A DNA stretch of 64,000 bases, taken from contig JAGXKN010000007.1 in assembly GCA_018335195.1 (NCBI GenBank), forward strand, positions 1-64,000, in the 5' to 3' direction. A model generated the notes under the pieces. The model had not been told where the DNA came from. It worked only from the letters and a program-made list of their open reading frames with translations, and made no database searches. Of this stretch, positions 1 to 64,000 are shown piece after piece (position 1 is the stretch's first letter; every line of letters starts with the position of its first letter). The translations under genes and the position numbers were made by a program. The DNA is from Desulfobacterales bacterium. Lineage in GTDB: Bacteria > Desulfobacterota > Desulfobacteria > Desulfobacterales > Desulfosalsimonadaceae.

Positions 1-278
1 TGGGCGGAAAACAGGTCCTTTTGAAGCTGCAGGCGGTTCTTGTCCCGGGTGGTGGTCTGGTAGATGGATTCAAACCGGTTTTCCTTCAGGGTCTGGCAGG
101 TGTTGATGGTATCGCCCACAATGCCTTCGAACTCGACCTCGGAAACCGAAACCCCGTCTACCCGCCCCCGGATGAGGTTCAGGCTCTTGATCAGGTCTTC
201 GGGTTCCTGTTCAACAGGGGCCTGGACCTCGGTGGTGACTGCGAATTGTTTTTTTTCAAGGGCTTCTTTGAGTTTCAT
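1..278 (-). CDS. Methylenetetrahydrofolate reductase-like protein, N-terminal part (runs off window)
   Basis: The minus strand is open from an ATG at 278 to the window edge and encodes the first 92 residues. The start follows a strong GAGGAGG ribosome site. The N-terminal segment, with a basic start, the motif FAVTTEV near residues 12-18 and a following helix-rich stretch, resembles the opening of the MetF-type TIM barrel that reduces methylene-tetrahydrofolate. In anaerobes that enzyme serves methionine synthesis or the methyl branch of the acetyl-CoA pathway. The gene lies 45 bases downstream of the receiver-domain regulator and is probably co-transcribed with it. Only the N-terminus is visible, so catalytic residues cannot be checked; a related corrinoid or methyltransferase partner protein is possible. 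Confidence 0.6.
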   Translation of the reverse strand, partial: MKLKEALEKKQFAVTTEVQAPVEQEPEDLIKSLNLIRGRVDGVSVSEVEFEGIVGDTINTCQTLKENRFESIYQTTTRDKNRLQLQKDLFSA

Positions 279-323
279 GAATGCCTCCTCGAATTTGCTG
301 GTGCCGGCAGGCGTCAGCCGGTT

Positions 324-899
324 TTAGCCGGTGGAAAGCAGCCGGGCCACTTCCTCCTTGAGCTGGGGCAGGGGAAGGGGCTTGGAAAAGCAGGCGTCTG
401 CACCGTTGTCCTTCATCTGCTTGAATTTTTCCTCGTCCAGGTATGCAGATAATACGATGATGCGGGTATCGCAGGTTTCCTTATTGGCCTTGATCTTCTG
501 GCAGACCTCGTATCCCTTGATATCGGGCATCATGATATCCAGAATCAGCAGATTCGGCTTGAAGTGATTGACCTGCAGGCCCGCTTCAAAGCCGTCGGCC
601 GCCGAGATGACCTCGTAGTCGTGCTCGTCTTCCTCCAGGGCCTGGACAATGCTTTCCACGATAATGGGATCGTCGTCTACCACCAGGATCTTTTTGCGCC
701 CGTCTTCTTCAATTTCTGTCTCGGGAATGGGAATGCCCTGTTTGCGCATGAAGTTTTCCAGGTCCCTGCGGTTGATGCGGCGGTGTCCCCCGGGGGTGCG
801 GTAGGCCTTGATGTGGCCGGCGTCAATCCAGTTGATGATGGTTTTGGGGGAAACGTTGCAGTGCTGGCTGGCTTTAAAAACGGTAAAAACTTCGTCCAT
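324..899 (-). CDS. MerR/excisionase-type HTH plus response-regulator receiver protein
   Basis: The protein has 191 residues in two parts. Residues 6-50 form an excisionase/MerR-like winged helix (SPKTIINWIDAGHIKAYRTP, then GGHRRI). Residues 69-188 form a CheY-like receiver with acidic pocket D75-D77, phosphoacceptor D121 in the LILDIMMPD strand and the conserved lysine K173. An HTH placed in front of the receiver is the reverse of the usual response-regulator order, and the fold suggests a phosphorylation-controlled DNA-binding or scaffold protein. No cognate kinase is adjacent. It is the first gene of a probable two-gene unit with the metF-like gene. The ATG at 899 has an AGGAGG ribosome site just upstream. 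Confidence 0.85.
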   Translation of the reverse strand: MDEVFTVFKASQHCNVSPKTIINWIDAGHIKAYRTPGGHRRINRRDLENFMRKQGIPIPETEIEEDGRKKILVVDDDPIIVESIVQALEEDEHDYEVISAADGFEAGLQVNHFKPNLLILDIMMPDIKGYEVCQKIKANKETCDTRIIVLSAYLDEEKFKQMKDNGADACFSKPLPLPQLKEEVARLLSTG

Positions 900-1285
900 G
901 GCAGGTGTCCTCCTTTATAAAAAGAGGGTTGATTTTTTAGTTTTTATATTAATTGCAGATTCAAGGATGTGTCAAGAAAAAAATTAAATTTTTTATTTTT
1001 TAAGTAAGCACCTAAAATAAAAGATTAATTTTCAAGACGGGCAAAAACTGAAATAAAAATTTATAGTTATTATAATTATTATGGTTTTTTGAAGTCAGGG
1101 GGGCGTGCGCGTAAGTTTCCGGGGGAGGCCGGACACTCAGGTCCGCCTATTGGTATAGCCGATTGTCAATGTGTGCATTTTTTGTAAGGGGTAAAAAAGC
1201 AACCGGCGCCTGCCGGAAGGGGACGGCGGGCGCCGGTTGCCCGGGGGTTGCCGGTAAATAAAACCGGCGCGGGGGTCAGGGTTTT
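900..1285. other. Gene-free interval, AT-rich promoter side plus terminator
   Basis: No credible coding region was found. The part next to the regulator gene (about 920-1090) is very AT-rich with long A and T runs and is the likely promoter region of the minus-strand regulator. The far part carries the terminator of the next minus-strand gene, listed separately. Confidence 0.6.
1193..1240 (-). terminator. Rho-independent terminator of the secreted-protein gene
   Basis: A perfect 12-bp inverted repeat (1199-1210 with 1229-1240, GCAACCGGCGCC) extends inward through a G-T pair and GCCG/CGGC to a stem of about 17 bp with an 8-base loop. On the minus strand the stem is followed at once by TTTTTT. 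It lies 45 bases after the stop of the minus-strand gene ending at 1286, which it fits as an intrinsic terminator. Confidence 0.85.
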
Positions 1286-1669
1286 TTATTCTTTTTGTTC
1301 CCAGGAGGCAATCTGTTCGTAATCTTCCCTTGACATATTCACCTGTTCGAGCAGGGAAAGGGTCTCTCCGCCCTCGATGTGCCCGGTGAATTTAACGGTC
1401 TGGAGCTCAAAGCCGTCTTTGTCCACGGCCACCGACTTGACGGTGACGTTGTCGGTGGTCCCGTGATTGGTAACAAGCGCCCTTACGCTCAACGTGCAAG
1501 TCTGCTCGCCTTTTTCCACATAAACGGTATGAATTTTGGAAACCGCAATATCCTCTGCGGCAGCGCTTTGATACGGAAAAACTCCGCCGATAAATAACGC
1601 CATGAAAAATACAGCCCAAAAAATTCGTTTCGTCATAATACCCATATGCATTTTTTCCTGATATCTCAT
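1286..1669 (-). CDS. Small secreted protein of unknown function
   Basis: The open frame has 127 codons. A basic start and a hydrophobic segment (about residues 14-37) end in SAAAED, a typical signal-peptidase I site, so the mature protein of about 88 residues should be periplasmic. The mature part looks like a single beta-sandwich of the FxxG/transglutaminase-accessory kind, with alternating hydrophobic strands, but I do not recognise a family. An AGGA sequence sits just before the second ATG (1651), so translation may begin there, giving 121 residues. A single-gene transcript is likely, since a terminator follows at 1193-1240 and the next gene upstream is divergent. Confidence 0.6.
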   Translation of the reverse strand: MRYQEKMHMGIMTKRIFWAVFFMALFIGGVFPYQSAAAEDIAVSKIHTVYVEKGEQTCTLSVRALVTNHGTTDNVTVKSVAVDKDGFELQTVKFTGHIEGGETLSLLEQVNMSREDYEQIASWEQKE

Positions 1670-1924
1670 TATCTTACGCGTACACCTTCACACAAGCCCA
1701 AATAAATTATTAAACCGTATATTATTATCGATTGTACTTTCAGGTGTCAATGAAATTTTAATCAAATTGATCCCGTTTGTGCTTTTGAGGGCCCCGGGGC
1801 TGCGGGCATTGACTCCGGAGGTAACCGCATTTCCGGGTTGACAAAAACCTGTTTCCCGCATAGATGTTTTACTGAAAGGCAATTCTGCAAGTTATTTCCG
1901 TTGTTTTTGTCGCAGGGATGCAAA

Positions 1925-2815
1925 ATGGCTGTAATTTCGATCTATAACAATAAGGGCGGCGTGGGAAAATCGACAATTACGGTTTTTTTGTCGGATTTTT
2001 TCTCCTCTACCCGGATAGCCGGCAAAGAGGCCCGGGTTGCCGTGGTGGACCTCGACAGCCAGTCCAGCTCTGCCACCTCACTGATGGGGATCCACGCGGT
2101 TGCCGCTGCCAAATCGGACAAGCGAAGCCTTACGCATCTGTTTAAAGATATCAACACCGGCAGAAAGGTGCGGATTGCCGACTATCTGCTCAAAAGGGAA
2201 AAGGGGCGCACGCAAAGCAGAAGAATCCCTCTGGCCGAGCTCTGGGTCATGACCCAGGAGCGCGAATCGGCCATCGACATCGAGTCGGAATGGAGCCAGC
2301 AAAAAGTGGTCCGGCTTCTGCGATCCCTGACCGGCACACTGCAGAAAAAATTTGACCTCATCTTGTTTGACACACCGGCCAATGTAGACAAGAGAAACAA
2401 GATCACCATGGCAGCCCTCCGCACCTCCGATTATATCGTGATCCCTTCGGAGTCCAGCCGCATGGGCGTCAACGGCATGACCGACACATTCAACATGATA
2501 CAGTATGCCCGGGCAATCGAAAACAACCGGCACCCGGCGCCGCAGACAGCCGGAATACTGCTCAACAAAACCGATCGGCGCACCCGGCAGTACAAGCTCC
2601 ACCACCGGGAACTAATCGATATCGCGGCCCGCCACGACACCACCCTTTTCAAAAATTACTTTCCCCATGCCCACACACTGTCGAGCGCCGCGGACGACAG
2701 CCTGTATTTTCCCACACTGCGGGAAAAATATAATACCTACTATGATCATGTTCGAAAGGCGGCCGTGGAACTGGCCGGCAGATGCGGGTACAAGGTCAGG
2801 CGTATACAGAAATAA
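1925..2815 (+). CDS. ParA/MinD-family ATPase, no ParB partner nearby
   Basis: This is a 296-residue protein. The deviant Walker A motif KGGVGKST lies at residues 10-17, the VVDLDSQ Walker A-prime motif is near residue 48, and an LILFDTPAN Walker B strand is present, all typical of ParA-type partition and positioning ATPases. The start at 1925 puts the Walker motif ten residues from the N-terminus, as is usual; the open frame continues upstream for 29 codons without a better start. Such ATPases dimerise on ATP and bind DNA non-specifically. No parB-like gene or repeated parS-like site was seen within several kilobases. It may be an orphan ParA or a relic of a mobile element bordering the decayed region that follows. 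Confidence 0.88.
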   Translation: MAVISIYNNKGGVGKSTITVFLSDFFSSTRIAGKEARVAVVDLDSQSSSATSLMGIHAVAAAKSDKRSLTHLFKDINTGRKVRIADYLLKREKGRTQSRRIPLAELWVMTQERESAIDIESEWSQQKVVRLLRSLTGTLQKKFDLILFDTPANVDKRNKITMAALRTSDYIVIPSESSRMGVNGMTDTFNMIQYARAIENNRHPAPQTAGILLNKTDRRTRQYKLHHRELIDIAARHDTTLFKNYFPHAHTLSSAADDSLYFPTLREKYNTYYDHVRKAAVELAGRCGYKVRRIQK

Positions 2816-2882
2816 ATAGCTGTGATTATGGAACCGAAGACAGCCGAAAGCGCATCGAATCGCCTGCCGTAGTTTGGTTTTT

Positions 2883-3089
2883 CTATGCCTTTTGACGCGA
2901 CATTTCCTGGTAGGAAAACTCCCAAAGCCCGGCATTGTCTTTTGCATGTTCAATAGTCATGCTGACGATGTTACCTTTTCCATCAACGTCTATATAGATA
3001 TTTTCGCTTATTTCTTTTGTTTCCTGTACAGCTTTCTCTGTGAATTCTATGTGAGCTGTATCCGTGTCTGAAAAATATTTCACCTTCAT
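2883..3089 (-). CDS. DUF2283 family protein (antitoxin-like)
   Basis: The 68-residue protein begins MKVKYFSDTDTAHIEF and continues with an IYIDVDGKGNIVSMTIEHA segment, the pattern of the DUF2283 family. That family is usually the downstream partner in two-gene toxin-antitoxin-like modules whose first member is a small DUF4258-type protein. The ATG overlaps the stop of a short upstream frame (3086-3184) that appears to be a stump of that partner. The ribosome site AAGGAGG is ideal. The gene therefore looks intact but orphaned. Function is inferred only from family context. Confidence 0.8.
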   Translation of the reverse strand: MKVKYFSDTDTAHIEFTEKAVQETKEISENIYIDVDGKGNIVSMTIEHAKDNAGLWEFSYQEMSRQKA

Positions 3090-3184
3090 GCCTCATTCCT
3101 CCTTAAAGGATCTATCAAATCTTCCTTAATCTGAGCGCGATCCGGTCTTTTTCTTGTATAATCAAAATATTGTGTTGTTTTCAA
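3086..3184 (-). pseudogene. Truncated upstream partner of the DUF2283 gene
   Basis: A 32-codon frame from a TTG at 3184 reads MKTTQYFDYTRKRPDRAQIK at its start. I recall this as similar to the N-terminus of the roughly 80-residue proteins encoded directly before DUF2283 genes. After about 24 residues the family-like sequence stops and the frame closes with a short tail whose TGA overlaps the next ATG, as in intact pairs. An internal deletion joining the N-terminus to the native 3' end would explain this. The alternative is an unrelated leader peptide. Confidence 0.45.
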
Positions 3185-3327
3185 TTGTCAAAATCCAATC
3201 AGATTATTGGTGCAACAAACGATGTCCCTATGCCGTGCGGAAAACGAGCCTCGGGCTGGGGAGCTGGTTTGGCGGACTATGGTTTTTTTATAATCGGTTT
3301 GTTTTCCAGGCTGACCAGGACATCCAT

Positions 3328-4209
3328 CTAATCCGGGGCCACTGCGGCCACTTGCGCGCCCCGGTACCTCGCCTCGGTGAAAAAGTGCGCATCCGGGGTG
3401 CGGGTCATGGGCAGGTTGGTGCCCCAGACGAGCATGTAGGCGGCCTTGTACCAGTCCGCGCTTTCAGGCACGTCTGTCTGATCGCCCCAGATCTGCGGCG
3501 ATGCCGGGGGCAGATCCGCTTACCAGTCATAAAAGCTGATCATGGACCCGCCGATCAAAGACAGAAACCGGGCGCCCGAGGCGTAGAAGACCATGGACAT
3601 GGCCGGAATGGGGGTAAATCCGAACACCCGGTCCGGGCCGTATTTTTCAATGGTGTGCACCAGGGCCGCGGCCACCAGGGTGGCGGCCTCGTCCCAGGAC
3701 ACCCGGACAAGTCCCCCCTTGCCCCGGACCTTTTGATAGGCTTTGACCTTTTCCGGGTCATCTGCGATCGCCTGCCATGCGTAAACCGGGTCCCCGTGTT
3801 CTTCCAGGGCGCGACGCCACATGTCCACCAGGGCTGAGCGGATATAGGGGTATTTGAGCCGCACCGGGCTGTAGGTATACCAGGAAAACGTGGCGCCCCT
3901 GGGACATCCCCGGGGATCGTGGTCGGGCATGGCCGCGCCGCAGCCCGGATAATTGGTTGCCTGGACCTCCCAGACGATCATGCCGTTTTTCACGTGCACG
4001 TCCCAGGCGCATGATCCGGTGCAGTTAACCCCGTGGGTGGTGCGCACGGTTTTATCATGCTGCCAGCGGGAGCGGTAAAAATCTTCCCATTCCCGCTGGC
4101 CGCAGCGATCGGCCGCATGTCCGCCGGAAAAGGATTCCTCTTGGCATGAACCGTCTTTGGGTTTGGGGCGCAGAAACCGAAGAGAAGAAAAGGGGTTTTG
4201 CCTGGACAT
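3328..4209 (-). pseudogene. narG: Respiratory nitrate reductase alpha subunit, broken 5' remnant
   Basis: Starting at the ATG at 4209, behind GGAGG, the frame encodes about 293 codons clearly matching NarG. The HGVNCTGSC iron-sulfur motif with a further Cys in PRGCPRG, and IPAMSMV, are all present. The frame is broken by TAA at 3522-3520 directly after SFYDW, where NarG has Tyr. It then continues in frame with a recognisable NarG block (DLPPASPQ, DVPESADWY, RTPDAHFFTE) to a second stop TAG at 3330-3328, where NarG has PDY. NarG similarity ends there, about 900 residues short. narHJI are absent. This is a decayed fragment, not a functional reductase. Confidence 0.92.
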
Positions 4210-4393
4210 GAATGCCTCCGTTGAAGCGATGTCTGGCGGACTGCCGGCTTTGGGGCTGAAGGTCTGCAAGACACTTTTTTTGCAAATCCTTCAAATATGT
4301 CTTATCAAATAAACATATGGGCAATTCCGGGGCCATCAAACAATCAATGGCCCGCATGTTTGCCTTTTTTGTACCCCGGGCAATCGGCCGTTT

Positions 4394-4411
4394 CCTTGAC
4401 TTAAGTCAAGG
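4394..4411. promoter_or_regulatory. FNR/DNR-type palindrome between narG remnant and usp gene
   Basis: CCTTGACTTAAGTCAAGG is a perfect 18-base palindrome containing TTGAC-N4-GTCAA, the layout bound by CRP/FNR-family regulators of the DNR/NnrR/ANR type (established for those families). It is centred about 71 bases before the usp ATG and 194 bases before the narG remnant start, so it could have served both divergent genes. The regulator itself is not in the window. Confidence 0.7.
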
Positions 4412-4473
4412 GGCGAAATTTGTTTGCCTGCTACGGATAAAATAAACCCCAACCCAAATAAGGAGGCGGCATC

Positions 4474-4932
4474 ATGGCGGATATCCAGAACATTCTCTGG
4501 CCCACGGATTTTTCGGAAAACGCGGCAAGCGCCCTGCCATTTGTGACCTCGCTGGCTGAAAAATACGGGGCTGCGGTCCACATCCTGTACGTGTTAAAGG
4601 AATACGTGGAGTTCGGCGCCGCCTACGGCGACACCGACCCGGAAGCCGACTTTGAGCGCATGCGAAAGTGGGAAAAAGAGACCGCGGAAAAGCGCCTGGA
4701 TGAAATCTGTGAAAATTTTTTGTCTTCCTGCCCGATGTATTTCCGGCACACCGCGGTGGGGGACCCGGCAAAGAAAATCCTGGAATTCATGGAAAACCAG
4801 GACATCGACGTGGTTGTCATGGCCAACCAGGGCCGGGAAAGCCACTTTGATTACGGCTCCGTGGCCGAGCGCGTGCTAAAATGCACCACCGTGCCCGTGC
4901 TCATGGTCCCGGCGCACAGGCGGGAATCCTGA
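4474..4932 (+). CDS. Universal stress protein (UspA family)
   Basis: The 152-residue single-domain protein has the Usp pattern: an N-terminal ILWPTDFSENA strand with the ATP-contacting Asp, a central helix-rich insert, VVVMANQGRE near residues 111-120, and a C-terminal GSVAERVLKCTTVPVLMVP block. The G-X2-G-X9-G(S/T) ATP loop is only partly kept (NQGRESHFDYGS). Usp proteins are cytoplasmic and induced under starvation or low-oxygen stress. The start at 4474 follows AAGGAGG. The FNR/DNR-like palindrome upstream suggests control by oxygen or nitrogen oxides, in line with the former neighbouring nitrate reductase gene. Confidence 0.93.
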   Translation: MADIQNILWPTDFSENAASALPFVTSLAEKYGAAVHILYVLKEYVEFGAAYGDTDPEADFERMRKWEKETAEKRLDEICENFLSSCPMYFRHTAVGDPAKKILEFMENQDIDVVVMANQGRESHFDYGSVAERVLKCTTVPVLMVPAHRRES

Positions 4933-4975
4933 AAGCCAACTCCTGAGCGCAGCACGTTTGCGCGAAATTTTTCGT

Positions 4976-5004
4976 TTGACAGGCCTGCGCCTGAATAATA
5001 GTAT
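4976..5004 (+). promoter_or_regulatory. Sigma-70-type promoter of the ArsR/TSUP unit
   Basis: TTGACA at 4976-4981 is followed after 17 bases by TAGTAT at 4999-5004. The predicted transcript start (about 5011) lies only some 14 bases before the arsR-type ATG, so an autoregulatory operator would have to overlap the promoter. Confidence 0.6.
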
Positions 5005-5024
5005 CTGCGTAACTGCTTAATCAG

Positions 5025-5381
5025 ATGGAGGGTGGATTGGAAACTGCGGAAAATACTGCGCGGATATTCAAGGTTTTGTCTGTGGACACGCGCGTGCGGA
5101 TGATCGAACTGCTCAAAAACCGCAGCCTGTGTGTTAATGCACTGGCCAAGTCATTGAATTTCTCGCCTGCGGCCGTGTCCCAGCATCTGCGGATACTGCG
5201 GGACGCAGACATCGTGATCGCCGAAAAGCGCGGTTATTTCGTCCACTACCGGGTCAATGAAAAAACATTGGCCAAATGGCAGAAAATCGCCAACCATCTG
5301 CTGGAACCAAACCCGGAAAAACCCTTTATCATCTCCGGGCCATTAAAAAATCCAAATTCCAACAAAGGAGGTCTGTCATGA
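5025..5381 (+). CDS. ArsR-family transcriptional regulator
   Basis: The protein has 118 residues with a compact winged helix: VLSVDTRVRMIELL (about 18-31), then the recognition region NFSPAAVSQHLRILRDADIV (about 45-64) and a wing ending VHYRVN. These are ArsR/SmtB-family hallmarks. The C-terminal tail lacks an obvious metal-binding Cys pair; one Cys (residue 36) lies before the recognition helix, so the inducer could be a thiol, sulfur species or metal bound elsewhere. Its stop overlaps the ATG of the Cys-rich microprotein and a TSUP permease follows, forming a three-gene unit. The regulator most likely represses its own operon in response to the exported solute. Confidence 0.9.
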   Translation: MEGGLETAENTARIFKVLSVDTRVRMIELLKNRSLCVNALAKSLNFSPAAVSQHLRILRDADIVIAEKRGYFVHYRVNEKTLAKWQKIANHLLEPNPEKPFIISGPLKNPNSNKGGLS

Positions 5382-5533
5382 ATCAAAGCAACAATTGCTG
5401 CTGCCAGAAACCGGACTTCTTAAAAGAAGCACCTGAAAAATGCACCACCGAGCAGATCCGCATCTGCCACGGAGACGTGCAGAATCATCCCTGCACGTGC
5501 AATACCTCAAAACCGGAAAAAGATGAAAAGTAA
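5378..5533 (+). CDS. Cysteine-rich microprotein between ArsR regulator and permease
   Basis: This 51-residue frame starts at the ATG that overlaps the arsR stop (ATGA), behind a near-perfect AAAGGAGG ribosome site. It contains seven cysteines, including a CCC run at residues 7-9, two spaced single cysteines and a C-terminal CTC pair, in an otherwise polar, lysine-rich chain without a signal peptide or membrane segment. The Cys content and the operon with a regulator and a sulfur-type permease suggest a soluble metal or sulfur carrier. I do not recognise a family. The translational coupling and ribosome site argue that it is real. Confidence 0.7.
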   Translation: MNQSNNCCCQKPDFLKEAPEKCTTEQIRICHGDVQNHPCTCNTSKPEKDEK

Positions 5534-5551
5534 GCTTCAGGCGCTGCTGCC

Positions 5552-6307
5552 ATGACCATTTCTGTTGCATTATTTGCGGCCATATTTTTCATCTCCTTTC
5601 TGCTCACCATGGTGGGGCTGGGCGGCGGCCTGATATTTTCCCCCCTTTTTGTGATCCTGGGGTTTGCAAAGTCTGCCGCCGCCTCGGCCTCATTGTTTTT
5701 AAACCTGGTGGCGGCCGGATCAGCGGCGTATGCATACGCACGCAAAAGAATGGTGGATTTCTCACTTTCCATCCCCCTGATCGTATCCTCTGCCCTGGCC
5801 GCACCCGTGGGCTCCTGGCTCAACGTCCGGATCGCTATTGGACCGTTTCTTCTGGTCATGGCCGCAGTGCTGGTTACAGCCGGCCTTCGAATGCTGTTTT
5901 CTCCGCAGGGGCAAGACGAGGAAAGCCATCTTGCGTCATGGAAAAAAATGGCCGGCGGTATTGCCATCGGCGCCTGCATCGGGCTTCTGGGCGGACTTCT
6001 GGGAATCGGCGGGGGTGTGTTTGTGGTGCCGCTGTTGATCTACGTGCTCAAAACCCCCACCAAAATTGCGGCGGCATCATCGACGTTTATCGTGTGCTTT
6101 TCCTCGCTGACGGGCTTTCTGGGCTACGTGTCCATGGAAGCCATCAACTGGTGGTTTATCCTGCCCGCGGCAGTTGCCTCTTTTGCCGGGGGGCAGGCCG
6201 GGGCCAGGCTAATGAGCACCCGGATGAAGGGAAAAACCGTACGCGTTTTGTTCAGCCTGGTGCTGTTTGCCCTGTGTGCCAGGCTTTTGCACCAGTATTT
6301 CGCCTGA
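5552..6307 (+). CDS. TSUP (TauE/SafE) family membrane permease
   Basis: The 251-residue inner-membrane protein has about eight hydrophobic segments arranged as two repeats. Each repeat opens with the family's glycine-rich signature: MVGLGGGLIFSPLF near residues 21-34 and LLGGLLGIGGGVFVVPLL near residues 149-166. TSUP proteins move sulfite, sulfoacetate, thiosulfate or related organosulfur anions. It is the third gene of the ArsR/Cys-rich/permease unit, 18 bases after the microprotein, so expression should follow the ArsR inducer. The exact substrate cannot be read from sequence. Confidence 0.9.
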   Translation: MTISVALFAAIFFISFLLTMVGLGGGLIFSPLFVILGFAKSAAASASLFLNLVAAGSAAYAYARKRMVDFSLSIPLIVSSALAAPVGSWLNVRIAIGPFLLVMAAVLVTAGLRMLFSPQGQDEESHLASWKKMAGGIAIGACIGLLGGLLGIGGGVFVVPLLIYVLKTPTKIAAASSTFIVCFSSLTGFLGYVSMEAINWWFILPAAVASFAGGQAGARLMSTRMKGKTVRVLFSLVLFALCARLLHQYFA

Positions 6308-6363
6308 AAAAGCAGAACCTGAGAAAAACATTCGCATTTTAGATACAGGCAAATCCAAGTCAG

Positions 6364-6540
6364 ATGAATCCATCCATCCTTGTTGAAAATCTTGCCAAGC
6401 GTTTTGAAAACGTGGAGGCGGTTTCCGGGATTTCATTTTCAGTTGGCAAAGGCGAACTGTTTGGCTTTCTGGGGCCCAATGGCGCGGGCAAGACCACCCC
6501 GATCAATATGCTCACCGGCCGGGCCCGCCCGGATGCACTT
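6364..6540 (+). pseudogene. ABC transporter ATPase, N-terminal stump
   Basis: The first about 57 codons match the start of a CcmA/NatA-type ATP-binding subunit: ILVENLAKRFENVEAV, then Walker A GPNGAGKTT at residues 37-45 and NMLTGRARPD. Similarity then ends abruptly near 6535, and the remaining frame runs into the 3' side of the convergent TSUP gene. The residue after Walker A is Pro where Thr/Leu is usual. Q-loop, signature and Walker B are all missing, so it cannot be an active ATPase. It marks a deletion junction between two permease units. Confidence 0.82.
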
Positions 6541-6581
6541 TTTTTACAAAACTATGGGTTGGGAAAGACAAGGCCGCCCGG

Positions 6582-7370
6582 TCAGATAATGCCCGCCATC
6601 AGGCAGACAGCAATGCCCAGCAGCAAAACGCCTGCGACCATCTGAACCGTATTCATGGTGACCTTGTGCATCCAGCGCTTGCCGATGATCACCCCGATAA
6701 ACGCAGCCCCGGTTCCTGCGGCGATCAGGGGCCATTGTTCCGGGCTGATGGGACTTGCGGCACCTGCGGCAAAAAACAAAACCCCATAGGCAACAATACG
6801 CGCCATGTCCACCATAAAGCCGATAAAGGCATTGGTGCCCACAAACGCCTCGGTGGAGACCCCTGTCTTTAGCAGAAAGGCCGATCGCAGTGCCCCCTGA
6901 TGGCCGGACAGGCCCCCGAAAAAGCCAGACAGCAGCCCGCCCCACAAAAGGTGCCGCCGGTCGATCTTCAAATTCCGAAGCAGGGGAAGCAGCTCGAACA
7001 TGGCAAAAACCAGCACCAGGATTCCCATAACCAGCTTGACCGGTGTAATCACGGCGGTTTTTGCGCCGATGGAATAAGTGGCCAGGGCGTCAAAACCCGA
7101 TACATAGCCAAGGGCGGCGGCTCCCGCAAATGCAGCCATGATCGCGGGAATGCCGAAACGCAGCACAAGCTCCCGGTCCGCGTGCCTGCCAACGACCAGG
7201 ACCTTGAAAATATTGTTGGCCCCGTGCACCACGGCTGTTGCCGCCACGGCCACATGCACGGGGAAAAAGATTGCAAATACCGGCATCAGCAGGGTGCCAA
7301 GGCCGAAGCCCGAATAAAGGGTCAGCCCCGACACAAAAAGGGCAGCCCCGCAAACAACAAGATAAATCAT
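6582..7370 (-). CDS. TSUP (TauE/SafE) family membrane permease, second copy
   Basis: This 262-residue membrane protein has eight or so hydrophobic helices. The N-terminal repeat carries LYSGFGLGTLLMPVF, and the second repeat SGFFGGLSGHQGALRSAFLL matches a subgroup of TSUP proteins distinct from the 5552 copy. The substrate is probably a small sulfur-containing or organic anion, not determinable here. Its ATG overlaps the stop of the PadR regulator gene (ATGA), so the two are translationally coupled and likely co-regulated. The gene ends 42 bases from the ABC ATPase stump on the opposite strand. Confidence 0.88.
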   Translation of the reverse strand: MIYLVVCGAALFVSGLTLYSGFGLGTLLMPVFAIFFPVHVAVAATAVVHGANNIFKVLVVGRHADRELVLRFGIPAIMAAFAGAAALGYVSGFDALATYSIGAKTAVITPVKLVMGILVLVFAMFELLPLLRNLKIDRRHLLWGGLLSGFFGGLSGHQGALRSAFLLKTGVSTEAFVGTNAFIGFMVDMARIVAYGVLFFAAGAASPISPEQWPLIAAGTGAAFIGVIIGKRWMHKVTMNTVQMVAGVLLLGIAVCLMAGII

Positions 7371-7666
7371 TGGTCTATGACCTCCTGGTAAAGCGCTTTG
7401 ATTTTTTCCCGCATGCGGTTGAGCAGCTTTCTGCCCTCAGGCGTGATCCGGTAATACTTTCGCTGTTTATGGGCCACAGTTCGGGTTTCGCAGGTCAAAA
7501 ACCCGCCGGATTCCAACTTGGCCAGGATGGGATAGAGCGTTCCCGGGCTGATTTCATATCCGTGGCGGGCAAGCTCCTCCATCAGCCCGACGCCGAAAAC
7601 CGCCTCCGTGTCGGCATGATAGAGAATATGGATTTTTATAAACGCCAGTTCCAAATCCCGGATCAT
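7367..7666 (-). CDS. PadR-family transcriptional regulator
   Basis: The 99-residue protein has the PadR winged helix: an N-terminal helix, FGVGLMEELARHGYEISPGT (about 24-43), LYPILAKLESGGFLTCET and the RKYYRITPEGRKLL wing, followed by a short dimerisation helix. PadR proteins usually repress neighbouring genes and release them on binding small aromatic or drug-like molecules. It precedes and overlaps the TSUP gene, so that permease is the likely target. A 28-base imperfect palindrome 26 bases before its ATG is the probable operator. Confidence 0.92.
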   Translation of the reverse strand: MIRDLELAFIKIHILYHADTEAVFGVGLMEELARHGYEISPGTLYPILAKLESGGFLTCETRTVAHKQRKYYRITPEGRKLLNRMREKIKALYQEVIDQ

Positions 7667-7691
7667 TGCTTCTCCTTTTTTCGCATATCAA

Positions 7692-7719
7692 TATCGATAT
7701 ATAATATTGAATTTCGATA
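7692..7719. promoter_or_regulatory. Probable PadR operator
   Basis: TATCGA at 7692-7697 and TCGATA at 7714-7719 bound a 28-base imperfect palindrome in which 22 of 28 positions are self-complementary. It lies in the AT-rich promoter region of the padR-TSUP unit, as expected for an autoregulatory site. Confidence 0.6.
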
Positions 7720-7940
7720 CTGTCAAATTTTATCGCAAATGCTGTACATTTTCTTTACGTGGGCGTGCGGGCCCGACAGCCGGCACCCCCCGTTCCTTTT
7801 CTTTGGGGAAACGCAGACCGGCGCGTAAAAATTTGCATATCCCCTGCTGAAATGATAATATATGCAAAAATTCAGGCGCTTTGCCTGGATGCCGGACAAT
7901 TGACGATGAGCGCGAACAACAACCGCAAAGAGGCCGCCGC

Positions 7941-8494
7941 ATGAATGAAGCCGAAACCCAAAACGCTATCGTTATCTATCAAGATTCAGATAAACCGGTT
8001 GAGGTTTGGCTTGATCCGCAGCGAGAAACCGTATGGCTCAGCCAACGCCAGATGGCTGAGATCTTTGACACCTCCACCGATAACATCGGGCTTCACCTCA
8101 AAAATATTTATAATATTGGGGAGTTGGAAGAATCGGCAACTACCGAGGAATCCTCGGTAGTTCGTAAGGAGGGGGCACGTAAGGTGACCCGACAAATAAA
8201 GCACTACAACCTCGACGCCATCATTTCCGTGGGCTACCGGGTCAACTCCCGGCGCGCGGTGCAGTTCCGCCAGTGGGCCACCCGGGTGCTGCGCGAACAC
8301 CTGATCCAGGGCTGGACCCTGAACCAGCGCCGCTTTGAGGAAAATGCCCGGGAACTGGAGGCCGCCATGGCGCTGGTGCGAAAGGCGGCCCAAAGCCCCG
8401 AATTAGATACTGAAAGGGGGCGCGGGCTGGTAGACATTATTGCCAGTTATACACATTGATGATGAACATGCTGGCCGGAGAAAATACCGCCTGA
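7941..8494 (+). pseudogene. RhuM-family gene with internal deletion
   Basis: From the ATG at 7941 (behind AGAGG), 172 codons match the N-terminal DNA-binding part of RhuM/'virulence RhuM' proteins: VWLSQRQMAEIFDTSTDNI, HYNLDAIISVGYRVNSRRA and QFRQWATRVLREHL. The frame then stops after DIIASYT. One frame over, directly at that point, LMMNMLAGENTA and a stop (8492-8494) resemble the native C-terminus of the family. The central region, which in full-length relatives carries a Fic/Doc-like segment of about 150 residues, is missing. The protein product is therefore truncated. In other genomes RhuM genes commonly sit inside type I restriction operons, consistent with the HsdR stump that follows. 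Confidence 0.8.
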
Positions 8495-8541
8495 ATGAAG
8501 CCGAAACACGTGCTGAACGCATCGATCCTGCCTTGCGGCAA
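8491..8541 (+). pseudogene. Stump of type I restriction HsdR N-terminus
   Basis: Overlapping the RhuM stop, the plus strand encodes NEAETRAERIDPALRQ, the pattern with which many HsdR subunits begin (from memory of the family: NEAETRAE-IDPAL). It has no canonical start codon (CTG in place of ATG), and similarity ends after about 17 codons. Together with the RhuM gene it indicates that a type I restriction-modification operon once lay here and was lost by deletion. Confidence 0.55.
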
Positions 8542-8655
8542 GTAGCTCAAAACGGACAATTTCGCATTCTTGGCTTCAATCAATACAGATGGCTTCGAAA
8601 AAGTCCAATATCTGCGTTGCGCTGCATCCCTCGGAATTTCACGTACGTCTATAGA

Positions 8656-9066
8656 TCAGGAGGCGGTACCGCTTTTGATCACTGCCGTGGCCCGGATTTC
8701 GCACAAAAGCTCGGGCATCACCAGTTCGGTGACCCCCACCGCGGTCCAGGCCGGAAAATCTTCAGGTATAAATTTGGCCTTAATCTTTAAAAATTTGCCG
8801 ATTTCCTTCATGGAGGTGTGATACGTCACCAGCTCCACGACGTCTTCCAGGCCGGCGCCGGCTTCTGCCAGAACATGCTGCAGGTTGGCAAAGGCCGCCT
8901 GCGCCTGTGCCTCGATGCCTTCCGCGACATTTCCGTTCTCGTCAATGCCGACCTGGCCCGATACCCAGACCATGCTGCCGGCGCAAACCGCCTGGGAAAA
9001 CTGCATGCGCTGGTATATCTTTTCGGTTCCGGGCGGGTTGATCAGGGTTTTTTTCGATGGTTCCAT
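8656..9066 (-). CDS. RidA family (YjgF/YER057c/UK114) protein
   Basis: The 136-residue cytoplasmic protein has the RidA signatures: FSQAVCAGSMVWVSGQVGID near residues 23-42, ANLQHVLAEAGAGLEDVV in the middle, and the C-terminal strand LLCEIRATAVI carrying the conserved arginine that binds the carboxylate of imine intermediates. RidA enzymes hydrolyse reactive enamines and imines made by PLP enzymes. It starts at 9066 with no close downstream partner and is probably monocistronic. Just upstream lies the inverted-repeat element at 9085-9282. Confidence 0.93.
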   Translation of the reverse strand: MEPSKKTLINPPGTEKIYQRMQFSQAVCAGSMVWVSGQVGIDENGNVAEGIEAQAQAAFANLQHVLAEAGAGLEDVVELVTYHTSMKEIGKFLKIKAKFIPEDFPAWTAVGVTELVMPELLCEIRATAVIKSGTAS

Positions 9067-9084
9067 AAATCGGTTTCCTTTCCA

Positions 9085-9282
9085 CCTAAATTGAGCGTTT
9101 CAGATTTTTAAAAGCAATTTATTTTAAAGGATAACATCCATTTCTATTTTAAAAATCTGAAACCCTCCGGGATTTTCAACTTTACCGCATCTACTGCGTC
9201 AGATGCAGCCTCGCATAGCTCACTATAGCGAGTCTGCATCTTCCTTGTATATACGGCAAACTTGAAAATCGCTCAATTTAGG
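9085..9282. repeat. Nested inverted-repeat element (non-coding, MITE/REP-like)
   Basis: The element is bounded by a perfect 13-base terminal inverted repeat (CCTAAATTGAGCG at 9085-9097, complement at 9270-9282). Inside are three more paired segments. The first is a perfect 17-bp stem (9097-9113 with 9147-9163). The second is an imperfect 17-bp pair (9171-9187 with 9254-9270). The third is a hairpin GATGCAG-C-CTCGC/GCGAG-T-CTGCATC (9202-9240). No coding frame is present. Such architecture is typical of small non-autonomous palindromic elements. Confidence 0.75.
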
Positions 9283-9320
9283 TTCCATTTTGCCGGCCGG
9301 GCCGGTTTTTCGTTGCATAT

Positions 9321-9686
9321 TCAGGATAAGGGGCGCTGGTCCTGCCAGATCTCTATCCGGTGTCCTTCCGGGTCATAAAAAGCGCCCCAGGGGTGATTTT
9401 TTATATCTGCCGGTCCAATGCCGGATTTTTCCATATCCGCCCAAACCGAATCGATGTCTTTTACTTCCAGGGCCAGGGTGAAACCTTTGCCGCCGCAGCT
9501 TTTGACTGAAGCGCGGGTTTCGTCTGCAATGCTGATCCTTGAACCGCCGGTCAGGCGGAATTCCACGAACCAGTCGTTTGAAAAGTTGACCTGCAGGCCC
9601 AGCCGTTCTTTGTAGAACGCTACCGCTTGTTCCCACTGCTTGCAGTAAAGGATGGTATTTGTGGTTTTAAATCTTTGATCCATCAT
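9321..9686 (-). CDS. VOC (glyoxalase/bleomycin-resistance) family protein
   Basis: The protein has 121 residues with the paired beta-alpha-beta-beta-beta pattern of the vicinal-oxygen-chelate fold: NTILYCKQWEQAVAFYKERL near the start, WFVEFRLTGGSRISIAD, TLALEVKDIDSVWADMEK, and the C-terminal WGAFYDPEGHRIEIWQ, where the final Glu would be a metal ligand. Members are metal-dependent lyases, dioxygenases or small-molecule binding proteins; this one cannot be assigned further. Two adjacent ATGs (9686 and 9683) are possible starts. It is a single gene between the repeat element and the divergent thioredoxin reductase. Confidence 0.85.
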   Translation of the reverse strand: MMDQRFKTTNTILYCKQWEQAVAFYKERLGLQVNFSNDWFVEFRLTGGSRISIADETRASVKSCGGKGFTLALEVKDIDSVWADMEKSGIGPADIKNHPWGAFYDPEGHRIEIWQDQRPLS

Positions 9687-9789
9687 TGATACCAGATTTG
9701 CAAAAACGGATGATTCTGCATATTTTTATGACTGTATTTTCCTGCGATGAAGCCAGGTACTTACGAAGCATAGCACAATGGTCACGTAT

Positions 9790-9815
9790 TACAAAATTTT
9801 GTAGACCGGTATAAT
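9790..9815 (+). promoter_or_regulatory. Promoter and palindromic operator of the trxB cluster
   Basis: TATAAT at 9810-9815 is a consensus -10 box. The expected -35 region is covered by a perfect 14-base palindrome, TACAAAATTTTGTA (9790-9803), with no good -35 hexamer. A repressor bound there would block the promoter; the ArsR-type gene two positions downstream is the obvious candidate. Confidence 0.55.
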
Positions 9816-9874
9816 ATGAACATATAAATATTTATTCGATTATATAATTTATAACACCGAAAGGAAGAGGTCGT

Positions 9875-10810
9875 ATGGCAGAAGACGGGATGTATGATTT
9901 GATCATTATAGGCGGCGGCCCGGCAGGATTGACCGCCGGGATGTATGCGATGCGGGCGGCCCTTAAGACCGTATTGATTGAACAGGGTGCTCCCGGCGGG
10001 CAGGTGGCAGTTACGGAACAGGTCGACAATTACCCGGGTTTCATCGAGATCGGCGGTTTTGAGCTTTGTGAAAAATTCCTGGAACACGCCAAGTGGTACG
10101 GGCTTGAGATTCTGGATAAGGAGGCTGTTGCAGCAGAGCCCGGAATCGAATGCCACGCGGTTCGCCTTGCCGACGGCACGCTTTTGAAATCCCACGCGGT
10201 TATTCTGGCAACCGGGGGGACCTCCAGAAAACTCGAAGTTCCCGGTGAAAATGAAAACTTCGGCAAAGGGGTTTCCTATTGCGCCACGTGTGACGGTTTC
10301 TTCTTCCGTGATAAGACCGTGGCCGTGGTGGGCGGCGGGGATACTGCGCTGGAAGACGCGCTTTATCTTTCAAAGATTGCGCGCAAGGTCTACATCATCC
10401 ATCGCAGGGATGCCTTCCGGGGCAGCAAAATTCTCCAGGAGCGGGTCTTTTCAGAGCCGGGGATTGAAATTATATTCAATTCCGTTGTCACCGAAATCCG
10501 GGCCGGTCTGGGGGGTGTTGAGCGTATCGGCTTAAAGGACGCGCAAACAGGGGACGGCCGGGATCTTGATGTCGAAGGCGTCTTTATTTTCGTGGGCTTT
10601 CTGCCCAACAATGTGCTGGTTCCTGCCGGGATAAAAACGAATAAAACCGGTTATGTGGTTACAGACGAAAAATGCGAAACCGACATACCGGGAATCTTTG
10701 CTGTAGGCGATCTCCGGGAGAAATACGCCAATCAGATTGTACTTGCCGCAGCAGACGGATGCACGGCCGCCCTGGCCTCAGCACTCTATGTCGAAACCCG
10801 GAAGGCATAA
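9875..10810 (+). CDS. trxB: Thioredoxin reductase
   Basis: The 311-residue flavoprotein has the FAD dinucleotide fold GGGPAG at 13-18, the redox-active pair C136-A-T-C139 in SYCATCDGFF, the second nucleotide fold VVGGGDTALEDA at 151-162 and the HRRDAFR motif at 176-182 that usually marks NADPH preference. The C-terminal FAVGDLREK contacts FAD. It reduces thioredoxin or a thioredoxin-like protein in the cytoplasm. The length is normal. The ATG at 9875 follows GGAAGAGG. It leads a probable three-gene unit with an ArsR regulator and a DsrE-family selenoprotein candidate, which could be part of the electron acceptor chain. Confidence 0.95.
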   Translation: MAEDGMYDLIIIGGGPAGLTAGMYAMRAALKTVLIEQGAPGGQVAVTEQVDNYPGFIEIGGFELCEKFLEHAKWYGLEILDKEAVAAEPGIECHAVRLADGTLLKSHAVILATGGTSRKLEVPGENENFGKGVSYCATCDGFFFRDKTVAVVGGGDTALEDALYLSKIARKVYIIHRRDAFRGSKILQERVFSEPGIEIIFNSVVTEIRAGLGGVERIGLKDAQTGDGRDLDVEGVFIFVGFLPNNVLVPAGIKTNKTGYVVTDEKCETDIPGIFAVGDLREKYANQIVLAAADGCTAALASALYVETRKA

Positions 10811-10830
10811 ACTACGGCCCCGGCTTATGA

Positions 10831-11229
10831 ATGCGGCAAGTCAAAATGCAAAAAACAAACCCGGCTAAGTGTTCGATGACAGTCAGCAAAGAAGGAAAGG
10901 CCTTGCAGGATGGTCCGAACGGAATTTCACGTAATCCGGCAGCAGGAAAAAACGGCCGCCCGGTTTTGCATCAGTTCGAGGTTGATGACCGCCAATGCAT
11001 CGCTTTTCTGGCCAAAAGCCTTTCAGGCGCCAACCGGCTGAGGATACTGCTGCTGGTCAGCAGCGGCAGGAAATCGGTATCCGCCATCGTCGAGGCGCTT
11101 GACTTGTCACAGCCCCTGGTGTCGCATCATTTGAAAGAGCTGCGGCGATCCCTTCTGGTGAGGGTGGAGTGTGAGGGCCCTTTTATTTATCATGAGCTTG
11201 CGGATCCGGGAATCCTGGATGTATTATAA
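10831..11229 (+). CDS. ArsR-family transcriptional regulator, possibly shortened
   Basis: The 132-residue frame has a variable N-terminus of about 55 residues with several possible starts (10831, 10846, 10876; none with a strong ribosome site). The ArsR winged helix begins at FLAKSLSGANRLRILLLVSS and includes ALDLSQPLVSHHLKELRRSLLV, the recognition helix. The domain ends in FIYHELADPGILDVL then TAA. In-frame codons after the stop read ALSDMAADLLAARKTF and then a second TAA, resembling the C-terminal helix of relatives, so the stop may be a nonsense change that trims the dimerisation helix. It probably controls the trxB cluster. Confidence 0.8.
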   Translation: MRQVKMQKTNPAKCSMTVSKEGKALQDGPNGISRNPAAGKNGRPVLHQFEVDDRQCIAFLAKSLSGANRLRILLLVSSGRKSVSAIVEALDLSQPLVSHHLKELRRSLLVRVECEGPFIYHELADPGILDVL

Positions 11230-11292
11230 GCCTTGAGCGATATGGCCGCGGATCTTTTGGCAGCGAGAAAGACGTTTTAAGGAGAGCAGTCA

Positions 11293-11610
11293 ATGAAAAT
11301 TGCAATGATCGTCTGCGAGGACAACCCGGAAGTGGTCTGGAACGCCTTCAGGCTGGCCAATATGATGCTCGAGGGCATGGATGACGTGAGCATCTTTTTA
11401 AACGGCCCGTCTGTATGCTATGAACAGTCTGCTTCCGAGCAGTTTCCGCTAACGGAACTGGCCAGGATCTTTATCCTTTCCGAAGGGCAGCTTCTGGCCT
11501 GAGGAAAGCTCATGGACCTCCACGGCGAGGAGGAAGGATACCACAAAAGGGGCACCCAGAAAAATCTCTATGACCTGATCAAAGAAAGCGACAGGGTCAT
11601 CACTTTTTGA
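11293..11610 (+). CDS. DsrE-family protein with in-frame UGA (putative selenoprotein)
   Basis: From the ATG at 11293, with AAGGAGAGC just before it, 69 codons match DsrE/DsrF-like proteins (KIAMIVCEDNPEVVWNAFRL, then a GMDDVSIFLNG strand). TGA at 11500-11502 falls exactly where family members have the first Cys of an LACGTC motif. The frame continues for 35 codons in good family register (QKNLYDLIKESDRVITF) to TGA at 11608-11610, giving 105 residues. A hairpin with a GG-containing loop follows the internal TGA. Reading it as selenocysteine restores a normal-length DsrE protein, probably a cytoplasmic sulfur or selenium redox carrier linked to the adjacent thioredoxin reductase. The alternative is a nonsense pseudogene. 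Confidence 0.75.
11503..11540 (+). promoter_or_regulatory. Candidate bacterial SECIS hairpin
   Basis: Immediately 3' of the internal TGA, CCTCC (11517-11521) pairs with GGAGG (11529-11533) around the seven-base loop ACGGCGA. The GG of the loop lies about 21 bases after the TGA, within the spacing described for bacterial SECIS elements recognised by SelB. The stem is short, so the fold needs computing. Confidence 0.5.
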
Positions 11611-11826
11611 GCCGATGCCGGCAATGGGAAAACGCTTTTTAAATCGCTACCGGCCGAGACAATCCGGAAGCCGGGAGCTTGCCGAAAATCCCCGGTTTTG
11701 AGGCTAGCACGATACCAGACAAACATCTCCCCGGAATTCTGGTTATAGCCCGAAGTCCCGAGCGCCTGCAGGTCAGGGCTCCGGATTTTAAGAAAACAAA
11801 GATGATGGCTACAGCAGATTCAACCG

Positions 11827-12744
11827 TTATTGTTTTTCGGAATATTCTGCCGCCATCTCCACCTCGGTATAACCCGCGTAATCATCGCTCGGCCTTATGA
11901 TTATGCGAACTTTGTTTTCGGCTTTTGTGGCCTCTAAATATTTTTCCTCCGGGGTTTCGGCTTTTTTCACGATTTCCCAGTTCTTGTCTTCCATTTCCGT
12001 CTTATAGAATGCCAGCACCTGATCTTTATCTGCTTTTGCCGCGTAGGATGCCGCGTGGGAGACACTGCCGTCTTTTTCTACCTTCTGATAGGCGGTGCGT
12101 ACAGATCCGGGATAAATCGGTACATCTTCAGGATCGGAGCCGGAGACTTCTTCGGGCTGGTCTTTGACCTTTTCGGCTTTCTCAGGTTCGGAACGCGCGG
12201 GTTCGCCGCTTGCCTCCGCAGCATTCGATCCAGTCGTATGCCATACCGCGGCAACAGTTTCGTCATTATACCTGGTAACTGCAAGGCTCATCTTACGGCC
12301 GTTTCTGGCCAGCTCGGCAGCCCTTATTTCTTCCTCCATGTATCCGGAAACAGACTCGATCTGTTCGGGTGCCATTTCCAGGGCCGCCATTTCCTTTTCA
12401 ACTTCCCAGCCCTCCTGCCTGAAATATTGAATAAACTCGTCATAGGTCTGATCTGCGGGCGCATCCGAAGTGGTGACCTTGACGGTTTTATCTCCCTGCG
12501 GCATGTCAATTTTATAGGCATTGTCCAGAAACCCGGGGGGCATGCCGGTTTCCGCCTTTGTGCCGACATGGTGTATTACCGACGAAACCTCCATGCCCAG
12601 TTTATCCGTTACAAACGGCACAACCGTGTGCCTGTTGAGGTAGCCGACCACGGCCAACACTGCCAGCAATACAATGATTATGACAAATACCAGTAGACAT
12701 CCTGACAGGCAGCCCTTTTTCTCTGACCTGGATTCTTTTTTCAA
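11827..12744 (-). CDS. Membrane-anchored envelope protein of unknown function
   Basis: The 305-residue protein starts at TTG (12744) behind GGGAGG. A Lys/Arg-rich tail precedes one hydrophobic helix (about residues 12-34), so the bulk should be extracytoplasmic. Two similar segments follow: one around QTYDEFIQYFRQEGWEVEKE (about 105-125), the other VLAFYKTEMEDKNWEIVKK (about 238-256), the latter preceded by VPIYPGSVRT. Both look like a small repeated domain known from other exported proteins. They are separated by an acidic Ser/Glu/Pro-rich linker. It is the last gene of a four-gene minus-strand envelope cluster. The biochemical role is unknown. Confidence 0.65.
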   Translation of the reverse strand: MKKESRSEKKGCLSGCLLVFVIIIVLLAVLAVVGYLNRHTVVPFVTDKLGMEVSSVIHHVGTKAETGMPPGFLDNAYKIDMPQGDKTVKVTTSDAPADQTYDEFIQYFRQEGWEVEKEMAALEMAPEQIESVSGYMEEEIRAAELARNGRKMSLAVTRYNDETVAAVWHTTGSNAAEASGEPARSEPEKAEKVKDQPEEVSGSDPEDVPIYPGSVRTAYQKVEKDGSVSHAASYAAKADKDQVLAFYKTEMEDKNWEIVKKAETPEEKYLEATKAENKVRIIIRPSDDYAGYTEVEMAAEYSEKQ

Positions 12745-12792
12745 AACAGCCTCCCTGAAGGGGTTTGCTCTTAAAGCAGCGACATCATGCCT

Positions 12793-13296
12793 TTATTCGA
12801 CGGAGTCCGCGATGTCTGCAAGCGGGACATCATTTCCCATTGAAATCAGTGCATCTTCGGTGTCAAAGGAGCGGGTCTCAATGACCACGAGTATTTCCTC
12901 CTGCGGGGCGATCATCAGGTTGCTTCTGCCGCCTTTCTTGTTGAAGTCAAGAACTGCTTTATGGCCTGAAATATCGAGCGTTTTTACTTTTCTTTCCCCG
13001 GTTTCCATATTGAATTGCTGCAGGGTTTTAAACTCTCTTACGCCCGGGGCGTTCGTACCGGTGACAATGGTAAGGCGGGCATCATTTCCGCTGCCATCGG
13101 AATATTCCTGTTTCAGAGTGGACATGGACTGCCCGCTTTTCTCCATGTTCATCCCCTCGGGTTCACCCTGTTTGTCCAGCCCGCCGATACTTTCGGGTAG
13201 CAGCGGGATCCATTCCTTGTAATCAAAGGCGTTTGCCGCTGAAGATGCGAGGATAAAACCAACGACAATCAAGAAAACCGTAATGTATTTATGCAT
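12793..13296 (-). CDS. Exported protein of unknown function
   Basis: The 167-residue protein has a clear signal peptide (hydrophobic residues 5-20, cleavage around ANA-F23), so it should be periplasmic. The mature part opens with WIPLLPESIGGLDKQGEPEG and contains a TLKQEYSDG strand, a LQQFNMETGERKVKTLDI segment and HKAVLDFN, suggesting a mixed beta fold of a single domain. There are no cysteines after cleavage. The ATG at 13296 has an ideal AAGGAGG site. It sits between the CsgG-like lipoprotein and the membrane-anchored protein, 48-52 bases from each, in what looks like one transcript. No family recognised. Confidence 0.65.
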   Translation of the reverse strand: MHKYITVFLIVVGFILASSAANAFDYKEWIPLLPESIGGLDKQGEPEGMNMEKSGQSMSTLKQEYSDGSGNDARLTIVTGTNAPGVREFKTLQQFNMETGERKVKTLDISGHKAVLDFNKKGGRSNLMIAPQEEILVVIETRSFDTEDALISMGNDVPLADIADSVE

Positions 13297-13348
13297 TTTG
13301 TGCCTCCTTGAAAAATGGCTTTATAGAATAAGGGGTTATGCTTGCCGA

Positions 13349-13993
13349 TTACCTCTGGGGCAATTCTGCGACCATCTGTTTAATGGCTTTTTGAACAACC
13401 TTGGCGGTTTGCGGGGATAAGGCCTTGCCCGCAGCACCGCCGAGAACGCCGCCTGCAACGCCGCCTACAACTCTACCGGAACCACTACCGATCTGCGAGC
13501 CGCCCAAGGCTCCGAGTATTGCTCCGCCTGCAGTTGCCAATGTTTTTCCGCTGCCGCCGCCGCCGGTTCCGATCCAGAGAATTTCTGCGGTTTCTGTGTC
13601 AATCATTTTTCCGGTCACACTTACTTTTTCGCCTTCCACGTTTGCCTCAAGCATAACAACTGCGGGGACGTTCAATACTTTGCCGATCCGGGCCGCCTCG
13701 GAGCTTGTGGTGCGTTCGGAGCGCTGAAAATCCTGTTCCGCCAATACCTTGTTCACCCGGTTTCTTTCGATCATGCGATAGCCTTTTTTAAGCATCTCGG
13801 CTGTAAAGTAATCCTCGACCTGATTTTTGGGCGCATCGCCCCTGATGTCCCCGCCCACGTCAACCACTGCAATTTTTTCAGGCTGAGCTTTGTGGAAAGC
13901 CGGAGAAATGGTGCTGTCTCCTGTTGCACATCCGGTTGCACAGAGCAAAGCAACACATAAAAGGAGATTGCCAATCAATGCAGAATATTTCAT
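13349..13993 (-). CDS. CsgG-like lipoprotein with glycine-zipper tail
   Basis: The 214-residue protein has a lipoprotein signal ending LLCATGC, with lipidated Cys at residue 22. The domain from about residue 38 to 150 (KIAVVDVGGDIRG, YFTAEMLKKGYRMIERNRVNKVL, TGKMIDTETAEILW) follows the CsgG/GNA1162 pattern of proteins that form or assist outer-membrane channels. The C-terminal part is Gly-rich with repeated GGxxGxxxG spacing (about 145-190), a glycine zipper able to insert in membranes. CsgG itself secretes curli subunits, but no curli genes are nearby, so the role is open. Confidence 0.75.
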   Translation of the reverse strand: MKYSALIGNLLLCVALLCATGCATGDSTISPAFHKAQPEKIAVVDVGGDIRGDAPKNQVEDYFTAEMLKKGYRMIERNRVNKVLAEQDFQRSERTTSSEAARIGKVLNVPAVVMLEANVEGEKVSVTGKMIDTETAEILWIGTGGGGSGKTLATAGGAILGALGGSQIGSGSGRVVGGVAGGVLGGAAGKALSPQTAKVVQKAIKQMVAELPQR

Positions 13994-14444
13994 CCTTTTC
14001 CTCCCGTTGTTTGAAATTGACTATTATCTTTAATACTTATTTACTACGGTTTTTATTGTGATGCAATAAAAATCAAGGAATTTGAAATTCCTGCAAAAAG
14101 CACTAAAAAGAAGAATTAGAAAAGAATCGTTTCGGATGGTGCCACAGGGGGGGGTGACAGGGTTAAGCCTTCTGCATATTTTTATATAAAGTGAAAGGAG
14201 TGCGCATGCCTTACCTGAGCCGCCATGTACGCGAATAACACGAAGCACTTGTTATTATTAAGGAATAACGGGGCCTGCCGCATCAATTATCGCCGGTTTT
14301 TTCTCCGGCAGCGGATTTACCGTTTTTCGCACTGCATACCAAACCGAGGCGGAAGCAATTGCTGCGCCCGCCCCGGTTATTTTGTCACCCCTGTTCAGCT
14401 TGCCCGGTGCCACACGGCAAGCCCCCGGGGCGGTTCCTCCGGTT
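13994..14444. other. Interval without a convincing gene
   Basis: AT-rich DNA here is followed by GC-rich DNA. A perfect palindrome GGAATTTGAAATTCC lies at 14077-14091. A minus-strand frame continuing past the OmpA stop (GTG at about 14415, roughly 50 codons with a GAGAAIASASVWYAV hydrophobic stretch) is possible but has no well-placed ribosome site. A plus-strand ATG at 14206 behind AAAGGAG gives only 10 codons. Confidence 0.4.
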
Positions 14445-15113
14445 TTATCCCTGCCTCTCAGGCGCGTCTTCCGGAACCCGTTCGGGGTCTGCGGAGATCT
14501 GGAGATCAACCCTGCGGTTTTGTTCCCGGCCTTCGGCGGTTTCGTTGGTGGCCACCGGCTGGGATTCACCGTATCCCCGTGCCGTCAGACTCGAAATATC
14601 GATATCCTGGGACCGGAGATATTCCGCGACCCTTGAGGCCCGCAGCTCAGAGAGCCTTTGATTGTATGCGGCCGATCCCTTGCTGTCGGTATGCCCCTCA
14701 ACAATCACGATATTCTCGGGATACTCGGAAAATACCCGGGCGAGCTCATCGAGTTTTGCTTTCTCAGAAGGGCGGATGTCCGCCTTGTCGAAATCAAACA
14801 GGATGTTCATGGTCGCGTCAATTTCCTTGGTATCTTCGTTATAGGTAACATTTTCCATTCCCCGAACGGTTTCGAGCTTTTTGGCCTGCTGCTCCATGCG
14901 GTAGCCGATAAGGCCCCCGATCCCGGCGCCGGCAGCCGCACCGATGACCGCGCCGCCTTCTTTGTGGCCGGACTGGTGGCCGATAATCGCGCCGAGCAGA
15001 CCTCCGGCGACCGCACCGGCTCCCGCACCCTTGGTTGTTTTGTTGGCGCCGCACCCGGCAAGAGCAATCGCCAGCGGGATTATCACCATTAAATACAGCC
15101 ATTTCTTTTTCAT
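14445..15113 (-). CDS. OmpA-family peptidoglycan-associated lipoprotein
   Basis: The 222-residue protein has a lipobox LALAGC with lipid-carrying Cys 21, then a glycine-zipper stretch (about 30-70) and a C-terminal OmpA-like domain. It includes NILFDFDKADIRPSEKAKLD, VEGHTDSKGS and the peptidoglycan-binding LSELRASRVAEYL helix, followed by NRRVDLQI. It should sit in the outer membrane and bind the cell wall non-covalently. The zipper plus OmpA combination resembles SmpA/YiaD-like lipoproteins. It is the first gene of the envelope cluster running to 11827. Confidence 0.93.
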   Translation of the reverse strand: MKKKWLYLMVIIPLAIALAGCGANKTTKGAGAGAVAGGLLGAIIGHQSGHKEGGAVIGAAAGAGIGGLIGYRMEQQAKKLETVRGMENVTYNEDTKEIDATMNILFDFDKADIRPSEKAKLDELARVFSEYPENIVIVEGHTDSKGSAAYNQRLSELRASRVAEYLRSQDIDISSLTARGYGESQPVATNETAEGREQNRRVDLQISADPERVPEDAPERQG

Positions 15114-15283
15114 CTGATCACCTCCGGTAGTTTACAAAAAATCCATCGCGGACACCCGCTGATATATTTTAAAAACCTACAAGAGAAATCTAACACCTGG
15201 TCTCGGAAAAAACAACGGAAATAGGGGTGGGGTTGACGTGAAAACGTTCAAGGTCCTGCAGAAAAGAAAATTTGTCCGGCGCC

Positions 15284-18253
15284 TCAGCCGGCCAGTTCCA
15301 CCCGGTTTTTGCCGCCTTTTTTGGCCCGGTACATGGCCCGGTCCACACGGCTTAAGAGCTGGTTTTCTCCTTCGCCCGGCCGGTATTCGACCACTCCGAA
15401 GCTGCATGTGACCCTGCCGGCAACGGGGATTTTTTTCGCAGCAATCAGCCCGCGCAAGTTTTCGGCCAGGACGGCTGCGCCCTTGCCCGTTGTTTCCGGG
15501 CAGAGGACGAGAAATTCCTCGCCGCCCCAGCGGCCGAGGGTGTCGGCATTCCGGACACTTGACTGCAGAAATTCGGCCAGTTCCTGGAGAACGGTGTCTC
15601 CGGCCTGATGCCCGTATGAATCGTTGATTTCCTTGAAGCTGTCCACGTCCAGCATAATCACGGAAAAGGGTTGCCCGGTTCGCTGGACCCGTTTGATCTC
15701 GTTTAGCAGGATATCCTCGAATTTCATCCGGTTGAAGATTCCAGTGAGCGGGTCTGTAATTGAGAGCCGTTCCAGTTCCCGGCTTTTAATGGCCAGGGCC
15801 TCGTGGGCCGCGCCGAGTTTCCGGTTTAAACGGGCAAGCTTTCTGTTCCAGAAAAGAAACAGACTCAGCAAAAGGGCCGCGGCCCCGAGTATCTGCAGCA
15901 AAAGGATGGTGTCAAAACCCTTATCATATCTTACGGACAGCCATTTTCTCGTGATCCGGCTTACCTCCCGCTCGGTAAGCGACTCCAGGGCCTTGTTCAT
16001 AATGGAGTTCAGGATCAGGTCATCGCTTCTGATGCCCAGGCCAAGGGACTCCTTGTAAGGTGTCTGCCCGGCGATTTTCAGATCATAGAGACCCAGTTCG
16101 TGGATTGCGTGGCTGACCCGGTGCAGAGTGCCCACGGCGGCATCGGCCTCCCCTTTGGAGACACTCTGAAGCGCCTGGTTCAGGTCGGGATAAAATTGAA
16201 GATCAATCCGGGGAAAGTGTTCTTTGAAGTAGCTTCCTGTGGGGTTGTTGTCCACGATGGCCACCTGCTTGCCTTCCAGTGCGTGCAGAGCCTGTATATA
16301 TGGCTGCCCGTGTCTTACCACCATTACATTGACGGATTTGATATACGGCTTGGAGACAACAAAGCCGCGTTGTTCCGGGTTGCTCCTGGACACGCTGGAC
16401 AGGAGATCGGACCTGCCGTTTTCCAGGGCCGCCAGGCTTTCCTGCCAGCTTTTCGTGGAGAGCCCCCGGATTGGAATGCCGATTCTTTCCGAGAGCAGAT
16501 CCATGACGTCCGCAGCAATCCCCCTGCAGGAACCGTTTTCATCGATTTCTTCAAAGGGCAGCCAGGCGGGATGGAAAGCGATGCGGAGTTCCTGCTTTTC
16601 TTCAAGCCACTGGCGTTCCCTGGGAGACAGCAGGATTTTAGGGGTGCCGGGCTCCGGAACATCCTGATTTAGCCAGCGCCTGTAGAGCCCGGCCCGCTCC
16701 TCCCGGGTGACCTTGTCCATGGCTTTTTGCAGGATATCCCGCAGGATCGTTCTGTCCTTTTTTACCCCTATGGATACGGGCGTGTTTTCGAAATGCCGGC
16801 TGTCCATGATCGGCACGCTTTTGAGGTCCGTGAGAAAATGCTCGGTGATCAGGTAGTCGAAAACCGGCTTTTCAGACAGGGCGGCCTCCACTTTTCCGGA
16901 AGAAACCGCCTTGAGGCAGCTCAGCGTATCTTTTTCGGCTACTGCCTGCAACTCGGGATAGTACTTCCTCAGTAACTCCTGGTAGTAAAAATCCGCCGGC
17001 ACAGCCACCTTCTTTCCGGCCAGGTCCTCCAGGTTGGTGAACCGTTCGTTTCCCTTGCGGACCACGATGCCGGAAAAAATGGTGAAATACGGATCCGTAA
17101 AAGCGATGGTCTTCCGCCGGTTCGGCGTTTCCACGATATCGCAGAGGCAGTCCAGGTCCCGGGTCTGCACTGAATCCATAAATTCTCCCCAGTCGGCCCC
17201 GGAGACATACGCGATTTCGATGTTCAGTTTGTCTGCCAAAAGGTTCATATAATCGACGCAAAAGCCCTTGGGCCTGCCATTTTCATGGAAGTTAAACGGC
17301 GGCCAGTTCTTCAGATTGTCCACCTTGAGCACCGGGTTTTTGCGCAAAAAGACCTTTTCCTCGGTGCTGAGTTCGGGTTTCCGGGTTTGCTCCCCGGGGA
17401 TCCACTTCTGGGCCAGCTCCACCTTTTCCTTGTCCGTTAAATCATCCATGGCTTTCTGCAGGATGTCCCGGAGCAGGTGCATCTCCTGGCGCACGGCGAT
17501 GTGAAGACCCTGGGGGCCCAGCTCCGGGGCCTCGGTCTCGCCGCAGATTTCCAGGCCGCCCAGAAAGCGCGTGGCCATAAGATAGGCTACGGTCCCCAGA
17601 TATCCGATGTAGGCGTCCGCCTCGCCGTATGCCACGGCCTCCAGTCCCTGCAGGGCGTTTTGTACCGCAAGCACTTTGATTTCCAGATACGAGCTGTCAA
17701 GCACCTCCTTTTGCTTATATCTTTCTGCCGCCGCAACAGTCCTGCCCTCCAGGTCTTCAACCGTCTGGATGGATTGATCGTCTTTTCTGGCCACAATCAC
17801 ATAGGGCAGCTCCAGGTACGGCTCGGTGAAGCTCATGAACTGTTTTCGGTTCTCGGATATCCACAGGCAGGGCAGGAGGTCGATTTTCCCGTCTTTGAAC
17901 AGCCCCAGCAGCTCAAACCAGGTGTAGCCGTTTACGTATTCAAAGGAAATGCCCAGGCGCTGGCCCAGGAGCTCCAGGTGCTCAATGGCATAACCCTTGG
18001 GGCGCCCGTGTTCGCTGAAGTCAAAAGGCGGCCAGTCATCCTCGTTGCCCACCCGGATAACCGGATGTTTTTCCAGAAACGCCTGCTCCTGGGGTGTCAG
18101 GTCGATTTTCCGGACAACGGATTGCGGCGGGGCGGATTGACGGTCCGAATCCGGCTGATTGTCAGGGGCGCAGAAGCACTGCAGGGGAAAAAGGGCGGCA
18201 ACAAGACACGCAAACAGGAGAGACAAAGCCAGTCGGCCTGAAAATCGAATCAT
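15284..18253 (-). CDS. Diguanylate cyclase with three periplasmic solute-binding domains
   Basis: The protein has 989 residues from the ATG at 18253 (behind GGAAAA; a TTG at 18274 is less likely). A signal sequence leads into three tandem type-3 solute-binding domains (about 50-285, 295-530 and 545-780). The first two open with IRVGNEDDWPPFDF and LKVDNLKNWPPFNF, the third with LRIAFHPAWLPFEE. A transmembrane helix (about 785-805) precedes a GGDEF domain with active site GGEEF at about 910 and an RNAD inhibitory site at about 901. It should sense amino acids or similar ligands outside and make cyclic di-GMP inside, with product inhibition. No EAL domain. Three sensor modules are more than usual. 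Confidence 0.92.
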   Translation of the reverse strand: MIRFSGRLALSLLFACLVAALFPLQCFCAPDNQPDSDRQSAPPQSVVRKIDLTPQEQAFLEKHPVIRVGNEDDWPPFDFSEHGRPKGYAIEHLELLGQRLGISFEYVNGYTWFELLGLFKDGKIDLLPCLWISENRKQFMSFTEPYLELPYVIVARKDDQSIQTVEDLEGRTVAAAERYKQKEVLDSSYLEIKVLAVQNALQGLEAVAYGEADAYIGYLGTVAYLMATRFLGGLEICGETEAPELGPQGLHIAVRQEMHLLRDILQKAMDDLTDKEKVELAQKWIPGEQTRKPELSTEEKVFLRKNPVLKVDNLKNWPPFNFHENGRPKGFCVDYMNLLADKLNIEIAYVSGADWGEFMDSVQTRDLDCLCDIVETPNRRKTIAFTDPYFTIFSGIVVRKGNERFTNLEDLAGKKVAVPADFYYQELLRKYYPELQAVAEKDTLSCLKAVSSGKVEAALSEKPVFDYLITEHFLTDLKSVPIMDSRHFENTPVSIGVKKDRTILRDILQKAMDKVTREERAGLYRRWLNQDVPEPGTPKILLSPRERQWLEEKQELRIAFHPAWLPFEEIDENGSCRGIAADVMDLLSERIGIPIRGLSTKSWQESLAALENGRSDLLSSVSRSNPEQRGFVVSKPYIKSVNVMVVRHGQPYIQALHALEGKQVAIVDNNPTGSYFKEHFPRIDLQFYPDLNQALQSVSKGEADAAVGTLHRVSHAIHELGLYDLKIAGQTPYKESLGLGIRSDDLILNSIMNKALESLTEREVSRITRKWLSVRYDKGFDTILLLQILGAAALLLSLFLFWNRKLARLNRKLGAAHEALAIKSRELERLSITDPLTGIFNRMKFEDILLNEIKRVQRTGQPFSVIMLDVDSFKEINDSYGHQAGDTVLQELAEFLQSSVRNADTLGRWGGEEFLVLCPETTGKGAAVLAENLRGLIAAKKIPVAGRVTCSFGVVEYRPGEGENQLLSRVDRAMYRAKKGGKNRVELAG

Positions 18254-18398
18254 GTTTTTTCCGGTAAGCGGCAAACGATTTATCTCCGGAAAGCAGCCGA
18301 CGCCTTGCGGAATAAAAGCGATACGGGCTGTTGATTGATTACCAATATTTGCGAGATCGGATCGGCATCAACGGTATTGTCTCGGAACACGACATCGT

Positions 18399-18427
18399 AG
18401 GGGCGAACCTGTGTGTTCGCCCTTTTT
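18399..18427. repeat. Hairpin repeat GGGCGAAC-N6-GTTCGCCC
   Basis: An 8-bp perfect stem (18401-18408 with 18415-18422) with loop CTGTGT is followed on the plus strand by TTTTT. No plus-strand gene ends here, so it is better explained as a dispersed palindromic repeat of the 'GTAGGGGCGAAC' type than as a terminator. Confidence 0.55.
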
Positions 18428-18482
18428 CTTGAGAATCAAGAAATTTATACTAAAAATCGATATGTATGTAAAGCTCCCGGAG

Positions 18483-19682
18483 CTACACGGAGAGTTTTTC
18501 CCAGCGCAGCACGTGGGCAATCACGATGCCGGTAAGAAAACCCGCGGCCAAGTTGCTTGCCAGGGTGATGCCCAGAATCATGGCGACCACGAAAAAGTCC
18601 TTCCGGTTTTTGAGATCCATGATGGTCAGGGCCAGCTGGGCGCCTGCAAAAATCAGCAGGATGCCCAGCACCGACATGGGCAGCAGCTTTAGGAAATCAA
18701 TGATTCTGTTGCCCAGCACGATGGCCAGGCCGGCAAAAATGAGCCCGATGAACAGGTTGGAGCCCGCGGTGCGGGCGCCGAACCGGTAATGCGCAGCCAG
18801 TCCGCCCGCGCCGTGGCACAAGGGCATTCCGCCGGTGCAGAAACTGAAAAAGTTGGCCAGGGCCATACTCACACAGACTCTCCGGTTGGTTACCTTTGCT
18901 GATTTTTCCTTGAAATATTGTTTTGAAAGATCTGTATATGCCATCACTGCGTTGCCCAGAGTCATGGGAAGCTGGGGCAGCACCAGCACCAGCAGGGCAA
19001 AGGTAAAATCCGCCTGTGCCGGAAAACCGTAAGGCAGGATCCGCGGCAGATGGAATGAAAAACTGCCGGGTCCGAGCCCGGAGCCCGCCCCCAGCACAAG
19101 GCCTGCAATCAAACCGCCGCCCACCACGATCAGGCCCGCGGGAAACTTCTTGCTGTCCAGCAGCAGCAGGGTGATCAGGCCGCCGGCAACGCCGAGGATG
19201 ATGCCGACGGGTATCGGGCCGACTGCCTGGAGGGTGAGATATGGCTCTGCGGCATTCTGCAGCTCCTGGAAGCGGGATGTTCCGATCACAAACCCAACCC
19301 CGCTGGCGATCAGAAGCGTGCCCGTTGAGAGCTGAACGCCGCGGATGACTGAATCGGGCGTCCATTTGCGGATGGCATCAATGGCCCCGGTCAATCCGAC
19401 AACCAGGAGGACTGCGCCCATGAGCAGCGTTGCAGCCAGAATTTGGTCCGGCGTCATGGATCTTGCAATGGCATAGGCGCCAATGACCTTCATGGGCTGG
19501 ACCGGCACGGTCACCCCGAAGTAGATGCCCGACAGGATGAAGAAAAGGCCCAGGCTGAAAAAAAGGCCCATGGGATTAAGGCCGTTGAAAAGAATCATGG
19601 CAATGGCAATGGGCAGCAGGGTCCCGAGATCTCCAAGCGATCCGGCCAGTTCCATGCGATTGAATCTGAAGCGTTCGGTCAT
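18483..19682 (-). CDS. MOT1-type molybdate/sulfate transporter
   Basis: The 399-residue polytopic membrane protein has 10-12 hydrophobic helices. The N-terminal MELAGSLGDLGTLLPIAIAM and the internal FGVTVPVQPMKVIGAYAIA match the two signatures of the MOT1 molybdate transporter family, a branch of SulP-like permeases. A second half motif, FPAQADFTFALLVLVLPQLPMTLGNAV, is also typical. It should import molybdate (or sulfate or tungstate), which molybdoenzymes need. The ATG at 19682 follows AAGGAGC. The small gene at 19754-19966 directly precedes it and may be co-transcribed. Confidence 0.88.
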   Translation of the reverse strand: MTERFRFNRMELAGSLGDLGTLLPIAIAMILFNGLNPMGLFFSLGLFFILSGIYFGVTVPVQPMKVIGAYAIARSMTPDQILAATLLMGAVLLVVGLTGAIDAIRKWTPDSVIRGVQLSTGTLLIASGVGFVIGTSRFQELQNAAEPYLTLQAVGPIPVGIILGVAGGLITLLLLDSKKFPAGLIVVGGGLIAGLVLGAGSGLGPGSFSFHLPRILPYGFPAQADFTFALLVLVLPQLPMTLGNAVMAYTDLSKQYFKEKSAKVTNRRVCVSMALANFFSFCTGGMPLCHGAGGLAAHYRFGARTAGSNLFIGLIFAGLAIVLGNRIIDFLKLLPMSVLGILLIFAGAQLALTIMDLKNRKDFFVVAMILGITLASNLAAGFLTGIVIAHVLRWEKLSV

Positions 19683-19753
19683 GGATGCTCCTTTCCGGGG
19701 CCTGTGCCGCAGACCTTTGTCAGGCCTGCGGATGCATGCGGCAAAGCGCCGTG

Positions 19754-19966
19754 TCAGGATTGTGCTTGTTCGGACTCCCGGTAAACGATTGTTATGCTCA
19801 GGTTGCGTTCAATCTCGCCGTTGCGCGTGGTCATGGATTCGGACTGCAGCATGTCAACGATTTCAATACCCGGATTGGCGGCCAGCCATTGATTGATCTG
19901 GAGCTCATTGGGCGGGTTGATGTTGAGGGTGAAATAGGTGAATATCTTTGTTTTGAGCGGTTTCAT
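19754..19966 (-). CDS. Small conserved-looking protein of unknown function
   Basis: The protein has 70 residues starting at the ATG at 19966 behind GGAGGG; longer upstream frames lack a ribosome site. The sequence begins MKPLKTKIFTYFTLNINPPN and shows a beta-alpha-beta pattern with the C-terminal strand ERNLSITIVYRES, compatible with a small RNA-binding or ferredoxin-like fold. There is no signal or membrane segment. It lies 71 bases before the MOT1 transporter and 16 bases after the small membrane protein, all on the same strand, so the three probably form one transcript. Confidence 0.65.
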   Translation of the reverse strand: MKPLKTKIFTYFTLNINPPNELQINQWLAANPGIEIVDMLQSESMTTRNGEIERNLSITIVYRESEQAQS

Positions 19967-19982
19967 GACGCCCTCCGGCCTG

Positions 19983-20213
19983 TTACTTGTTGAACATCTC
20001 TTGTTTACCGGAAATTCCGGAAGTGAGTGCCTGCCAGAGAAGATAGAGGATATAACCGATAACCACCGCGGCGACAATGGCTATGATGATTTTAAGGATC
20101 AGTTTCGGCCGCAAATAGGTAATAATGGCCAGTGCCGCAAGGATGGCAATGGCAATGTAGGTGTGCGTGTGAAAAAAGCTGCCGGCCAGGTGAATCAGGT
20201 TGTCTATGTTCAT
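19983..20213 (-). CDS. Small inner-membrane protein
   Basis: The 76-residue protein contains two hydrophobic helices: about residues 18-34 (YIAIAILAALAIITYL) and 39-62 (LILKIIIAIVAAVVIGYILY). A short Arg-Pro-Lys turn between them suggests a hairpin with both ends on the same side. It has no cysteines or recognisable motif. The ATG at 20213 is preceded by AGCGGGAAAACA, a weak ribosome site. It is the first of three same-strand genes leading to the MOT1 transporter. The function is unknown. Confidence 0.6.
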   Translation of the reverse strand: MNIDNLIHLAGSFFHTHTYIAIAILAALAIITYLRPKLILKIIIAIVAAVVIGYILYLLWQALTSGISGKQEMFNK

Positions 20214-20512
20214 TGTTTTCCCGCTGCAGGTGAAGTATTCGGTAAAAAAGACTTTTCTTTTTACTTGTCGTTTTTTTCATCAAGCCTGACGGGTTGATAT
20301 TATAAATGAAACCGGCGCCGGCGAAAAGTTTTAAATCTTTTTTTCGGGCTGGCGGGTCACATAAACAATAGCCAGACTGAGGTTTGAAAAAAGCACATGC
20401 CGGCGCCACACAACAGTGGCGTTTTGAATTTTCAGCAGCAAAGGGTCAGTCATGGCAGCAAAATTTCTGATTCGGATTTAACAGGCATTCATTAAAAAAA
20501 CAGGCAGCGTTT

Positions 20513-20764
20513 TTATGATTTCTTCACCCGGACGGCAACCGAAGCTTCCATGTCTGCGATGATCTGCCGCAGAATCGGGCGCTCGCTCACGGGCCCGGAA
20601 TTGTTCCATCCGGCGCGAAGCGCCTGGTCTCTTTTTTCCCGGAAAGCCGCCACGCTGTCGACCAGTGACTGCCAAGCATACAGCTTTTGCACAACGTGGC
20701 GCTCTGCAGCTGTGAGTTCGCGCTCGGTATCAATCTTTCTGCCGCCGGAAAGTGTAATGATCAA
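20513..20764 (-). CDS. Small cytoplasmic protein of unknown function
   Basis: The frame is open from a TTG at 20818, but the best start is TTG at 20764, behind AAAGGACC, giving 83 residues beginning MIITLSGGRKIDTERELTAA. The chain is mainly helical and charged, with an AERHVVQKLYAWQSLVDSVAAF helix and a lysine-rich end, and no signal or membrane segment. It stands alone between small membrane genes and the cobalamin operon. I do not recognise a family. Coding potential is supported by the ribosome site and amino-acid composition only. Confidence 0.5.
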   Translation of the reverse strand: MIITLSGGRKIDTERELTAAERHVVQKLYAWQSLVDSVAAFREKRDQALRAGWNNSGPVSERPILRQIIADMEASVAVRVKKS

Positions 20765-20867
20765 GCGAGGTCCTTTATTTAAGGCGAATACATGATAAAA
20801 ACCGGATGTATATATCAATCCATAGCAAAACCCGCATTATTTTGGAACCCCCCATTTGGTAACGAGT

Positions 20868-20954
20868 TTATGCAATCGGGATGCCGTTTGCAAACAGCAC
20901 GATGTTGGATGCATAGTGCTTCTGGTAGCCGACCCGCTCCACTTTGTACTCGAA
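20868..20954 (-). pseudogene. Possible gene fragment downstream of the cobalamin operon
   Basis: After the cbiB stop, a minus-strand frame without a start reads FEYKVERVGYQKHYASNIVL, then FANGIPIA and TAA. The LFANGIP segment resembles the 'VLFVNGIPLA' strand of type I restriction HsdR subunits (recalled, not searched). It could be a tiny leftover of such a gene, or chance. Confidence 0.25.
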
Positions 20955-20987
20955 CGTGCAGAGAAAAGAAGAACAGGCCCGTCTTTC

Positions 20988-21941
20988 TTATAGGGCTGCA
21001 ATCGCTAATATGCTTGCAAGGCCTCCGGCAATCATCGCGGAAAGCAGCATCAGGCCGCAGGCTTGCAGGATATGTGACGGGCCGGGCAAGGGGAAGGCGG
21101 CGCCGATCCAGGGTTTGTCAACGCGTTTGCCATTATAGATGCCCGGTCCGATTAGGCGTACGCCAAGGGCGCCGGCAAATGCGGCTTCCGGCCGGCCGGC
21201 GTTGGGACTTTTGTGATTCTTGCCTTCTGCCAGGGACGTTGCAAAGGCCCTGCGGCCGGTGCCAAAGAGCAGGGCGGCGGCCAGGGATATGATCGGAACC
21301 GCCAGCCGCGCCGGGATCCAGTTTGCCATATCGTCGAGCCGGGCCGCGGGTTTGCCGAAGCGCTCATAGCGTGCGGTTTTGTAACCCACCATGGAATCGA
21401 GCGTGGAGGTCATCTTGAATGCAAGGGCCCCGGGTGCGCCCAGTACGGCGACAAAGAACAGGGGCGAGAGCACCCCGTCCACGAAGTTTTCCGCCACCGT
21501 TTCCACCGCGGCCCGGGCAATACCGGCCTCATCCATCTGATCCGTATCCCGGCTCACCAGCATGGCCGTCTGTCTTCGGGCCGCATGCAGGCTGCCGCCG
21601 GCCAGGGCGGCGTGCACTTTTTCCGCCTCAGTAAAAAGGCTTTTCACGGATAGGCACGTGTAAACCAGGAGGATTTCCAGCAGGGTCCGGGCGGCCGGAT
21701 GGACCCGGCCTGCCGCCCACACAGCGGCCAGGCCGAGCAGGTAGGTGCCTGCGACCAGGATGGCGGCAAAAACCAGGCCGGCGGTAAACCGAACGGCGAT
21801 GCGGCTGCGCAAACCCCTTTCCAGCCGGTCTGCGGCAAATCCCATCAGGCGCACGGGGTGGGGGAAGCCTTGCGGGTCGCCGAGGACCAGGTCCATCGCG
21901 AGCGCGGCGGCAATGACGTACCACGCGGAAAGCGGTGCCAT
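20988..21941 (-). CDS. cbiB: Adenosylcobinamide-phosphate synthase
   Basis: CbiB is a 317-residue inner-membrane enzyme that attaches aminopropanol phosphate to adenosylcobyric acid. Family marks are DLVLGDPQGFPHPVRLMG near residues 17-34, ETVAENFVDGVLSPLFFVAVLGAPGALAFK spread over about 145-180, and SMVGYKTARYERFGKPAARLDDMANW following. Four or five hydrophobic stretches fit the known topology. It is the last gene of the cobalamin operon; its ATG shares one base with the stop of the preceding CobD-like gene (TAATG). Later nucleotide-loop genes (cobU, cobS, cobT) are not in the window. Confidence 0.95.
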   Translation of the reverse strand: MAPLSAWYVIAAALAMDLVLGDPQGFPHPVRLMGFAADRLERGLRSRIAVRFTAGLVFAAILVAGTYLLGLAAVWAAGRVHPAARTLLEILLVYTCLSVKSLFTEAEKVHAALAGGSLHAARRQTAMLVSRDTDQMDEAGIARAAVETVAENFVDGVLSPLFFVAVLGAPGALAFKMTSTLDSMVGYKTARYERFGKPAARLDDMANWIPARLAVPIISLAAALLFGTGRRAFATSLAEGKNHKSPNAGRPEAAFAGALGVRLIGPGIYNGKRVDKPWIGAAFPLPGPSHILQACGLMLLSAMIAGGLASILAIAAL

Positions 21942-23047
21942 TACTTTTTCCCCGGCTTTCGGCCTGCTGCCCGATGCCGGGCGTATTCGGCGATCACCTG
22001 CGCGGCGCGTGCATTTGAATCCGGGTCTTTTAAGGATATGCGGAAATAATGTTCATCAAGCCCCCGGAAATTGCTGCAGTCCCGGATCAGGATCCTACGT
22101 GAAAGCATACGGGCGGCAATTTCCGGTGCGGTGAAAAAGGCGGCCCGCATCAGGACGAACGTCGCATGGGAAGGATACAGATCAAGTCCCGGCGTATCCG
22201 CCAGGCTTGCATACAGGTCCCTGCGCCGGGCATCCAGGGATTGCCGGGTTTTTCGGGCGTGGGCCCCGGCGGTCTCCCGGTTCTGGGCAATATATGAAAT
22301 TGCCGTCTGGGCCGGGGTGCTTACGCTCCAGGGCTGACAATCTTGCCGGATCTTTTGGGCAAGCGGCGCCGGGGCCACACAGAATCCCACCCGCAGACCC
22401 GGGATGCAGTGCATTTTGGACAGCGAGTGCAGCACCACCGTGTTGGGCAGGTCAAAGCGCGCCAGGGTGTGTTTTTTCGGGCCGGCGGCAAAGGGCAGGT
22501 AGGACTCGTCGACTACAAACAGCGTCTGCGGCAGCGCGCCGGCCAGGGCGGCCAGGTCCCCGGGGGCTGTCAGGCGGCCGGTGGGATTGTTGGGGTTGCA
22601 GAAATAGACCGCATCCGCATTTCTTGCGGCCGCAGCCAGCCGGTCCGGGTCCGGGCGGAATCCGTGCTCCGGCGTGCACATAAAAAATTCGGGATCGACC
22701 CGGTTAATCTTGAGGGCGTCTGCATAATCCGCATATGCGGGCCCCACCACCAGCGCTGATTCGAGCCTTAGGGCCCGCGGCAGCAGGTAGAGAAACTCTG
22801 TGGTCCCGCCCCCCGCGATCACCTGTTCTGCGGGAAGATCCTGCCAGTCGGCGTATGCGTGCACCGCGGAGGCGGCATCCACTTCCGGCAGGCGGCAGAC
22901 GTTGCCGATGCTTTCGGCCAGATGCGCCAGCAGACCGGGCATGGGGCCAAGCGGGTTGATGTTGGCGCTCATGTCCGTGATTTCTTCAAGCCGGCATCCC
23001 AGAGCGGATGCCGCGGCATAGATATTTCCTCCGTGTCCGTGGATCAT
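21941..23047 (-). CDS. cobD: Threonine-phosphate decarboxylase-like aminotransferase (cobalamin)
   Basis: The 368-residue class I/II PLP enzyme has NPNNPTG at 151-157, VVDESYLPF at 178-186 and the PLP lysine K211 in HSLSKMHCIPGLRVG. The N-terminal HGGNIYAAA is characteristic of L-threonine-O-3-phosphate decarboxylases, which make the (R)-1-aminopropan-2-ol phosphate used by CbiB; its position directly before cbiB agrees. Histidinol-phosphate aminotransferase is the nearest alternative but would not fit the operon. The ATG overlaps the cbiP stop by four bases. Confidence 0.9.
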   Translation of the reverse strand: MIHGHGGNIYAAASALGCRLEEITDMSANINPLGPMPGLLAHLAESIGNVCRLPEVDAASAVHAYADWQDLPAEQVIAGGGTTEFLYLLPRALRLESALVVGPAYADYADALKINRVDPEFFMCTPEHGFRPDPDRLAAAARNADAVYFCNPNNPTGRLTAPGDLAALAGALPQTLFVVDESYLPFAAGPKKHTLARFDLPNTVVLHSLSKMHCIPGLRVGFCVAPAPLAQKIRQDCQPWSVSTPAQTAISYIAQNRETAGAHARKTRQSLDARRRDLYASLADTPGLDLYPSHATFVLMRAAFFTAPEIAARMLSRRILIRDCSNFRGLDEHYFRISLKDPDSNARAAQVIAEYARHRAAGRKPGKK

Positions 23048-24555
23048 TGTTTTGCCTTATAGCCCATCAGTTTCATCAGGGCGTCAATATCTGCATGTTT
23101 TTCAAAATGGGCGGTCAGCAGGTCGTATTGCCGGTCCCTTGCGGCCGGTCCGTGCAGGCCGGAAACTTCGGCGCCATGGATGCCCGCATGCGCCAGCCAT
23201 TTTTCAAGGATTGCGGGCCGGTCAAACAGTCCGTGCATGTATGTGCCCATCACCCTTTCATCCCTGCTGGTGCATCCCTCGGTGAAATCGCAGGCTTGGC
23301 CGTTTTGTTCAAGTATGCGGAAAAGAGGCGCGCCGCCGGTGATCCGGGTGCGCCCCATGTGGATTTCGTAGCCGGTGCCCCGGGTGCCGTTCCACTCAAA
23401 GCGCGCCAGGGTAGTGGTTTTCGGTGATGCCAGCACGGTTTCGGCCGGCAGCAGCCCGAGTCCTTCGGTGGTGCCGGCACGGCCCTCCAGGCCGTCCGGG
23501 TCGTGCACGGCCGTGCCAAGCATCTGGTAACCGCCGCAAATTCCCAGGATATGGCCCCCGGCTGCATGAAATGACCGGAAGGCATCCGCCCATCCGGTCC
23601 GGTGCAGCCATTCCAGGTCCGCCCGGGTATTCTTGGTGCCCGGCAGAATCATAGCGGAATAAGGGGAAAGATCCCCCGGCTGTTCCATGAAGTACGCGGA
23701 CACTCCGGATGCTGCGTGCAGGGGATCAAAGTCCGTGAAGTTGGAGATCCGGGGCAGGCGCACCACGGCAACCGCGGGTTTTCGTATGGCCCGGGCCGGC
23801 GGAACCGCGGCCTGTTCAATGGAGACCGCGTCCTCGGCTTCGATACGGATATGGTCGAACCACGGGATGACGCCGAAGCAGGGCTTCTTCGTTTTTTGCT
23901 CGAGCCAGGCCGGCCCGTCTGCAAACAGCGCCGGATCCCCCCGGAACCGGTTGATGACAAACCCGGCGATCCGGTCGCGGTATTTCTGCGGCAGGCAGGC
24001 CAGGGTGCCTGTGACCTGGGCGAACACGCCGCCCTTGTGGATGTCTGCCACCAGTACGCACGGGGCGTCCGCGTACTCGGCCATGGGTAGATTGACAATG
24101 TCTCGGTCCATGAGGTTGACCTCGGCGCAGGAGCCGGCGCCTTCCAAAATGACCGCATCGCAGCGGCTCCGGATGCGGTCGAGCGCGGCGGCTGCATCCG
24201 TGAACATGGCCTGTTTTTCCGTGTAATAGGCACGGGCCCGCCTGGTGCCAACGGCCCGGCCCAGCACCACCACCTGGGATCCGGATTCACCGGCGGGTTT
24301 TAGCAGCACCGGGTTCATGTCCACGTGGGGCGCCGTTTTGGCTGCTTCCGCCTGTACGATCTGGGCCCGGCCCATCTCCAGGCCCTCCGGGGTGACCCCG
24401 GAGTTGTTGGACATGTTCTGGGCCTTAAACGGCATCACCTGGATGCCCCGGTCGGCCAGGACCCGGCACATGGCCGCGGCCAGCACGCTTTTTCCCACCT
24501 CCGAGCCCGTGCCCAGAAAGGCCAGGCAGGGCGCGGGTTTTTTCTTGTCCGTCAT
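23044..24555 (-). CDS. cbiP: Cobyric acid synthase
   Basis: The 503-residue glutamine amidotransferase amidates b, d, e and g side chains of adenosyl-cobyrinic diamide. The N-terminal ATP-binding part has FLGTGSEVGKS (13-23) and PFKAQNMSNNSGVTPEGLEM (42-61). The C-terminal class I-like glutaminase part shows the nucleophile in HILGICGGYQMLG and the catalytic His in MGTYMHGLFD. It is distinguished from CbiA by length and by the NNSGVT block. Overlaps of four bases with the genes on both sides indicate translational coupling. Confidence 0.96.
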   Translation of the reverse strand: MTDKKKPAPCLAFLGTGSEVGKSVLAAAMCRVLADRGIQVMPFKAQNMSNNSGVTPEGLEMGRAQIVQAEAAKTAPHVDMNPVLLKPAGESGSQVVVLGRAVGTRRARAYYTEKQAMFTDAAAALDRIRSRCDAVILEGAGSCAEVNLMDRDIVNLPMAEYADAPCVLVADIHKGGVFAQVTGTLACLPQKYRDRIAGFVINRFRGDPALFADGPAWLEQKTKKPCFGVIPWFDHIRIEAEDAVSIEQAAVPPARAIRKPAVAVVRLPRISNFTDFDPLHAASGVSAYFMEQPGDLSPYSAMILPGTKNTRADLEWLHRTGWADAFRSFHAAGGHILGICGGYQMLGTAVHDPDGLEGRAGTTEGLGLLPAETVLASPKTTTLARFEWNGTRGTGYEIHMGRTRITGGAPLFRILEQNGQACDFTEGCTSRDERVMGTYMHGLFDRPAILEKWLAHAGIHGAEVSGLHGPAARDRQYDLLTAHFEKHADIDALMKLMGYKAKQ

Positions 24556-25427
24556 TTTTGTTCCGCCCTCTTGAACGCGAGTTCGTATTTTTCGTCATAC
24601 CCCCGCAGGGTCACCATGTGGCCGTCGTATACAAAGGTCCGGCTGTTTCCCACAAAAACCGTGGTCAGCATATCCACCCGGCCCGTGTCCAGGGCTTCCA
24701 GCGTGGTCAGCGCGATTTGTTCATTTTCCCGCATGGCCGAATTCACCAGGCCCACCGGGGAGTCGGGTTTCCGGTGCTCGAGCAGGATCTTTTGCGCGGC
24801 ATCAAGCTGCCAGTGTCGCTTTTTGCTTTTCGGGTTGTAGAGGACCACCACGAAATCGGCCATAGCCGCGGCATGCAGCCGTTTTTCGATCATTTCCCAG
24901 GGGGTGAGCAGGTCGCTTAAACTGATGGCGGCAAAATCGTGCATCAGGGGCGCGCCCAGCAGGGCGGCCCCGGCGCAGAGGGCCGGAATGCCGGGGATGA
25001 CTGATACGTCCAGCTCCCCGGGGCGATCCCCGATTTTGATATGGTTCTGCGCGCACACCTGAAATACCAGCCCGGCCATGGCGTATACGCCGGGATCTCC
25101 GCTGCAGACAAGGGCACAGGAGTGTCCGTGCGCAACGGTTTCAATTGCCCGGTGCACCCGGTCCACCTCTTTTGTCATGCCTGTTGCAATTATGGATTGA
25201 TTTGTGACCAGGGGGCGGATCAGGTCCACATACGTGGCATACCCGCAGATCACCTCGGATCGGGTAATGGCCTGCCGGGCCATTTGCGACATGTGCTCCG
25301 GGTCCCCGGGCCCGATGCCTACGACAAAGAGGGCAGGGCCGCCACCGCCACGGTGGTGTTCCCGATCCGCTGCTTGGGCACCGTGATCGGTCCTGTTCGG
25401 GCTGCCAGGATGGCTGCTGCTTCGCAT
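24552..25427 (-). CDS. cbiH: Cobalt-precorrin-3B C17-methyltransferase
   Basis: This is an SAM-dependent tetrapyrrole methylase that ring-contracts and methylates C17. The core begins LFVVGIGPGDPEHM and continues VICGYATYVDLI, SGDPGVYAMAG and VIPGIPALCAGAALLGAPLMHDFAAISLSDLLTPW, all CbiH/CobJ hallmarks. The start is odd: between the core and the ATG at 25427 no ATG, GTG or TTG occurs in frame, so the coding region must overlap cbiG by about 109 bases or use a rare start. The 291-residue product would then carry a 32-residue polar extension. Confidence 0.9.
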   Translation of the reverse strand: MRSSSHPGSPNRTDHGAQAADREHHRGGGGPALFVVGIGPGDPEHMSQMARQAITRSEVICGYATYVDLIRPLVTNQSIIATGMTKEVDRVHRAIETVAHGHSCALVCSGDPGVYAMAGLVFQVCAQNHIKIGDRPGELDVSVIPGIPALCAGAALLGAPLMHDFAAISLSDLLTPWEMIEKRLHAAAMADFVVVLYNPKSKKRHWQLDAAQKILLEHRKPDSPVGLVNSAMRENEQIALTTLEALDTGRVDMLTTVFVGNSRTFVYDGHMVTLRGYDEKYELAFKRAEQK

Positions 25428-26368
25428 ACGCTTTTGACTCCCATATGTTTTTCCACCATCGCCGAGGGGGTGGGGATGTTTTTGACAGATTCGAGTTCGG
25501 CCCGGGTGAAGCTTGTGAGCGGGCATTTCAGGTATGATGCCAGCTCCTGCATACCGGGCTCGGATATTTTCTCAGAGATCGTTGCCAAATGCCGGATACT
25601 GCCGGCAGCCAGGCCGTGACGGGCAAACACCGCGCTTACGGCGCTGCAAAGCTCGGCTCCCGAGGTGCCGCTGTTGCACCCCACGCCCACGGCCAGAGAG
25701 GCGGGCCGCAGCACCAGGACGTTTTCTGCCAGCCCGGCGGTCTCATGGTACACGTATATGCCGGGCCGGTTTTTAAAATCCGGGGTTTGTGCCGTTTGCG
25801 TCCACGGAGCCAGGGACGGGTCCAGGACGCCGAAAGGGTCGTATCGCATCACCGGCTGTCCCGCGATCAACGCCATGCTCACGGCCCGCACCGCAGAAGG
25901 GTTTTCAATGCCCAGGCCGGATTCTGCGGCCAGCAGGTCGACTGCCGGGATGCCGCCGCGGTCCGTGGCGGTGGTAATCAACGGGCGGGCGCCGATAATG
26001 TCGGCCACTTCGGCTGCAAGGGCATTGGCCCCGCCCAGGTGCCCGGAAAGCAGGCTGACAGCAAAGGCGCCGGTGTCATCGACGGTCACCACGGCCGGAT
26101 CGGTCTGCTTGGAGGTGATCAGCGGCGCGATCATGCGTACGGCAATGCCGGCGGCCATGACAAAAACGTGTGCGTCATGGGTGGCAAAGGCTTCTTCCAC
26201 TGCTTGCGCCAGGCGGTCAAACCGCTTGCCGTCCCGGATTTCCCCGGCGTTCGGGCCTGTATACACCGCAGCGCCGTTGAGATGCCCGGCGATTTGCGCT
26301 GCAATCTGCGATCCTGCCGGGGTAAGGGCCCATACTGCGACAGTGGATTTTTTGCGATGTTTATTCAT
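25319..26368 (-). CDS. cbiG: Cobalt-precorrin-5A hydrolase
   Basis: The 349-residue enzyme opens the delta-lactone and releases the C2 unit as acetaldehyde in the anaerobic pathway. It starts at the ATG at 26368, overlapping the cbiF stop, with VAVWALTPAGSQIAAQIAGH at the N-terminus. The central CbiG domain has VFVMAAGIAVRMIAPLI, DPAVVTVDD and LLSGHLGGANALA. The C-terminal CobE-like domain includes LAVGVGCNSGTS and CPLTSFTRAELESV. The domain order and length are normal. An in-frame upstream extension to 26458 lacks a ribosome site and would overlap cbiF. Confidence 0.94.
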   Translation of the reverse strand: MNKHRKKSTVAVWALTPAGSQIAAQIAGHLNGAAVYTGPNAGEIRDGKRFDRLAQAVEEAFATHDAHVFVMAAGIAVRMIAPLITSKQTDPAVVTVDDTGAFAVSLLSGHLGGANALAAEVADIIGARPLITTATDRGGIPAVDLLAAESGLGIENPSAVRAVSMALIAGQPVMRYDPFGVLDPSLAPWTQTAQTPDFKNRPGIYVYHETAGLAENVLVLRPASLAVGVGCNSGTSGAELCSAVSAVFARHGLAAGSIRHLATISEKISEPGMQELASYLKCPLTSFTRAELESVKNIPTPSAMVEKHMGVKSVCEAAAILAARTGPITVPKQRIGNTTVAVAALPSLS

Positions 26369-27143
26369 GTCCCTGCCGGTATCCGTGCGTAAAGCCGCGG
26401 TCATAGAGCCGGGAAGCGGCAGAGCCGGTTTTTTGTGCCCCCAGCGCCCGGCCGGCAATCACCAGGGCCTGCCGGGATATGCCTTCGGCCTTCATGGTTT
26501 GGGCCAGGCTGCCGGCCCGGGTCCACAGAACCTTTTCGTCCTGGTGGGAAACCTTGTACACCACCGCCACAGGGGCGTTTTCCCCGTAGCTGTCTGTGAG
26601 TACGGCCTGGAGCCTGTCGGCCATGCCGGCGGACAGGTAAATGGCCATGCTGGCCTGATGCGCGGCCAGATCGGCCAGGTTTTCTTCTTCCGGCACCGGG
26701 GTGCGCCCTTCCATGCGGGTGAATATCAGGGTCTGGCAGATTTCCGGCAGGGTGTATTCGATTTGGAGTTTTGCGGCCGCGGCAAATGCAGCGGTCACGC
26801 CCGGAATCACCTCGCATGGCACGTGCTGCTGTTCAAGGGCCCGGATCTGTTCGGCAATGGCCCCGTACAGGGAAGGGTCGCCGGAATGGAGCCGCACCAC
26901 CTTTTGCCCTGCAGCGTGTGCCCGGACCATAAGGTCAACAATCTGATCCAGATGCATTTTTGCGCTGTTTTCAAGCCGAACTTGTTTGCCCGCCCATGCC
27001 AGCACGGCCTCAGGCACCAGGGAACCGGCATAGACCACCAGCTCTGCTTGCTCCAGCGCGTGCCTGCCCTTGACCGTAATCAGCTCCGGGTCCCCGGGGC
27101 CGGCGCCAACGATCCGGACAGGGTGTTTTTCTGTTTTGCTCAT
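26361..27143 (-). CDS. cbiF: Cobalt-precorrin-4 C11-methyltransferase
   Basis: The 260-residue tetrapyrrole methylase has VRIVGAGPGDPELITVKGRH at 9-28, VVYAGSLVPEAVL, RLHSGDPSLYGAIAEQI, PCEVIPGVTAAFAAAAKLQIEY-type spacing and the C-terminal GRALGA region. These identify CbiF/CobM, which methylates C11. It is transcribed after the cbiET fusion with an 18-base gap, the largest internal spacing in this part of the operon, and overlaps cbiG by eight bases. It has no unusual features. Confidence 0.96.
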   Translation of the reverse strand: MSKTEKHPVRIVGAGPGDPELITVKGRHALEQAELVVYAGSLVPEAVLAWAGKQVRLENSAKMHLDQIVDLMVRAHAAGQKVVRLHSGDPSLYGAIAEQIRALEQQHVPCEVIPGVTAAFAAAAKLQIEYTLPEICQTLIFTRMEGRTPVPEEENLADLAAHQASMAIYLSAGMADRLQAVLTDSYGENAPVAVVYKVSHQDEKVLWTRAGSLAQTMKAEGISRQALVIAGRALGAQKTGSAASRLYDRGFTHGYRQGHE

Positions 27144-27161
27144 TGCATGTCCCTCTGGTTT

Positions 27162-28382
27162 TTAAACCGGTTTTTCGGCGCTGACCACGAACACGGGATT
27201 TCGGGCCTCAAGGCGAATCCCGCCGGGCATGGGAGCAGACCGGTTCACCTGGACCTGCACGGTATCAACGGCAAAATCCTGCCGCCCCAGTGCGTCCAGG
27301 CATTGGTTCAGGGTTTCGAGTATCACAATGTTGGCCACGATCCGTCCTCCGGGACGCAGGCGCGATGCGGCCCTGCGGACAATTTCGGCAATATCCCTGC
27401 CGCCGCCGCCGATAAAAACACGGTCCGGATCTGGCAGTTCGTCCATTGCGCCGGGAAGAGTGTTTTCCACGATCTCGATTCTGCCGGGCGCATATTTTGC
27501 GGCGTTTTTTCGGATGTGTTCGGCCCGATCCGGATTTTTTTCCACTGCCACGATCCGCCCGGATGTGACAAACAGGGACGCCTCGATTGCCACGGCACCG
27601 CTTGCCGCACCCAAATCCCAGAAAACGTGTTCCGGGGACAGGCGCAGTTTGGACAAGACCACGGCGCGAACTTCGGCCTTAGTGATCATTGCCGGGCAAT
27701 GGAGATAATGGTCTTCCGGCGCGCCCGGGCAAATCGGCGATCCTGCGGCAGGGCTTTCTTCGGGTTCCAGAATCACGGCGTTCGGGTTCAGGAAACGCTC
27801 GTTTGCGGCCACCGCAGGGTCGAGCCTGCGGATGCGCTCGTTTTCCATGCCCAGGCATTCGAACACCCGGAATGCAAACGCCCCGCCGGCCCGCTCCATG
27901 ACCATGCGCGCCACCTGATCCGGGCTGTTTTTCGGATCCGTGAGCAAAAACACCGGCCGGCCGGAAGCAAGCGCCTCATTGAGCCGATAGCCGCCGTCTC
28001 TGGCGTGCAGGCTCACGGCTTCCGCGTTGTGCCAGGGTTTGCCAATCCGGGAAAACGCCGCGGCCATGGAGGAAACATTGGAATGGATGGTCACGTTTTG
28101 CGCGCCGAAGTGCTTGATCAGGGTGGCGCCGATACCGAAAAAAAGGGGATCCCCGCTGGCCAGTACCGCAACCCGGGCGGTTTCGGCCTGTTTTTCGATT
28201 TCTGCGAGCACCTCGGGCAAGGGCGCGTCGATGGGCCGCCGCCGGCCCGGATGATCGGAAAACCAGCCCAGGTGACGCTCGGTGCCTACCAGAAAATCCG
28301 CGCTTTGAACCGCCGCCAGATGTTTTTGGCACAGATCGTCCCGGCACATGCCCATGCCGACGACCAGTATGCGATGTTTCAT
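27162..28382 (-). CDS. cbiET: Fused CbiE-CbiT precorrin-6Y C5,15-methyltransferase/decarboxylase
   Basis: A single 406-residue chain carries two domains. CbiE (about 1-195) has ILVVGMGMCRDDLC, LASGDPLFFGIGATL and VSMAAAFSRIGKPWHNAE-like motifs. CbiT (about 215-400) has VFWDLGAASGAVAIEASLF, FIGGGGRDIAEIV and RLRPGGRIVAN. Together they methylate C5 and C15 and decarboxylate the C12 side chain. The SAM loop reads GAASG where GAGTG/GTGSG is usual, a mild variation. CbiET fusions are common (CobL arrangement). The ATG overlaps the cbiD stop by four bases. Confidence 0.95.
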   Translation of the reverse strand: MKHRILVVGMGMCRDDLCQKHLAAVQSADFLVGTERHLGWFSDHPGRRRPIDAPLPEVLAEIEKQAETARVAVLASGDPLFFGIGATLIKHFGAQNVTIHSNVSSMAAAFSRIGKPWHNAEAVSLHARDGGYRLNEALASGRPVFLLTDPKNSPDQVARMVMERAGGAFAFRVFECLGMENERIRRLDPAVAANERFLNPNAVILEPEESPAAGSPICPGAPEDHYLHCPAMITKAEVRAVVLSKLRLSPEHVFWDLGAASGAVAIEASLFVTSGRIVAVEKNPDRAEHIRKNAAKYAPGRIEIVENTLPGAMDELPDPDRVFIGGGGRDIAEIVRRAASRLRPGGRIVANIVILETLNQCLDALGRQDFAVDTVQVQVNRSAPMPGGIRLEARNPVFVVSAEKPV

Positions 28383-29488
28383 AGGAATGCTCCCTTTTCC
28401 GCGGTGTCAAATGCCACCTCCCCGGTGTAGTCGAAAATCACGGCCCGGATTCGCAGACCGCCGCCGGCAAAGGCGTGAGCCGCGGCAGTCATGCGGGCTC
28501 CGACTTCCGCGAACACTTCCGGGCAGGCGTCCTTGATTTCAAAAAACGCCTCCCGGGCCGTGTTGGCGGATGCCACCCGGTTTGCCGCCGCAGGTTCCGG
28601 GCATCGGTCACGGACCCACCGGGCCAGTTCGGCCAGGTTCATTTTTGATTTTGCCGCATGCGTGTGGGGCGCGCCCGCGGCCATTTTCACGGCCTTGCCG
28701 AAAAAGGCGGCGAGCACCACGCGCGAAAATCCGTTTTTTGCCGCAAGCTGCATGGATTTTTCAAAATAGTCGCCGATCTGGACAAATGCCGGTTCCGGCA
28801 GCTCGGCAAACAGGGCCTGGGCGTGTCTTTCGCTTCTTCTGCCGGTGGTGCAGACCACGGTATCGGTCCCGCTCGCATTTGCCACGGACATGGCCGAAGC
28901 AATGGTGGCAATGTAGGCCTCATGGCTCATCGGCTTTACCACGCCGGTGGTGCCCAGAATCGAAATGCCGCCCAGGATGCCGAGCCGGGCGTTTAAAGTG
29001 CGGGCGGCAATGGTTTCGCCCCGGGGGACAAATATTTCGATTTCCGCTCCGCGCGAATCCGCATATGCGTCCAGTGCCTGCTGCACGGACTGGCGGATCA
29101 TTTTTTGCGGCCCCGGGTTGATGGCCGGCGATCCGGGCGGGGTTTCCAGACCGGGCCGGGTGACCGTGCCCACCCCGGCTCCGCCTTTGATGTGCAGGCC
29201 GGCGCCGGGCCCGGTGAACTTGATCCGCGCGCCGATTTTCGCCCCGTGGGTGGCATCCGGATCGTCTCCTGCATCCTTGATGACCGTGCACACCGCAGCG
29301 GACGGGTCTGTTACAGTGCAGGTGTGCACGGCAATCCGGAGCGTATCACCGGTCAGCAGGCGCACGTCCACATGCGCGGGCGCCTGTCTGCCGAGTGCGG
29401 CCTGCGCTGCGCCTTTTGCCGCGGCTGCTGCAGCCGTACCCGTGGTAAATCCGGTACGCAATCTTTGTTTTCGTGTTTTATTCTTCAT
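28379..29488 (-). CDS. cbiD: Cobalt-precorrin-5B C1-methyltransferase
   Basis: The 369-residue enzyme specific to the anaerobic cobalamin route methylates C1. It is recognised by the N-terminal LRTGFTTGTAAAAAAKGAAQ (10-29), the central GAGVGTVTRPGL and AINPGPQKMI, GILGGISILGTTGVVKPMS, and VLAAFFGKAVKMAAG. The presence of cbiD, cbiG and cbiK instead of cobG/cobF/cobN shows the early-cobalt pathway. It overlaps the Gate-protein gene before it and cbiET after it by four bases each. Confidence 0.97.
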   Translation of the reverse strand: MKNKTRKQRLRTGFTTGTAAAAAAKGAAQAALGRQAPAHVDVRLLTGDTLRIAVHTCTVTDPSAAVCTVIKDAGDDPDATHGAKIGARIKFTGPGAGLHIKGGAGVGTVTRPGLETPPGSPAINPGPQKMIRQSVQQALDAYADSRGAEIEIFVPRGETIAARTLNARLGILGGISILGTTGVVKPMSHEAYIATIASAMSVANASGTDTVVCTTGRRSERHAQALFAELPEPAFVQIGDYFEKSMQLAAKNGFSRVVLAAFFGKAVKMAAGAPHTHAAKSKMNLAELARWVRDRCPEPAAANRVASANTAREAFFEIKDACPEVFAEVGARMTAAAHAFAGGGLRIRAVIFDYTGEVAFDTAEKGAFL

Positions 29489-30537
29489 GTCAGTATATAA
29501 TAAACCGCAGTTACCGCCAGCAGGCTGATCACCCGGAAAAACTGTCCCAAAACCAGGATCTGAAGGCCGGTTTTCGGCTGGAAAATGCCCATGTAGCGCG
29601 GCAATTGGTGGCGGATTGCCCGGATTGGAAACGCGATCACGTTGCCGGCAATCAGCGCAAGCACGGTCTGTTTTACCGTGATGACGCCCTGGTCCATCAG
29701 TGCCCCGGCTGCGGCAAACCCGGAGGTGAACTCAGCGGCAAAGCTTAGAATCACCACGGAAAATGCCTCCACGGGCAGGGCTTTGAGCGTGACCGCATGG
29801 GCCATCCAGTTTCGCACCGCCTCAAATGCCCCCAGGCCGGCGGCAAAATATATGCCAACGTAAATGGGAACAACGTACGTAAGAATACCGGCAAGCCGGG
29901 CCGGCAGGTTTTTGCGCACAGCGGCCCACGCCCCGGGGTTTTCCGCGCTTTTACGGCGAGCAACGGTTTCTTCGGGCCCGCCGTCATGATCGGGCCGGAA
30001 AAACAAATGGCCCCAGATGACAAAAGCCAGGGTGCGCAACACGACCGCGGCAAAGGTCAGACCGAAATAAATCAGGCCGGCGGCTTTTGTCAGGGGCACC
30101 ACGATGAAAAACGTGGTGGGCAGATGCAGAAAATAGGCCGGCAGCTGGTTGATGAAATTGGTCAGAAACATCTGGGGCCGGGTGATTTTTTTTTCATCGT
30201 AGAAATCCACCAGCATTGAATTGGCAGCCACCCCGGAGAAAAACGCGGTGGAAAACGCCGCACTGCATCGCTGGCCCAGGTTGGCGTATGCAAACATCGG
30301 TCTTGCCAGGGCGCCCAGGCGCCGGGTCCAGCCTCTGGCCTCGATGGCCTGGGCGACCGCCAGCCCGATTCCGATAAACAGGCACAGCCGGAGCAGGGGC
30401 ATAAAAAGCCGGTTCCAGGCAACCGCCGCGGTCATTTCCGGCACCGCGGCCATGCCCGCCCCTGCCAGCAGGGCGGAAATGCCAAGGGAGATCACAAGGT
30501 TGCGGTATTTTTTGGCTGTTTTGCCGCGCTTATTCAT
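29485..30537 (-). CDS. Gate-domain (nucleoside-recognition) membrane protein in cobalamin operon
   Basis: The 350-residue inner-membrane protein has about eight helices. Two copies of a Gate-like module are visible: LCLFIGIGLAVAQAIEARGW with STAFFSGVAANSMLVDFYDE, then YVVPIYVGIYFAAGLGAFEA with FAAEFTSGFAAAGALMDQG and ALIAGNVIAFPIRAIRHQLP. Gate domains occur in FeoB, in nucleoside transporters and in sporulation proteins. Its place between cbiL and cbiD, with eight- and four-base overlaps, ties it to cobalamin synthesis. By analogy with FeoB it could move a divalent metal (cobalt) or a corrinoid intermediate; this is inference. Confidence 0.75.
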   Translation of the reverse strand: MNKRGKTAKKYRNLVISLGISALLAGAGMAAVPEMTAAVAWNRLFMPLLRLCLFIGIGLAVAQAIEARGWTRRLGALARPMFAYANLGQRCSAAFSTAFFSGVAANSMLVDFYDEKKITRPQMFLTNFINQLPAYFLHLPTTFFIVVPLTKAAGLIYFGLTFAAVVLRTLAFVIWGHLFFRPDHDGGPEETVARRKSAENPGAWAAVRKNLPARLAGILTYVVPIYVGIYFAAGLGAFEAVRNWMAHAVTLKALPVEAFSVVILSFAAEFTSGFAAAGALMDQGVITVKQTVLALIAGNVIAFPIRAIRHQLPRYMGIFQPKTGLQILVLGQFFRVISLLAVTAVYYILT

Positions 30538-31255
30538 GTCCGTTGTGTTTTCCCGATAAAATCACGGTCCAGTAATCCGGGGATGCGGATGAAAGGTCGT
30601 CGATATTTTCGATAATGCGTTCCTCCGGCAGTCCGCAGGATTTGACGCCTACGCTGTTTTTGAGCCATCCCCGCTCGTCAATGGCCCGGGTGATGTCTGC
30701 GGCGTTCCTGTAGGCTTTCAAAAACACCACGCTGTCCGCATGTTCGCCCATCTCCCGGAGTTTTCCGCCGCCCTGGCAGCCGGATACGATCAGCAGGGAC
30801 TGCTCGCCCTCGGCAAGGGGCCTGTGAATCCGGGCTGCGGCCGCATGGTAGGAAGTGATCCCGGGTATTGCAACCATTTTTGCCTCGGGTGCGATGCGCC
30901 GCACGTGCCGGGCCAGATACCCGTAGGTGGAATAGGTCAGGCAGTCGCCCAGGGTCAGAAAGGCGGCGTTTTGCCCCAGGGCCAGGGTGCGGGCCACTGT
31001 TTGCGCGTTTTCTTTCCAGGCCGCATTCAACACGTCCGGGTCCCGGCTCATGGGAAATCCCAGGTAACGGATGTCGGTGCCTTCCGGGATATGCGGTTTG
31101 GCGATCGAAACCGCCAGGCTGTAGCTGTTTTTCGTGGAACTGGCCGTGTATACCACATCGGCGTGCTGCAGGGTTTTAACGGCCTTGAGCGTGATCAGGT
31201 CCGGATCTCCGGGCCCGACCCCGATGCCGTGCAGCGTTCCGAAATTGTCTGCCAT
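30530..31255 (-). CDS. cbiL: Cobalt-precorrin-2 C20-methyltransferase
   Basis: The 241-residue tetrapyrrole methylase methylates C20 of (cobalt-)precorrin-2, the first committed methylation after CbiK. It starts at the ATG at 31255 (MADNFGTLHGIGVGPGDPDL), one base from the cbiC stop; longer frames upstream would overlap cbiC. Other marks are VVYTASSTKNSYSLAVSI, FLTLGDCLTYSTYGYL and VAIPGITSYHAAAA. It overlaps the Gate-protein ATG by eight bases. It has no unusual residues. Confidence 0.95.
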   Translation of the reverse strand: MADNFGTLHGIGVGPGDPDLITLKAVKTLQHADVVYTASSTKNSYSLAVSIAKPHIPEGTDIRYLGFPMSRDPDVLNAAWKENAQTVARTLALGQNAAFLTLGDCLTYSTYGYLARHVRRIAPEAKMVAIPGITSYHAAAARIHRPLAEGEQSLLIVSGCQGGGKLREMGEHADSVVFLKAYRNAADITRAIDERGWLKNSVGVKSCGLPEERIIENIDDLSSASPDYWTVILSGKHNGHE

Positions 31256-31256
31256 G

Positions 31257-31877
31257 TTATGCTCCTTTTGCCGATGCCAGGCCGAGCAGGGCATTGACCA
31301 CGGCCGCGGCCACCGCGGATCCGCCCTTGCGGCCGGCATTTGTGATATGGGGCAGATCCGTGCCCGCCAACAGTTGCTTGGATTCTGCCGCCTTCACGAA
31401 TCCCACGGGAAGACCCACCACCAGGGCGGGTGCGGCCCGGCCCGAACGCACCTGTTCAATTAACCGCAGCAGGGCGGTGGGGGCGTTTCCAATCACGTAA
31501 ATGCCGCCGGTCATGCCTTCGACAGCGGCATCCACGGCTGCGGCCGCCCGGGTGGTGCCCTGTTTTCCGGCCGCTTCAACGACCTTCGGGTCGTTGATGA
31601 AACATTTCACCCGGCAGCCGAAACCGGCTGCATCCGTTTTTCGGATTCCGGCTGTTGCCATGTGCGTGTCCGTGATAATCGCGCATCCGTTTTGAGCGGC
31701 CTTAATGCCGGATGCAATGGCATCCGGGTGAAAGCGCACGGTCTGCAGGTAGTCGAAGTCCGCGCTGGTGTGGATCATGCGCGAAACGACTTGCCATTGA
31801 TCCGGATCAAATCCGTGATCCCCGGCTTCCTGCGCGATGATGGCAAAGCTCTGGTTTTCGATTTCATGGGGCTTCAT
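31257..31877 (-). CDS. cbiC: Cobalt-precorrin-8 methylmutase
   Basis: CbiC is a 206-residue enzyme that moves the C11 methyl to C12, giving cobyrinic acid. It starts at the ATG at 31877, which overlaps the cbiA end by 14 bases behind AAAGGC. Family motifs are IENQSFAIIAQEAG, RMIHTSADFDYL (His being the catalytic proton donor), IITDTHMATAGI and the C-terminal VGLPVGFVKAAESKQLL with GRKGGSAVAAAVVNALL. The length is normal. The open frame continues far upstream in the cbiA shadow but no other start is plausible. Confidence 0.95.
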   Translation of the reverse strand: MKPHEIENQSFAIIAQEAGDHGFDPDQWQVVSRMIHTSADFDYLQTVRFHPDAIASGIKAAQNGCAIITDTHMATAGIRKTDAAGFGCRVKCFINDPKVVEAAGKQGTTRAAAAVDAAVEGMTGGIYVIGNAPTALLRLIEQVRSGRAAPALVVGLPVGFVKAAESKQLLAGTDLPHITNAGRKGGSAVAAAVVNALLGLASAKGA

Positions 31878-33273
31878 TTCGATTTTGCCTTTCGTTTTGA
31901 AATTGCCGGCATATCCGGGCAAAATGCCCGCCGATTGCCGGCTGGCTGCGGAAGTGCAGATGGACGTAGCTGCCCAGGCATCGGCTGCTGAGCCAGCCGG
32001 ATGCGCCGCGATTTGCGCCGCTACGGTCTGCGACCGCGTAAGCGGACCGGACGCCGGCGCTTTCGTCCTTGTTCTCCATGCGGGAATAATGGAACTCGTG
32101 TCCGCGCATGACCGTTCCGGCAGGCCCCAGTGGCGTGTCCCGGGTGAGACGGATCTCCCTGTAGCCCAGCGCGGCCAGGCGCTTTTGCATCCGGGTCGCA
32201 AAGGGAAAAACCCCGGCCATGTCAAAGGTGCTTTCCTCGACATCAGTCATCTGCCGGCACAGGTACATAAATCCCCCGCATTCGGCGTATGCCGGCATGC
32301 CGGCCCGGCAATGCCGCCGGATCGAATCGCGCATGGAATCGTTTTGTGAAAGCGCGGATGCGTATAGTTCCGGGTAGCCGCCGCCCAGGTACAGGCCGTG
32401 GATGCGATCGGGCAGTTTCCGGTCGTTGACCGGGGAGAAAAATACAGTTTCGCACCCCTGTTCCCGGAGCACGTCCAGGTTGTCCTCGTAATAGAAGCAA
32501 AAGGCCGCATCCCGGGCCACGGCCACCCGGCACCCGGAGCCGGGCCGGGCGGGCCGATCGGGCGCGGCTGCCGGAATTTCGGGCAGCATTTCAACCAGGC
32601 CCGCCAGGTCGAGATTGTCCGAGATCAAAGATGCCAGTTCATCGACGCGGCATTCTGTCAGTACCCGGTCCTCTGCCGTGAAAAGTCCCAGGTGCCGCTC
32701 GGGGAGGGCGGCACGGCTGTTTCTCGGGATTCCTCCCAGAAAGGGCACTTCCGGGACCTGCTGCATGGCTTCTTCCAGGTATTTAAGGTGTCCCGGACCC
32801 GCTATGTTGTTTGCCGCAACCCCGCATATTGTGCAGTCAGGATCAAATTCAGCAAAGCCCTTTACCAGGGCTGCAAAGCTTCTGGCGGTTTTGGATGCAT
32901 CTGCCACCAGCAGTACCGGAAGTCCAAGCCATTTTGCCATCTGTGCGGTGGAGCCTGCTTCTGAAGCGCCTGAAAAGCCGTCAAAAAGGCCCATTACGCC
33001 TTCGGCCACCGCAATGTCTGCATCCCGGGCGCCCCGGGCAAATATCTCCAGGTTTACGGACCGGTCAAGCATCCACCCGTCAAGGTTTCTGCCGGGCAGA
33101 CCCGTGATCATGGAATGAAGCCCCGGATCGATGAAGTCCGGTCCGATCTTGAAGCCCGCGGGCTTCATACCCCGGTTTTTAAGGGCCGCCAGCAGCCCCA
33201 GGGTAAAGGTGGTCTTTCCGCTGCCGCTTGCAGGGGCTGCAATAACCACGCCTTTGACGGTTTTTTGATTCAT
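31864..33273 (-). CDS. cbiA: Cobyrinic acid a,c-diamide synthase
   Basis: The 469-residue glutamine amidotransferase amidates the a and c side chains. The N-terminal P-loop-like GVVIAAPASGSGKTTFTLGL (8-27) is followed by the DethB-type domain (KIGPDFIDPGLHS, GLFDG). The C-terminal glutaminase domain has YLGGGYPELYASAL and the nucleophile in MPAYAECGGFMYL. Cysteine and acidic residues are intact. The start at 33273 overlaps the BtuF-like gene by four bases. It differs from cbiP by size and by the Y-GGGYPE motif. Confidence 0.96.
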   Translation of the reverse strand: MNQKTVKGVVIAAPASGSGKTTFTLGLLAALKNRGMKPAGFKIGPDFIDPGLHSMITGLPGRNLDGWMLDRSVNLEIFARGARDADIAVAEGVMGLFDGFSGASEAGSTAQMAKWLGLPVLLVADASKTARSFAALVKGFAEFDPDCTICGVAANNIAGPGHLKYLEEAMQQVPEVPFLGGIPRNSRAALPERHLGLFTAEDRVLTECRVDELASLISDNLDLAGLVEMLPEIPAAAPDRPARPGSGCRVAVARDAAFCFYYEDNLDVLREQGCETVFFSPVNDRKLPDRIHGLYLGGGYPELYASALSQNDSMRDSIRRHCRAGMPAYAECGGFMYLCRQMTDVEESTFDMAGVFPFATRMQKRLAALGYREIRLTRDTPLGPAGTVMRGHEFHYSRMENKDESAGVRSAYAVADRSGANRGASGWLSSRCLGSYVHLHFRSQPAIGGHFARICRQFQNERQNRNEAP

Positions 33274-34226
33274 GGTGTTTTTTCCAGTTCCGGAAATTTT
33301 GCAGGATACAGGATTTCCCCGATTTCAAATATTCCTTCAAGAAGCCGCAGGGTGGGGCGGGACACGATTTTTTCGTCCACAATATAAATCTCGCCCTCCC
33401 TGACCGCCTTTATCACCCCGAAGCCCGGCTCGTTTTCTATATCCGCAACATCAACACTGTTCATCGGCCCTTTCTGGGCAAGATACACGTCTATTCCAAG
33501 CCCTTTTTCCATAACCTGTTCCTTGCCGAATTCGGCTATGTTGGTTCCCCGAACAGGCCTCACTTCTTGTGCCACGTTTATTCCGCCGGCGCATTTGAGC
33601 GCAAAAAACGGCATGGAGCCCGGGGAGAAGGTTTTGAACTTGTCATGGATGGCCTCGAAGTAGACCTTTTTTTTCTCTTCAATCTGTTCTGCCAGCATGC
33701 GGGCCTTTAGCACGCCTCTTTCAAACGTTTCGATCATGGATGCGGCGGCGTTTTGCCTGCCTGTCAGGCGGCCGAGAATTTTCCAGTAGGTTTTCATCTC
33801 GTCGACGTTTCCCGGCTGAAGCGAGATCACCGTGATCCCGAAGCTTTCCAGTCGCCTTATAAGGGCCTGGTAGCCGTTGTCAATCATGGGACGCACCAAA
33901 ATCAGGTCCGGGCGGGCGGCCAGGAATTTTTCCGGCCCGTCATGGGGTGAAAATCGTGGTTTTTTGCGCGCTGCAGGCGGCCAGTCCGGATGCCTTCCCA
34001 CCCCGATGATCTTGTCATCTGCGTCCAGGGAAAACAGGTTTTCCGTGTGGGCGCCGTAAAGCGAAATTATGCGTGAAAAAGGTTTTTCCACGGTTATTTC
34101 GCGCCCTGCGCAGTCGCGGATCCGGTCTTTGCCCAAAAGGGCCATCTGTCCGGTTTCAGCGCCCGGGCTGGCAGCCGTGAAAATAAATGATGCCGCTATG
34201 ATAAGTATGTGCAAAGTTTTATTCAT
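33270..34226 (-). CDS. Periplasmic binding protein of a BtuF/FepB-type ABC importer
   Basis: The 318-residue exported protein has a signal peptide ending near AASPGAE (20-25). The mature chain has the helical-backbone binding-protein pattern: GREITVEKPFSRIISLYGAHTENLF, IIGVGRHPDW and RPDLILVRPMI, then a long helix and a second lobe with GSMPFFALKCAGGINVA and VYLAQKGPMN. Such proteins deliver corrinoids, haem or iron-siderophores. Being between cbiA and the transporter genes in a B12-controlled operon makes a corrinoid or cobalt-chelate ligand likely. It overlaps both neighbours. Confidence 0.88.
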   Translation of the reverse strand: MNKTLHILIIAASFIFTAASPGAETGQMALLGKDRIRDCAGREITVEKPFSRIISLYGAHTENLFSLDADDKIIGVGRHPDWPPAARKKPRFSPHDGPEKFLAARPDLILVRPMIDNGYQALIRRLESFGITVISLQPGNVDEMKTYWKILGRLTGRQNAAASMIETFERGVLKARMLAEQIEEKKKVYFEAIHDKFKTFSPGSMPFFALKCAGGINVAQEVRPVRGTNIAEFGKEQVMEKGLGIDVYLAQKGPMNSVDVADIENEPGFGVIKAVREGEIYIVDEKIVSRPTLRLLEGIFEIGEILYPAKFPELEKTP

Positions 34227-34998
34227 GGCCTACAAAGGTCACCTGCGGTGCGTTTATTGCCGGTTCATGCCTTATGCGGGCCTCAACCCCGAATACCCGC
34301 TTTAATACCCCGGGCTCCAGGACATCCCGCACGCGGCCGGCTGCGGCTATTTTTCCCCGGGCCATCAGTATGAGTTGGTCTGCGTAGCGAAGCGCCAGGT
34401 TTATGTCGTGCATTACCGCGGTCACCGTGTTTCCCTGTTTTTTTGTCCGCCCGGCTGCCGCTTCCATCAAAATCATCGCATGGCGGATATCCAGGTTTGC
34501 ACACGGTTCATCAAGAAGCAGAACCGGGGTTTTCTGGGCAAGGGCGCGAGCAAACACCACCCTCTGTTTTTCTCCGCCGGACAGCTCCGTCATGAACCTG
34601 TTTGCAAGCATTTCAGTACCGCATTTGCGCATGGCGGATTCCACCAGGTCCATGTCGCCGGCCCCCGGGGCTGAAAAACGAGCGAGATGCGGATATCTGG
34701 CCATTGCCACCACCTCCTTTGCGGTGTAGGGAAAGTTTACCCTGTATTCCTGGGGCACCAGGGCGACATGCCTGGCAAGGGCCCTTGCGGAATAACTGTC
34801 AAGGCTGTTTCCGTTGAGTCTCAGGCTGCCGGACTCGGGTTTCCTGTGCCCGCACATGAGATCCATCAACGTGGTCTTGCCGCATCCGTTGGGTCCGATC
34901 ACCGCGTAAAACCGCCCCTGTTCAAGGCCCAGGCTGAGCCGGTCCACTGCTTTTCTTTGACCGTAGGAATATGAAATATCGTTTATCTCAAAAACCAT
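34219..34998 (-). CDS. ABC importer ATP-binding subunit (BtuD/FecE type)
   Basis: The 259-residue cytoplasmic ATPase has Walker A GPNGCGKTT at about 35-43, the Q-loop in LVPQEYRVNFP, the ABC signature LSGGEKQRV, Walker B VLLLDEPCANLD and the switch His in AVMHDINLAL. The sequence belongs to the FecE/BtuD group that energises uptake of vitamin B12, haem or siderophores. The start at 34998 overlaps the permease end by 11 bases and the end overlaps the binding protein ATG by eight. All catalytic elements are present. Confidence 0.94.
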   Translation of the reverse strand: MVFEINDISYSYGQRKAVDRLSLGLEQGRFYAVIGPNGCGKTTLMDLMCGHRKPESGSLRLNGNSLDSYSARALARHVALVPQEYRVNFPYTAKEVVAMARYPHLARFSAPGAGDMDLVESAMRKCGTEMLANRFMTELSGGEKQRVVFARALAQKTPVLLLDEPCANLDIRHAMILMEAAAGRTKKQGNTVTAVMHDINLALRYADQLILMARGKIAAAGRVRDVLEPGVLKRVFGVEARIRHEPAINAPQVTFVGHE

Positions 34999-36046
34999 AG
35001 TTCATTCCCATCTGCCGCCTGCGGAATATCCAGCAGAAAAACGGCCCTCCGATAAGCGCGGTTAAAACGCCTATGGGAAGTTCGCTTGGCAGAACCGCCC
35101 TTGTCAATGTGTCTGCTCCCAGCAGAAGTATTGCGCCTGTAAAAAGAGATAAGGGAATCAGTCTTGCGTGATCCGGTCCGCACACGCTTCTTACCAGGTG
35201 GGGCACCAGCAGCCCCACAAAACCGATTATGCCCGAAATGGAGACGCAAATGGCGGCCATCAGGCTGACACATACCAGAAGGGCGGGCGATATCCTGTGC
35301 ACCGCCGTTCCCATGGATGCGGCGGTGCGCGTTCCAAGTGAGATAAGATTCAGATCCCTTGCAAAATACAGGCACACCGCGGTACAAAACCCTGTCATCC
35401 CTGCCACCAGGCCGACATCCGCCCAGGTCTTTGAGGCAAGACTTCCCATGAGCCAGAAAATGATCACAGATACCCGCTCGTCTGCCAGGTATTTTAAGAA
35501 GCTGATTCCTGCAGAAAGTATGGAGGCCACGATAATGCCGGATAAAATCAGGTTGCTCGAAGAATACCCGCCGGCTGACGAGGCCAGATACATAACGATC
35601 ATAAGCGTTGCCACCGCGCCGGTAAATGCAAACATCGGCACTGAAAAGGCGCCGAGCACGCCGATATTCAAAAGAAGGGCAACGCTTGCGCCGAATGCCG
35701 CCCCTGCTGAGACCCCCAGGGTGTAGGGGTCTGCCAGGGGATTTAGCAGGATGCCCTGATAGACGGCACCCGAGACCCCCAGGGCCCCTCCCACCAGGGC
35801 TGCCGTAAGTATTCGCGGCAGACGGACTTCCAGGACCGCCGCCCGGGATACCTGGTCAATGCCCGATGCAAGCTCAGGCATGCCCGGCAGTGCCGATCCG
35901 GCTATCCTCAGCACATCGGAGAAACCCACCTTTACATGGCCCATGCCGGCAGCAGCCGCTGCAAGCACAAGCAGAATTGCTGCCAGCAGGGCAAGCTGGG
36001 GCCACAGGGGAAAAAATCTGAGATTATGGAATTTTTGATTTTTCAA
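34988..36046 (-). CDS. ABC importer permease (BtuC/FecCD type)
   Basis: The 352-residue integral membrane subunit has about ten helices. Family marks are RLPRILTAALVGGALGVSGAVYQGILLNPLADPYTLGVSAGAAFGA (about 74-119, read in pieces) and, near the C-terminus, GIIGFVGLLVPHLVRSVCGPDHARLIPLS, which forms the cytoplasmic coupling loop. It would form a dimer with the ATPase. The start codon appears to be TTG at 36046, behind GGAG ten bases upstream. It is the second gene after the riboswitch, 51 bases after cbiK; that gap contains short AAGGTGGAAGGCGAAAGGC-type tandem motifs. Confidence 0.93.
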   Translation of the reverse strand: MKNQKFHNLRFFPLWPQLALLAAILLVLAAAAAGMGHVKVGFSDVLRIAGSALPGMPELASGIDQVSRAAVLEVRLPRILTAALVGGALGVSGAVYQGILLNPLADPYTLGVSAGAAFGASVALLLNIGVLGAFSVPMFAFTGAVATLMIVMYLASSAGGYSSSNLILSGIIVASILSAGISFLKYLADERVSVIIFWLMGSLASKTWADVGLVAGMTGFCTAVCLYFARDLNLISLGTRTAASMGTAVHRISPALLVCVSLMAAICVSISGIIGFVGLLVPHLVRSVCGPDHARLIPLSLFTGAILLLGADTLTRAVLPSELPIGVLTALIGGPFFCWIFRRRQMGMNYGF

Positions 36047-36097
36047 GGTTCTTTTGCTCCGGTGTCAGGACGCCTTTTCGCCTTTCGCCTTCCACCT

Positions 36098-36988
36098 TTA
36101 ATCTTTCACCTTTATTTTATTTTCAATCGCTTCTTTTAGCTGGTCGATCCATATGTCAACAAAGGGCTCGTATTCGGCAAAGCCTTTCATCACCGGCCTG
36201 GACGCGAGTCCTGCCTCGCTTAGAAGCGTTTTCCAGGAATCCTTGCCGTCTCCTGCCATGTCGTTTCTGGCATGATCGCCCGCAACTGACATAAAGGGCA
36301 TGAGCCAGGCAGAAGAGACCTTGTTTTGCCCGAGTTGTTCAATGATCGTCTCAGGGCCCGGATATCCCTCCACTGTGCCGATGAACATGTTTTCATCTTC
36401 TGTCTGCAGCCGCCACATAAGAGCTGCATAGGCGGAATTGGAAGGATGATGAGTTCCGTGCCCCAGAAGCACCACTGCCTCGCCGGGCTTTCGTTCTGCA
36501 GGGACGGACTTTCTTATTGCATGCGCGGCTTTTTCCATGCTTTCCGGGCCGTCAAGAAGCGGCCCGCTGATGCTTATTTCTTTTATGCTGTCTGCGTTGT
36601 TTTCGAATTTCCGGACGGTTTTTACCAGATCGTGGAATTCATGGCCGGCTATGGTATGAAGCGACTGCACTGCAACCCTGCTAAAGCCTTCACTGTCCAT
36701 TTTTTCCAGGGCCCTGTCCGGAGAGTCAGCCTGTTTTCCTTTATCAGCCATTTTCTTCCTGATCATTTCTGATGTATATGCCCACTTGACCGGAGTGTCC
36801 GGAAAAGCCCGGCTTGCGGATTCCTTGATGTTTTTAAAAGCCGCGCGGGCCTCCGGAAAGGTCGTTCCGAAAGTTACCAGAAGAATTCCGGTTTTATCCT
36901 GCTTTTTTCCCTCTGCCTGCAGCGGTGCGGCTGCGATGATCAAAAGGGCAATTCCAATCAGGAAAATAGCGCTTCGCGTGATTTTCAT
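36098..36988 (-). CDS. cbiK: Sirohydrochlorin cobaltochelatase with signal peptide (CbiK type)
   Basis: The 296-residue protein is read from the ATG at 36988 behind AGGAGA; a hydrophobic segment (about 5-21) ends LQAEG, a cleavable export signal. The mature chain is CbiK: ILLVTFGTTFPEARAAFKNI, VAVQSLHTIAGHEFHDL and VVLLGHGTHHPSNSAYAAL contain candidate metal- and tetrapyrrole-binding His residues, and FIGTVEGYPG supplies the acidic ligand. It inserts cobalt into sirohydrochlorin. Exported CbiK proteins are known in Desulfovibrio (CbiKP). It is the first gene behind the cobalamin riboswitch and directly precedes the BtuCDF-like importer. Confidence 0.93.
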   Translation of the reverse strand: MKITRSAIFLIGIALLIIAAAPLQAEGKKQDKTGILLVTFGTTFPEARAAFKNIKESASRAFPDTPVKWAYTSEMIRKKMADKGKQADSPDRALEKMDSEGFSRVAVQSLHTIAGHEFHDLVKTVRKFENNADSIKEISISGPLLDGPESMEKAAHAIRKSVPAERKPGEAVVLLGHGTHHPSNSAYAALMWRLQTEDENMFIGTVEGYPGPETIIEQLGQNKVSSAWLMPFMSVAGDHARNDMAGDGKDSWKTLLSEAGLASRPVMKGFAEYEPFVDIWIDQLKEAIENKIKVKD

Positions 36989-37015
36989 TCCAGTTCTCCT
37001 TTTGCTGTCTTCCAA

Positions 37016-37055
37016 TAAAAAAAGCCCCCTTAAGTCCTTTTGACTTAAGAGGGCT
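37016..37055 (-). terminator. Intrinsic terminator of the cobalamin riboswitch
   Basis: A 14-bp stem with one G-T mismatch-type pair (37042-37055 with 37023-37036, AGCCCTCTTAAGTC/GACTTAAGGGGGCT) and a five-base loop is followed on the minus strand by seven T residues. It lies between the riboswitch core and the cbiK ribosome site, where a B12-dependent attenuator is expected. Confidence 0.9.
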
Positions 37056-37109
37056 GCACCCGTTTTTCTTGACCCCTTAATCTTTCATGCAGGCGAGATC
37101 CGCGCCTTT

Positions 37110-37290
37110 TACCATGAAATTTTCCGGCAGGGCAGGTCTTCTGGCTCCCGGATCGTCCTAGTTGCCGCGCCTTCCCATTTCTTTGCAAAGAAACAGTGGC
37201 TTTTTTGCGGTTTTCGTCCCCGGTTACAGTGGCGGGTCCGCTCCCGATTTTAACGGGATTCCCTTTTATGCCCGATTGGGCGCCTTGCTG
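37110..37290 (-). promoter_or_regulatory. Cobalamin (AdoCbl) riboswitch
   Basis: The minus strand carries the conserved elements in order: GCGGACCCGCCACTGT, AGCCACTG, ATGGGAAGGC and the B12 box AGCCAGAAGACCTGCC at 37146-37131. Spacing and order match the cobalamin riboswitch class. It precedes cbiK by about 130 bases with an intrinsic terminator in between, so high adenosylcobalamin should terminate transcription of the whole operon. The exact 5' and 3' limits are approximate. Confidence 0.95.
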
Positions 37291-37305
37291 GTATATGTCC
37301 TACAA

Positions 37306-37334
37306 ACTTTATTGGGTGGAAGCGGATTTGTCAA
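37306..37334 (-). promoter_or_regulatory. Consensus promoter of the cobalamin operon, overlapping kinase stop codon
   Basis: On the minus strand TTGACA (37334-37329) and TAAAGT (37311-37306) are separated by 17 bases. The TAA of the -10 box is the stop codon of the histidine kinase gene, and the -35 box lies in its last codons. Initiation would fall near 37299, just before the riboswitch. Confidence 0.8.
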
Positions 37335-39174
37335 GTTTGTTTTGTTGTTCCTGCTCGGGGGCTTGGTGGACTGGCAGATCAATGATAAAGGTGGTGCCTT
37401 GCCCGGAACTGCTGTTGACCCGGATGTCGCCGCCGTGGTCCTGGATAAAGCCATAGCATACCGATAGCCCCAGGCCTACGCCCTTGACCGTGTCCTTGGT
37501 GGTAAAAAAGCTGTCAAAAATCCGGTTGAGGTTTTCTTTGTCGATTCCCTGGCCGGTATCTGAGATTTCAATGTAGACATGGCCGTCCTGGTGCCACGTG
37601 CGGAAGGTCAGGGTGCCGCCTTCGTGCATGGCGTCGCGGGCATTGGAAATCATGTTTAAAAACACCTGCCGCATCTGGTTCCTGGATGCGTATATCTCGG
37701 GAAGCCCCTCGGCGAGCTCGCTTGTGAGCTTGATGCTGTTTTCCCGGAGCTGCTTTTCATGGAGCAGCATCAATTCGTCGATAATGGTGTTGATATTGAC
37801 CGGTCCCTTTTCTTCCTGGTCCGGCTTGGAAAATGATAGCATCTTGCGCAGCATTTCGGCCAGGCGCACGGTTTCGGAAAGCGACATGTCCAGCAGCTTG
37901 CGCCGCTTGTTTTCCGGGGGGATTTCGCTTTTGAGCAGCTCCAGGGTATTCATGATTCCGAAGAGCGGGTTGTTCAACTCATGGGCGATCTGGGAGGTCA
38001 GCCGTCCCATGGCTGCCAGTTTTTCGGACTGGAGCAGTTGTTCCTGGGTGCTGCGCAGGGTGCGCTCCATCTCGATGCGCTCGGTCATGTCCACAAACGA
38101 TCCCACCGTTGCCACTTCGTTGCCGTCATCGTCGTAAATCATGGCGGCTGACAGCGATCCGTCGATCACCTCGCCGTCCTTTCGGACGTAGAGCATGGGA
38201 TGGGAGCGCAGCAGGCCCACGCCCCCGTGTTCCGGGCTGCGGATCATTTTCATGATCCGGAAGGCCAGGCCTTCCGGGTAGATCTTGGTGATGTGCATTT
38301 TGCCGATGGTTTCCGATGCCGGGTATCCGAGGGTTTCTTCCGCCGCCCGATTCCAGATGAATATGTTGCCCTTCAGGTCTGCGGCCATAATCGGACTGGG
38401 CGAGCTCTGGATGACCTTGTTCATGAAATCATGCGCCTCGCGCAGCTTTTTTTCCATCATGTAGCGCTCGGTCTGGTCCACGGTAATGCCTTCGTAGCCC
38501 AGAACGTTGCCCTGGTGATCATATCTGACGTGGCTGGTGAGCAAAACGGTGATCGGGGTGCCGTCCCTTTTTTTGAACTCCACCTCGTATTCCACCACCC
38601 GGCCGTCGCGTTCGATCATTTCCTGAAACTTGCGCCGGTCAGATGGCCGCACGTAGAGATCCCGGGTAATGTCAATGTTTAAAAGCTCTTCCTTGCTTTC
38701 ATAGTCCAGCATTTGAATAAAGCTCTGGTTGGCGTCCAAAAAGCGGCCTTCCTTGCTGCTGATATAGACGCCCACGCCCACGTTTTCAAACAGGTTCTGG
38801 TATCGTTCCTCGGAGGCGGCCAGCTCGGCTTCGCGCTTTTTTCGTTCGGTGATATCCCGGAATATGCACAGTTTGGAAACCGATCCGTCCGGGTTTTTCA
38901 GGGGCAGCTCTGTGAGTGCAAAGGTTTTTTCCGTTTTCGGGATAAAAAGCTCCCAGTGAAGGCGATTGCCCCGGAACACCTCTGAAGCGCGGCACCACGG
39001 ACAAAGGGTATCGCTGTTGTTTAAGAGGCGGTGGCATTTCTCCCCGGTGCCTTCGCCAAAGAGTTCGACCATCTGGCGGTTCATGTACTCCACCGTGTAG
39101 TTCTGGTCGATGACGTAAATGCCTTCTTCGATGGTCTCGAGAATGGCATTTAAGATACGCTTTTCCTTGTCCAT
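37309..39174 (-). CDS. PAS-domain sensor histidine kinase
   Basis: This 621-residue cytoplasmic kinase has no signal or membrane helix. Three PAS/PAC modules (about 1-112, 118-240 and 248-370) precede a HisKA helix with the phosphorylated His in SQIAHELNNPLFGIMN (about 395) and a HATPase domain with NMISNARDAM (N box), ISDTGQGID and GVGLGLSVCYGFI. The first PAS contains a Cys pair in LCPWC that could bind metal or sense redox. No response regulator is adjacent; the 324-899 regulator is far away. The gene's 3' end doubles as the promoter of the cobalamin operon. Confidence 0.95.
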   Translation of the reverse strand: MDKEKRILNAILETIEEGIYVIDQNYTVEYMNRQMVELFGEGTGEKCHRLLNNSDTLCPWCRASEVFRGNRLHWELFIPKTEKTFALTELPLKNPDGSVSKLCIFRDITERKKREAELAASEERYQNLFENVGVGVYISSKEGRFLDANQSFIQMLDYESKEELLNIDITRDLYVRPSDRRKFQEMIERDGRVVEYEVEFKKRDGTPITVLLTSHVRYDHQGNVLGYEGITVDQTERYMMEKKLREAHDFMNKVIQSSPSPIMAADLKGNIFIWNRAAEETLGYPASETIGKMHITKIYPEGLAFRIMKMIRSPEHGGVGLLRSHPMLYVRKDGEVIDGSLSAAMIYDDDGNEVATVGSFVDMTERIEMERTLRSTQEQLLQSEKLAAMGRLTSQIAHELNNPLFGIMNTLELLKSEIPPENKRRKLLDMSLSETVRLAEMLRKMLSFSKPDQEEKGPVNINTIIDELMLLHEKQLRENSIKLTSELAEGLPEIYASRNQMRQVFLNMISNARDAMHEGGTLTFRTWHQDGHVYIEISDTGQGIDKENLNRIFDSFFTTKDTVKGVGLGLSVCYGFIQDHGGDIRVNSSSGQGTTFIIDLPVHQAPEQEQQNKLDKSASTQ

Positions 39175-39373
39175 GATTTTTTCCCCTGTGGAAAATATTG
39201 GCAGTACACGTAAATGGATGAATTTAAAAATATAGGAGATGCGCCTGCAAAGTCAACACGCAAAGCGCAGTCGTTTTTCGCACCGGGGCTTCGGGTTCGG
39301 TTTTGCATGGATAAGCGGCGTGATTTAAGTTTTTTGGAAAAAAGCAGCCTGATTTCAGAAAAAGGATCGACCC

Positions 39374-40117
39374 ATGATTATTGATTCGCACGCACATTGC
39401 GGGATATACGACCGGTTTCCGCCCCAGTCGTTTGAGGATTACCTGGCAAGTGTCCGGGGCAGTCCGATTGAAGGGGCGGTGATGTTTTCCCCGGTCATGG
39501 AGATCTATGACCGCACCGATCCGGATTTTGCCGACAGTCAGCAGTGGCGCGAGCAAAGAGCGGCTTCCAACCAGTACCTGCTGGGCCTGCAAAACCGGGT
39601 GATCAAGGTGTTTCCCTTTTTCTTCATCTGGAACGATTTTGCGGTGGATCAGCTTGATGCGCGCCATTGCGGTATCAAGTGGCATCGGCATTCCGATGAA
39701 CCGGCATACCGATATGATGATCCGGCCTGTGCCCGGGCCGTGTCGGAAATCCGGCGTCGTGGCCTTCCGGTGGTTTTTGAGGAGGAGCTTGCCAACACGA
39801 TCCGGTTTGTCAAAGAAATCGCGCAGGGCGTCAATGTGATCATACCCCACCTGGGCATTTTAAACGGCGGATACCGGGAAATCGCCAGAAACGGGCTGTG
39901 GGATAATCCCCGGGTCTACACCGATACCAGCCTTGCCCCTCCGGATGAAATCCGGGATTACATTGCGCGCTACGGCAGCGGGCGCATCATGTTCGGATCG
40001 GATTTTCCGTTTGGCGCACCGAAGCGCGAGTTTTCCAAGGTGATGGATCTTCCGGTCTCCGAAGCAGTCCGGGAGGCGATCATGGGCGGGAATATCCTGC
40101 GACTGATCGGGGAATAA
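39374..40117 (+). CDS. Amidohydrolase-family (metal-dependent TIM-barrel) hydrolase
   Basis: The 247-residue protein has the HxH metal motif at the start (MIIDSHAHCG, H6 and H8), a later His in VIIPHLGIL (about 159) and the catalytic Asp in IMFGSDFPFGAP (about 214), the layout of amidohydrolase-2/ACMSD-like enzymes that decarboxylate or hydrolyse small carboxylates. It is cytoplasmic and the barrel is complete but short. The ATG at 39374 follows a weak AAAGGATC site. It is monocistronic, divergent from the kinase and convergent with htpG, separated from it by a perfect hairpin. The substrate is unknown. Confidence 0.87.
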   Translation: MIIDSHAHCGIYDRFPPQSFEDYLASVRGSPIEGAVMFSPVMEIYDRTDPDFADSQQWREQRAASNQYLLGLQNRVIKVFPFFFIWNDFAVDQLDARHCGIKWHRHSDEPAYRYDDPACARAVSEIRRRGLPVVFEEELANTIRFVKEIAQGVNVIIPHLGILNGGYREIARNGLWDNPRVYTDTSLAPPDEIRDYIARYGSGRIMFGSDFPFGAPKREFSKVMDLPVSEAVREAIMGGNILRLIGE

Positions 40118-40137
40118 AGGGATTGGGGGATTGAAAG

Positions 40138-40164
40138 CGGGGACAGACCTGAGGTCTGTCCCCG
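40138..40164. repeat. Perfect hairpin CGGGGACAGACCT/AGGTCTGTCCCCG between convergent genes
   Basis: Thirteen bases (40138-40150) are exactly complementary to 40152-40164. There is no T tract on either side, so a classical terminator is unlikely. The GGGGACAGACCT core is a sequence I associate with REP-like repeats linked to IS200-type (RAYT) transposases in related bacteria. Confidence 0.6.
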
Positions 40165-40175
40165 AACAGTTCCGG

Positions 40176-42095
40176 CTATTCGTGTATGGCCCCGGCCATC
40201 AGGTCGCCGACCATCTTGTTGAACCGCGAGGGGTTTTCGACCTTGCCGCCTTCTGCGATTACAGCGAGGTCATAGAGCAGGTGGCTGTAATCGGCCAGCG
40301 ATTCGTCTTCCGGGTTGCTTTCATGGATCTGCCGGATCTTGGACATCACCGGGTGTTCGGTGTTTAATTCCAGGATCCGCTTGGATTCGGGTACGGTCTG
40401 CCCCGAGGCCTTGAGCAGTTTTTCCATGTAGGCGCTCATGTCATAGGTGTCTCCGGATAGGCATGAGACCGAGTTTTTCAGGTGCGATGAGGGCTTGACC
40501 GATTTGACCTTGTCGTTGAGATGTTCCTGGATCTTCGTGAAAAGGTCCGAATAGGTCTCGGTTTCCTGCTCTTCCTTGCTCTTGTCGATTTCCAGGTCGC
40601 CTTTTTCCGCGCTCTTCAATGGCTTGCCCTCGAATTCGGTCACGCTGGTAACCACGAACTCGTCCACCGGGTCAGTCATCAGCAGCACTTCGTAGTCCCG
40701 GTCCTTGAGCGCCTCCAGGTGCGGGCTGTTTAACATGGCGCTCAGGTTGTCGCCGGTGATGTAGTATATGTTTTCCTGGTCCGGCTGCATGTCCTTTAGG
40801 TAATCGCTCAGTGAGCGCCACTTGCCCTCGGACTTGGTGGTTTTGTAGCGGATCAGCCGTGTGAGCCGGTCCCGGTTATCCGCATCCGAATAAATGCCTT
40901 CCTTGAGTACGGCGCCGAACTCGTCGTAGAATTTTTCATAAGTCTCGGCATCCATTTGTTCCAGTTTTTCCAGGATTTTCTTGACCAGGTTCTTTCGGAT
41001 GTTGCGCACCAAGGCGTCCTGCTGAAGCATCTCCCGGCTGATGTTCAGATTCAGGTCCGGCGCATCAACCACGCCGCGGATAAATCGCAGGTATTCCGGC
41101 AGCAGCTCCCGGCAGGAGTCCATAATAAACACCCGCCGGCTGTAGAGCTGAACCCCGTGTTGGCGTTCCGGATGATACAGGTCAAAGGGCGCATTGGAAG
41201 GAATATAAAGCAGCGCCGTGTACTCGGTCACCCCTTCGAGCTTGATATGCATCCAGGTCAGGGGCGGATTCCAGTCGTGGCTGATATGGGAATAAAAGTC
41301 GTTGTATTCCTCCTCGGTGATCTCGCTTTTGTTTTTCGCCCAGATGGCCTTCATGGAGTTGAGCGTTTCTTCGCGGACCACCGTTTTTTCCTCCGCGCCT
41401 TCCACCGGCTGGCCCTGCTCGTCGGTTTCCTGCTCCTCGCGCTCCACGTCCATGACAACGGGATAGCGCACAAAATCCGAGTGCCGCTTGACAATGCGCC
41501 GGATGGTCCATTCCTGGGTATAATCCTCTTCCTCCTGGACCTTTGGCGAAAGCTGCAGGATTACGTCCGTGCCCCGCCCCGGCTTTTCGGTTTCCTCGAT
41601 GGTATAGGATCCGTCACCTGCGGATTCCCATTTTGTGGCCGTTTGTTCGCCGGCCGCCCGGGTGATCACGGTAATGCGGTCCGCCACGATAAACGCGCTG
41701 TAAAAGCCAACCCCGAACTGTCCGATGAGTTCCGGGCTGAGGCCGTCTTCCTTTTTGGATTTTTCCAGTGCTTCCAGAAACGCGGCGGTCCCGCTTCTGG
41801 CGATGGTGCCCAGGTTTTCCTTGACCTCTTCTCTGGTCATGCCGAGGCCGTTGTCTGAAACGGTCAGGGTCTGGTTTTCCTTGTCCGGGATGATCTTGAT
41901 CTTCAGTTCGGTGTCTTCGCCGAGCACGTTCGGATCGCTCTGAGCCTGGAAACTGATCTTGTCCAGGGCGTCCGAGGCGTTGGAAATCAGCTCGCGCAGG
42001 AAAATTTCCCTGTTGGAATACAGGGAGTTGATGATAATATTGAGCAACTGCTTGACTTCGGTCTGGAATTCATAGGTTTCGGTTTTCGGTGTCAT
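40176..42095 (-). CDS. htpG: Molecular chaperone HtpG (Hsp90)
   Basis: The full-length 639-residue Hsp90 begins with the ATPase signature YSNREIFLRELISNASDALD (about 25-44), the nucleotide-binding DNGLGMTREEV, and IGQFGVGFYSAFIVAD. The middle domain contains the catalytic Arg region SREMLQQDALVRNIR, and the C-terminal dimerisation domain is complete. It is a cytoplasmic dimeric chaperone that folds client proteins with DnaK. The ATG at 42095 follows CAGGAGCC. It is a single-gene transcript, divergent from the rhomboid gene. No heat-shock palindrome was recognised in the 118-base gap. Confidence 0.98.
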   Translation of the reverse strand: MTPKTETYEFQTEVKQLLNIIINSLYSNREIFLRELISNASDALDKISFQAQSDPNVLGEDTELKIKIIPDKENQTLTVSDNGLGMTREEVKENLGTIARSGTAAFLEALEKSKKEDGLSPELIGQFGVGFYSAFIVADRITVITRAAGEQTATKWESAGDGSYTIEETEKPGRGTDVILQLSPKVQEEEDYTQEWTIRRIVKRHSDFVRYPVVMDVEREEQETDEQGQPVEGAEEKTVVREETLNSMKAIWAKNKSEITEEEYNDFYSHISHDWNPPLTWMHIKLEGVTEYTALLYIPSNAPFDLYHPERQHGVQLYSRRVFIMDSCRELLPEYLRFIRGVVDAPDLNLNISREMLQQDALVRNIRKNLVKKILEKLEQMDAETYEKFYDEFGAVLKEGIYSDADNRDRLTRLIRYKTTKSEGKWRSLSDYLKDMQPDQENIYYITGDNLSAMLNSPHLEALKDRDYEVLLMTDPVDEFVVTSVTEFEGKPLKSAEKGDLEIDKSKEEQETETYSDLFTKIQEHLNDKVKSVKPSSHLKNSVSCLSGDTYDMSAYMEKLLKASGQTVPESKRILELNTEHPVMSKIRQIHESNPEDESLADYSHLLYDLAVIAEGGKVENPSRFNKMVGDLMAGAIHE

Positions 42096-42213
42096 AGCCG
42101 GCTCCTGTATGTTTTGCGGTTATCATGGGGATTTGCTGTTGGCTTCCCAGTCATCTTCAACCAATTAAAATTAGACAGCTTTTGCGTTTGTCAACCCGCG
42201 GGCCAACGAAATC

Positions 42214-43077
42214 ATGCTTGAACTCTATGAAAACATGTCTTCTGATGCAGCCGACCTGTGCGGCCTGATCCTGAAAGCCTCCGGGATTCCGTTCAGGGTG
42301 AAGAAAACCGGGCGCGGGTGGGGTATCTGGGTGGAGCCGCGCGATTACCTGCGCGCCCGCCATGCAGTGGAGCAGTATTTTCGGGAAAACCGGCCCGCGG
42401 ATTCCGGGACCGATATCCCGGAGCCGGAACAGGCCCACGGATATGCCGGGGTGTGGGCGGCCGCTTTTCTGGCGGTGTGTTACGGGCTCGTGGCACAGAC
42501 GGCATCGGTGCAATCCGTATGGGAGGATTTCGGTGCGGCTGCCTGGCGGATTGTCGACGGTGAGCTTTACCGGACCGTCACGGCCCTGATGCTGCATGCC
42601 GACACCGTGCACCTGCTGGGCAACATGGCCGGGATGGCCATCTTTGCAACAGCCGTCTGCCATGTCGCCGGATGGGGAACCGGGATGCTGATGGTCCTGT
42701 TTGCCGGATCGGCAGGCAACCTGGTCAATGCGTTTGTCCGCCAGTCCGGACATCTGTCCATCGGCGCATCCACCGCGGTTTTCGGCGCCATCGGCATCCT
42801 GTCCGGATACCAGTTTTTCCGGAAGCGACACAGTGCCCGGCAGAAGGCCGCGGCCTGGCTGCCGCTTGGCTGCGGCCTGGCGCTGCTGGGGTTTCTCGGA
42901 TCGGGTGCGCACGTGGATTTGACAGCGCACTTGTTCGGATTTTTGGTTGGTATTTTCGTGGGAATCGGTTATGCCATGGCCCGGAAAGTCATCGGGCCGC
43001 CGGGCCAGTGGCTTTGCCTGGGCGTTGTTGCGGCTGCCCTGGCAGGGTCCTGGGCAGCCGGCATGTGGATACATTGA
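42214..43077 (+). CDS. Rhomboid-family intramembrane serine protease
   Basis: The protein has 287 residues. An N-terminal cytosolic domain of about 60 residues (ADLCGLILKASGIPFRVKKTG) resembles the DUF2007 putative signal-transducing module. Six or seven helices follow. Catalytic elements are H133 and N137 in TVHLLGN, nucleophile S186 in GASTAVFG and the partner His H239 in LTAHLFGFL. It should cut membrane-protein segments in the inner membrane. The ATG at 42214 lacks a strong ribosome site. It shares a 26-base gap with the downstream HD-domain gene, so the two may be co-transcribed. Confidence 0.92.
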   Translation: MLELYENMSSDAADLCGLILKASGIPFRVKKTGRGWGIWVEPRDYLRARHAVEQYFRENRPADSGTDIPEPEQAHGYAGVWAAAFLAVCYGLVAQTASVQSVWEDFGAAAWRIVDGELYRTVTALMLHADTVHLLGNMAGMAIFATAVCHVAGWGTGMLMVLFAGSAGNLVNAFVRQSGHLSIGASTAVFGAIGILSGYQFFRKRHSARQKAAAWLPLGCGLALLGFLGSGAHVDLTAHLFGFLVGIFVGIGYAMARKVIGPPGQWLCLGVVAAALAGSWAAGMWIH

Positions 43078-43103
43078 GAAGCGAATTTAAAGAGGGAGTC
43101 GGG

Positions 43104-43655
43104 ATGAAAGAAATCGCGGATTTGTTGTTTGAGGCCAAAATGCTCAAGGAGATTCCCCGGGCGGGATTTGCGTTTCTGGGCGCCGGGCGGGAGTCGGTGG
43201 CGGAACACTCCTTTGCCGCGGCGTTTATCGCCTACGTGATGACAAAGCTGGAGACGGGCGTGGACGGGCTCCGGTTGATTACCATGTGCCTGCTCCATGA
43301 TCTTCCCGAGGCGCGCATCGGGGATTTGAATTACGTGCAGAAGAAATACGTGACAGCGGATGAGAACCGGGCAATCGCGGATACCACCGAGAAGCTGCCC
43401 TTTGGCGGTGATGTATCCGGATTGCTTGCCGAATTCAACGCCCAGGAAACCGAGGCGGCCAGGTTGGCCCATGATGCAGACCAGTTGGCCTTTATCCTGG
43501 ATTTGAAATCCATTTCCGACGTGGGCGGGCAGACCCCGGAGAAATGGTTGCCCGTGGTGCAGAAGCGATTGAAAACCGAGCTGGGCAGAAAGATTGCCGA
43601 TGCGGTTTCACGCCGCCGGTGGGACGCTTGGTGGATGGATGCTTATTCCGAGTAG
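43104..43655 (+). CDS. HD-domain hydrolase (YfbR/YedJ-like 5'-deoxynucleotidase)
   Basis: The 183-residue cytoplasmic protein starts at the ATG at 43104 (AGAGGGAG upstream); longer frames in the rhomboid gene are shadows. The metal-binding HD signature is complete: H35 in ESVAEHSFAAAF, H65-D66 in CLLHDLPEARIGD and a final Asp in LAHDADQLAFIL. The arrangement matches YfbR-type nucleotidases that dephosphorylate deoxynucleoside monophosphates. It follows the rhomboid gene closely. No fused regulatory domain. Confidence 0.9.
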   Translation: MKEIADLLFEAKMLKEIPRAGFAFLGAGRESVAEHSFAAAFIAYVMTKLETGVDGLRLITMCLLHDLPEARIGDLNYVQKKYVTADENRAIADTTEKLPFGGDVSGLLAEFNAQETEAARLAHDADQLAFILDLKSISDVGGQTPEKWLPVVQKRLKTELGRKIADAVSRRRWDAWWMDAYSE

Positions 43656-43762
43656 CCGGGCATCAGCGCGCGGAATCGGCGCTGTCAGCCGGCGTGCGGG
43701 AACAAGAAAATCCTTGATTTCATGGAATTATTTTATTATTTTTATTAGTTTGTAAACGAGAT

Positions 43763-43807
43763 GCCGGGTGTTGGTCCGGGTCGTTTTTTCCCGGGGCAAC
43801 ACCCGGC
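43763..43807. repeat. Long hairpin in the leader of the EIIA-like gene
   Basis: GCCGGGTGTTG (43763-43773) pairs perfectly with CAACACCCGGC (43797-43807), and inside it CCGGG (43776-43780) pairs with CCCGG (43790-43794), leaving a loop with six T. The hairpin ends 25 bases before the ATG at 43833 and could influence that gene's mRNA or end the upstream transcript. Confidence 0.55.
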
Positions 43808-43832
43808 GAATCGCAATGGAAGGGCGTTTTCC

Positions 43833-44522
43833 ATGGAGTTGAAGATAGACGAGATTTCCAGTTGCCTGGAACTGCCCTCCACGACTGTGGAGCGCTGGGT
43901 TCGGCAGGGACGGATCCCCGTGAAAATGATCGGCGATACCTGCCTGTTCAGTGATACGGCCCTCCGGAAATGGGCGGAAGAACATAACCTGCCGTATCAC
44001 CCGCCCGGTGAACAGCAGCAGGAAAAGCAGGAAGAAACATCCGAGAACCTGGCCGATGCCATCGGCCGGGGCGGAATTTATTATCACCTGTCCGGGCAGA
44101 CCGTGGAGGAGGTCATCGGTGAGGCGGTTTCCGCCATGAAGGGCATTGAATCCGAATCCGACCGGCAGGCCCTCTACGAAAGCCTGGTGGCCCGGGAGCA
44201 GATGATGTCTACAGGCATCGGAAACGGGGTGGCTGTTCCCCACCCGCGCACCCCGTTGAGCCAGACCGGAATACCCACTCAGATCGCGGTTTTTTTCCTG
44301 GACCGGCCGGTTGATTTCAAGGCCGTGGACAAAAAGCCGGTGTATGTCCTTTTTGTACTGGTGGCCGCAAGTTCCCAACAGCACCTGCATCTGCTGTCCC
44401 GGCTGTCTTATTGTCTGCGCGATGCAACTTTTTTAAACCTTCTTTCCGAGGTTCCGGCCCCTGAGACCCTGATTACGAAAATTGTGGAGTTTGAAGCCCG
44501 TTTGAGCGGGGGTGAGGGATAA
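43833..44522 (+). CDS. HTH plus PTS EIIA-Ntr-like protein
   Basis: The 229-residue protein is read from the ATG at 43833. Residues 1-50 are an excisionase/MerR-like helix-turn-helix (LELPSTTVERWVRQGRIPVK). A Gln/Glu-rich linker follows. Residues 75-225 form a fructose/nitrogen-type EIIA domain with the phosphorylatable His H137 in GVAVPHPRTP and the LFVLVAASSQQHLHLLSRLSY block. No other PTS proteins are in the window, so it is probably regulatory. Its end overlaps the start of the ClC gene, suggesting that it controls ion-channel expression or activity. A hairpin lies in the leader. Confidence 0.88.
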   Translation: MELKIDEISSCLELPSTTVERWVRQGRIPVKMIGDTCLFSDTALRKWAEEHNLPYHPPGEQQQEKQEETSENLADAIGRGGIYYHLSGQTVEEVIGEAVSAMKGIESESDRQALYESLVAREQMMSTGIGNGVAVPHPRTPLSQTGIPTQIAVFFLDRPVDFKAVDKKPVYVLFVLVAASSQQHLHLLSRLSYCLRDATFLNLLSEVPAPETLITKIVEFEARLSGGEG

Positions 44523-46302
44523 ACGGGGGAATGCACCCCCGGGTGAAAGGGATACTGGCACAAGGACATTGATAAGATTTTCAGATTGGAAAAACCGGCT
44601 GAATCCGTCCCGATGGGTATGGTTCCGCATGGATGACCGGCTGCTGCTGATTGCTTTTGGGGCAGCGGTCGGGGTCTGCAGCGGGCTGGCGGCCGTGGCC
44701 CTCAGCCACGGTCTGGTCTTTATGATGGAAAATCTTTCGGTTTTCCGGGATTACTGGTGGGCCTTCGTGCTGCCGGGAATCGGTATGGCGGCATCTTCCC
44801 TGTTTCTGGAAAAAGTCGTGCGCGAAGGCGCCGGCCACGGCGTGCCCGAAGTGGTTTACAGCGTGTCCCGTCACGGCGGGCTGCTGCGGCTGCGGTCCTC
44901 GTTTTCACGGCTGATCTCAAACTGCCTGACCATCGGCTCCGGCGCGTCTGCGGGCCCCGAGGCCCCGGTGATAATATCCGGGGCTTCCATCGGTTCCAAT
45001 ATATCCAGGCTTTTCTCGCTAAACGAGCGCCAGCGGGTCACCTTGGTGGGATGCGGCTCTGCCGGCGCGCTGTCTGCCATATTCAATGCGCCTGTGGCCG
45101 GCATGGTCTTTACAATCGAAATTATCATGGGCGAGTGGTCGGCCGGCAACGTGGTGCCCATTGCGGTTGCTTCCGTGGCCGGGGCCCAGGTCACCCGTCT
45201 GCTTCAGACGCATCAGATTTCCTTTACCCATCTTCGTTTTGACGTGGATGTCACCTCCACGCTGGCCGCAGTCGGCCTGGCCGTGTTAACCGCATTGATT
45301 TCGGTCCTGTTTGCCCGTTCGCTGCGGTATTCTCACCACATTTCCGAAAAAATCACTCTGCCCGTCTGGGTGCGCGCGCTCATCGGCGGGTGCATGGTGG
45401 GCGCCATCGGCCTTCTCCTGCCCGGGGTGCTCGGCGAAGGCTATCATTCGATCCAGCAAATGGTGGAAGGCGCCTTTGCTCCGGGTCTTGCGCTGATGCT
45501 TTTGCTGGTGGGCGCCAAAATCGCGGCCACGGCATTAACTCTGGGATGGGGCGGTTCCGGCGGGATTTTTGCTCCGGCCCTGGTGATCGGCAGTTTTGCC
45601 GGCCTGATGTATCATCGGTTTATTGTTCTTCTGCTGCCCGGGTTTTCATGGGTGGATGAGGGTTGTTACGCGCTTCTGGGCATGGCGGGCGTGATCAGCG
45701 GGACTATGCATGCACCGCTGACCGGAATTTTTCTGATCGTCGATATCACCGGCCGGTATGAAACCATTCTGCCGCTGATCCTGGTTTCCGCGCTTTCCAC
45801 GACCATCAGCCGCGTATTTGAACCGGCATCTTTTTACCTGCGGGAACTGGTGCAAAAGGGCCAGTATCTCAAGCCGCGCACGGATGCCAAGGTACTGGCG
45901 GATTTGAGCATCACCGAACTGGTGGAAAAAGACTGCAAAACCGTGCCGCGCAACATGCTGCTCGGTGATTTTATCAAGGTGGTCCAGGACTCGCACAGGA
46001 ACCATTTTCCGGTGGTGGATGAGCAAACCGGCGAATTCCAGGGTATGATCCATTTGGATGACATCCGGCCCTACCTGCTTGATTCGCTGATGTATGAAAC
46101 CGTGTTTTTGGAGCAGGTGATGCAGACCGAGGTGGAAACCGTGGATATTCACGAGGATCTCTCGGAAGTGCTGGATCGGATGGATGCCAACGGATTGTTC
46201 AGCATGCCGGTGGTATCGAGCAGCCGGTTTGTGGGGATGATCTCCAAGGCCACCCTGCTGGATAAATACCGACACGAATTAATGGTACAGACAATGCATT
46301 GA
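44512..46302 (+). CDS. ClC-family anion channel/antiporter with CBS pair
   Basis: The 596-residue membrane protein has ClC selectivity-filter segments: GSGASAGPEAPVI (about 142-154) carrying the gating glutamate, and GGSGGIFAPALVIGSFAGL near residue 345. The filter lacks the GSGIP Ser-Pro pair of Cl-/H+ exchangers, so ion preference is uncertain. The C-terminal 150 residues hold two CBS motifs (LGDFIKVVQDSHRNHFPVVD and EDLSEVLDRMDANGLFSMPVV) that may bind nucleotides. The start at 44512 overlaps the EIIA-like gene by 11 bases; later starts, such as residue 40, are possible. A Usp gene follows 51 bases on. Confidence 0.92.
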   Translation: MRDKRGNAPPGERDTGTRTLIRFSDWKNRLNPSRWVWFRMDDRLLLIAFGAAVGVCSGLAAVALSHGLVFMMENLSVFRDYWWAFVLPGIGMAASSLFLEKVVREGAGHGVPEVVYSVSRHGGLLRLRSSFSRLISNCLTIGSGASAGPEAPVIISGASIGSNISRLFSLNERQRVTLVGCGSAGALSAIFNAPVAGMVFTIEIIMGEWSAGNVVPIAVASVAGAQVTRLLQTHQISFTHLRFDVDVTSTLAAVGLAVLTALISVLFARSLRYSHHISEKITLPVWVRALIGGCMVGAIGLLLPGVLGEGYHSIQQMVEGAFAPGLALMLLLVGAKIAATALTLGWGGSGGIFAPALVIGSFAGLMYHRFIVLLLPGFSWVDEGCYALLGMAGVISGTMHAPLTGIFLIVDITGRYETILPLILVSALSTTISRVFEPASFYLRELVQKGQYLKPRTDAKVLADLSITELVEKDCKTVPRNMLLGDFIKVVQDSHRNHFPVVDEQTGEFQGMIHLDDIRPYLLDSLMYETVFLEQVMQTEVETVDIHEDLSEVLDRMDANGLFSMPVVSSSRFVGMISKATLLDKYRHELMVQTMH

Positions 46303-46353
46303 GTTTCGACCCGGATACGGGCCGGCCAATCATAAACGAGGAGGAGGTTGCCA

Positions 46354-47184
46354 ATGGAAATGCAGATGCTGCACATTTTCAGAAACACCCCGCTGGGCCG
46401 GGAAACCCTGTTGGAGTCGGCCTACTTTTGCAAGCGTCTCGATATTCTGCCGGTGGTCTACGTTCCTGCCTACGTGAAATTTTTGATGTATTTTGAAAAC
46501 GACGTGGTGCAGGTGGATCTTGACGGCTCCTACCTTCGCTCGCCGGACACGGCCAGGGATCATGTGGTGGAAATCGTGGAAAGCATGGGGCTGCCGGCGC
46601 CGAAGTTCCTGGAGCTCAAGCATTTCACCGCTTCAACGCTGCCGGATATTCCGGTGGATTACGATTTTATGTGCTGCCCCAGAAGCATTACGGACATGAG
46701 CTCCAAGATCGGCCTGGGATACATCGGCCCGCGCGTTCGCCGGATTGTTCAGAATGCGCGTTTTCCCGTTTATATTCCCAGTGCGGTATTCAAGCCGTGG
46801 CAGAGCCTGGCCGTGATGTTCGGGGGCTCGGCAAATGCGCTAAAGGCCCTTAAGCTCGGGATACGCCTGAGCCGGATTTCCGGGTTTCCCCTGGATGTTT
46901 TCACACAGGAGGGCAGAAGAAAGCGGAAAGACTACGAGGATATTATCGACAGTGAGGGACTTGGCGTTGAAATGGACAAGTATGTTCGCAGATGGCGGTT
47001 TTTTGAAAGCCGCTCTTTTGCGGAAAACCTGTATGAAATCCCGCATGATGCCCTGATCGTGCTCGGGGCCTACGGTCACGGACTGATCAAGGAGCTTTTT
47101 TTCGGCAGCACAATGGAAACCTTGCAGACCGTTTCACCCAACAGCATGCTCATTGTGGGGCCCAATTACCGGGCCTCTGTTTAG
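46354..47184 (+). CDS. Tandem universal stress protein-like protein
   Basis: The 276-residue protein starts at the ATG at 46354 behind AGGAGGAGG. The C-terminal half shows Usp features: QSLAVMFGGSANALKALKLGIRLS, a long variable helix region, and DALIVLGAYGHGLIKELFFGSTMETLQT ending in SMLIVGP, with a G-X2-G-like ATP loop. The N-terminal half (LHIFRNTPLGRETLLESAYF, CPRSITDMSSKIGLGYIGPRV) looks like a degenerate first Usp domain without the loop. It is last in a three-gene set with the EIIA-like regulator and the ClC channel, so a stress-linked control of ion flux is plausible. Confidence 0.82.
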   Translation: MEMQMLHIFRNTPLGRETLLESAYFCKRLDILPVVYVPAYVKFLMYFENDVVQVDLDGSYLRSPDTARDHVVEIVESMGLPAPKFLELKHFTASTLPDIPVDYDFMCCPRSITDMSSKIGLGYIGPRVRRIVQNARFPVYIPSAVFKPWQSLAVMFGGSANALKALKLGIRLSRISGFPLDVFTQEGRRKRKDYEDIIDSEGLGVEMDKYVRRWRFFESRSFAENLYEIPHDALIVLGAYGHGLIKELFFGSTMETLQTVSPNSMLIVGPNYRASV

Positions 47185-47987
47185 CGGAAACCGGCCGATT
47201 CCTGCAGATCTGCGGCAGTGAGTTCGATATTGCGTTTGATCACTGTTTTTGCCGTTTTTTCAAACTGCCGGGTCACATCCGAGACGTAAAACCGGGTTTG
47301 CCCGTTTTTGTCCAGGGTTGCATCCACTTCCGGGTAATCGGTCAGAAACTGCCTGATCTGTCCGGCCAATGCCACGGAAGAATCGATGATCCGTACCTTT
47401 TTACCGATTTTGTGGGCAATCACGTGCTTGATGACCGGATAATGGGTGCAGCCCAGGATCAGGGTGTCGATTTGCCGGACCTTTAAGGGGTGCAGGTATT
47501 TTTTCACGATCATGCGCGTCTCGGGTTTTTCGTTCCAACCTTCCTCCACCAGGGGCACCAGAAGCGGGCAGGCAACGGAGTGGATTTTTGCTTCCGGGCT
47601 GCGCTCGCGGATTTTGCGCTCGTAAATCCCGCTTTCAATGGTGCCCCGGGTGCCGATCACGCCGATAATCCCCCTGCGGGTCTGATCCAGTGCCAGGTCC
47701 ACGGCCGGGCTGATGACCTCGTAGACGGGCAGGTCAAAGCGGGCCTGAGTGTCTTCAAAGGCTACGCTGGAGGCCGTGTTGCAGGCGATCACGATGATTT
47801 TTGCGCCCTTGTTGATCAGAAAATCCGTGTCCTGCCTGGAATACTCCACCACCGTGCGCCCGCTTTTGGTCCCGTAAGGGGTCCGCGCGGTGTCGCCGAA
47901 GTATACGATGTCATATTCCGGCAGTGCGTCCATGATGGCGCGAACCACCGTCAGCCCGCCGATGCCTGAGTCGAATATGCCGATCAT
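47181..47987 (-). CDS. murI: Glutamate racemase
   Basis: The 268-residue cytoplasmic enzyme interconverts L- and D-glutamate for peptidoglycan. The catalytic pair is intact: C69 in IIVIACNTASS and C180 in LILGCTHYPV with H182; D6 in FDSGIGGLTV supports the first site. VYFGDTARTPYGTKS (28-42) is also conserved. It starts at the ATG at 47987, overlapping the end of the YkgJ-like gene by four bases, and is the last gene of the dnaX operon. It is convergent with the Usp gene, with the stops overlapping by four bases. Confidence 0.96.
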   Translation of the reverse strand: MIGIFDSGIGGLTVVRAIMDALPEYDIVYFGDTARTPYGTKSGRTVVEYSRQDTDFLINKGAKIIVIACNTASSVAFEDTQARFDLPVYEVISPAVDLALDQTRRGIIGVIGTRGTIESGIYERKIRERSPEAKIHSVACPLLVPLVEEGWNEKPETRMIVKKYLHPLKVRQIDTLILGCTHYPVIKHVIAHKIGKKVRIIDSSVALAGQIRQFLTDYPEVDATLDKNGQTRFYVSDVTRQFEKTAKTVIKRNIELTAADLQESAGFR

Positions 47988-48436
47988 GAGATGCCGCCGG
48001 TCTGTTTTTGCGGGTGAAGGTTGCTCCGGCTGCTGTCGAGTTCTTCCAGTTTTTCCCGGACGCAGCGGACAATGTCCTGTTTGTTAAATCCGGTGCGTAT
48101 GCCCGGGCAGGCTTCTGCCATGGCATCCCAGTTTGCCGGATCGCAGATGACAGCCGCGATAAACGGCCAGGCTCGGCACATCCGCGGTTTGACCGGGTGG
48201 ATGGTGCAGAGTTCGTCCCAGAATACGCAGTATCCGTCGGATTTCTGCCGGAGAATGTAGCGGCCGCCCGAGACCGTGCAGTATCGGGTGATGAGTTCAT
48301 CCCCGGAAATGCCCAGATAACCGGCAATGTTTTCAATGTCTGCTGCGTTCAGGTACGTGCCCCCGTAGCCGTGGCAGCACTGGCCGCACTGCCGGCATTC
48401 GAACAGATCCCCGGGGGTGACGGAATCAAACGGCAC
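47984..48436 (-). CDS. YkgJ-family cysteine-cluster protein
   Basis: The 150-residue protein starts at GTG (48436), overlapping the recR end by 11 bases. It has the cysteine-cluster pattern of the YkgJ/UPF0153 family: FECRQCGQCCHGYGG (13-27), then CTIHPVKPRMCRAWPF around 82-97, and a later Cys in EACPGI. The cysteines are thought to bind zinc or an iron-sulfur cluster; the biochemical role of the family is not established. It is embedded in the dnaX-ybaB-recR-murI operon. Confidence 0.88.
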   Translation of the reverse strand: MPFDSVTPGDLFECRQCGQCCHGYGGTYLNAADIENIAGYLGISGDELITRYCTVSGGRYILRQKSDGYCVFWDELCTIHPVKPRMCRAWPFIAAVICDPANWDAMAEACPGIRTGFNKQDIVRCVREKLEELDSSRSNLHPQKQTGGIS

Positions 48437-49025
48437 GCCGGGCCTCCAGGGCTTTTTTCAGGGTGACCTGGTCGATGTACTTGAGCTCGCCGCCCATGGG
48501 AACCCCGGAGGCGATCCGGGTGATTTTCACCGAATATGATTTCAGCGCCCGGGTGATGTAATCGGCCGTGGCTTCGCCCTCCACGCTGGTGCTCGTGGCA
48601 ATGACGACCTCGCTGACCTTGCCGGCAGCCACCCGGCCGACCAGTTCCCGGATGCGGAGTTCTTCCGGCCCGATGCCGTCCATGGGAGACAGCAGGCCCT
48701 GGAGCACATGATAAACCCCGGGATAGGAGCCGGATTTTTCAACGGCCGCCATGTCCGCCGGGCTTTCCACCACGCACACCAGGCCGTGATCCCGTCCGGG
48801 GTCGCTGCAGATCCGGCAGGTTTGCCTGTCGCTTAGGCAAAAGCAGGTATTGCAGACTTTTACCTGTTTCTTGAGATCCGCGATGCTTCCGGCCAGGCCG
48901 GCGACTTCCTCGTCCGGCGCGGTCAGCAGGTGCATGGCAAACCGCTCCGCGGATTTTTCGCCGATGCCCGGCAGCTTGCACAGGTGCCGGATCAGTTTGA
49001 GAATGGCTTCCGGGTAATGGTTCAT
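48426..49025 (-). CDS. recR: Recombination protein RecR
   Basis: RecR has 199 residues, the normal length. The N-terminal helix-hairpin-helix region reads LCKLPGIGEKSAERFAMHLL (16-35), the four-cysteine zinc finger begins CNTCFCLSDRQTCRIC (58-73), and the Toprim domain starts VVESPADMAAVEKSGSYPGVYHVL. It acts with RecO/RecF to load RecA at gapped DNA. It lies eight bases after ybaB, in the widespread dnaX-ybaB-recR order. Confidence 0.97.
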   Translation of the reverse strand: MNHYPEAILKLIRHLCKLPGIGEKSAERFAMHLLTAPDEEVAGLAGSIADLKKQVKVCNTCFCLSDRQTCRICSDPGRDHGLVCVVESPADMAAVEKSGSYPGVYHVLQGLLSPMDGIGPEELRIRELVGRVAAGKVSEVVIATSTSVEGEATADYITRALKSYSVKITRIASGVPMGGELKYIDQVTLKKALEARRAV

Positions 49026-49033
49026 GGCCTGTC

Positions 49034-49345
49034 CTACATCATTCCCGGGATATTCATGCCGCCGGTGAGCTTGCTCATTTCCTCGGAGACCATCTCCTGA
49101 GCGCGGGAAAGCGCCTCATTGACCGCCGCAAGGATCAGGTCCTGGAGCATGTCAACGTCTTCCGGGTCAACCACTTCTTTTTCAATATTGATGGAAACGA
49201 TCTGCTGCCTGCCGTTGGCCACAACCTTGACCATACCGCCGCCGGCCGTGGCCTCAACGGTTTTATCGGCCATTTCCTCCTGCAGCTTGCTCATCTTCTC
49301 CTGAAGCTGCTGGGCCTGCTTCATCATTTTTCCCATGTTCTTCAT
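49034..49345 (-). CDS. YbaB/EbfC-family nucleoid-associated protein
   Basis: The 103-residue protein is read from the ATG at 49345, overlapping the dnaX stop by four bases. A long amphipathic helix (MMKQAQQLQEKMSKLQEEMA) is followed by VEATAGGGMVKVVANGRQQIVSINI and a C-terminal helical region, the classic tweezers-like dimer that binds DNA without strong sequence preference. Position between dnaX and recR is conserved in many bacteria. Confidence 0.95.
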   Translation of the reverse strand: MKNMGKMMKQAQQLQEKMSKLQEEMADKTVEATAGGGMVKVVANGRQQIVSINIEKEVVDPEDVDMLQDLILAAVNEALSRAQEMVSEEMSKLTGGMNIPGMM

Positions 49346-51099
49346 TGTGCGTTTCCTCCTGTGGGTAGGATCTTGATGTCAACGATTTTGCCGTTGAACG
49401 TTTTCACGGCCGCCCCGACCAGGGGGTGGTTTAAGGCCTCGTCCTTCAAATGTTTGGCTTCCCGTTTCTGTTTTTGCGGATTGTCAGCTTCCTCCTTGAT
49501 TTCAAGGCTGATTCGCATGGGCCTGCCGAAAAACTCGGTACAGATGGATTCCAGGTTGGCGATGCTCTTTTTCCGGTTGAGCAGGTTTACATTGGTGGCT
49601 GCGGACCGGACTTCGATTTTCAGACGATCCCCGGTCATTTCCTGCAGCCTGGCCTCGCCCAGGCAAGCGCCCAGGGAAGGCGATTTCCCGGCAATCCGAT
49701 CCCGCAGCTCCTCCCAGGTTTTTTCCGGGTCTGCGTTATCGACAGGCTCTTGGGCGAAAGGCCCGCCCGCTGATTGTCCCGGCTCGTGAGACCGGGATGC
49801 GTCTTCCGGATGGCGGTCGTGTTCGGGCTCCGGCAGGGGCGGTTCGGGTTGTGCGGGTTCTTCTGCCGGGTGTTGGGGTGCCGGGTTTTGTCCGGGTGCC
49901 GGGCTTGGGTCCGGGGCTGTGCCCGCGGCTTTTCCATGGGCCGGTAAATTTGGATCAATGCCCTGTCTGAGCTGGTCAATCTTTTCGATGAGCTGGTCAA
50001 TGGACATGGCCGGCCGGATCTGGAAAAGCTTAAAAAACGTCATTTCCAGGGCGTGCCTGGGGGAAACCGACTGCCGGATCCGCCATTCGTCTTCAAACAG
50101 CGTGTTTAAGACCTGGTTAATATACGGTTCGGAAAGATTTTCAACCTGTTTTGCCATATGGGTTTTCTCGTGTGCCGGCACGCCCGAGAGGGCCTTGCCG
50201 CTGCCGCCCATCTTCACCACCAGCAGGTTTCTGAAATGTTCGATCAGCTCCGCGTAAAACCGCATCAGGTGCCGGCCCTGCCTGTAGAGGCGATCGCAGA
50301 TGGACAGCAGTTCGGCCATGTTTCCGGCAAAAAGGGCGTCTGCGGAATCAAAGATGATCTGCCGGTCGATGATGCCCAGGATGTCGATGATCTGCTCGTC
50401 TGTGATTTCCCCACGGCTGCAGGTAAAAATCTGGTCGAGTAGGCTCAGGGCGTCTCTGATGCTGCCGTCTGCCTCCCGGGCGATAAGCCCCAGGGCGTTT
50501 CTGGAAACGGCGATGTTTTCCCGGCCGCAGATGTCTTCCATGTGATCGATGATGGCATCGATTTCCACCCGCCGGAAATCATGGCGCTGGCACCTGGAAA
50601 GTATCGTGATCGGAATCTTGTTGGGTTCCGTGGTGGCAAAGAAAAACAGCACGTGGGCGGGCGGCTCTTCCAGGGTCTTTAAAAGGGCGTTGAATGCCGC
50701 ATCACTGAGCATATGGACTTCGTCAATGATATAAATCTTGTACGGGCTGTGGGCCGGCATGTATTTGGCGTTTTCCCGCAGTTCCCGGACGTTTTCCACC
50801 TTGTTGTTCGAGGCCCCGTCGATTTCAAATACATCGGCCGCGTTGCTCAGAGCGATCTCGCGGCAGGACTGACACTGGCCGCACGGCTCGGTGGTGGGCC
50901 CGCTCCGGCAGTTTACGCATTTGGCAAGGGTCCGGGCGACTGTGGTCTTGCCGGTGCCCCGGGGACCGGAAAACAGGATGGCATGGGCCAGGCGGCCGGA
51001 TGATACGGCATTGGCCAGTGTGCGCGTAATGTGCGACTGGCCGATAACCTCGCTGAATTGCTGAGGCCGGTATTTGCGGGCAAAAACCAGATACGCCAT
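49342..51099 (-). CDS. dnaX: DNA polymerase III subunits gamma/tau
   Basis: The 585-residue clamp-loader ATPase has the N-terminal ARKYRPQQFSEVIGQSHI, Walker A GPRGTGKTTVART (about 45-57), a zinc module with CVNCRSGPTTEPCGQCQSC, Walker B IYIIDEVHMLSDAAFNALLK, and the sensor TTEPNKIPITILSRCQRHDF. After domain III a Pro/Glu-rich linker (about 385-455) leads to a tau-type C-terminal domain. I saw no clear A6G-type slippage site, so a separate gamma form is unproven. It heads the five-gene operon with ybaB, recR, ykgJ-like and murI. Confidence 0.97.
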   Translation of the reverse strand: MAYLVFARKYRPQQFSEVIGQSHITRTLANAVSSGRLAHAILFSGPRGTGKTTVARTLAKCVNCRSGPTTEPCGQCQSCREIALSNAADVFEIDGASNNKVENVRELRENAKYMPAHSPYKIYIIDEVHMLSDAAFNALLKTLEEPPAHVLFFFATTEPNKIPITILSRCQRHDFRRVEIDAIIDHMEDICGRENIAVSRNALGLIAREADGSIRDALSLLDQIFTCSRGEITDEQIIDILGIIDRQIIFDSADALFAGNMAELLSICDRLYRQGRHLMRFYAELIEHFRNLLVVKMGGSGKALSGVPAHEKTHMAKQVENLSEPYINQVLNTLFEDEWRIRQSVSPRHALEMTFFKLFQIRPAMSIDQLIEKIDQLRQGIDPNLPAHGKAAGTAPDPSPAPGQNPAPQHPAEEPAQPEPPLPEPEHDRHPEDASRSHEPGQSAGGPFAQEPVDNADPEKTWEELRDRIAGKSPSLGACLGEARLQEMTGDRLKIEVRSAATNVNLLNRKKSIANLESICTEFFGRPMRISLEIKEEADNPQKQKREAKHLKDEALNHPLVGAAVKTFNGKIVDIKILPTGGNAQ

Positions 51100-51271
51100 G
51101 GCGAGCCTGTCTTAATTCCTTCCCGTTGATGCGGGCATTGCGAATTGGCCCGAAAATAATGGCTTAAACCTCGCCCGTGCATTTGGATGCCGCACAGAAA
51201 AGTTCAGCGGTGGCCGCAGAAGCACGGATGGTCAGGTGGGGTTCGGGTCGATTCGTGCCCGGTAAAAAATA

Positions 51272-51361
51272 TGGCGGAGAGAGAGGGATTCGAACCCTCG
51301 GTGCCCTTACAGGCACACACGCTTTCCAGGCGTGCACCTTCAGCCACTCGGTCATCTCTCC
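51272..51361 (-). tRNA. tRNA-Ser (anticodon GGA)
   Basis: The minus strand folds as a class II tRNA. The acceptor pairs GGAGAGA (51361-51355) with TCTCTCC (51282-51276), the D-arm is TGACCGAGTGGCTGAAGG, the anticodon loop CTGGAAA reads GGA, the variable arm is long and the T-arm is GGTTCGAATCC. Discriminator G and the CCA end are encoded. It lies 172 bases before dnaX on the same strand. Confidence 0.97.
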
Positions 51362-51617
51362 GCAGGCACGTCTTTATCATTGGTCGGCCAGTGCCGGCTT
51401 CGGTTCCGGCAAAGCCTTTTTCCGGTATCGTTGTCGGATTTGAAAACCATTCCCGTGTCGCCTATAAATTTCCATCCATAAAAGAACCACTGAGTATTGT
51501 CAACCGTATTCTTTCGCCCGGCCTTATCCCGCCTGCGCCGGTTTCCGGAGTGAAAACCGGCTTGATTTCTCTCGCGGGTTATTCAGATGCTTTGTTCGGA
51601 TGCGGCGCATCGGCGCG

Positions 51618-52853
51618 TTACAATCGGTAAACTGTGGGCCTTTCATCCATATCAATGTCAATGCCGATCATATCCCCGGTTTTAAACCCGAGTCTTTTAA
51701 ACTCCCTGACAATATGATCCTGCTTTTCGAATTTCCAGTAAACAAACCACACGGGATTTCTCACCGTGTCAATTCCGTAAGCATCATGGGTGCAGAGATT
51801 CAGCCGGATTCTGTCCTTGGCGATGATGGTATCGGATTCCGCCAGAAAGTAATCGATCCTGTACTGATTGTTATACAGGGCGCTGGTCAGGCGTTTCTGG
51901 AGTTCGGGCGTATCTTCCAGGTAATGATTGGCGATCTGGTAAAGGTCGTCCGGGATTTTGATGGACAGGCCCAGGACAGCGAATCTTTCATGGTTCAGGG
52001 CGAATTGCTCGAGTTCTGCCTCATAATCGTCAATGATCTGAAGTACGTCCTCTATGCTGCAGTCCCGATCGCCCCATCCGTGAACCAGGTCTTCGCACCG
52101 GTTGATAATATCCAGGTAAAAGGATTTGTTGTCCATGACATAGACCATCCGCTCCCGGTAATTCCTTTTTTTCCGGATTCTGCGGATTCCGTCCAGCCTG
52201 ACGCTCCGCCGGCTGACGCTTTCGTCGAGCAGCTCCACCTTTGAGATATCCTTTGCCTGGACCACATGAATATCGCTTATATTTGAAACAATATATTCTA
52301 TCTCACACGGAAATCCGAGGCACTCCTGAATATCCTCTGAAAGGCCCAGCAGTTTCATGTCATGGGGGGTTTCGGTGATGTAGGATTCGCACTGGATTTT
52401 GTGGGCATACTCGTTGGTATAGCCGAATTCCCAGTATTTCCATATCTTTTTTGCCATCACCTTTACCCCCTGGATAAAGGGCATGACAATGACCCCCATG
52501 TCCTCCGGATCGAGTTCAGGGGCGTTATTGAATTTCTGCTGCCTTGAGATCTGCAGTTTCTTGGCGGTTTTGGCAAGGTGGACGATGCGTTTCCTGGCGT
52601 ATTTGATCCCGGGTATGTCTGCATTGATTTCAAGGGAGTCAAATGTCCCGCTTTTAAAGAAGGATTCCAGCGGGTGCGCGCTTCGCACGATCACCTTGAA
52701 GCTCTGGCAGGATCCGCGGAAAAAGGCCTCCAACGGGTCAAAGTTCTCGTTTCTGAAATCTCCGGCCGTAAGGTAGATAAATTCCGGGACATGGAATCCC
52801 GCTTTTTTCAGTACTTCCAGAAGCCTGATTTTTTCCGGCAGCATCTGTTCCAC
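51618..52853 (-). CDS. PEP/pyruvate-binding (PPDK N-terminal, ATP-grasp-like) domain protein
   Basis: The 411-residue protein starts at GTG (52853) behind AAGGAAAA. The segment FKVIVRSAHPLESFFKSGTF (about 52-71), followed by a helix and MGVIVMPFIQGVKVMAKKIW, then FPCEIEYIVSNISDIHVVQAKDIS, matches the nucleotide-binding half of pyruvate phosphate dikinase/PEP synthase. It lacks the phosphohistidine and TIM-barrel domains of those enzymes. The C-terminal 190 residues (RSVRLDGIRRIRKKRNYRER and beyond) are specific to a subgroup I recall from deltaproteobacteria. The function is unknown, perhaps a ligase or regulatory kinase. It appears monocistronic. Confidence 0.7.
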   Translation of the reverse strand: MEQMLPEKIRLLEVLKKAGFHVPEFIYLTAGDFRNENFDPLEAFFRGSCQSFKVIVRSAHPLESFFKSGTFDSLEINADIPGIKYARKRIVHLAKTAKKLQISRQQKFNNAPELDPEDMGVIVMPFIQGVKVMAKKIWKYWEFGYTNEYAHKIQCESYITETPHDMKLLGLSEDIQECLGFPCEIEYIVSNISDIHVVQAKDISKVELLDESVSRRSVRLDGIRRIRKKRNYRERMVYVMDNKSFYLDIINRCEDLVHGWGDRDCSIEDVLQIIDDYEAELEQFALNHERFAVLGLSIKIPDDLYQIANHYLEDTPELQKRLTSALYNNQYRIDYFLAESDTIIAKDRIRLNLCTHDAYGIDTVRNPVWFVYWKFEKQDHIVREFKRLGFKTGDMIGIDIDMDERPTVYRL

Positions 52854-53639
52854 TGGTTTTCCTTATTTACCTGGCACCCTGTATTCCGGCAGCGCCGGAT
52901 ACGATTTTTTTTGATCCCGGCCCGCCCGGGCAGAATTCCATCCGTCTCCGGGTAACACGGGGTGCGGATTTTGTCAGTACTTTTCCATCCGTATCCTTAA
53001 TGGGGGATGCAATGCACTATTTTACCTTAAAAGGTAGCGGCATGTTCACCTTTTTTCAAATGCCGCACAAATCCGTGACAAACGGCGATGTATGGGCATC
53101 CCTTTTTTAACCGGCCGGTTTGATAAAAAATTGCATCGCCCGGTTTTTTGTTTTGAATGGGCAATAACAGGGTGTCAATGACAGGGTTGACAAATTCAGC
53201 ACGGAGGCTATTATAGATAAAATTCATTGTCGGATTTGGAGGTTTACGCAAAGCATCTTATATAATAGCGGTTAGAATTCGGTTTCTCAGGAGTTGCGAT
53301 AGGCGCAGTAAATCAACTTCCGGGCTCCCGCCAGGAAAAGCCCGGGCTCTCATTTCCAGCCCACCCTTTTCGCGACCAGAAAGAATCCAAAAAGACATGG
53401 TTCTGCCATCTTTCCCCGGACTCCGGGGGAAGAATCGGTACCGCCCTGCCAATCCCGGTGTATGCCAGCGTAAAGCCAATCGGTCCCGCACCGCAAGAGT
53501 TTTTCGGCTGATTTGCCATTAACGGGAAATGTGGCAATCCGACGCTAAAACGACGACAGCCGGCATGTCCGTTTACCGGGCTTGATGGCAAAATCAGGAC
53601 GAATCCTGAATCAGAAAATGAACCAATAGGATTTTCTGC
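52854..53639. other. Long interval without a convincing gene
   Basis: No frame with a good ribosome site or family resemblance was found. A minus-strand frame at 53027-53251 (74 codons) has no recognisable motif. Local palindromes are present (AACCGGCCGGTT near 53108 and a TACCTTAAAAGGTA-like sequence near 53025) but none with a terminator T tract. The promoter of the TPR-type gene at 53640 probably lies at the right end. Confidence 0.45.
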
Positions 53640-54446
53640 ATGACAAAAAAACATTTTACCGTATTTATTCAGATCCTGAACAAGCGAGCCGTCATGCTCA
53701 AGGCCTTTCTGGCGTGCCTTGTGATCATACTCGGTATACTCAATACCCCGGCTGCAGCCCAGGAACGGAATGCAATGAACAGAGCGGACCTGCTGTATGT
53801 CGAGGGGACTATGATTAGCCTCAGGCAGTCGGTGGCGCTCTACAAACAGGCAGCCCAGCAGCCACCGGACAGTTACGAGGCGTTTTGGAAGGCTTCCAGG
53901 TCCTGCCGCGTAATCACCCGGATGGCCGTGATCGGTGAACTGGATAACCTGGAAGAGATCGGTGCGTCCTTTGGCAAGCAAGGAATGGAGCTGGCGCAAA
54001 AGGCCATTGCCCTCGAACCGGAAAAGGTGGAGGGACATTACTATTACGCGGTCAACGTCGGGGGCTACGCCAAGGGCGCGAGCATATGGTCCATTCTCAG
54101 CGAGGGCCTCAAGGACAAGGCGCAAAAACACTTGAAGAAGGCTTATGAAATCGACAGGGAATATAACGGCTTCGTCCTGCTCATGCACATGGGCCTCTAC
54201 TATGAGGTGCTTCCCTGGTATGCCGGCCGGGACAAGGACAAGGCACTGGAGCACTACCGCGAGGCCCTGCTTTTGATGCCCGAGCAATCCCCCTACCGTT
54301 CGCAGCTCCATGTGCTGGCCGGCAAGCTGATGCTGGTTCAGGGGGTGGAAGAAAACCGGGCCAGACAACTTCTGCGCGAAGCCGCAGAATCCGACAGCAG
54401 CTATTTTAGCTCCAAGGCCTTGGAAATCCTTGCAGAACACGGATAG
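53640..54446 (+). CDS. Exported TPR-type (helical repeat) protein
   Basis: The frame has 268 codons. AATAGGA lies eight bases before the ATG at 53640; an internal ATG at 53694 would give a shorter signal peptide (MLKAFLACLVIILGILNTPA, cleaved near AAAQ). The mature part is all helical with TPR-like spacing: QSVALYKQAAQQPPDSYEAF, GMELAQKAIALEPEKVEGHY, AQKHLKKAYEIDREYNGFVL and ALEHYREALLLMPEQSPYRS. It resembles TRAP-associated TatT-like periplasmic TPR proteins, which usually accompany transporters, but none is adjacent. It stands alone between two long non-coding gaps. Confidence 0.75.
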   Translation: MTKKHFTVFIQILNKRAVMLKAFLACLVIILGILNTPAAAQERNAMNRADLLYVEGTMISLRQSVALYKQAAQQPPDSYEAFWKASRSCRVITRMAVIGELDNLEEIGASFGKQGMELAQKAIALEPEKVEGHYYYAVNVGGYAKGASIWSILSEGLKDKAQKHLKKAYEIDREYNGFVLLMHMGLYYEVLPWYAGRDKDKALEHYREALLLMPEQSPYRSQLHVLAGKLMLVQGVEENRARQLLREAAESDSSYFSSKALEILAEHG

Positions 54447-54877
54447 GGCGCTGCAGCAGCATGTTTCAGTAAATATATATGGCAGAACCCCGCCGGGTGC
54501 GTTCGCCCGGAGAGAACTTGTTTTCATCCGCGGTATAAGCGATCTTTTTTCGCGACAGGGTTTTCCCGGCACGCCCTTACGCTTTTTCTTTTTGCAATGC
54601 CTTCTGAAACATCCATAAATCGCCCCCTTGTGCCGCTGTCCGTTTCATATCCCATCGATTGATTGTTTTGTCGCAAACCCGCTGCTTAGCAGCGGGTTCC
54701 AAAACTTAAACAGAGCCGCTTTGTGTCTTTTTATTCTCCCGCCGTCTGTAAAATACTATAAAATCGAGCGATGCGTGCTGCAAGCTTTTCACCGGGGACG
54801 ATCAAGCAATCAGTTGACGAATTAAGCTTGCATGCTATATCATTCAGAGCTTTTTGCGATATTGGAGATGGCAGTAA
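54447..54877. other. Interval without a gene, contains a perfect hairpin
   Basis: No coding frame has a ribosome site or recognisable product. It holds the hairpin at 54676-54698, listed separately, and AT-rich DNA (about 54720-54870) that probably includes the promoter of the permease pair beginning at 54878. Confidence 0.45.
54676..54698. repeat. Perfect hairpin AACCCGCTGC-TTA-GCAGCGGGTT
   Basis: A 10-bp exact stem with a three-base loop. No T run follows on either strand, so it is more likely a dispersed palindrome or processed RNA structure than an intrinsic terminator for the gene ending at 54446. Confidence 0.5.
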
Positions 54878-55426
54878 ATGAAAAACACAATCATCATCAT
54901 GTCTGCGGTTACCATCATCCTGGCTGCAGTCGGGGTGATTCAGCAGGGACCGGAAGTCATTGTGCAGGGATGCATGGCAGGGGGCGCAATGCTGATCGGG
55001 GTCGCGCCCCTGTTAATCGTGGCCCTGATCCTTGCAGGCATGATCCAGGTGCTCATTTCCAGGGAGACGATAAATAAGTGGCTGGGCAGGGAGGCCGGCA
55101 TAAAGGGCGTAATGCTGGGAGGGATTGCCGGTGCCCTGATACCGGGCGGACCCTATGTTTTTTATCCGATTGCGGCTTCCTTTCTGCTCTACGGTGCGGA
55201 GATCGGCACCGTGCTGGCTTTCGTGGTCGCCAAGAATCTGTGGAGCCTGAGCCGGCTGCCCATGGAGGTGGCCTTGCTGGGACCCGGACTCACTGTTATC
55301 CGGTTTATTGTAACCCTGATATTCCCGATTCTCGTCGGTGTGCTCGGCAATGCCTTTTTTTCGAAATACGGAGACCGGGTCCGGGCGCAAATCCGGGAAA
55401 TCCAGAAGGCGGATGAAGAATCGTGA
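54878..55426 (+). CDS. Half-size permease, first of a tandem pair
   Basis: The 182-residue inner-membrane protein has about five helices. Signature-like stretches are LIGVAPLLIVALILAGMIQVLI (about 40-61), INKWLGREAGIKGVMLGGIAGALIPGGPYVFYPI (about 66-99, read in pieces) and AKNLWSLSRLPMEVALLGP. The pattern GxxxGxxxPGGPY followed by a conserved Asn/Trp helix fits half of a DUF318/ArsP-like predicted permease, suggesting that the two adjacent genes make a heterodimer equal to one full-size transporter. The start is an ATG with GGAGATGG upstream. The stop overlaps the next gene's GTG (GTGA). Confidence 0.7.
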   Translation: MKNTIIIMSAVTIILAAVGVIQQGPEVIVQGCMAGGAMLIGVAPLLIVALILAGMIQVLISRETINKWLGREAGIKGVMLGGIAGALIPGGPYVFYPIAASFLLYGAEIGTVLAFVVAKNLWSLSRLPMEVALLGPGLTVIRFIVTLIFPILVGVLGNAFFSKYGDRVRAQIREIQKADEES

Positions 55427-55905
55427 TTACTGCCTTTATTATCCTGTTGATTTTAGCTGTCATCGCTTCAACTTATGCTTACAGGAGGGGCGATGGATCT
55501 CTTGCCGGGGGCTTTGCCATTGCCCGTAAAACTCTTATCGGGATTGCCCCCCTGCTTTTGGTGGCTTTTATTATGGCCGGATTTATCCAGGTGGTGATTC
55601 CGTCGGAATTAATGCAGAGCTGGCTGGGTCAGGAGTCCGGCTTAAAGGGGATTTTTATCGGGAGCATCGGCGGGGCGCTGCTTCCCGGCGGTCCGTACAT
55701 CGCCTTTCCCATCATCGCCTCGATTTTTCAGGCAGGCGCCGGCATGGGCACCGCCGTGGCGTTCGTTACCGGCTGGGCGATGTGGGGGATTGCGAATATC
55801 CCGTTTGAACTGGCGATGATCGGGTATCGGTTCATGTTCTTAAGGTTGGTCCTGGTTTTGATTATCCCCCCTGCGGCCGGATTCATGGCAAATATATTTT
55901 TCTGA
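55423..55905 (+). CDS. Half-size permease, second of a tandem pair
   Basis: The 160-residue membrane protein starts at GTG (55423), overlapping the previous stop. It is plainly a paralogue of its neighbour: LIGIAPLLLVAFIMAGFIQVVI, MQSWLGQESGLKGIFIGSIGG, ALLPGGPYIAFPI and VTGWAMWGIANIPFELAMIG align with the same blocks. Translational coupling and shared motifs argue for a two-subunit transporter in the inner membrane. The substrate is unknown; DUF318/ArsP relatives include exporters of organoarsenicals and uncharacterised permeases. It ends 71 bases before tRNA-Ser(CGA), on the opposite strand. Confidence 0.7.
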   Translation: MITAFIILLILAVIASTYAYRRGDGSLAGGFAIARKTLIGIAPLLLVAFIMAGFIQVVIPSELMQSWLGQESGLKGIFIGSIGGALLPGGPYIAFPIIASIFQAGAGMGTAVAFVTGWAMWGIANIPFELAMIGYRFMFLRLVLVLIIPPAAGFMANIFF

Positions 55906-55976
55906 TGAAAAACATTCCCGCTGTTGTTTAGATGCGGGATAGGCGGGAGTTGTGGAATAATTGCAAATTGGCCATA

Positions 55977-56067
<91 letters not shown>

Positions 56068-56188
56068 GCTGAATGCTTTACTGCCGGATAATATCTGTGT
56101 CCGGATGCTGTATTCCGGAAAGAAACGTATCTATTTCCGGATTTGTTGTCAAATATAATTTATTCGCGGAATTGGCGTCATGCCGGCT

Positions 56189-56914
56189 TTACGGGGCAAA
56201 CATGGCCTCGAGTTCATCGGTGTAGCTGTTGGCATCCCTGCGGATGTAAAGGGGCGGGGAAACCTTGACCCCGGGGTTTTTCTCCAGGGCTGCGTGCACC
56301 AACACCCGCCGGGCTTGCGTGCTTGGCCCGGGATGGATCATCCGGAGTTCCTTGGGCTCGATATGCGCCCGCCGCATGGCATCGAGAAGATCCACGAGGC
56401 GTTCGCTCGGATAAATCACGATCATCCGACCGCCTGCGCCAAGCATTCGGCCGGCAGCCGCGGTCAGGTCGGGCAGGGTGATCCTGATTTCGTGGCGGGC
56501 CACGGCCTTCTGGGAGTCCGGATTAATGCGCCCGGAGTTCGGAGCAAAATGCGGGGGATTGCATACCACCGCATCAACGGGACCGCCGGTATCAGCCGGG
56601 GCCATGGATTTTACATCCCGTTCCAGGATGGTGATCCGGTCGCCCATCCGGTTTTCCCGGGTGTTCACTGCTGCGATTTCCGCGAGTTCCGGCTGGATTT
56701 CCACGCCGAAGACCTGGCTGAGTTCCGGGTTCCGGTAGCAAAGGATCAGCGGGAGGACTCCGCATCCGGTACCCAAGTCCAGGATCCGGTTGCCGGGTTT
56801 GATCCGGGCCAGGTTGCCGAGAATCACCGCGTCCACGGAAAAGCGGTACCCGTCAGGCGGCTGTTTTACCGAAATCCGGCCGCGGAAGAACGTATCATGC
56901 GTCCATTTGCTCAT
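56189..56914 (-). CDS. TrmN6/YfiC-like SAM-dependent methyltransferase
   Basis: The 241-residue Rossmann methyltransferase begins with the N-terminal DTFFRGRISVKQPPDGYRFS (8-27) typical of YfiC/TrmN6, then the SAM motif ILDLGTGCGVLPLIL (44-58), acidic VFGVEIQPEL, and the catalytic VDAVVCNPPHF. The family methylates N6 of A37 in tRNA1-Val or similar bases. The NPPH tetrapeptide replaces NPPY, a common variation. It starts at the ATG at 56914, overlapping the DciA-like gene by four bases. Confidence 0.88.
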   Translation of the reverse strand: MSKWTHDTFFRGRISVKQPPDGYRFSVDAVILGNLARIKPGNRILDLGTGCGVLPLILCYRNPELSQVFGVEIQPELAEIAAVNTRENRMGDRITILERDVKSMAPADTGGPVDAVVCNPPHFAPNSGRINPDSQKAVARHEIRITLPDLTAAAGRMLGAGGRMIVIYPSERLVDLLDAMRRAHIEPKELRMIHPGPSTQARRVLVHAALEKNPGVKVSPPLYIRRDANSYTDELEAMFAP

Positions 56915-57246
56915 TTGCCGTCCTGTGGGGAAACCGGTCCCACCTTGTACTGGATTTTGCCGATTCGCTCGTCACCCAGGACACGGTTGAGCTGTTCAAT
57001 AATGTCCGGGGTGAGAAATCGCAGCTGTTGGGTCACGGTGGAGCTTGCCGCGTGCACCAGGAGGATGTCGTTTTTCAGGGCTGCAGGCCGGCTGTTTTCC
57101 GCGATCACCGGATCGAGCACTTGCTGCCAGACCTGCTGGATACGCGAAAGCTCGGTATCTGTTTCCCGCCGAATCTGCCCGACAACCCGGGAAAGCACCT
57201 CGCTGATATGGGTAAAGCGTTCGTTCGGGGGGCGTTGATTTGTCAT
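56911..57246 (-). CDS. DUF721 (DciA-like) protein
   Basis: The 111-residue protein is read from the ATG at 57246; an upstream extension lacks a ribosome site. The sequence FTHISEVLSRVVGQI, TELSRIQQVWQQVLDPVIAENSRP, then ILLVHAASSTVTQQLRFLTPDIIEQLNRVLGD shows the DUF721 KH-like fold of DciA, the helicase-loading factor of bacteria that lack DnaC. C-terminal residues are polar. It overlaps the TrmN6-like gene and the two should be co-transcribed. Confidence 0.85.
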   Translation of the reverse strand: MTNQRPPNERFTHISEVLSRVVGQIRRETDTELSRIQQVWQQVLDPVIAENSRPAALKNDILLVHAASSTVTQQLRFLTPDIIEQLNRVLGDERIGKIQYKVGPVSPQDGK

Positions 57247-57472
57247 TGTTTTTTCACCGGAGTTGATGCGATTGGTTCCATATGTCTGCAGAATGCTATT
57301 ACCACATGCCGCGGCCGGATTCAATGGCAGCCGCGATATGCGTTTTTCCGGTGATTGCAGTTTGACATTTTTGCCTGCGATGTCATATTGTTTGTTTTTT
57401 TGAAAAAAGTTTAAAGGCGGGGCTTGTGATTCTTTTTACTCATGGCAGAACACGAAACAAAAGGAGGCAGCA

Positions 57473-57883
57473 ATGGCACAAATGACAAAACGGATGAAAG
57501 ATCTGTTTGAAAAGGTTCCCGCAGTAATCCTGGCCACGGCGACCCCGGACGGCACGCCCAATGCTGTTCCGGTAGGGGCAAAGCAAATCATTGACGACGA
57601 AACTATCCTGATATCCGACCAGTTTTTAAACAAGACGCTTGCCAACATGAAGTCCAATCCCCGCGTGGCAGTGACTTTCTGGGAGGGCCACGAGGGCTAC
57701 CAGTTAAAAGGCACGATCACGATTGAAACCTCGGGGAAACGCTATGAAGATACCGCCAAGTGGATCGAGGAACTGGGAAACAAGGCGGGGCAGCCGCTGA
57801 AATCCAAAGGCGTTGTGATTCTCCAAATCGAGGAGATTTACGGGGTGTCCCCGGGGCCGGGCGCCGGAAAGAAGCTTGCCTGA
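57473..57883 (+). CDS. Pyridoxamine 5'-phosphate oxidase-like flavin-binding protein
   Basis: The 136-residue protein has the split-barrel pattern: MTKRMKDLFEKVPAVILATA (3-22), PDGTPNAVPVGAKQIIDDE, a FLNKTLANMKSNPRVAVTFW strand pair and EGYQLKGTITIETSG. Members bind FMN, F420 or haem and act on varied substrates; no catalytic set identifies this one. It is preceded by AAAGGAGG nine bases before the ATG at 57473 and ends in a strong hairpin terminator, so it is monocistronic. It is convergent with the ALDH-ADH fusion. Confidence 0.87.
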   Translation: MAQMTKRMKDLFEKVPAVILATATPDGTPNAVPVGAKQIIDDETILISDQFLNKTLANMKSNPRVAVTFWEGHEGYQLKGTITIETSGKRYEDTAKWIEELGNKAGQPLKSKGVVILQIEEIYGVSPGPGAGKKLA

Positions 57884-57910
57884 TCGCCGATTCATGCCTG
57901 TGAATCGTCA

Positions 57911-57944
57911 GCCCCCTCCGTTGCCGGAGGGGGCGGGGCTTTTA
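57911..57944 (+). terminator. Intrinsic terminator between convergent genes
   Basis: GCCCCCTCCG (57911-57920) pairs exactly with CGGAGGGGGC (57925-57934) around TTGC, followed by GGGGCTTTT. It lies 28 bases after the flavin-binding protein gene. The reverse strand also presents a stem, preceded by AAAAG, so it may serve the ALDH-ADH gene less efficiently. Confidence 0.75.
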
Positions 57945-57948
57945 GAAT

Positions 57949-60609
57949 CTAGAACACCTGCTTGAAGACTTCGGCCACTTCGTTGGGATCGGATACCGGC
58001 CGCGGGTTGAAAAGTGTTGGCGTATCCGCAATGGCGTGGAAGGGGGCCGCGGCCAGGTCCTCTTCGGTGACGCCCACCTCGCTCAGGCGCATGGGATGCC
58101 CCGTTTCCTTCATCAGCGTTTCCAGTGCATCCACCCCGGCCATGGCTGCCTGGCGGCTATCCATACCGGCGATGCTTACGCCCATTGCCTGGGCGGCCAG
58201 CGCCAGTTTGTCTGTAGCGTAATCCACATTATAGCGCATCACTGCGGGCAGCACAATACCGCATGCCGCACCGTGCGGCACGTTGTTTAACATGCCCACG
58301 GTATGGGCCATGGAATGGGCCAGGCCCACCTGGGCGATGCCAAAGGCCCATCCCGCGGCGGTGGCTGCCATCTGCATGTTGTTTCTGGCCTCCTCGTCTT
58401 TGCCGTCGGCAATGACCCGGGGCAGATTTTCCCGGATCAGCCGGATGGCCTGCAGGGCGTGTCCGTCGCAGAGGGGATTGGACATGGTGGAGGTAAGCGC
58501 CTCTACCGCGTGGGTCATGGCGTCCATGGCCGTGGTGGCGGTCAGTCCGGGCGGCAGGCCGATGGTAAAGCGCGGGTCCAGGATGGCTGTGTTCGGCGTG
58601 ATATAGGGGTCCACGATGTAGACCTTGCGCCCGGCCGAGTGGCTCTTGATGACAGAAACGTTGGTGACCTCGCTGCCCGTGCCCGATGTGGTGGGAATCG
58701 CGATGTGCGGTGTCTGGGGTTCGGTAAGGCGCATCACGGCCACGTGATCGTCTGCCTTGCCGCCGTTTTTCAGGGTCACGCACACGGCCTTGGCCGTGTC
58801 CAGAACGCTGCCGCCGCCTACGCTGACGATCATGTCCGCGCCCTTTTCCCGGGCCATGTCCGCGGCTTTGTCCACAGTCGCAAGATCGGTGTCCTGGGAG
58901 ACATCATCATACACGCCCGCGCAGAAATCGCCCAGCGCATCTTCAACCAGCCGGGTTAAGCCGGCTTCCCGCACGCCTTTGTCCGTGAGCACCAGCGCCC
59001 GGCTGCCGCCCAGCCGGACCACCTCCCGGTAAACTGCCGGCAGGCTGTTGCGGCCGGCCATTACCAGGGTGGGGGTAATGTACTGGACAAACGGGATGTT
59101 GGGGTCATCGGAAAACATCTTCATCATGAAGTTGCTCTGGTGATCGGCGCTGGCAGAGACATGGACCCGCTTGACCTCGGTGTATTCCTTTAATCCGGCT
59201 TCTCCCAGTTCCCGGCCGACCCCTGATTGTTTGTATCCGCCAAACGGGCAGAAATCCCCGAATGCGTGATAGTTGTTGATCCACATGGTGCCGGTGCGAA
59301 TCCGGCGCGCGATGCGCTCGGCACGGGCGTTGCTTGCTGAAAATACCCCGCCGGCCAGGCCGTAGATGGAATCATTGGCGATCTCCACGGCCTCGTCTTC
59401 GATGTCGTACTTGATCACGCAAACCACCGGGCCGAAGATCTCTTCCTGGGCAATGCGCATGCGGTTGTCAACATCTGTAAAAATCGTGGGCTTGTAATAA
59501 AATCCGCCCTCCAGGCCTTCTACTTGCGCACGCTCGCCGCCGGTGAGAAGCCGTGCGCCTTCTTCCTTGCCGATTTTTACATATTGCTCGACCGTGGAGA
59601 GCTGGGCCGCATTGGCCAGCGGTCCCTGGTGGGAGGCGGGATCCAGCTGGTAGCCGATGCGCAGGTTCTCTGCACGGTTTTTCATCTTTTCCAGAAATTC
59701 GTCATAGACTTTTGATGCTACCAGGACGCGGGTGCCGGATTCGCACACCTGGCCCTGGTGGAAAAACGTCCCGAAGATGGCCCCTTCCACGGCCATGTCC
59801 AGATCCGCGTCATCGAGCACGATGTTGGCCGACTTGCCGCCGAGTTCCAGGGTGACCTTTTTTACCGTATCCGCGCCCATCTTCATGATCTGCCGACCCA
59901 CCTCGGTGCTGCCGGTAAAGGCGATCTTGTCCACAGACGGGTGGGTGCACAGGGTGTCGCCCAGTTCTCCGCCCGGGCCGGCAATGACGTTGACCACCCC
60001 GTCGGGGATGCCGGCGGCCCTGGCGGCTTCTGCAACAATGAGCGCCCCCAGCGGGGTGGAGGTGGCGGGTTTTAGTACAATGCTGTTGCCCATGGCAATG
60101 GCCGGGGCGATTTTCCAGAAAGCCATGCTCAGCGGGAAGTTCCAGGGGATGATGCCCACGCAGACCCCGATAGGCTCGCGCCGGATGAAGTCCCGTCCCG
60201 GGGCGAACACGTTTCCGGCATACGGGATTTCTTTTTCCCACGGGAAATGGTAAGCCGCGTAATGGCCGTAATTGCGTATCAGCTGGGAGCCGAGCATCCC
60301 CCAGTACTTTGCCAGCCGGATGATGTGACCGGAATCCATGGCCTCGGTGATCGCCAGGCGCAGTGCCTGCTGGGTGATCTGGTCGGAAAATGCGTTGAGT
60401 TTCTCCAGGCGGGCCGCGGGTGTCAAATCGCTCCATATCCCGCTGTCAAAGGCTTTTCTGGCCGCATCAATTGCCGCTTCGGCCTCGGATTTGCCGGCTT
60501 TGGCCACGGTCGCCACCGGCATGCCGGTGCCCGGATCAATGGATTCAAAAGTCCCGCCGTCTGCGGCATCCACGAATTCGCCGTTGATGAACAGCTTGTA
60601 ATGGTCCAT
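57949..60609 (-). CDS. Fusion of NAD(P) aldehyde dehydrogenase and iron-type alcohol dehydrogenase
   Basis: A single 886-residue chain. Residues 1-490 are a classical ALDH-superfamily aldehyde dehydrogenase: IIPWNFP with N157, VTLELGGKS with general base E255 and FHQGQVCESGTR with nucleophile C289. Residues about 500-886 are a type III Fe-alcohol dehydrogenase: SVGGGSVLDTAKAV, TTSGTGSEVTNV, and metal ligands in MDAMTHAVEAL, HSMAHTVG and NNVPHGAACG. The order resembles AdhE, but the first domain is the hydrolytic, acid-forming type, with Glu and the ALDH Cys context, not the CoA-acylating one. The enzyme would convert an alcohol through an aldehyde to an acid. It is monocistronic with an operator-like palindrome at its start point. 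Confidence 0.92.
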   Translation of the reverse strand: MDHYKLFINGEFVDAADGGTFESIDPGTGMPVATVAKAGKSEAEAAIDAARKAFDSGIWSDLTPAARLEKLNAFSDQITQQALRLAITEAMDSGHIIRLAKYWGMLGSQLIRNYGHYAAYHFPWEKEIPYAGNVFAPGRDFIRREPIGVCVGIIPWNFPLSMAFWKIAPAIAMGNSIVLKPATSTPLGALIVAEAARAAGIPDGVVNVIAGPGGELGDTLCTHPSVDKIAFTGSTEVGRQIMKMGADTVKKVTLELGGKSANIVLDDADLDMAVEGAIFGTFFHQGQVCESGTRVLVASKVYDEFLEKMKNRAENLRIGYQLDPASHQGPLANAAQLSTVEQYVKIGKEEGARLLTGGERAQVEGLEGGFYYKPTIFTDVDNRMRIAQEEIFGPVVCVIKYDIEDEAVEIANDSIYGLAGGVFSASNARAERIARRIRTGTMWINNYHAFGDFCPFGGYKQSGVGRELGEAGLKEYTEVKRVHVSASADHQSNFMMKMFSDDPNIPFVQYITPTLVMAGRNSLPAVYREVVRLGGSRALVLTDKGVREAGLTRLVEDALGDFCAGVYDDVSQDTDLATVDKAADMAREKGADMIVSVGGGSVLDTAKAVCVTLKNGGKADDHVAVMRLTEPQTPHIAIPTTSGTGSEVTNVSVIKSHSAGRKVYIVDPYITPNTAILDPRFTIGLPPGLTATTAMDAMTHAVEALTSTMSNPLCDGHALQAIRLIRENLPRVIADGKDEEARNNMQMAATAAGWAFGIAQVGLAHSMAHTVGMLNNVPHGAACGIVLPAVMRYNVDYATDKLALAAQAMGVSIAGMDSRQAAMAGVDALETLMKETGHPMRLSEVGVTEEDLAAAPFHAIADTPTLFNPRPVSDPNEVAEVFKQVF

Positions 60610-60663
60610 GGCTCTTTCTCCTTTGTAGGGTGATCATCGGGTGCTGCAACCTGTCTTGACAAT

Positions 60664-60709
60664 GTGAAATGTTTCACGCATATTAGGAAGCAATTTAAAT
60701 TTTTGTCAA
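60664..60709 (-). promoter_or_regulatory. Promoter and operator of the ALDH-ADH fusion
   Basis: On the minus strand TTGACA (60709-60704) and TAATAT (60685-60680) are spaced by 18 bases. Overlapping the expected start is the near-palindrome GTGAAA-TG-TTTCAC (60664-60677). An inverted copy of its CGTGAAAC half lies at 60745-60752, close to the divergent 739-residue gene, so one regulator could bind both sides. Confidence 0.65.
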
Positions 60710-60786
60710 ATTTTGCAGTCGTTTCAATGATATTTATGTTTTAACGTGAAACAGAAGGTTGTTTCTGCAAAACCGGAGGCAGGACA

Positions 60787-63006
60787 ATGGAAGACAGCGA
60801 TGCCGCGGCTTCGGCCATACTTGCGGTTTTCCCCACCATTGAAGCGTTTTCCGGGTTCAGCGCATACCGGGAAAATGCCGGGGCCGTGAAATCGTTTTCG
60901 GATTTTGCTTTTGCCCGCGGACTCATTGACACCCCTGATCCGATAGCCCTGGAAGCCTTTATCCGGGCGTATCCCGGGCAGCTCGAGCAGGCCCCGGAGA
61001 CCGGGGATTTGAACTTTGAGGCGCTTGTTGAGCAAAAAGCTCGGCTGCTTGAATTCAATCTCTCCATGCGGGCCCTGGTCGAGCGGGTCAATTCCCTGAT
61101 CGCACATCACCGGATCGAACTGCCCGGGGTGAGCAATTCCATGCTCTCCCGGCTGAAAAAGGAGACCGCGGATACACCCCATAAATGCAACACCCTGCGC
61201 AGCCTGGCCTTTTGGATCGGTCACGAGCGTCCCCACCTGGGCCGGCGGTTTCACTATGAAACACTGCTGAAGCTGTGTCGTCACGGCAGGCATCAAACCG
61301 ATCATAAGGAGGGCGTGCGCATCGGATTCGCATTGTACAGCCGGGGCGATGTCATTGATCACGAGATCGTGGGATGGCTGAAAAAAAACCTTAAGGCGTA
61401 CATCGAACATGCCATCAGCCGGTTTTCCTACGGCAAATGGGGTAAGGTCCGGTCCCAGGGCATTACCACCCTGTACGTGGATTTTCCGAAGGAGGCCGGG
61501 GCCACCAATCCCGCAGCCTATCGTCAGTGTCTGCGAAGCGCGGTCTCCCTGGCCCACCAGATGGCCATCCGGTGGTCTTTGTCCGCGTACTGCACCCAGA
61601 ACCGGTTTTTGTCAATCGGGATTGCCGCGGGCGAATTTACGGTGCTCGACAACTATCTCCTGCCCGTGCTCAACACAAAGCTTGCAGGCGATCCAGTGAT
61701 CCGCCTGACCGACTATGCCCGGCAGTGCGTACTGATCAATGACATCCGCCTGCTTTTGTGCCGGGAGCCCGCGGAAATTACCCTTTTCAGCGGGGAAACG
61801 CTGACCATCTGGTGGGTCGAAGGTTTCTGGAGCGCGCTGTACTTTGATTTTGTTCCCGATCTGTTAAAGGACCCGGTCCTGGCAAATGATGCGGATGCCA
61901 CGGAAGGCGCGGCAGATCGGTTTTGGATTTCATCGGCCGCCGGCAGGGCAAAGGCATCCAATGCGGTTTCCGCTTTTCTCAAGTTTCCGCAGAACTCGCT
62001 GCTGGGCCTGGAAATCGCCAAAACCCTGTATTACAGGCGCCGTTTCTGGGAGGCCATGGAGATTTTAAGGATTGTGCTGAGCCTGGATTCGACCCGCTTA
62101 AACGCCCGGACCCTGCGCATGGTGTTGCTGCGCAATCTTGCCGTGGAAGCCCCGTCCCATGAGATTGCCGCCGGTTTTTTTGTTCAGGCCGAACACGAGG
62201 CGGCTTTTATACAAAAAAACTGCGCTTTTGAATCCGAGGAGTTTTATTGCGAATATGCGGTGCTCTATCTGGCTCGGGCCATGTCGACCCTGGGATATAT
62301 GCGCCGGGGCGGCCTTGAGGTAAAAACCCAACAACCCGCCTATTTCCGGCAGCAGATCTTTGCAGACCTGGATCGTGCGGAGTCCCTTTTTACAATGGGA
62401 GTTACGGTTTCGCCCACCGGGATCCGGTCGGTGTACCTGCTCAGCACGGTGCGGGTGCTCAGGGTCTTGCTGCAAAGTCGGCCGCGGATTTTTGAAACAT
62501 CGGATTGCCCCGTTGACGGAAATCCGGAAGAAATCCGGCAGGAGGTAGCCAAAATGCACCGACAGTTTGGCTACCTCCGCGAAGATCTCTCCGGGCAGGC
62601 GACGACTTCCCGGTGGCTGGAAGAGATTTTCAGTAACCATATGGTAAGCCATGACGACTCGATTGCACTGCAGGCTTACCGGCCGACCACCTATTTTTGT
62701 GCTGCTGTGACTTGGTGGGACCTGTTTCCCGTGCGCACCGTCCGGGGTGCGGCAAAAGCCGTGGAACTGCTCGAGCAGGCCGCGGCCATGGCCGCAAGCG
62801 TGGCGGAGCAGTATGTATGCATATATGCATTTACCCGGACTTACGGGGAGATGATGCCGGCTGTGGAGTTCATCGAACATATGCACCGGGGCATCCGAAT
62901 GATCCGGGAACAGGCAGGACAAAAACTTTCGGAAAAAGATGGCGCAGAAGTTATAGCGTCCGCAGATGCCGTGCGATCGTCTCTGCTGATGACTTTGAAC
63001 TACTGA
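60787..63006 (+). CDS. Large protein of unknown function, divergent to the ALDH-ADH fusion
   Basis: The 739-residue protein has no signal peptide or clear membrane helix. Residues about 113-145 (GVSNSMLSRLKKETADTPHK, then LRSLAFWIG) look like a helix-turn-helix with a following helix. The remainder is helical; SLLGLEIAKTLYYRRRFWEA, EILRIVLSLDSTRLNARTLR and later repeats have TPR-like character. A regulator with an N-terminal DNA-binding part and a helical sensor is possible, matching its divergent position and the shared GTGAAAC sites, but this is inference; I recognise no named family. The ATG at 60787 has AGGCAGGAC upstream. Composition is like its neighbours, so recent transfer is not indicated. 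Confidence 0.6.
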   Translation: MEDSDAAASAILAVFPTIEAFSGFSAYRENAGAVKSFSDFAFARGLIDTPDPIALEAFIRAYPGQLEQAPETGDLNFEALVEQKARLLEFNLSMRALVERVNSLIAHHRIELPGVSNSMLSRLKKETADTPHKCNTLRSLAFWIGHERPHLGRRFHYETLLKLCRHGRHQTDHKEGVRIGFALYSRGDVIDHEIVGWLKKNLKAYIEHAISRFSYGKWGKVRSQGITTLYVDFPKEAGATNPAAYRQCLRSAVSLAHQMAIRWSLSAYCTQNRFLSIGIAAGEFTVLDNYLLPVLNTKLAGDPVIRLTDYARQCVLINDIRLLLCREPAEITLFSGETLTIWWVEGFWSALYFDFVPDLLKDPVLANDADATEGAADRFWISSAAGRAKASNAVSAFLKFPQNSLLGLEIAKTLYYRRRFWEAMEILRIVLSLDSTRLNARTLRMVLLRNLAVEAPSHEIAAGFFVQAEHEAAFIQKNCAFESEEFYCEYAVLYLARAMSTLGYMRRGGLEVKTQQPAYFRQQIFADLDRAESLFTMGVTVSPTGIRSVYLLSTVRVLRVLLQSRPRIFETSDCPVDGNPEEIRQEVAKMHRQFGYLREDLSGQATTSRWLEEIFSNHMVSHDDSIALQAYRPTTYFCAAVTWWDLFPVRTVRGAAKAVELLEQAAAMAASVAEQYVCIYAFTRTYGEMMPAVEFIEHMHRGIRMIREQAGQKLSEKDGAEVIASADAVRSSLLMTLNY

Positions 63007-63029
63007 TCCGCAGCAGGTCACACAAAGTA

Positions 63030-63066
63030 CACGAAGGCAGCCGGGTTATCCGGCTTTACCTTCGTG
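63030..63066. repeat. Hairpin between convergent genes
   Basis: CACGAAGG...AGCCGG and CCGGCT...CCTTCGTG form a two-part stem (63030-63037 with 63059-63066, and 63039-63044 with 63050-63055). No T run follows on either strand. It may act as a bidirectional transcription barrier or be a dispersed repeat. Confidence 0.5.
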
Positions 63067-63113
63067 TTGCTTCGCGTTTTTCGTGTTATGGCGTGCCCGG
63101 ATGTTCACACGGC

Positions 63114-64000
63114 CTATTCTTTCTCCTGCTTGGCCACTTCCTCAGCCCGCAGGTTTTTGCGCAGCACCTTGCCCACAGCGGATTTCGGGATGTCATCCCG
63201 GAATTCGACAATCTTGGGCCGTTTGTAAGCAGCCAGCTTGTCCTTGCAGAAATCGATGATTTCCTCTTCCGTGGCGGTCTCTCCCTGCTTGAGGGTGATA
63301 AAGGCCTTGATGGTTTCGCCCCGGTACTCGTCGGGAATACCTACTGCAGCGGCTTCGGACACCTTCGGATGCCGGTAGAGGACTTCGTCGATTTCCCTGG
63401 GATAAATATTGTATCCGCTGGCAATGATCATGTCCTTTGTGCGGTCCACGAGATAAACGTAGCCGTCCTCGTCCTGCACGGCCACATCTCCTGTGTACAG
63501 CCATCCGTCCTTGAGCTGGTTGGCGGTTTCTTCCGGGTTGTTCCAGTAGCCGGACATGACCTGGGGTCCGGTGATGAGAAGTTCTCCCCGTTCTCCCTGC
63601 TTGACTTCGGTAACCCCGTCACCGGGATCCACGAGTTTGATATCGTTGTCCGGGATGGGAATGCCGATGCTGCCGGGTTTTTTCAGCCCCATGTTGGGAT
63701 TGGCAATGCCCATGGCAGCGGTTTCGCTCATGCCCCAGCCTTCGCCGAAGCAGATATTGAGATCCCGGGCCCTTTCGATCAGGCTGACCGGGCAGGGGGC
63801 GCCGCCGCTGTTGAGCAGTCCGAATTTCTTGTCAAGTTCCAGGGACTCGGCCTTGGGATGATTCAAAATGGCGCTGATCATGGTGGGCACGGCCGGGAAA
63901 AACTGGATTCGGGGGATCATTTCCAGAATGCCCATGATTTCCTCAATGTCAAAGCGCGGGACAAGAATCTGAGTGGCGCAGTTGAACATGGCCCAGTTGA
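63114..64000 (-). CDS. Acyl-CoA synthetase (AMP-forming), C-terminal part (runs off window)
   Basis: The minus strand is open from the window edge and encodes the last 295 or so residues of an adenylate-forming ligase. Motifs are GEGWGMSETAAMG (A5-like, binding AMP), GYWNNPEETANQLKDGWLYTGDVAVQDEDGY (read in pieces), the hinge DRTKDMIIASGYNIYPREIDE, and the catalytic lysine in IPKSAVGKVLRKNL. The gene activates a fatty or aromatic acid with ATP and CoA; the hinge and A5 sequences fit the medium/long-chain FadD group. The start lies beyond 64000. It is convergent with the 739-residue gene. Confidence 0.95.
   Translation of the reverse strand, partial: NWAMFNCATQILVPRFDIEEIMGILEMIPRIQFFPAVPTMISAILNHPKAESLELDKKFGLLNSGGAPCPVSLIERARDLNICFGEGWGMSETAAMGIANPNMGLKKPGSIGIPIPDNDIKLVDPGDGVTEVKQGERGELLITGPQVMSGYWNNPEETANQLKDGWLYTGDVAVQDEDGYVYLVDRTKDMIIASGYNIYPREIDEVLYRHPKVSEAAAVGIPDEYRGETIKAFITLKQGETATEEEIIDFCKDKLAAYKRPKIVEFRDDIPKSAVGKVLRKNLRAEEVAKQEKE

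Follow-up and report, generated by a model that had tools for sequence, protein, structure and literature searches.

Knowledge of DsrE-like selenoproteins goes back to 2005; they were described from the Sargasso Sea (2005), Desulfovibrio vulgaris (2006) and GOS (2008), as proteins of the Pfam02635 type with selenocysteine (Sec) at the first motif cysteine, and in the available portions of PMC1088965, PMC2398784 and PMC13188914 they are listed only as UxxC. Our searches of the open-licence literature turned up no other motif for DsrE-like selenoproteins in the accessible tables, that of PMC1794560 giving none; the word DsrE is absent from the text of deep-Sep (PMC12013277). Among sulfurtransferases with this fold, according to the accessible part of PMC3397948, the sulfur delivered to DsrC is bound by DsrE-Cys78, TusD-Cys78 is the only cysteine essential for transfer, and DsrH-Cys20, the cysteine of a second subunit, is essential in vivo.

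The window, by which we mean the whole 64,000-nucleotide stretch of contig JAGXKN010000007.1 (Desulfobacterales bacterium) that was analyzed, carries a gene of this family whose product is almost certainly a selenoprotein, and we infer that Sec is inserted at its internal UGA in the cell. Like the described forms it has Sec at the first motif cysteine; its clade shows UxxL, in contrast to the UxxC of the published tables. The features of the gene are as follows.

11293..11610 (+): gene for a DsrE-family selenoprotein of 105 residues, residue 70 being Sec (UGKL) when TGA is read as Sec; from homologue alignment
11500..11502 (+): UGA codon, candidate Sec codon, at the Cys78 position of DsrE/TusD/YchN; codon 70, from alignment
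11608..11610 (+): true stop, codon 106; TGA in the window, TAA, TAG or TGA among relatives
11280..11284 (+): ribosome-binding site AGGAG, read directly, 8 bases 5′ of the ATG at 11293

Under the standard code, the frame from 11293 stops at 69 residues and is called as such, as expected in a preliminary description of this DNA, which held that ordinary gene calling would miss or truncate the gene. Its placing of the TGA at 11500–11502 on the first cysteine of the family motif is borne out by alignment (ACGTC in the Cys homologues vs. AUGKL here), and the in-register continuation that it reported amounts to 35 sense codons before the TGA at 11608–11610.

Fold, active site and motif of the window protein

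The protein scores 18.9–19.0 bits over the full Pfam DsrE profile (PF02635), against a gathering score of 22.7; of six homologues scanned, five exceed that score (28.5 to 42), but L044, which belongs to the window's clade, falls below it (21.6). No NCBIfam model matches the protein, and a sequence search of the PDB returned nothing for the window clade or for a UxxC relative. A structure model built from 12 sequences (mean pLDDT 71, pTM 0.67, with residues 39–50 and 76–82 under 50) is closest to YchN (Z 10.6, 97 aligned residues, 3.1 Å), followed by 3mc3 (9.8), chain 2d1p_A of TusBCD (9.6) and chain 2hy5_A of DsrEFH (9.6), the last two of which we take to be TusD and DsrE. Nine of the ten entries with Z ≥ 8.1 are DsrE/YchN-type or uncharacterized proteins and one is a designed cage; the next entry stands at 6.3. 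Foldseek gave no match under E 0.001, and its top five rows (E 0.0047 to 0.023) comprise three DsrE or DsrE/DsrF-like entries (2qs7 and two rows of 3pnx) together with two proteins annotated as having unknown function. By this model, the predicted fold of the protein is that of DsrE/YchN.

U70 aligns with the cysteine of L125, a YchN-like Cys homologue that served as the bridge to the PDB, and the ACGTC of L125 aligns with the LCKTC of YchN, the first cysteine of which was counted as residue 78. Sec70 would thus hold the place of the persulfide-carrying cysteine of DsrE and TusD. The window protein resembles the YchN, TusD and DsrE sulfurtransferases in fold and in the position of the catalytic residue, and differs from them in having Sec where they have Cys78. 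A counterpart of DsrH-Cys20 was not found here, and no DsrF- or DsrH-like gene was recognized beside the gene in the window; it encodes a single small protein, which is a further difference from those sulfurtransferases.

Homologues were collected from three search sets (60 relatives, the set genome_contigs and 395 genomes of the phylum), from which 107 frames were aligned, L022 being left out as the same record as L010 and the identical L031 and L042 both being kept. For the tree, the two motif columns were excluded and eight of the 107 rows dropped, namely those shorter than 95 residues, L042, and L122, which was misaligned. The 99 remaining rows comprise 63 UxxC, 19 UxxL, 13 CxxC, two UxxA, one CxxA and one UxxS. 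In this tree, which is built from few columns and has 26 open forks, the window sequence falls in a supported clade of 23 rows (99/92) with 19 UxxL and four UxxC members. The second cysteine, at +3, is absent from the window protein and replaced by leucine, as in 19 of the 99 rows (window included). UxxL takes three changes on the tree, which implies repeated loss or regain of the motif, or a return of the cysteine. Cultured bacteria with the UxxL form include Desulfosarcina alkanivorans PL12 and D. cetonica (loci L025 and L029). Judged from its sequence, the window protein is a member of a UxxL group that has kept Sec and lost the second cysteine. The preliminary reading as a DsrE-family selenoprotein is well supported, with a refinement that it did not contain: the second motif cysteine is missing, and the motif is UxxL, not UxxC.

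Tso locus context and possible role

Tso loci (TsoR, TsoA, TsoB and TsoC, with TsoX and TsoY) were reportedly defined by Haft and Tolstoy in 2025. The available part of a review (PMC13188914) describes them as three-selenoprotein operon loci; our account of them draws on that part, on NCBIfam model names and on the loci compared here, and no account of their function was found in the open-licence literature. Two genes upstream of the window gene bear on this comparison.

10831..11229 (+): TsoR, ArsR/SmtB-type regulator; NF045707, 125.1 bits, cut-off 115
9875..10810 (+): trxB, thioredoxin-disulfide reductase; TIGR01292, 351.8 bits, cut-off 343.45

The ArsR gene noted earlier upstream of the DsrE frame is present and can be named more closely as TsoR, the regulator of Tso loci (NF045707). 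Its frame meets a TAA ~17 model positions short of the end; the remaining codons continue to 11277, and the match at 10987–11277 contains one TAA. In the genome of the sister species (G001, locus L073), TsoR is a remnant that has lost most of its length through deletions, and trxB and dsrE are kept, the latter with its UGA.

A search of the 395 genomes found 33 TsoR places over the cut-off, in 32 genomes, all of which were examined with ~5–6 kb flanks where contigs allowed and with profiles made for this analysis. TsoA with a UGA lies beside TsoR in 32 of the 33; the window alone is without it, by the profile that detected TsoA in the 32 other loci. Of three TsoA proteins compared with NCBIfam to check their identity, one scores over the cut-off of 170 (206.4) and two below it (140.4 and 125.1). 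Neither TsoA nor TsoY gave a match in the window's own genome, in searches where the controls also gave nothing. DsrE is present at ten of the 33 TsoR places, window included, nine times with UGA and once with Cys. By motif search only, and with some contigs ending nearby, TsoB was found at none of the ten loci with DsrE vs. 18 of the 23 without it, and TsoC at one of the ten vs. 20 of the 23.

The loci of the closest relatives are more complete. In L024, the stop of a cysteine desulfurase gene overlaps the start of DsrE, and TrxB, TsoR, TsoA and TsoY follow; the desulfurase is NifS/IscS-like (best model NifS, 467.9 bits, under the cut-off of 530.75), and the locus also carries another DsrE gene, a UxxC form that likewise contains UGA. 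In L023, a TsoA remnant precedes DsrE and an SQR-III-type gene follows ~530 bp after it. The latter (L023:2476-3717) matches the model “type III sulfide quinone reductase, selenoprotein subtype” at 614.3 bits (cut-off 525) as an open 414-codon frame without TGA; in the window's own genome, a search for the selenoprotein-type SQR gave nothing over the cut-off (best 44.8 bits). Genes of the TauE/SafE sulfite-exporter family lie near two further DsrE-Sec copies (L022:2915-3667 and L025:6332-7120), and a homologous frame is found ~5.7 kb upstream of the window gene.

The window locus is like Tso loci in having TsoR directly upstream of DsrE, and its relative in L024 stands beside TsoR, TsoA and TsoY; it differs in having no TsoA, and the motifs of TsoB and TsoC are mostly missing from DsrE-bearing loci in general. 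Because TsoA is gone, TsoR is cut by a TAA, and TsoR is broken by deletions in the sister species, we consider it quite likely that the window locus derives from a Tso selenoprotein locus under TsoR control, from which TsoA has been lost and TsoR is being lost. Across the UxxL/UGKC clade, TsoR, TsoA or a remnant appears in only six of 21 wide contexts (clade rows L041, L048 and L051 have no wide context and stand outside the 21), the other genes being alone or at contig ends. The trxB–arsR–dsrE arrangement, proposed before as a unit, was rejected as a conserved one by the comparison of the 33 contexts: it occurs only in the window genome, in the sister species, where arsR is broken, and, with the genes in another order, in L024. 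A cobalamin riboswitch also lies in the window (37114–37302, minus strand, 106.9 bits).

The absence of a second cysteine at +3 excludes internal CxxC-type chemistry. Mainly because of this, and because known sulfur carriers use a single catalytic residue, we lean slightly toward reading the UxxL protein as a one-residue carrier of sulfane sulfur in the Se–S form, a role suggested by the fold, the active-site residue, the loss of the second cysteine and the neighbors (cysteine desulfurase, SQR-type protein and TrxB, with TauE/SafE near the L022 and L025 copies). The selenolate of Sec70 would take sulfane sulfur as Se–S from a putative donor, which may be a cysteine desulfurase, SQR or polysulfide, and the sulfur would then be passed on to a putative acceptor or cleared by a thiol/thioredoxin system. 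A resolving thiol supplied by another protein could make the protein a reductase instead of a carrier.

It is rather unlikely, in our estimate, that Sec70 serves as a redox residue that reduces peroxide, disulfide or oxidized sulfur or selenium species, is regenerated by thioredoxin/TrxB via an intermolecular bond and carries no sulfur. Such an enzyme would fit the trxB gene adjoining DsrE in the window, G001 and L024, the UxxC motif of most relatives (63 of 99 rows) and the marking of DsrE-like proteins as homologues of thiol-based oxidoreductases in the available part of one survey (PMC1794560). However, UxxL offers no resolving cysteine, and the characterized members of the fold, in the accessible part of PMC3397948, are sulfur carriers through this one residue; moreover, those three are the only ones of 33 contexts with trxB beside DsrE, other trxB frames being farther off (partial and 1.4–1.9 kb upstream in L127, ~4 kb away in L140).

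Still less probable is a part in selenium or metal(loid) handling, with Sec70 binding selenide, mercury or arsenic under the control of TsoR as a metal-sensing ArsR-type regulator. TsoR does belong to the ArsR/SmtB metalloregulator class, but sulfane sulfur can also be sensed by ArsR-type repressors (PMC12423496, as far as accessible). Metal ligation has been suggested for the Sec of SaoB, SaoC and UXX-star (the available part of review PMC13188914), and YedF, which is linked to selenium, has a DsrE-like domain (PMC5322559, in the part available). RND-permease-like frames lie near DsrE in L073, L075, L130 and L145, but the single permease of this kind that was scored against models, from L022 (a record shared with L073), came nearer to multidrug models (641.5 bits) than to CusA/CzcA (376.3), all under their cut-offs, and the other neighbors scanned, which are few, are TrxB, TauE/SafE, cysteine desulfurase, SQR-like and TsoY.

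Conservation and decoding of the UGA codon

Counting the window's own genome, 13 of the 60 relatives' genomes have a match to the protein, and every one of these matches contains exactly one TGA; 73 of the 395 phylum genomes have a match; in genome_contigs, TGA stands at codon 70 in 11 of 11 loci, one of which is the same record as a match among the 60 relatives. A search of viral contigs with the protein found no relative. At the site, the 107 aligned frames have 89 UGA, 15 Cys, two gaps (fragments) and one Leu (a misaligned fragment with its TGA elsewhere), a pattern of UGA/Cys exchange, not of random stops. Within the clade on the tree, the inner codon is UGA in 23 of 23 rows, whereas the terminal stop of the 20 UxxL rows (L031 and L042 being identical) is TAA in eight, TAG in seven and TGA in five.

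Constraint on the codons is equal on the two sides of the UGA, with a median dN/dS of 0.134 before it and 0.135 after it (67 and 101 usable of 210 pairs, respectively, the rest having dS saturated, zero or > 3), in agreement with the earlier impression that the stretch past the TGA still codes. The set comprised 21 different sequences, each 315 nt long, left from 29 clade rows after seven of other length and one duplicate had been dropped. Against the nearest species, dN is 0.031 and dS 0.210 before the UGA, and 0.036 and 0.226 after it. Since the inner UGA is invariant in the clade, the terminal stop mixed and dN/dS equal on both sides, the UGA at codon 70 is beyond chance.

Several further loci deserve mention. 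Tandem DsrE gene pairs occur in L090, L081, L118 and L124, with one Cys and one UGA form in three and both UGA in L124. The DsrE frame of L053 (G176) has a TAG at codon 16 as well as the TGA at codon 70, in a draft that gave no tRNA-Sec match; this may reflect decay, sequence missing from the draft or pyrrolysine. In L109 (G159:C1:460431-460744), from a one-contig genome, the DsrE match is in two frames split just before the UGA, through a frameshift or a sequencing error.

The genome of the window has tRNA-Sec (76.6 bits), SelA (611.7), SelB (340.6) and SelD (361.5), all over cut-off, which answers the question of selA, selB, selC and selD raised in the preliminary description. Neither of the findings that it named as refuting its reading holds, since SelB and tRNA-Sec are encoded here and the relatives exchange UGA with Cys at this codon. 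The SelD gene (G000:C87:32529-33449, L147) has an in-frame TGA of its own, and its product is probably a selenoprotein. Among 63 genomes with a UGA-containing DsrE frame, 59 have tRNA-Sec; with stricter filters in use, no match was found in G164, G176, G400 and G412, all multi-contig drafts. As a genome-wide discriminator tRNA-Sec is not sharp, since 343 of the 395 sampled genomes have it anyway. We have very little doubt that the UGA at codon 70 is read as Sec, decoded by the SelA, SelB, SelD and tRNA-Sec of this genome.

A hairpin follows the codon.

11517..11533 (+): candidate bacterial SECIS hairpin CCUCC-ACGGCGA-GGAGG, with GG in the loop; stem CCTCC 11517–11521 / GGAGG 11529–11533

Its stem starts 14 nt downstream of the UGA, and the GG of the loop is reached at ~22 nt. 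The CCTCC/GGAGG stem with a GG-bearing loop is thus present as first described, but in the window it does not fold better than chance (z = 0.00; 87 of 200 shuffles fold as well). In the clade, the hairpin is mostly CCUYCAC-GGN-GUGRAGG with 7 bp (24 downstream sequences, 22 of them distinct), 98.1% of cells are paired, and the loop GG is invariant over the 22 distinct sequences; the window sequence has lost one pair (an A-A mismatch) to a Val-to-Glu codon change and keeps 5 bp. One pair shows a compensatory change, C-G vs. U-A, in which synonymous variation of a Leu codon goes along with a Glu/Lys codon, with a single U-G exception (L030); on the tree, this covariation comes down to at most one starred, three total independent pairs, and the shuffle control makes no correction for relatedness. 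The hairpin just downstream is probably the SECIS of UGA 70. Its conservation across the 24 sequences, 22 distinct, is consistent with a SECIS and is not proof of one; as independent proof of Sec it was rejected because of its weakness in the window and the small number of independent changes behind the covariation.

That the UGA is an ordinary stop, leaving a 69-residue protein or a pseudogene, agrees with the standard code, the weak hairpin of the window and the decay of the adjoining TsoR, but is highly improbable given an inner UGA throughout a clade whose terminal stop varies, equal constraint after and before the UGA, homologues with Cys at the site and complete Sec machinery in the genome.

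Implications for the DsrE family and Tso loci

Taken whole, we consider it likely that the window gene encodes a DsrE/YchN-fold selenoprotein with Sec70 as a carrier, at the relic of a Tso locus. More tentatively, DsrE-Sec might be the mobile sulfur carrier of one flavor of Tso locus, replacing the rhodanese-like TsoB in a relay made largely of selenoproteins, in which the UxxL forms would hold Se–S; we regard this as doubtful.

Selenoprotein genes are easily annotated as truncated, and the window frame, with 69 residues under the standard code, is an example. Several relatives of the gene are found in Tso, a selenoprotein cluster that is known but little understood, and the linkage of TsoR, TsoA and DsrE introduces into these loci a protein whose chemistry, the transfer of sulfane sulfur, is known, which offers Tso a testable role. 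The UxxL clade parts carrier chemistry from CxxC redox chemistry within one family, and so makes it possible to test what sulfur carriers would gain from selenium.
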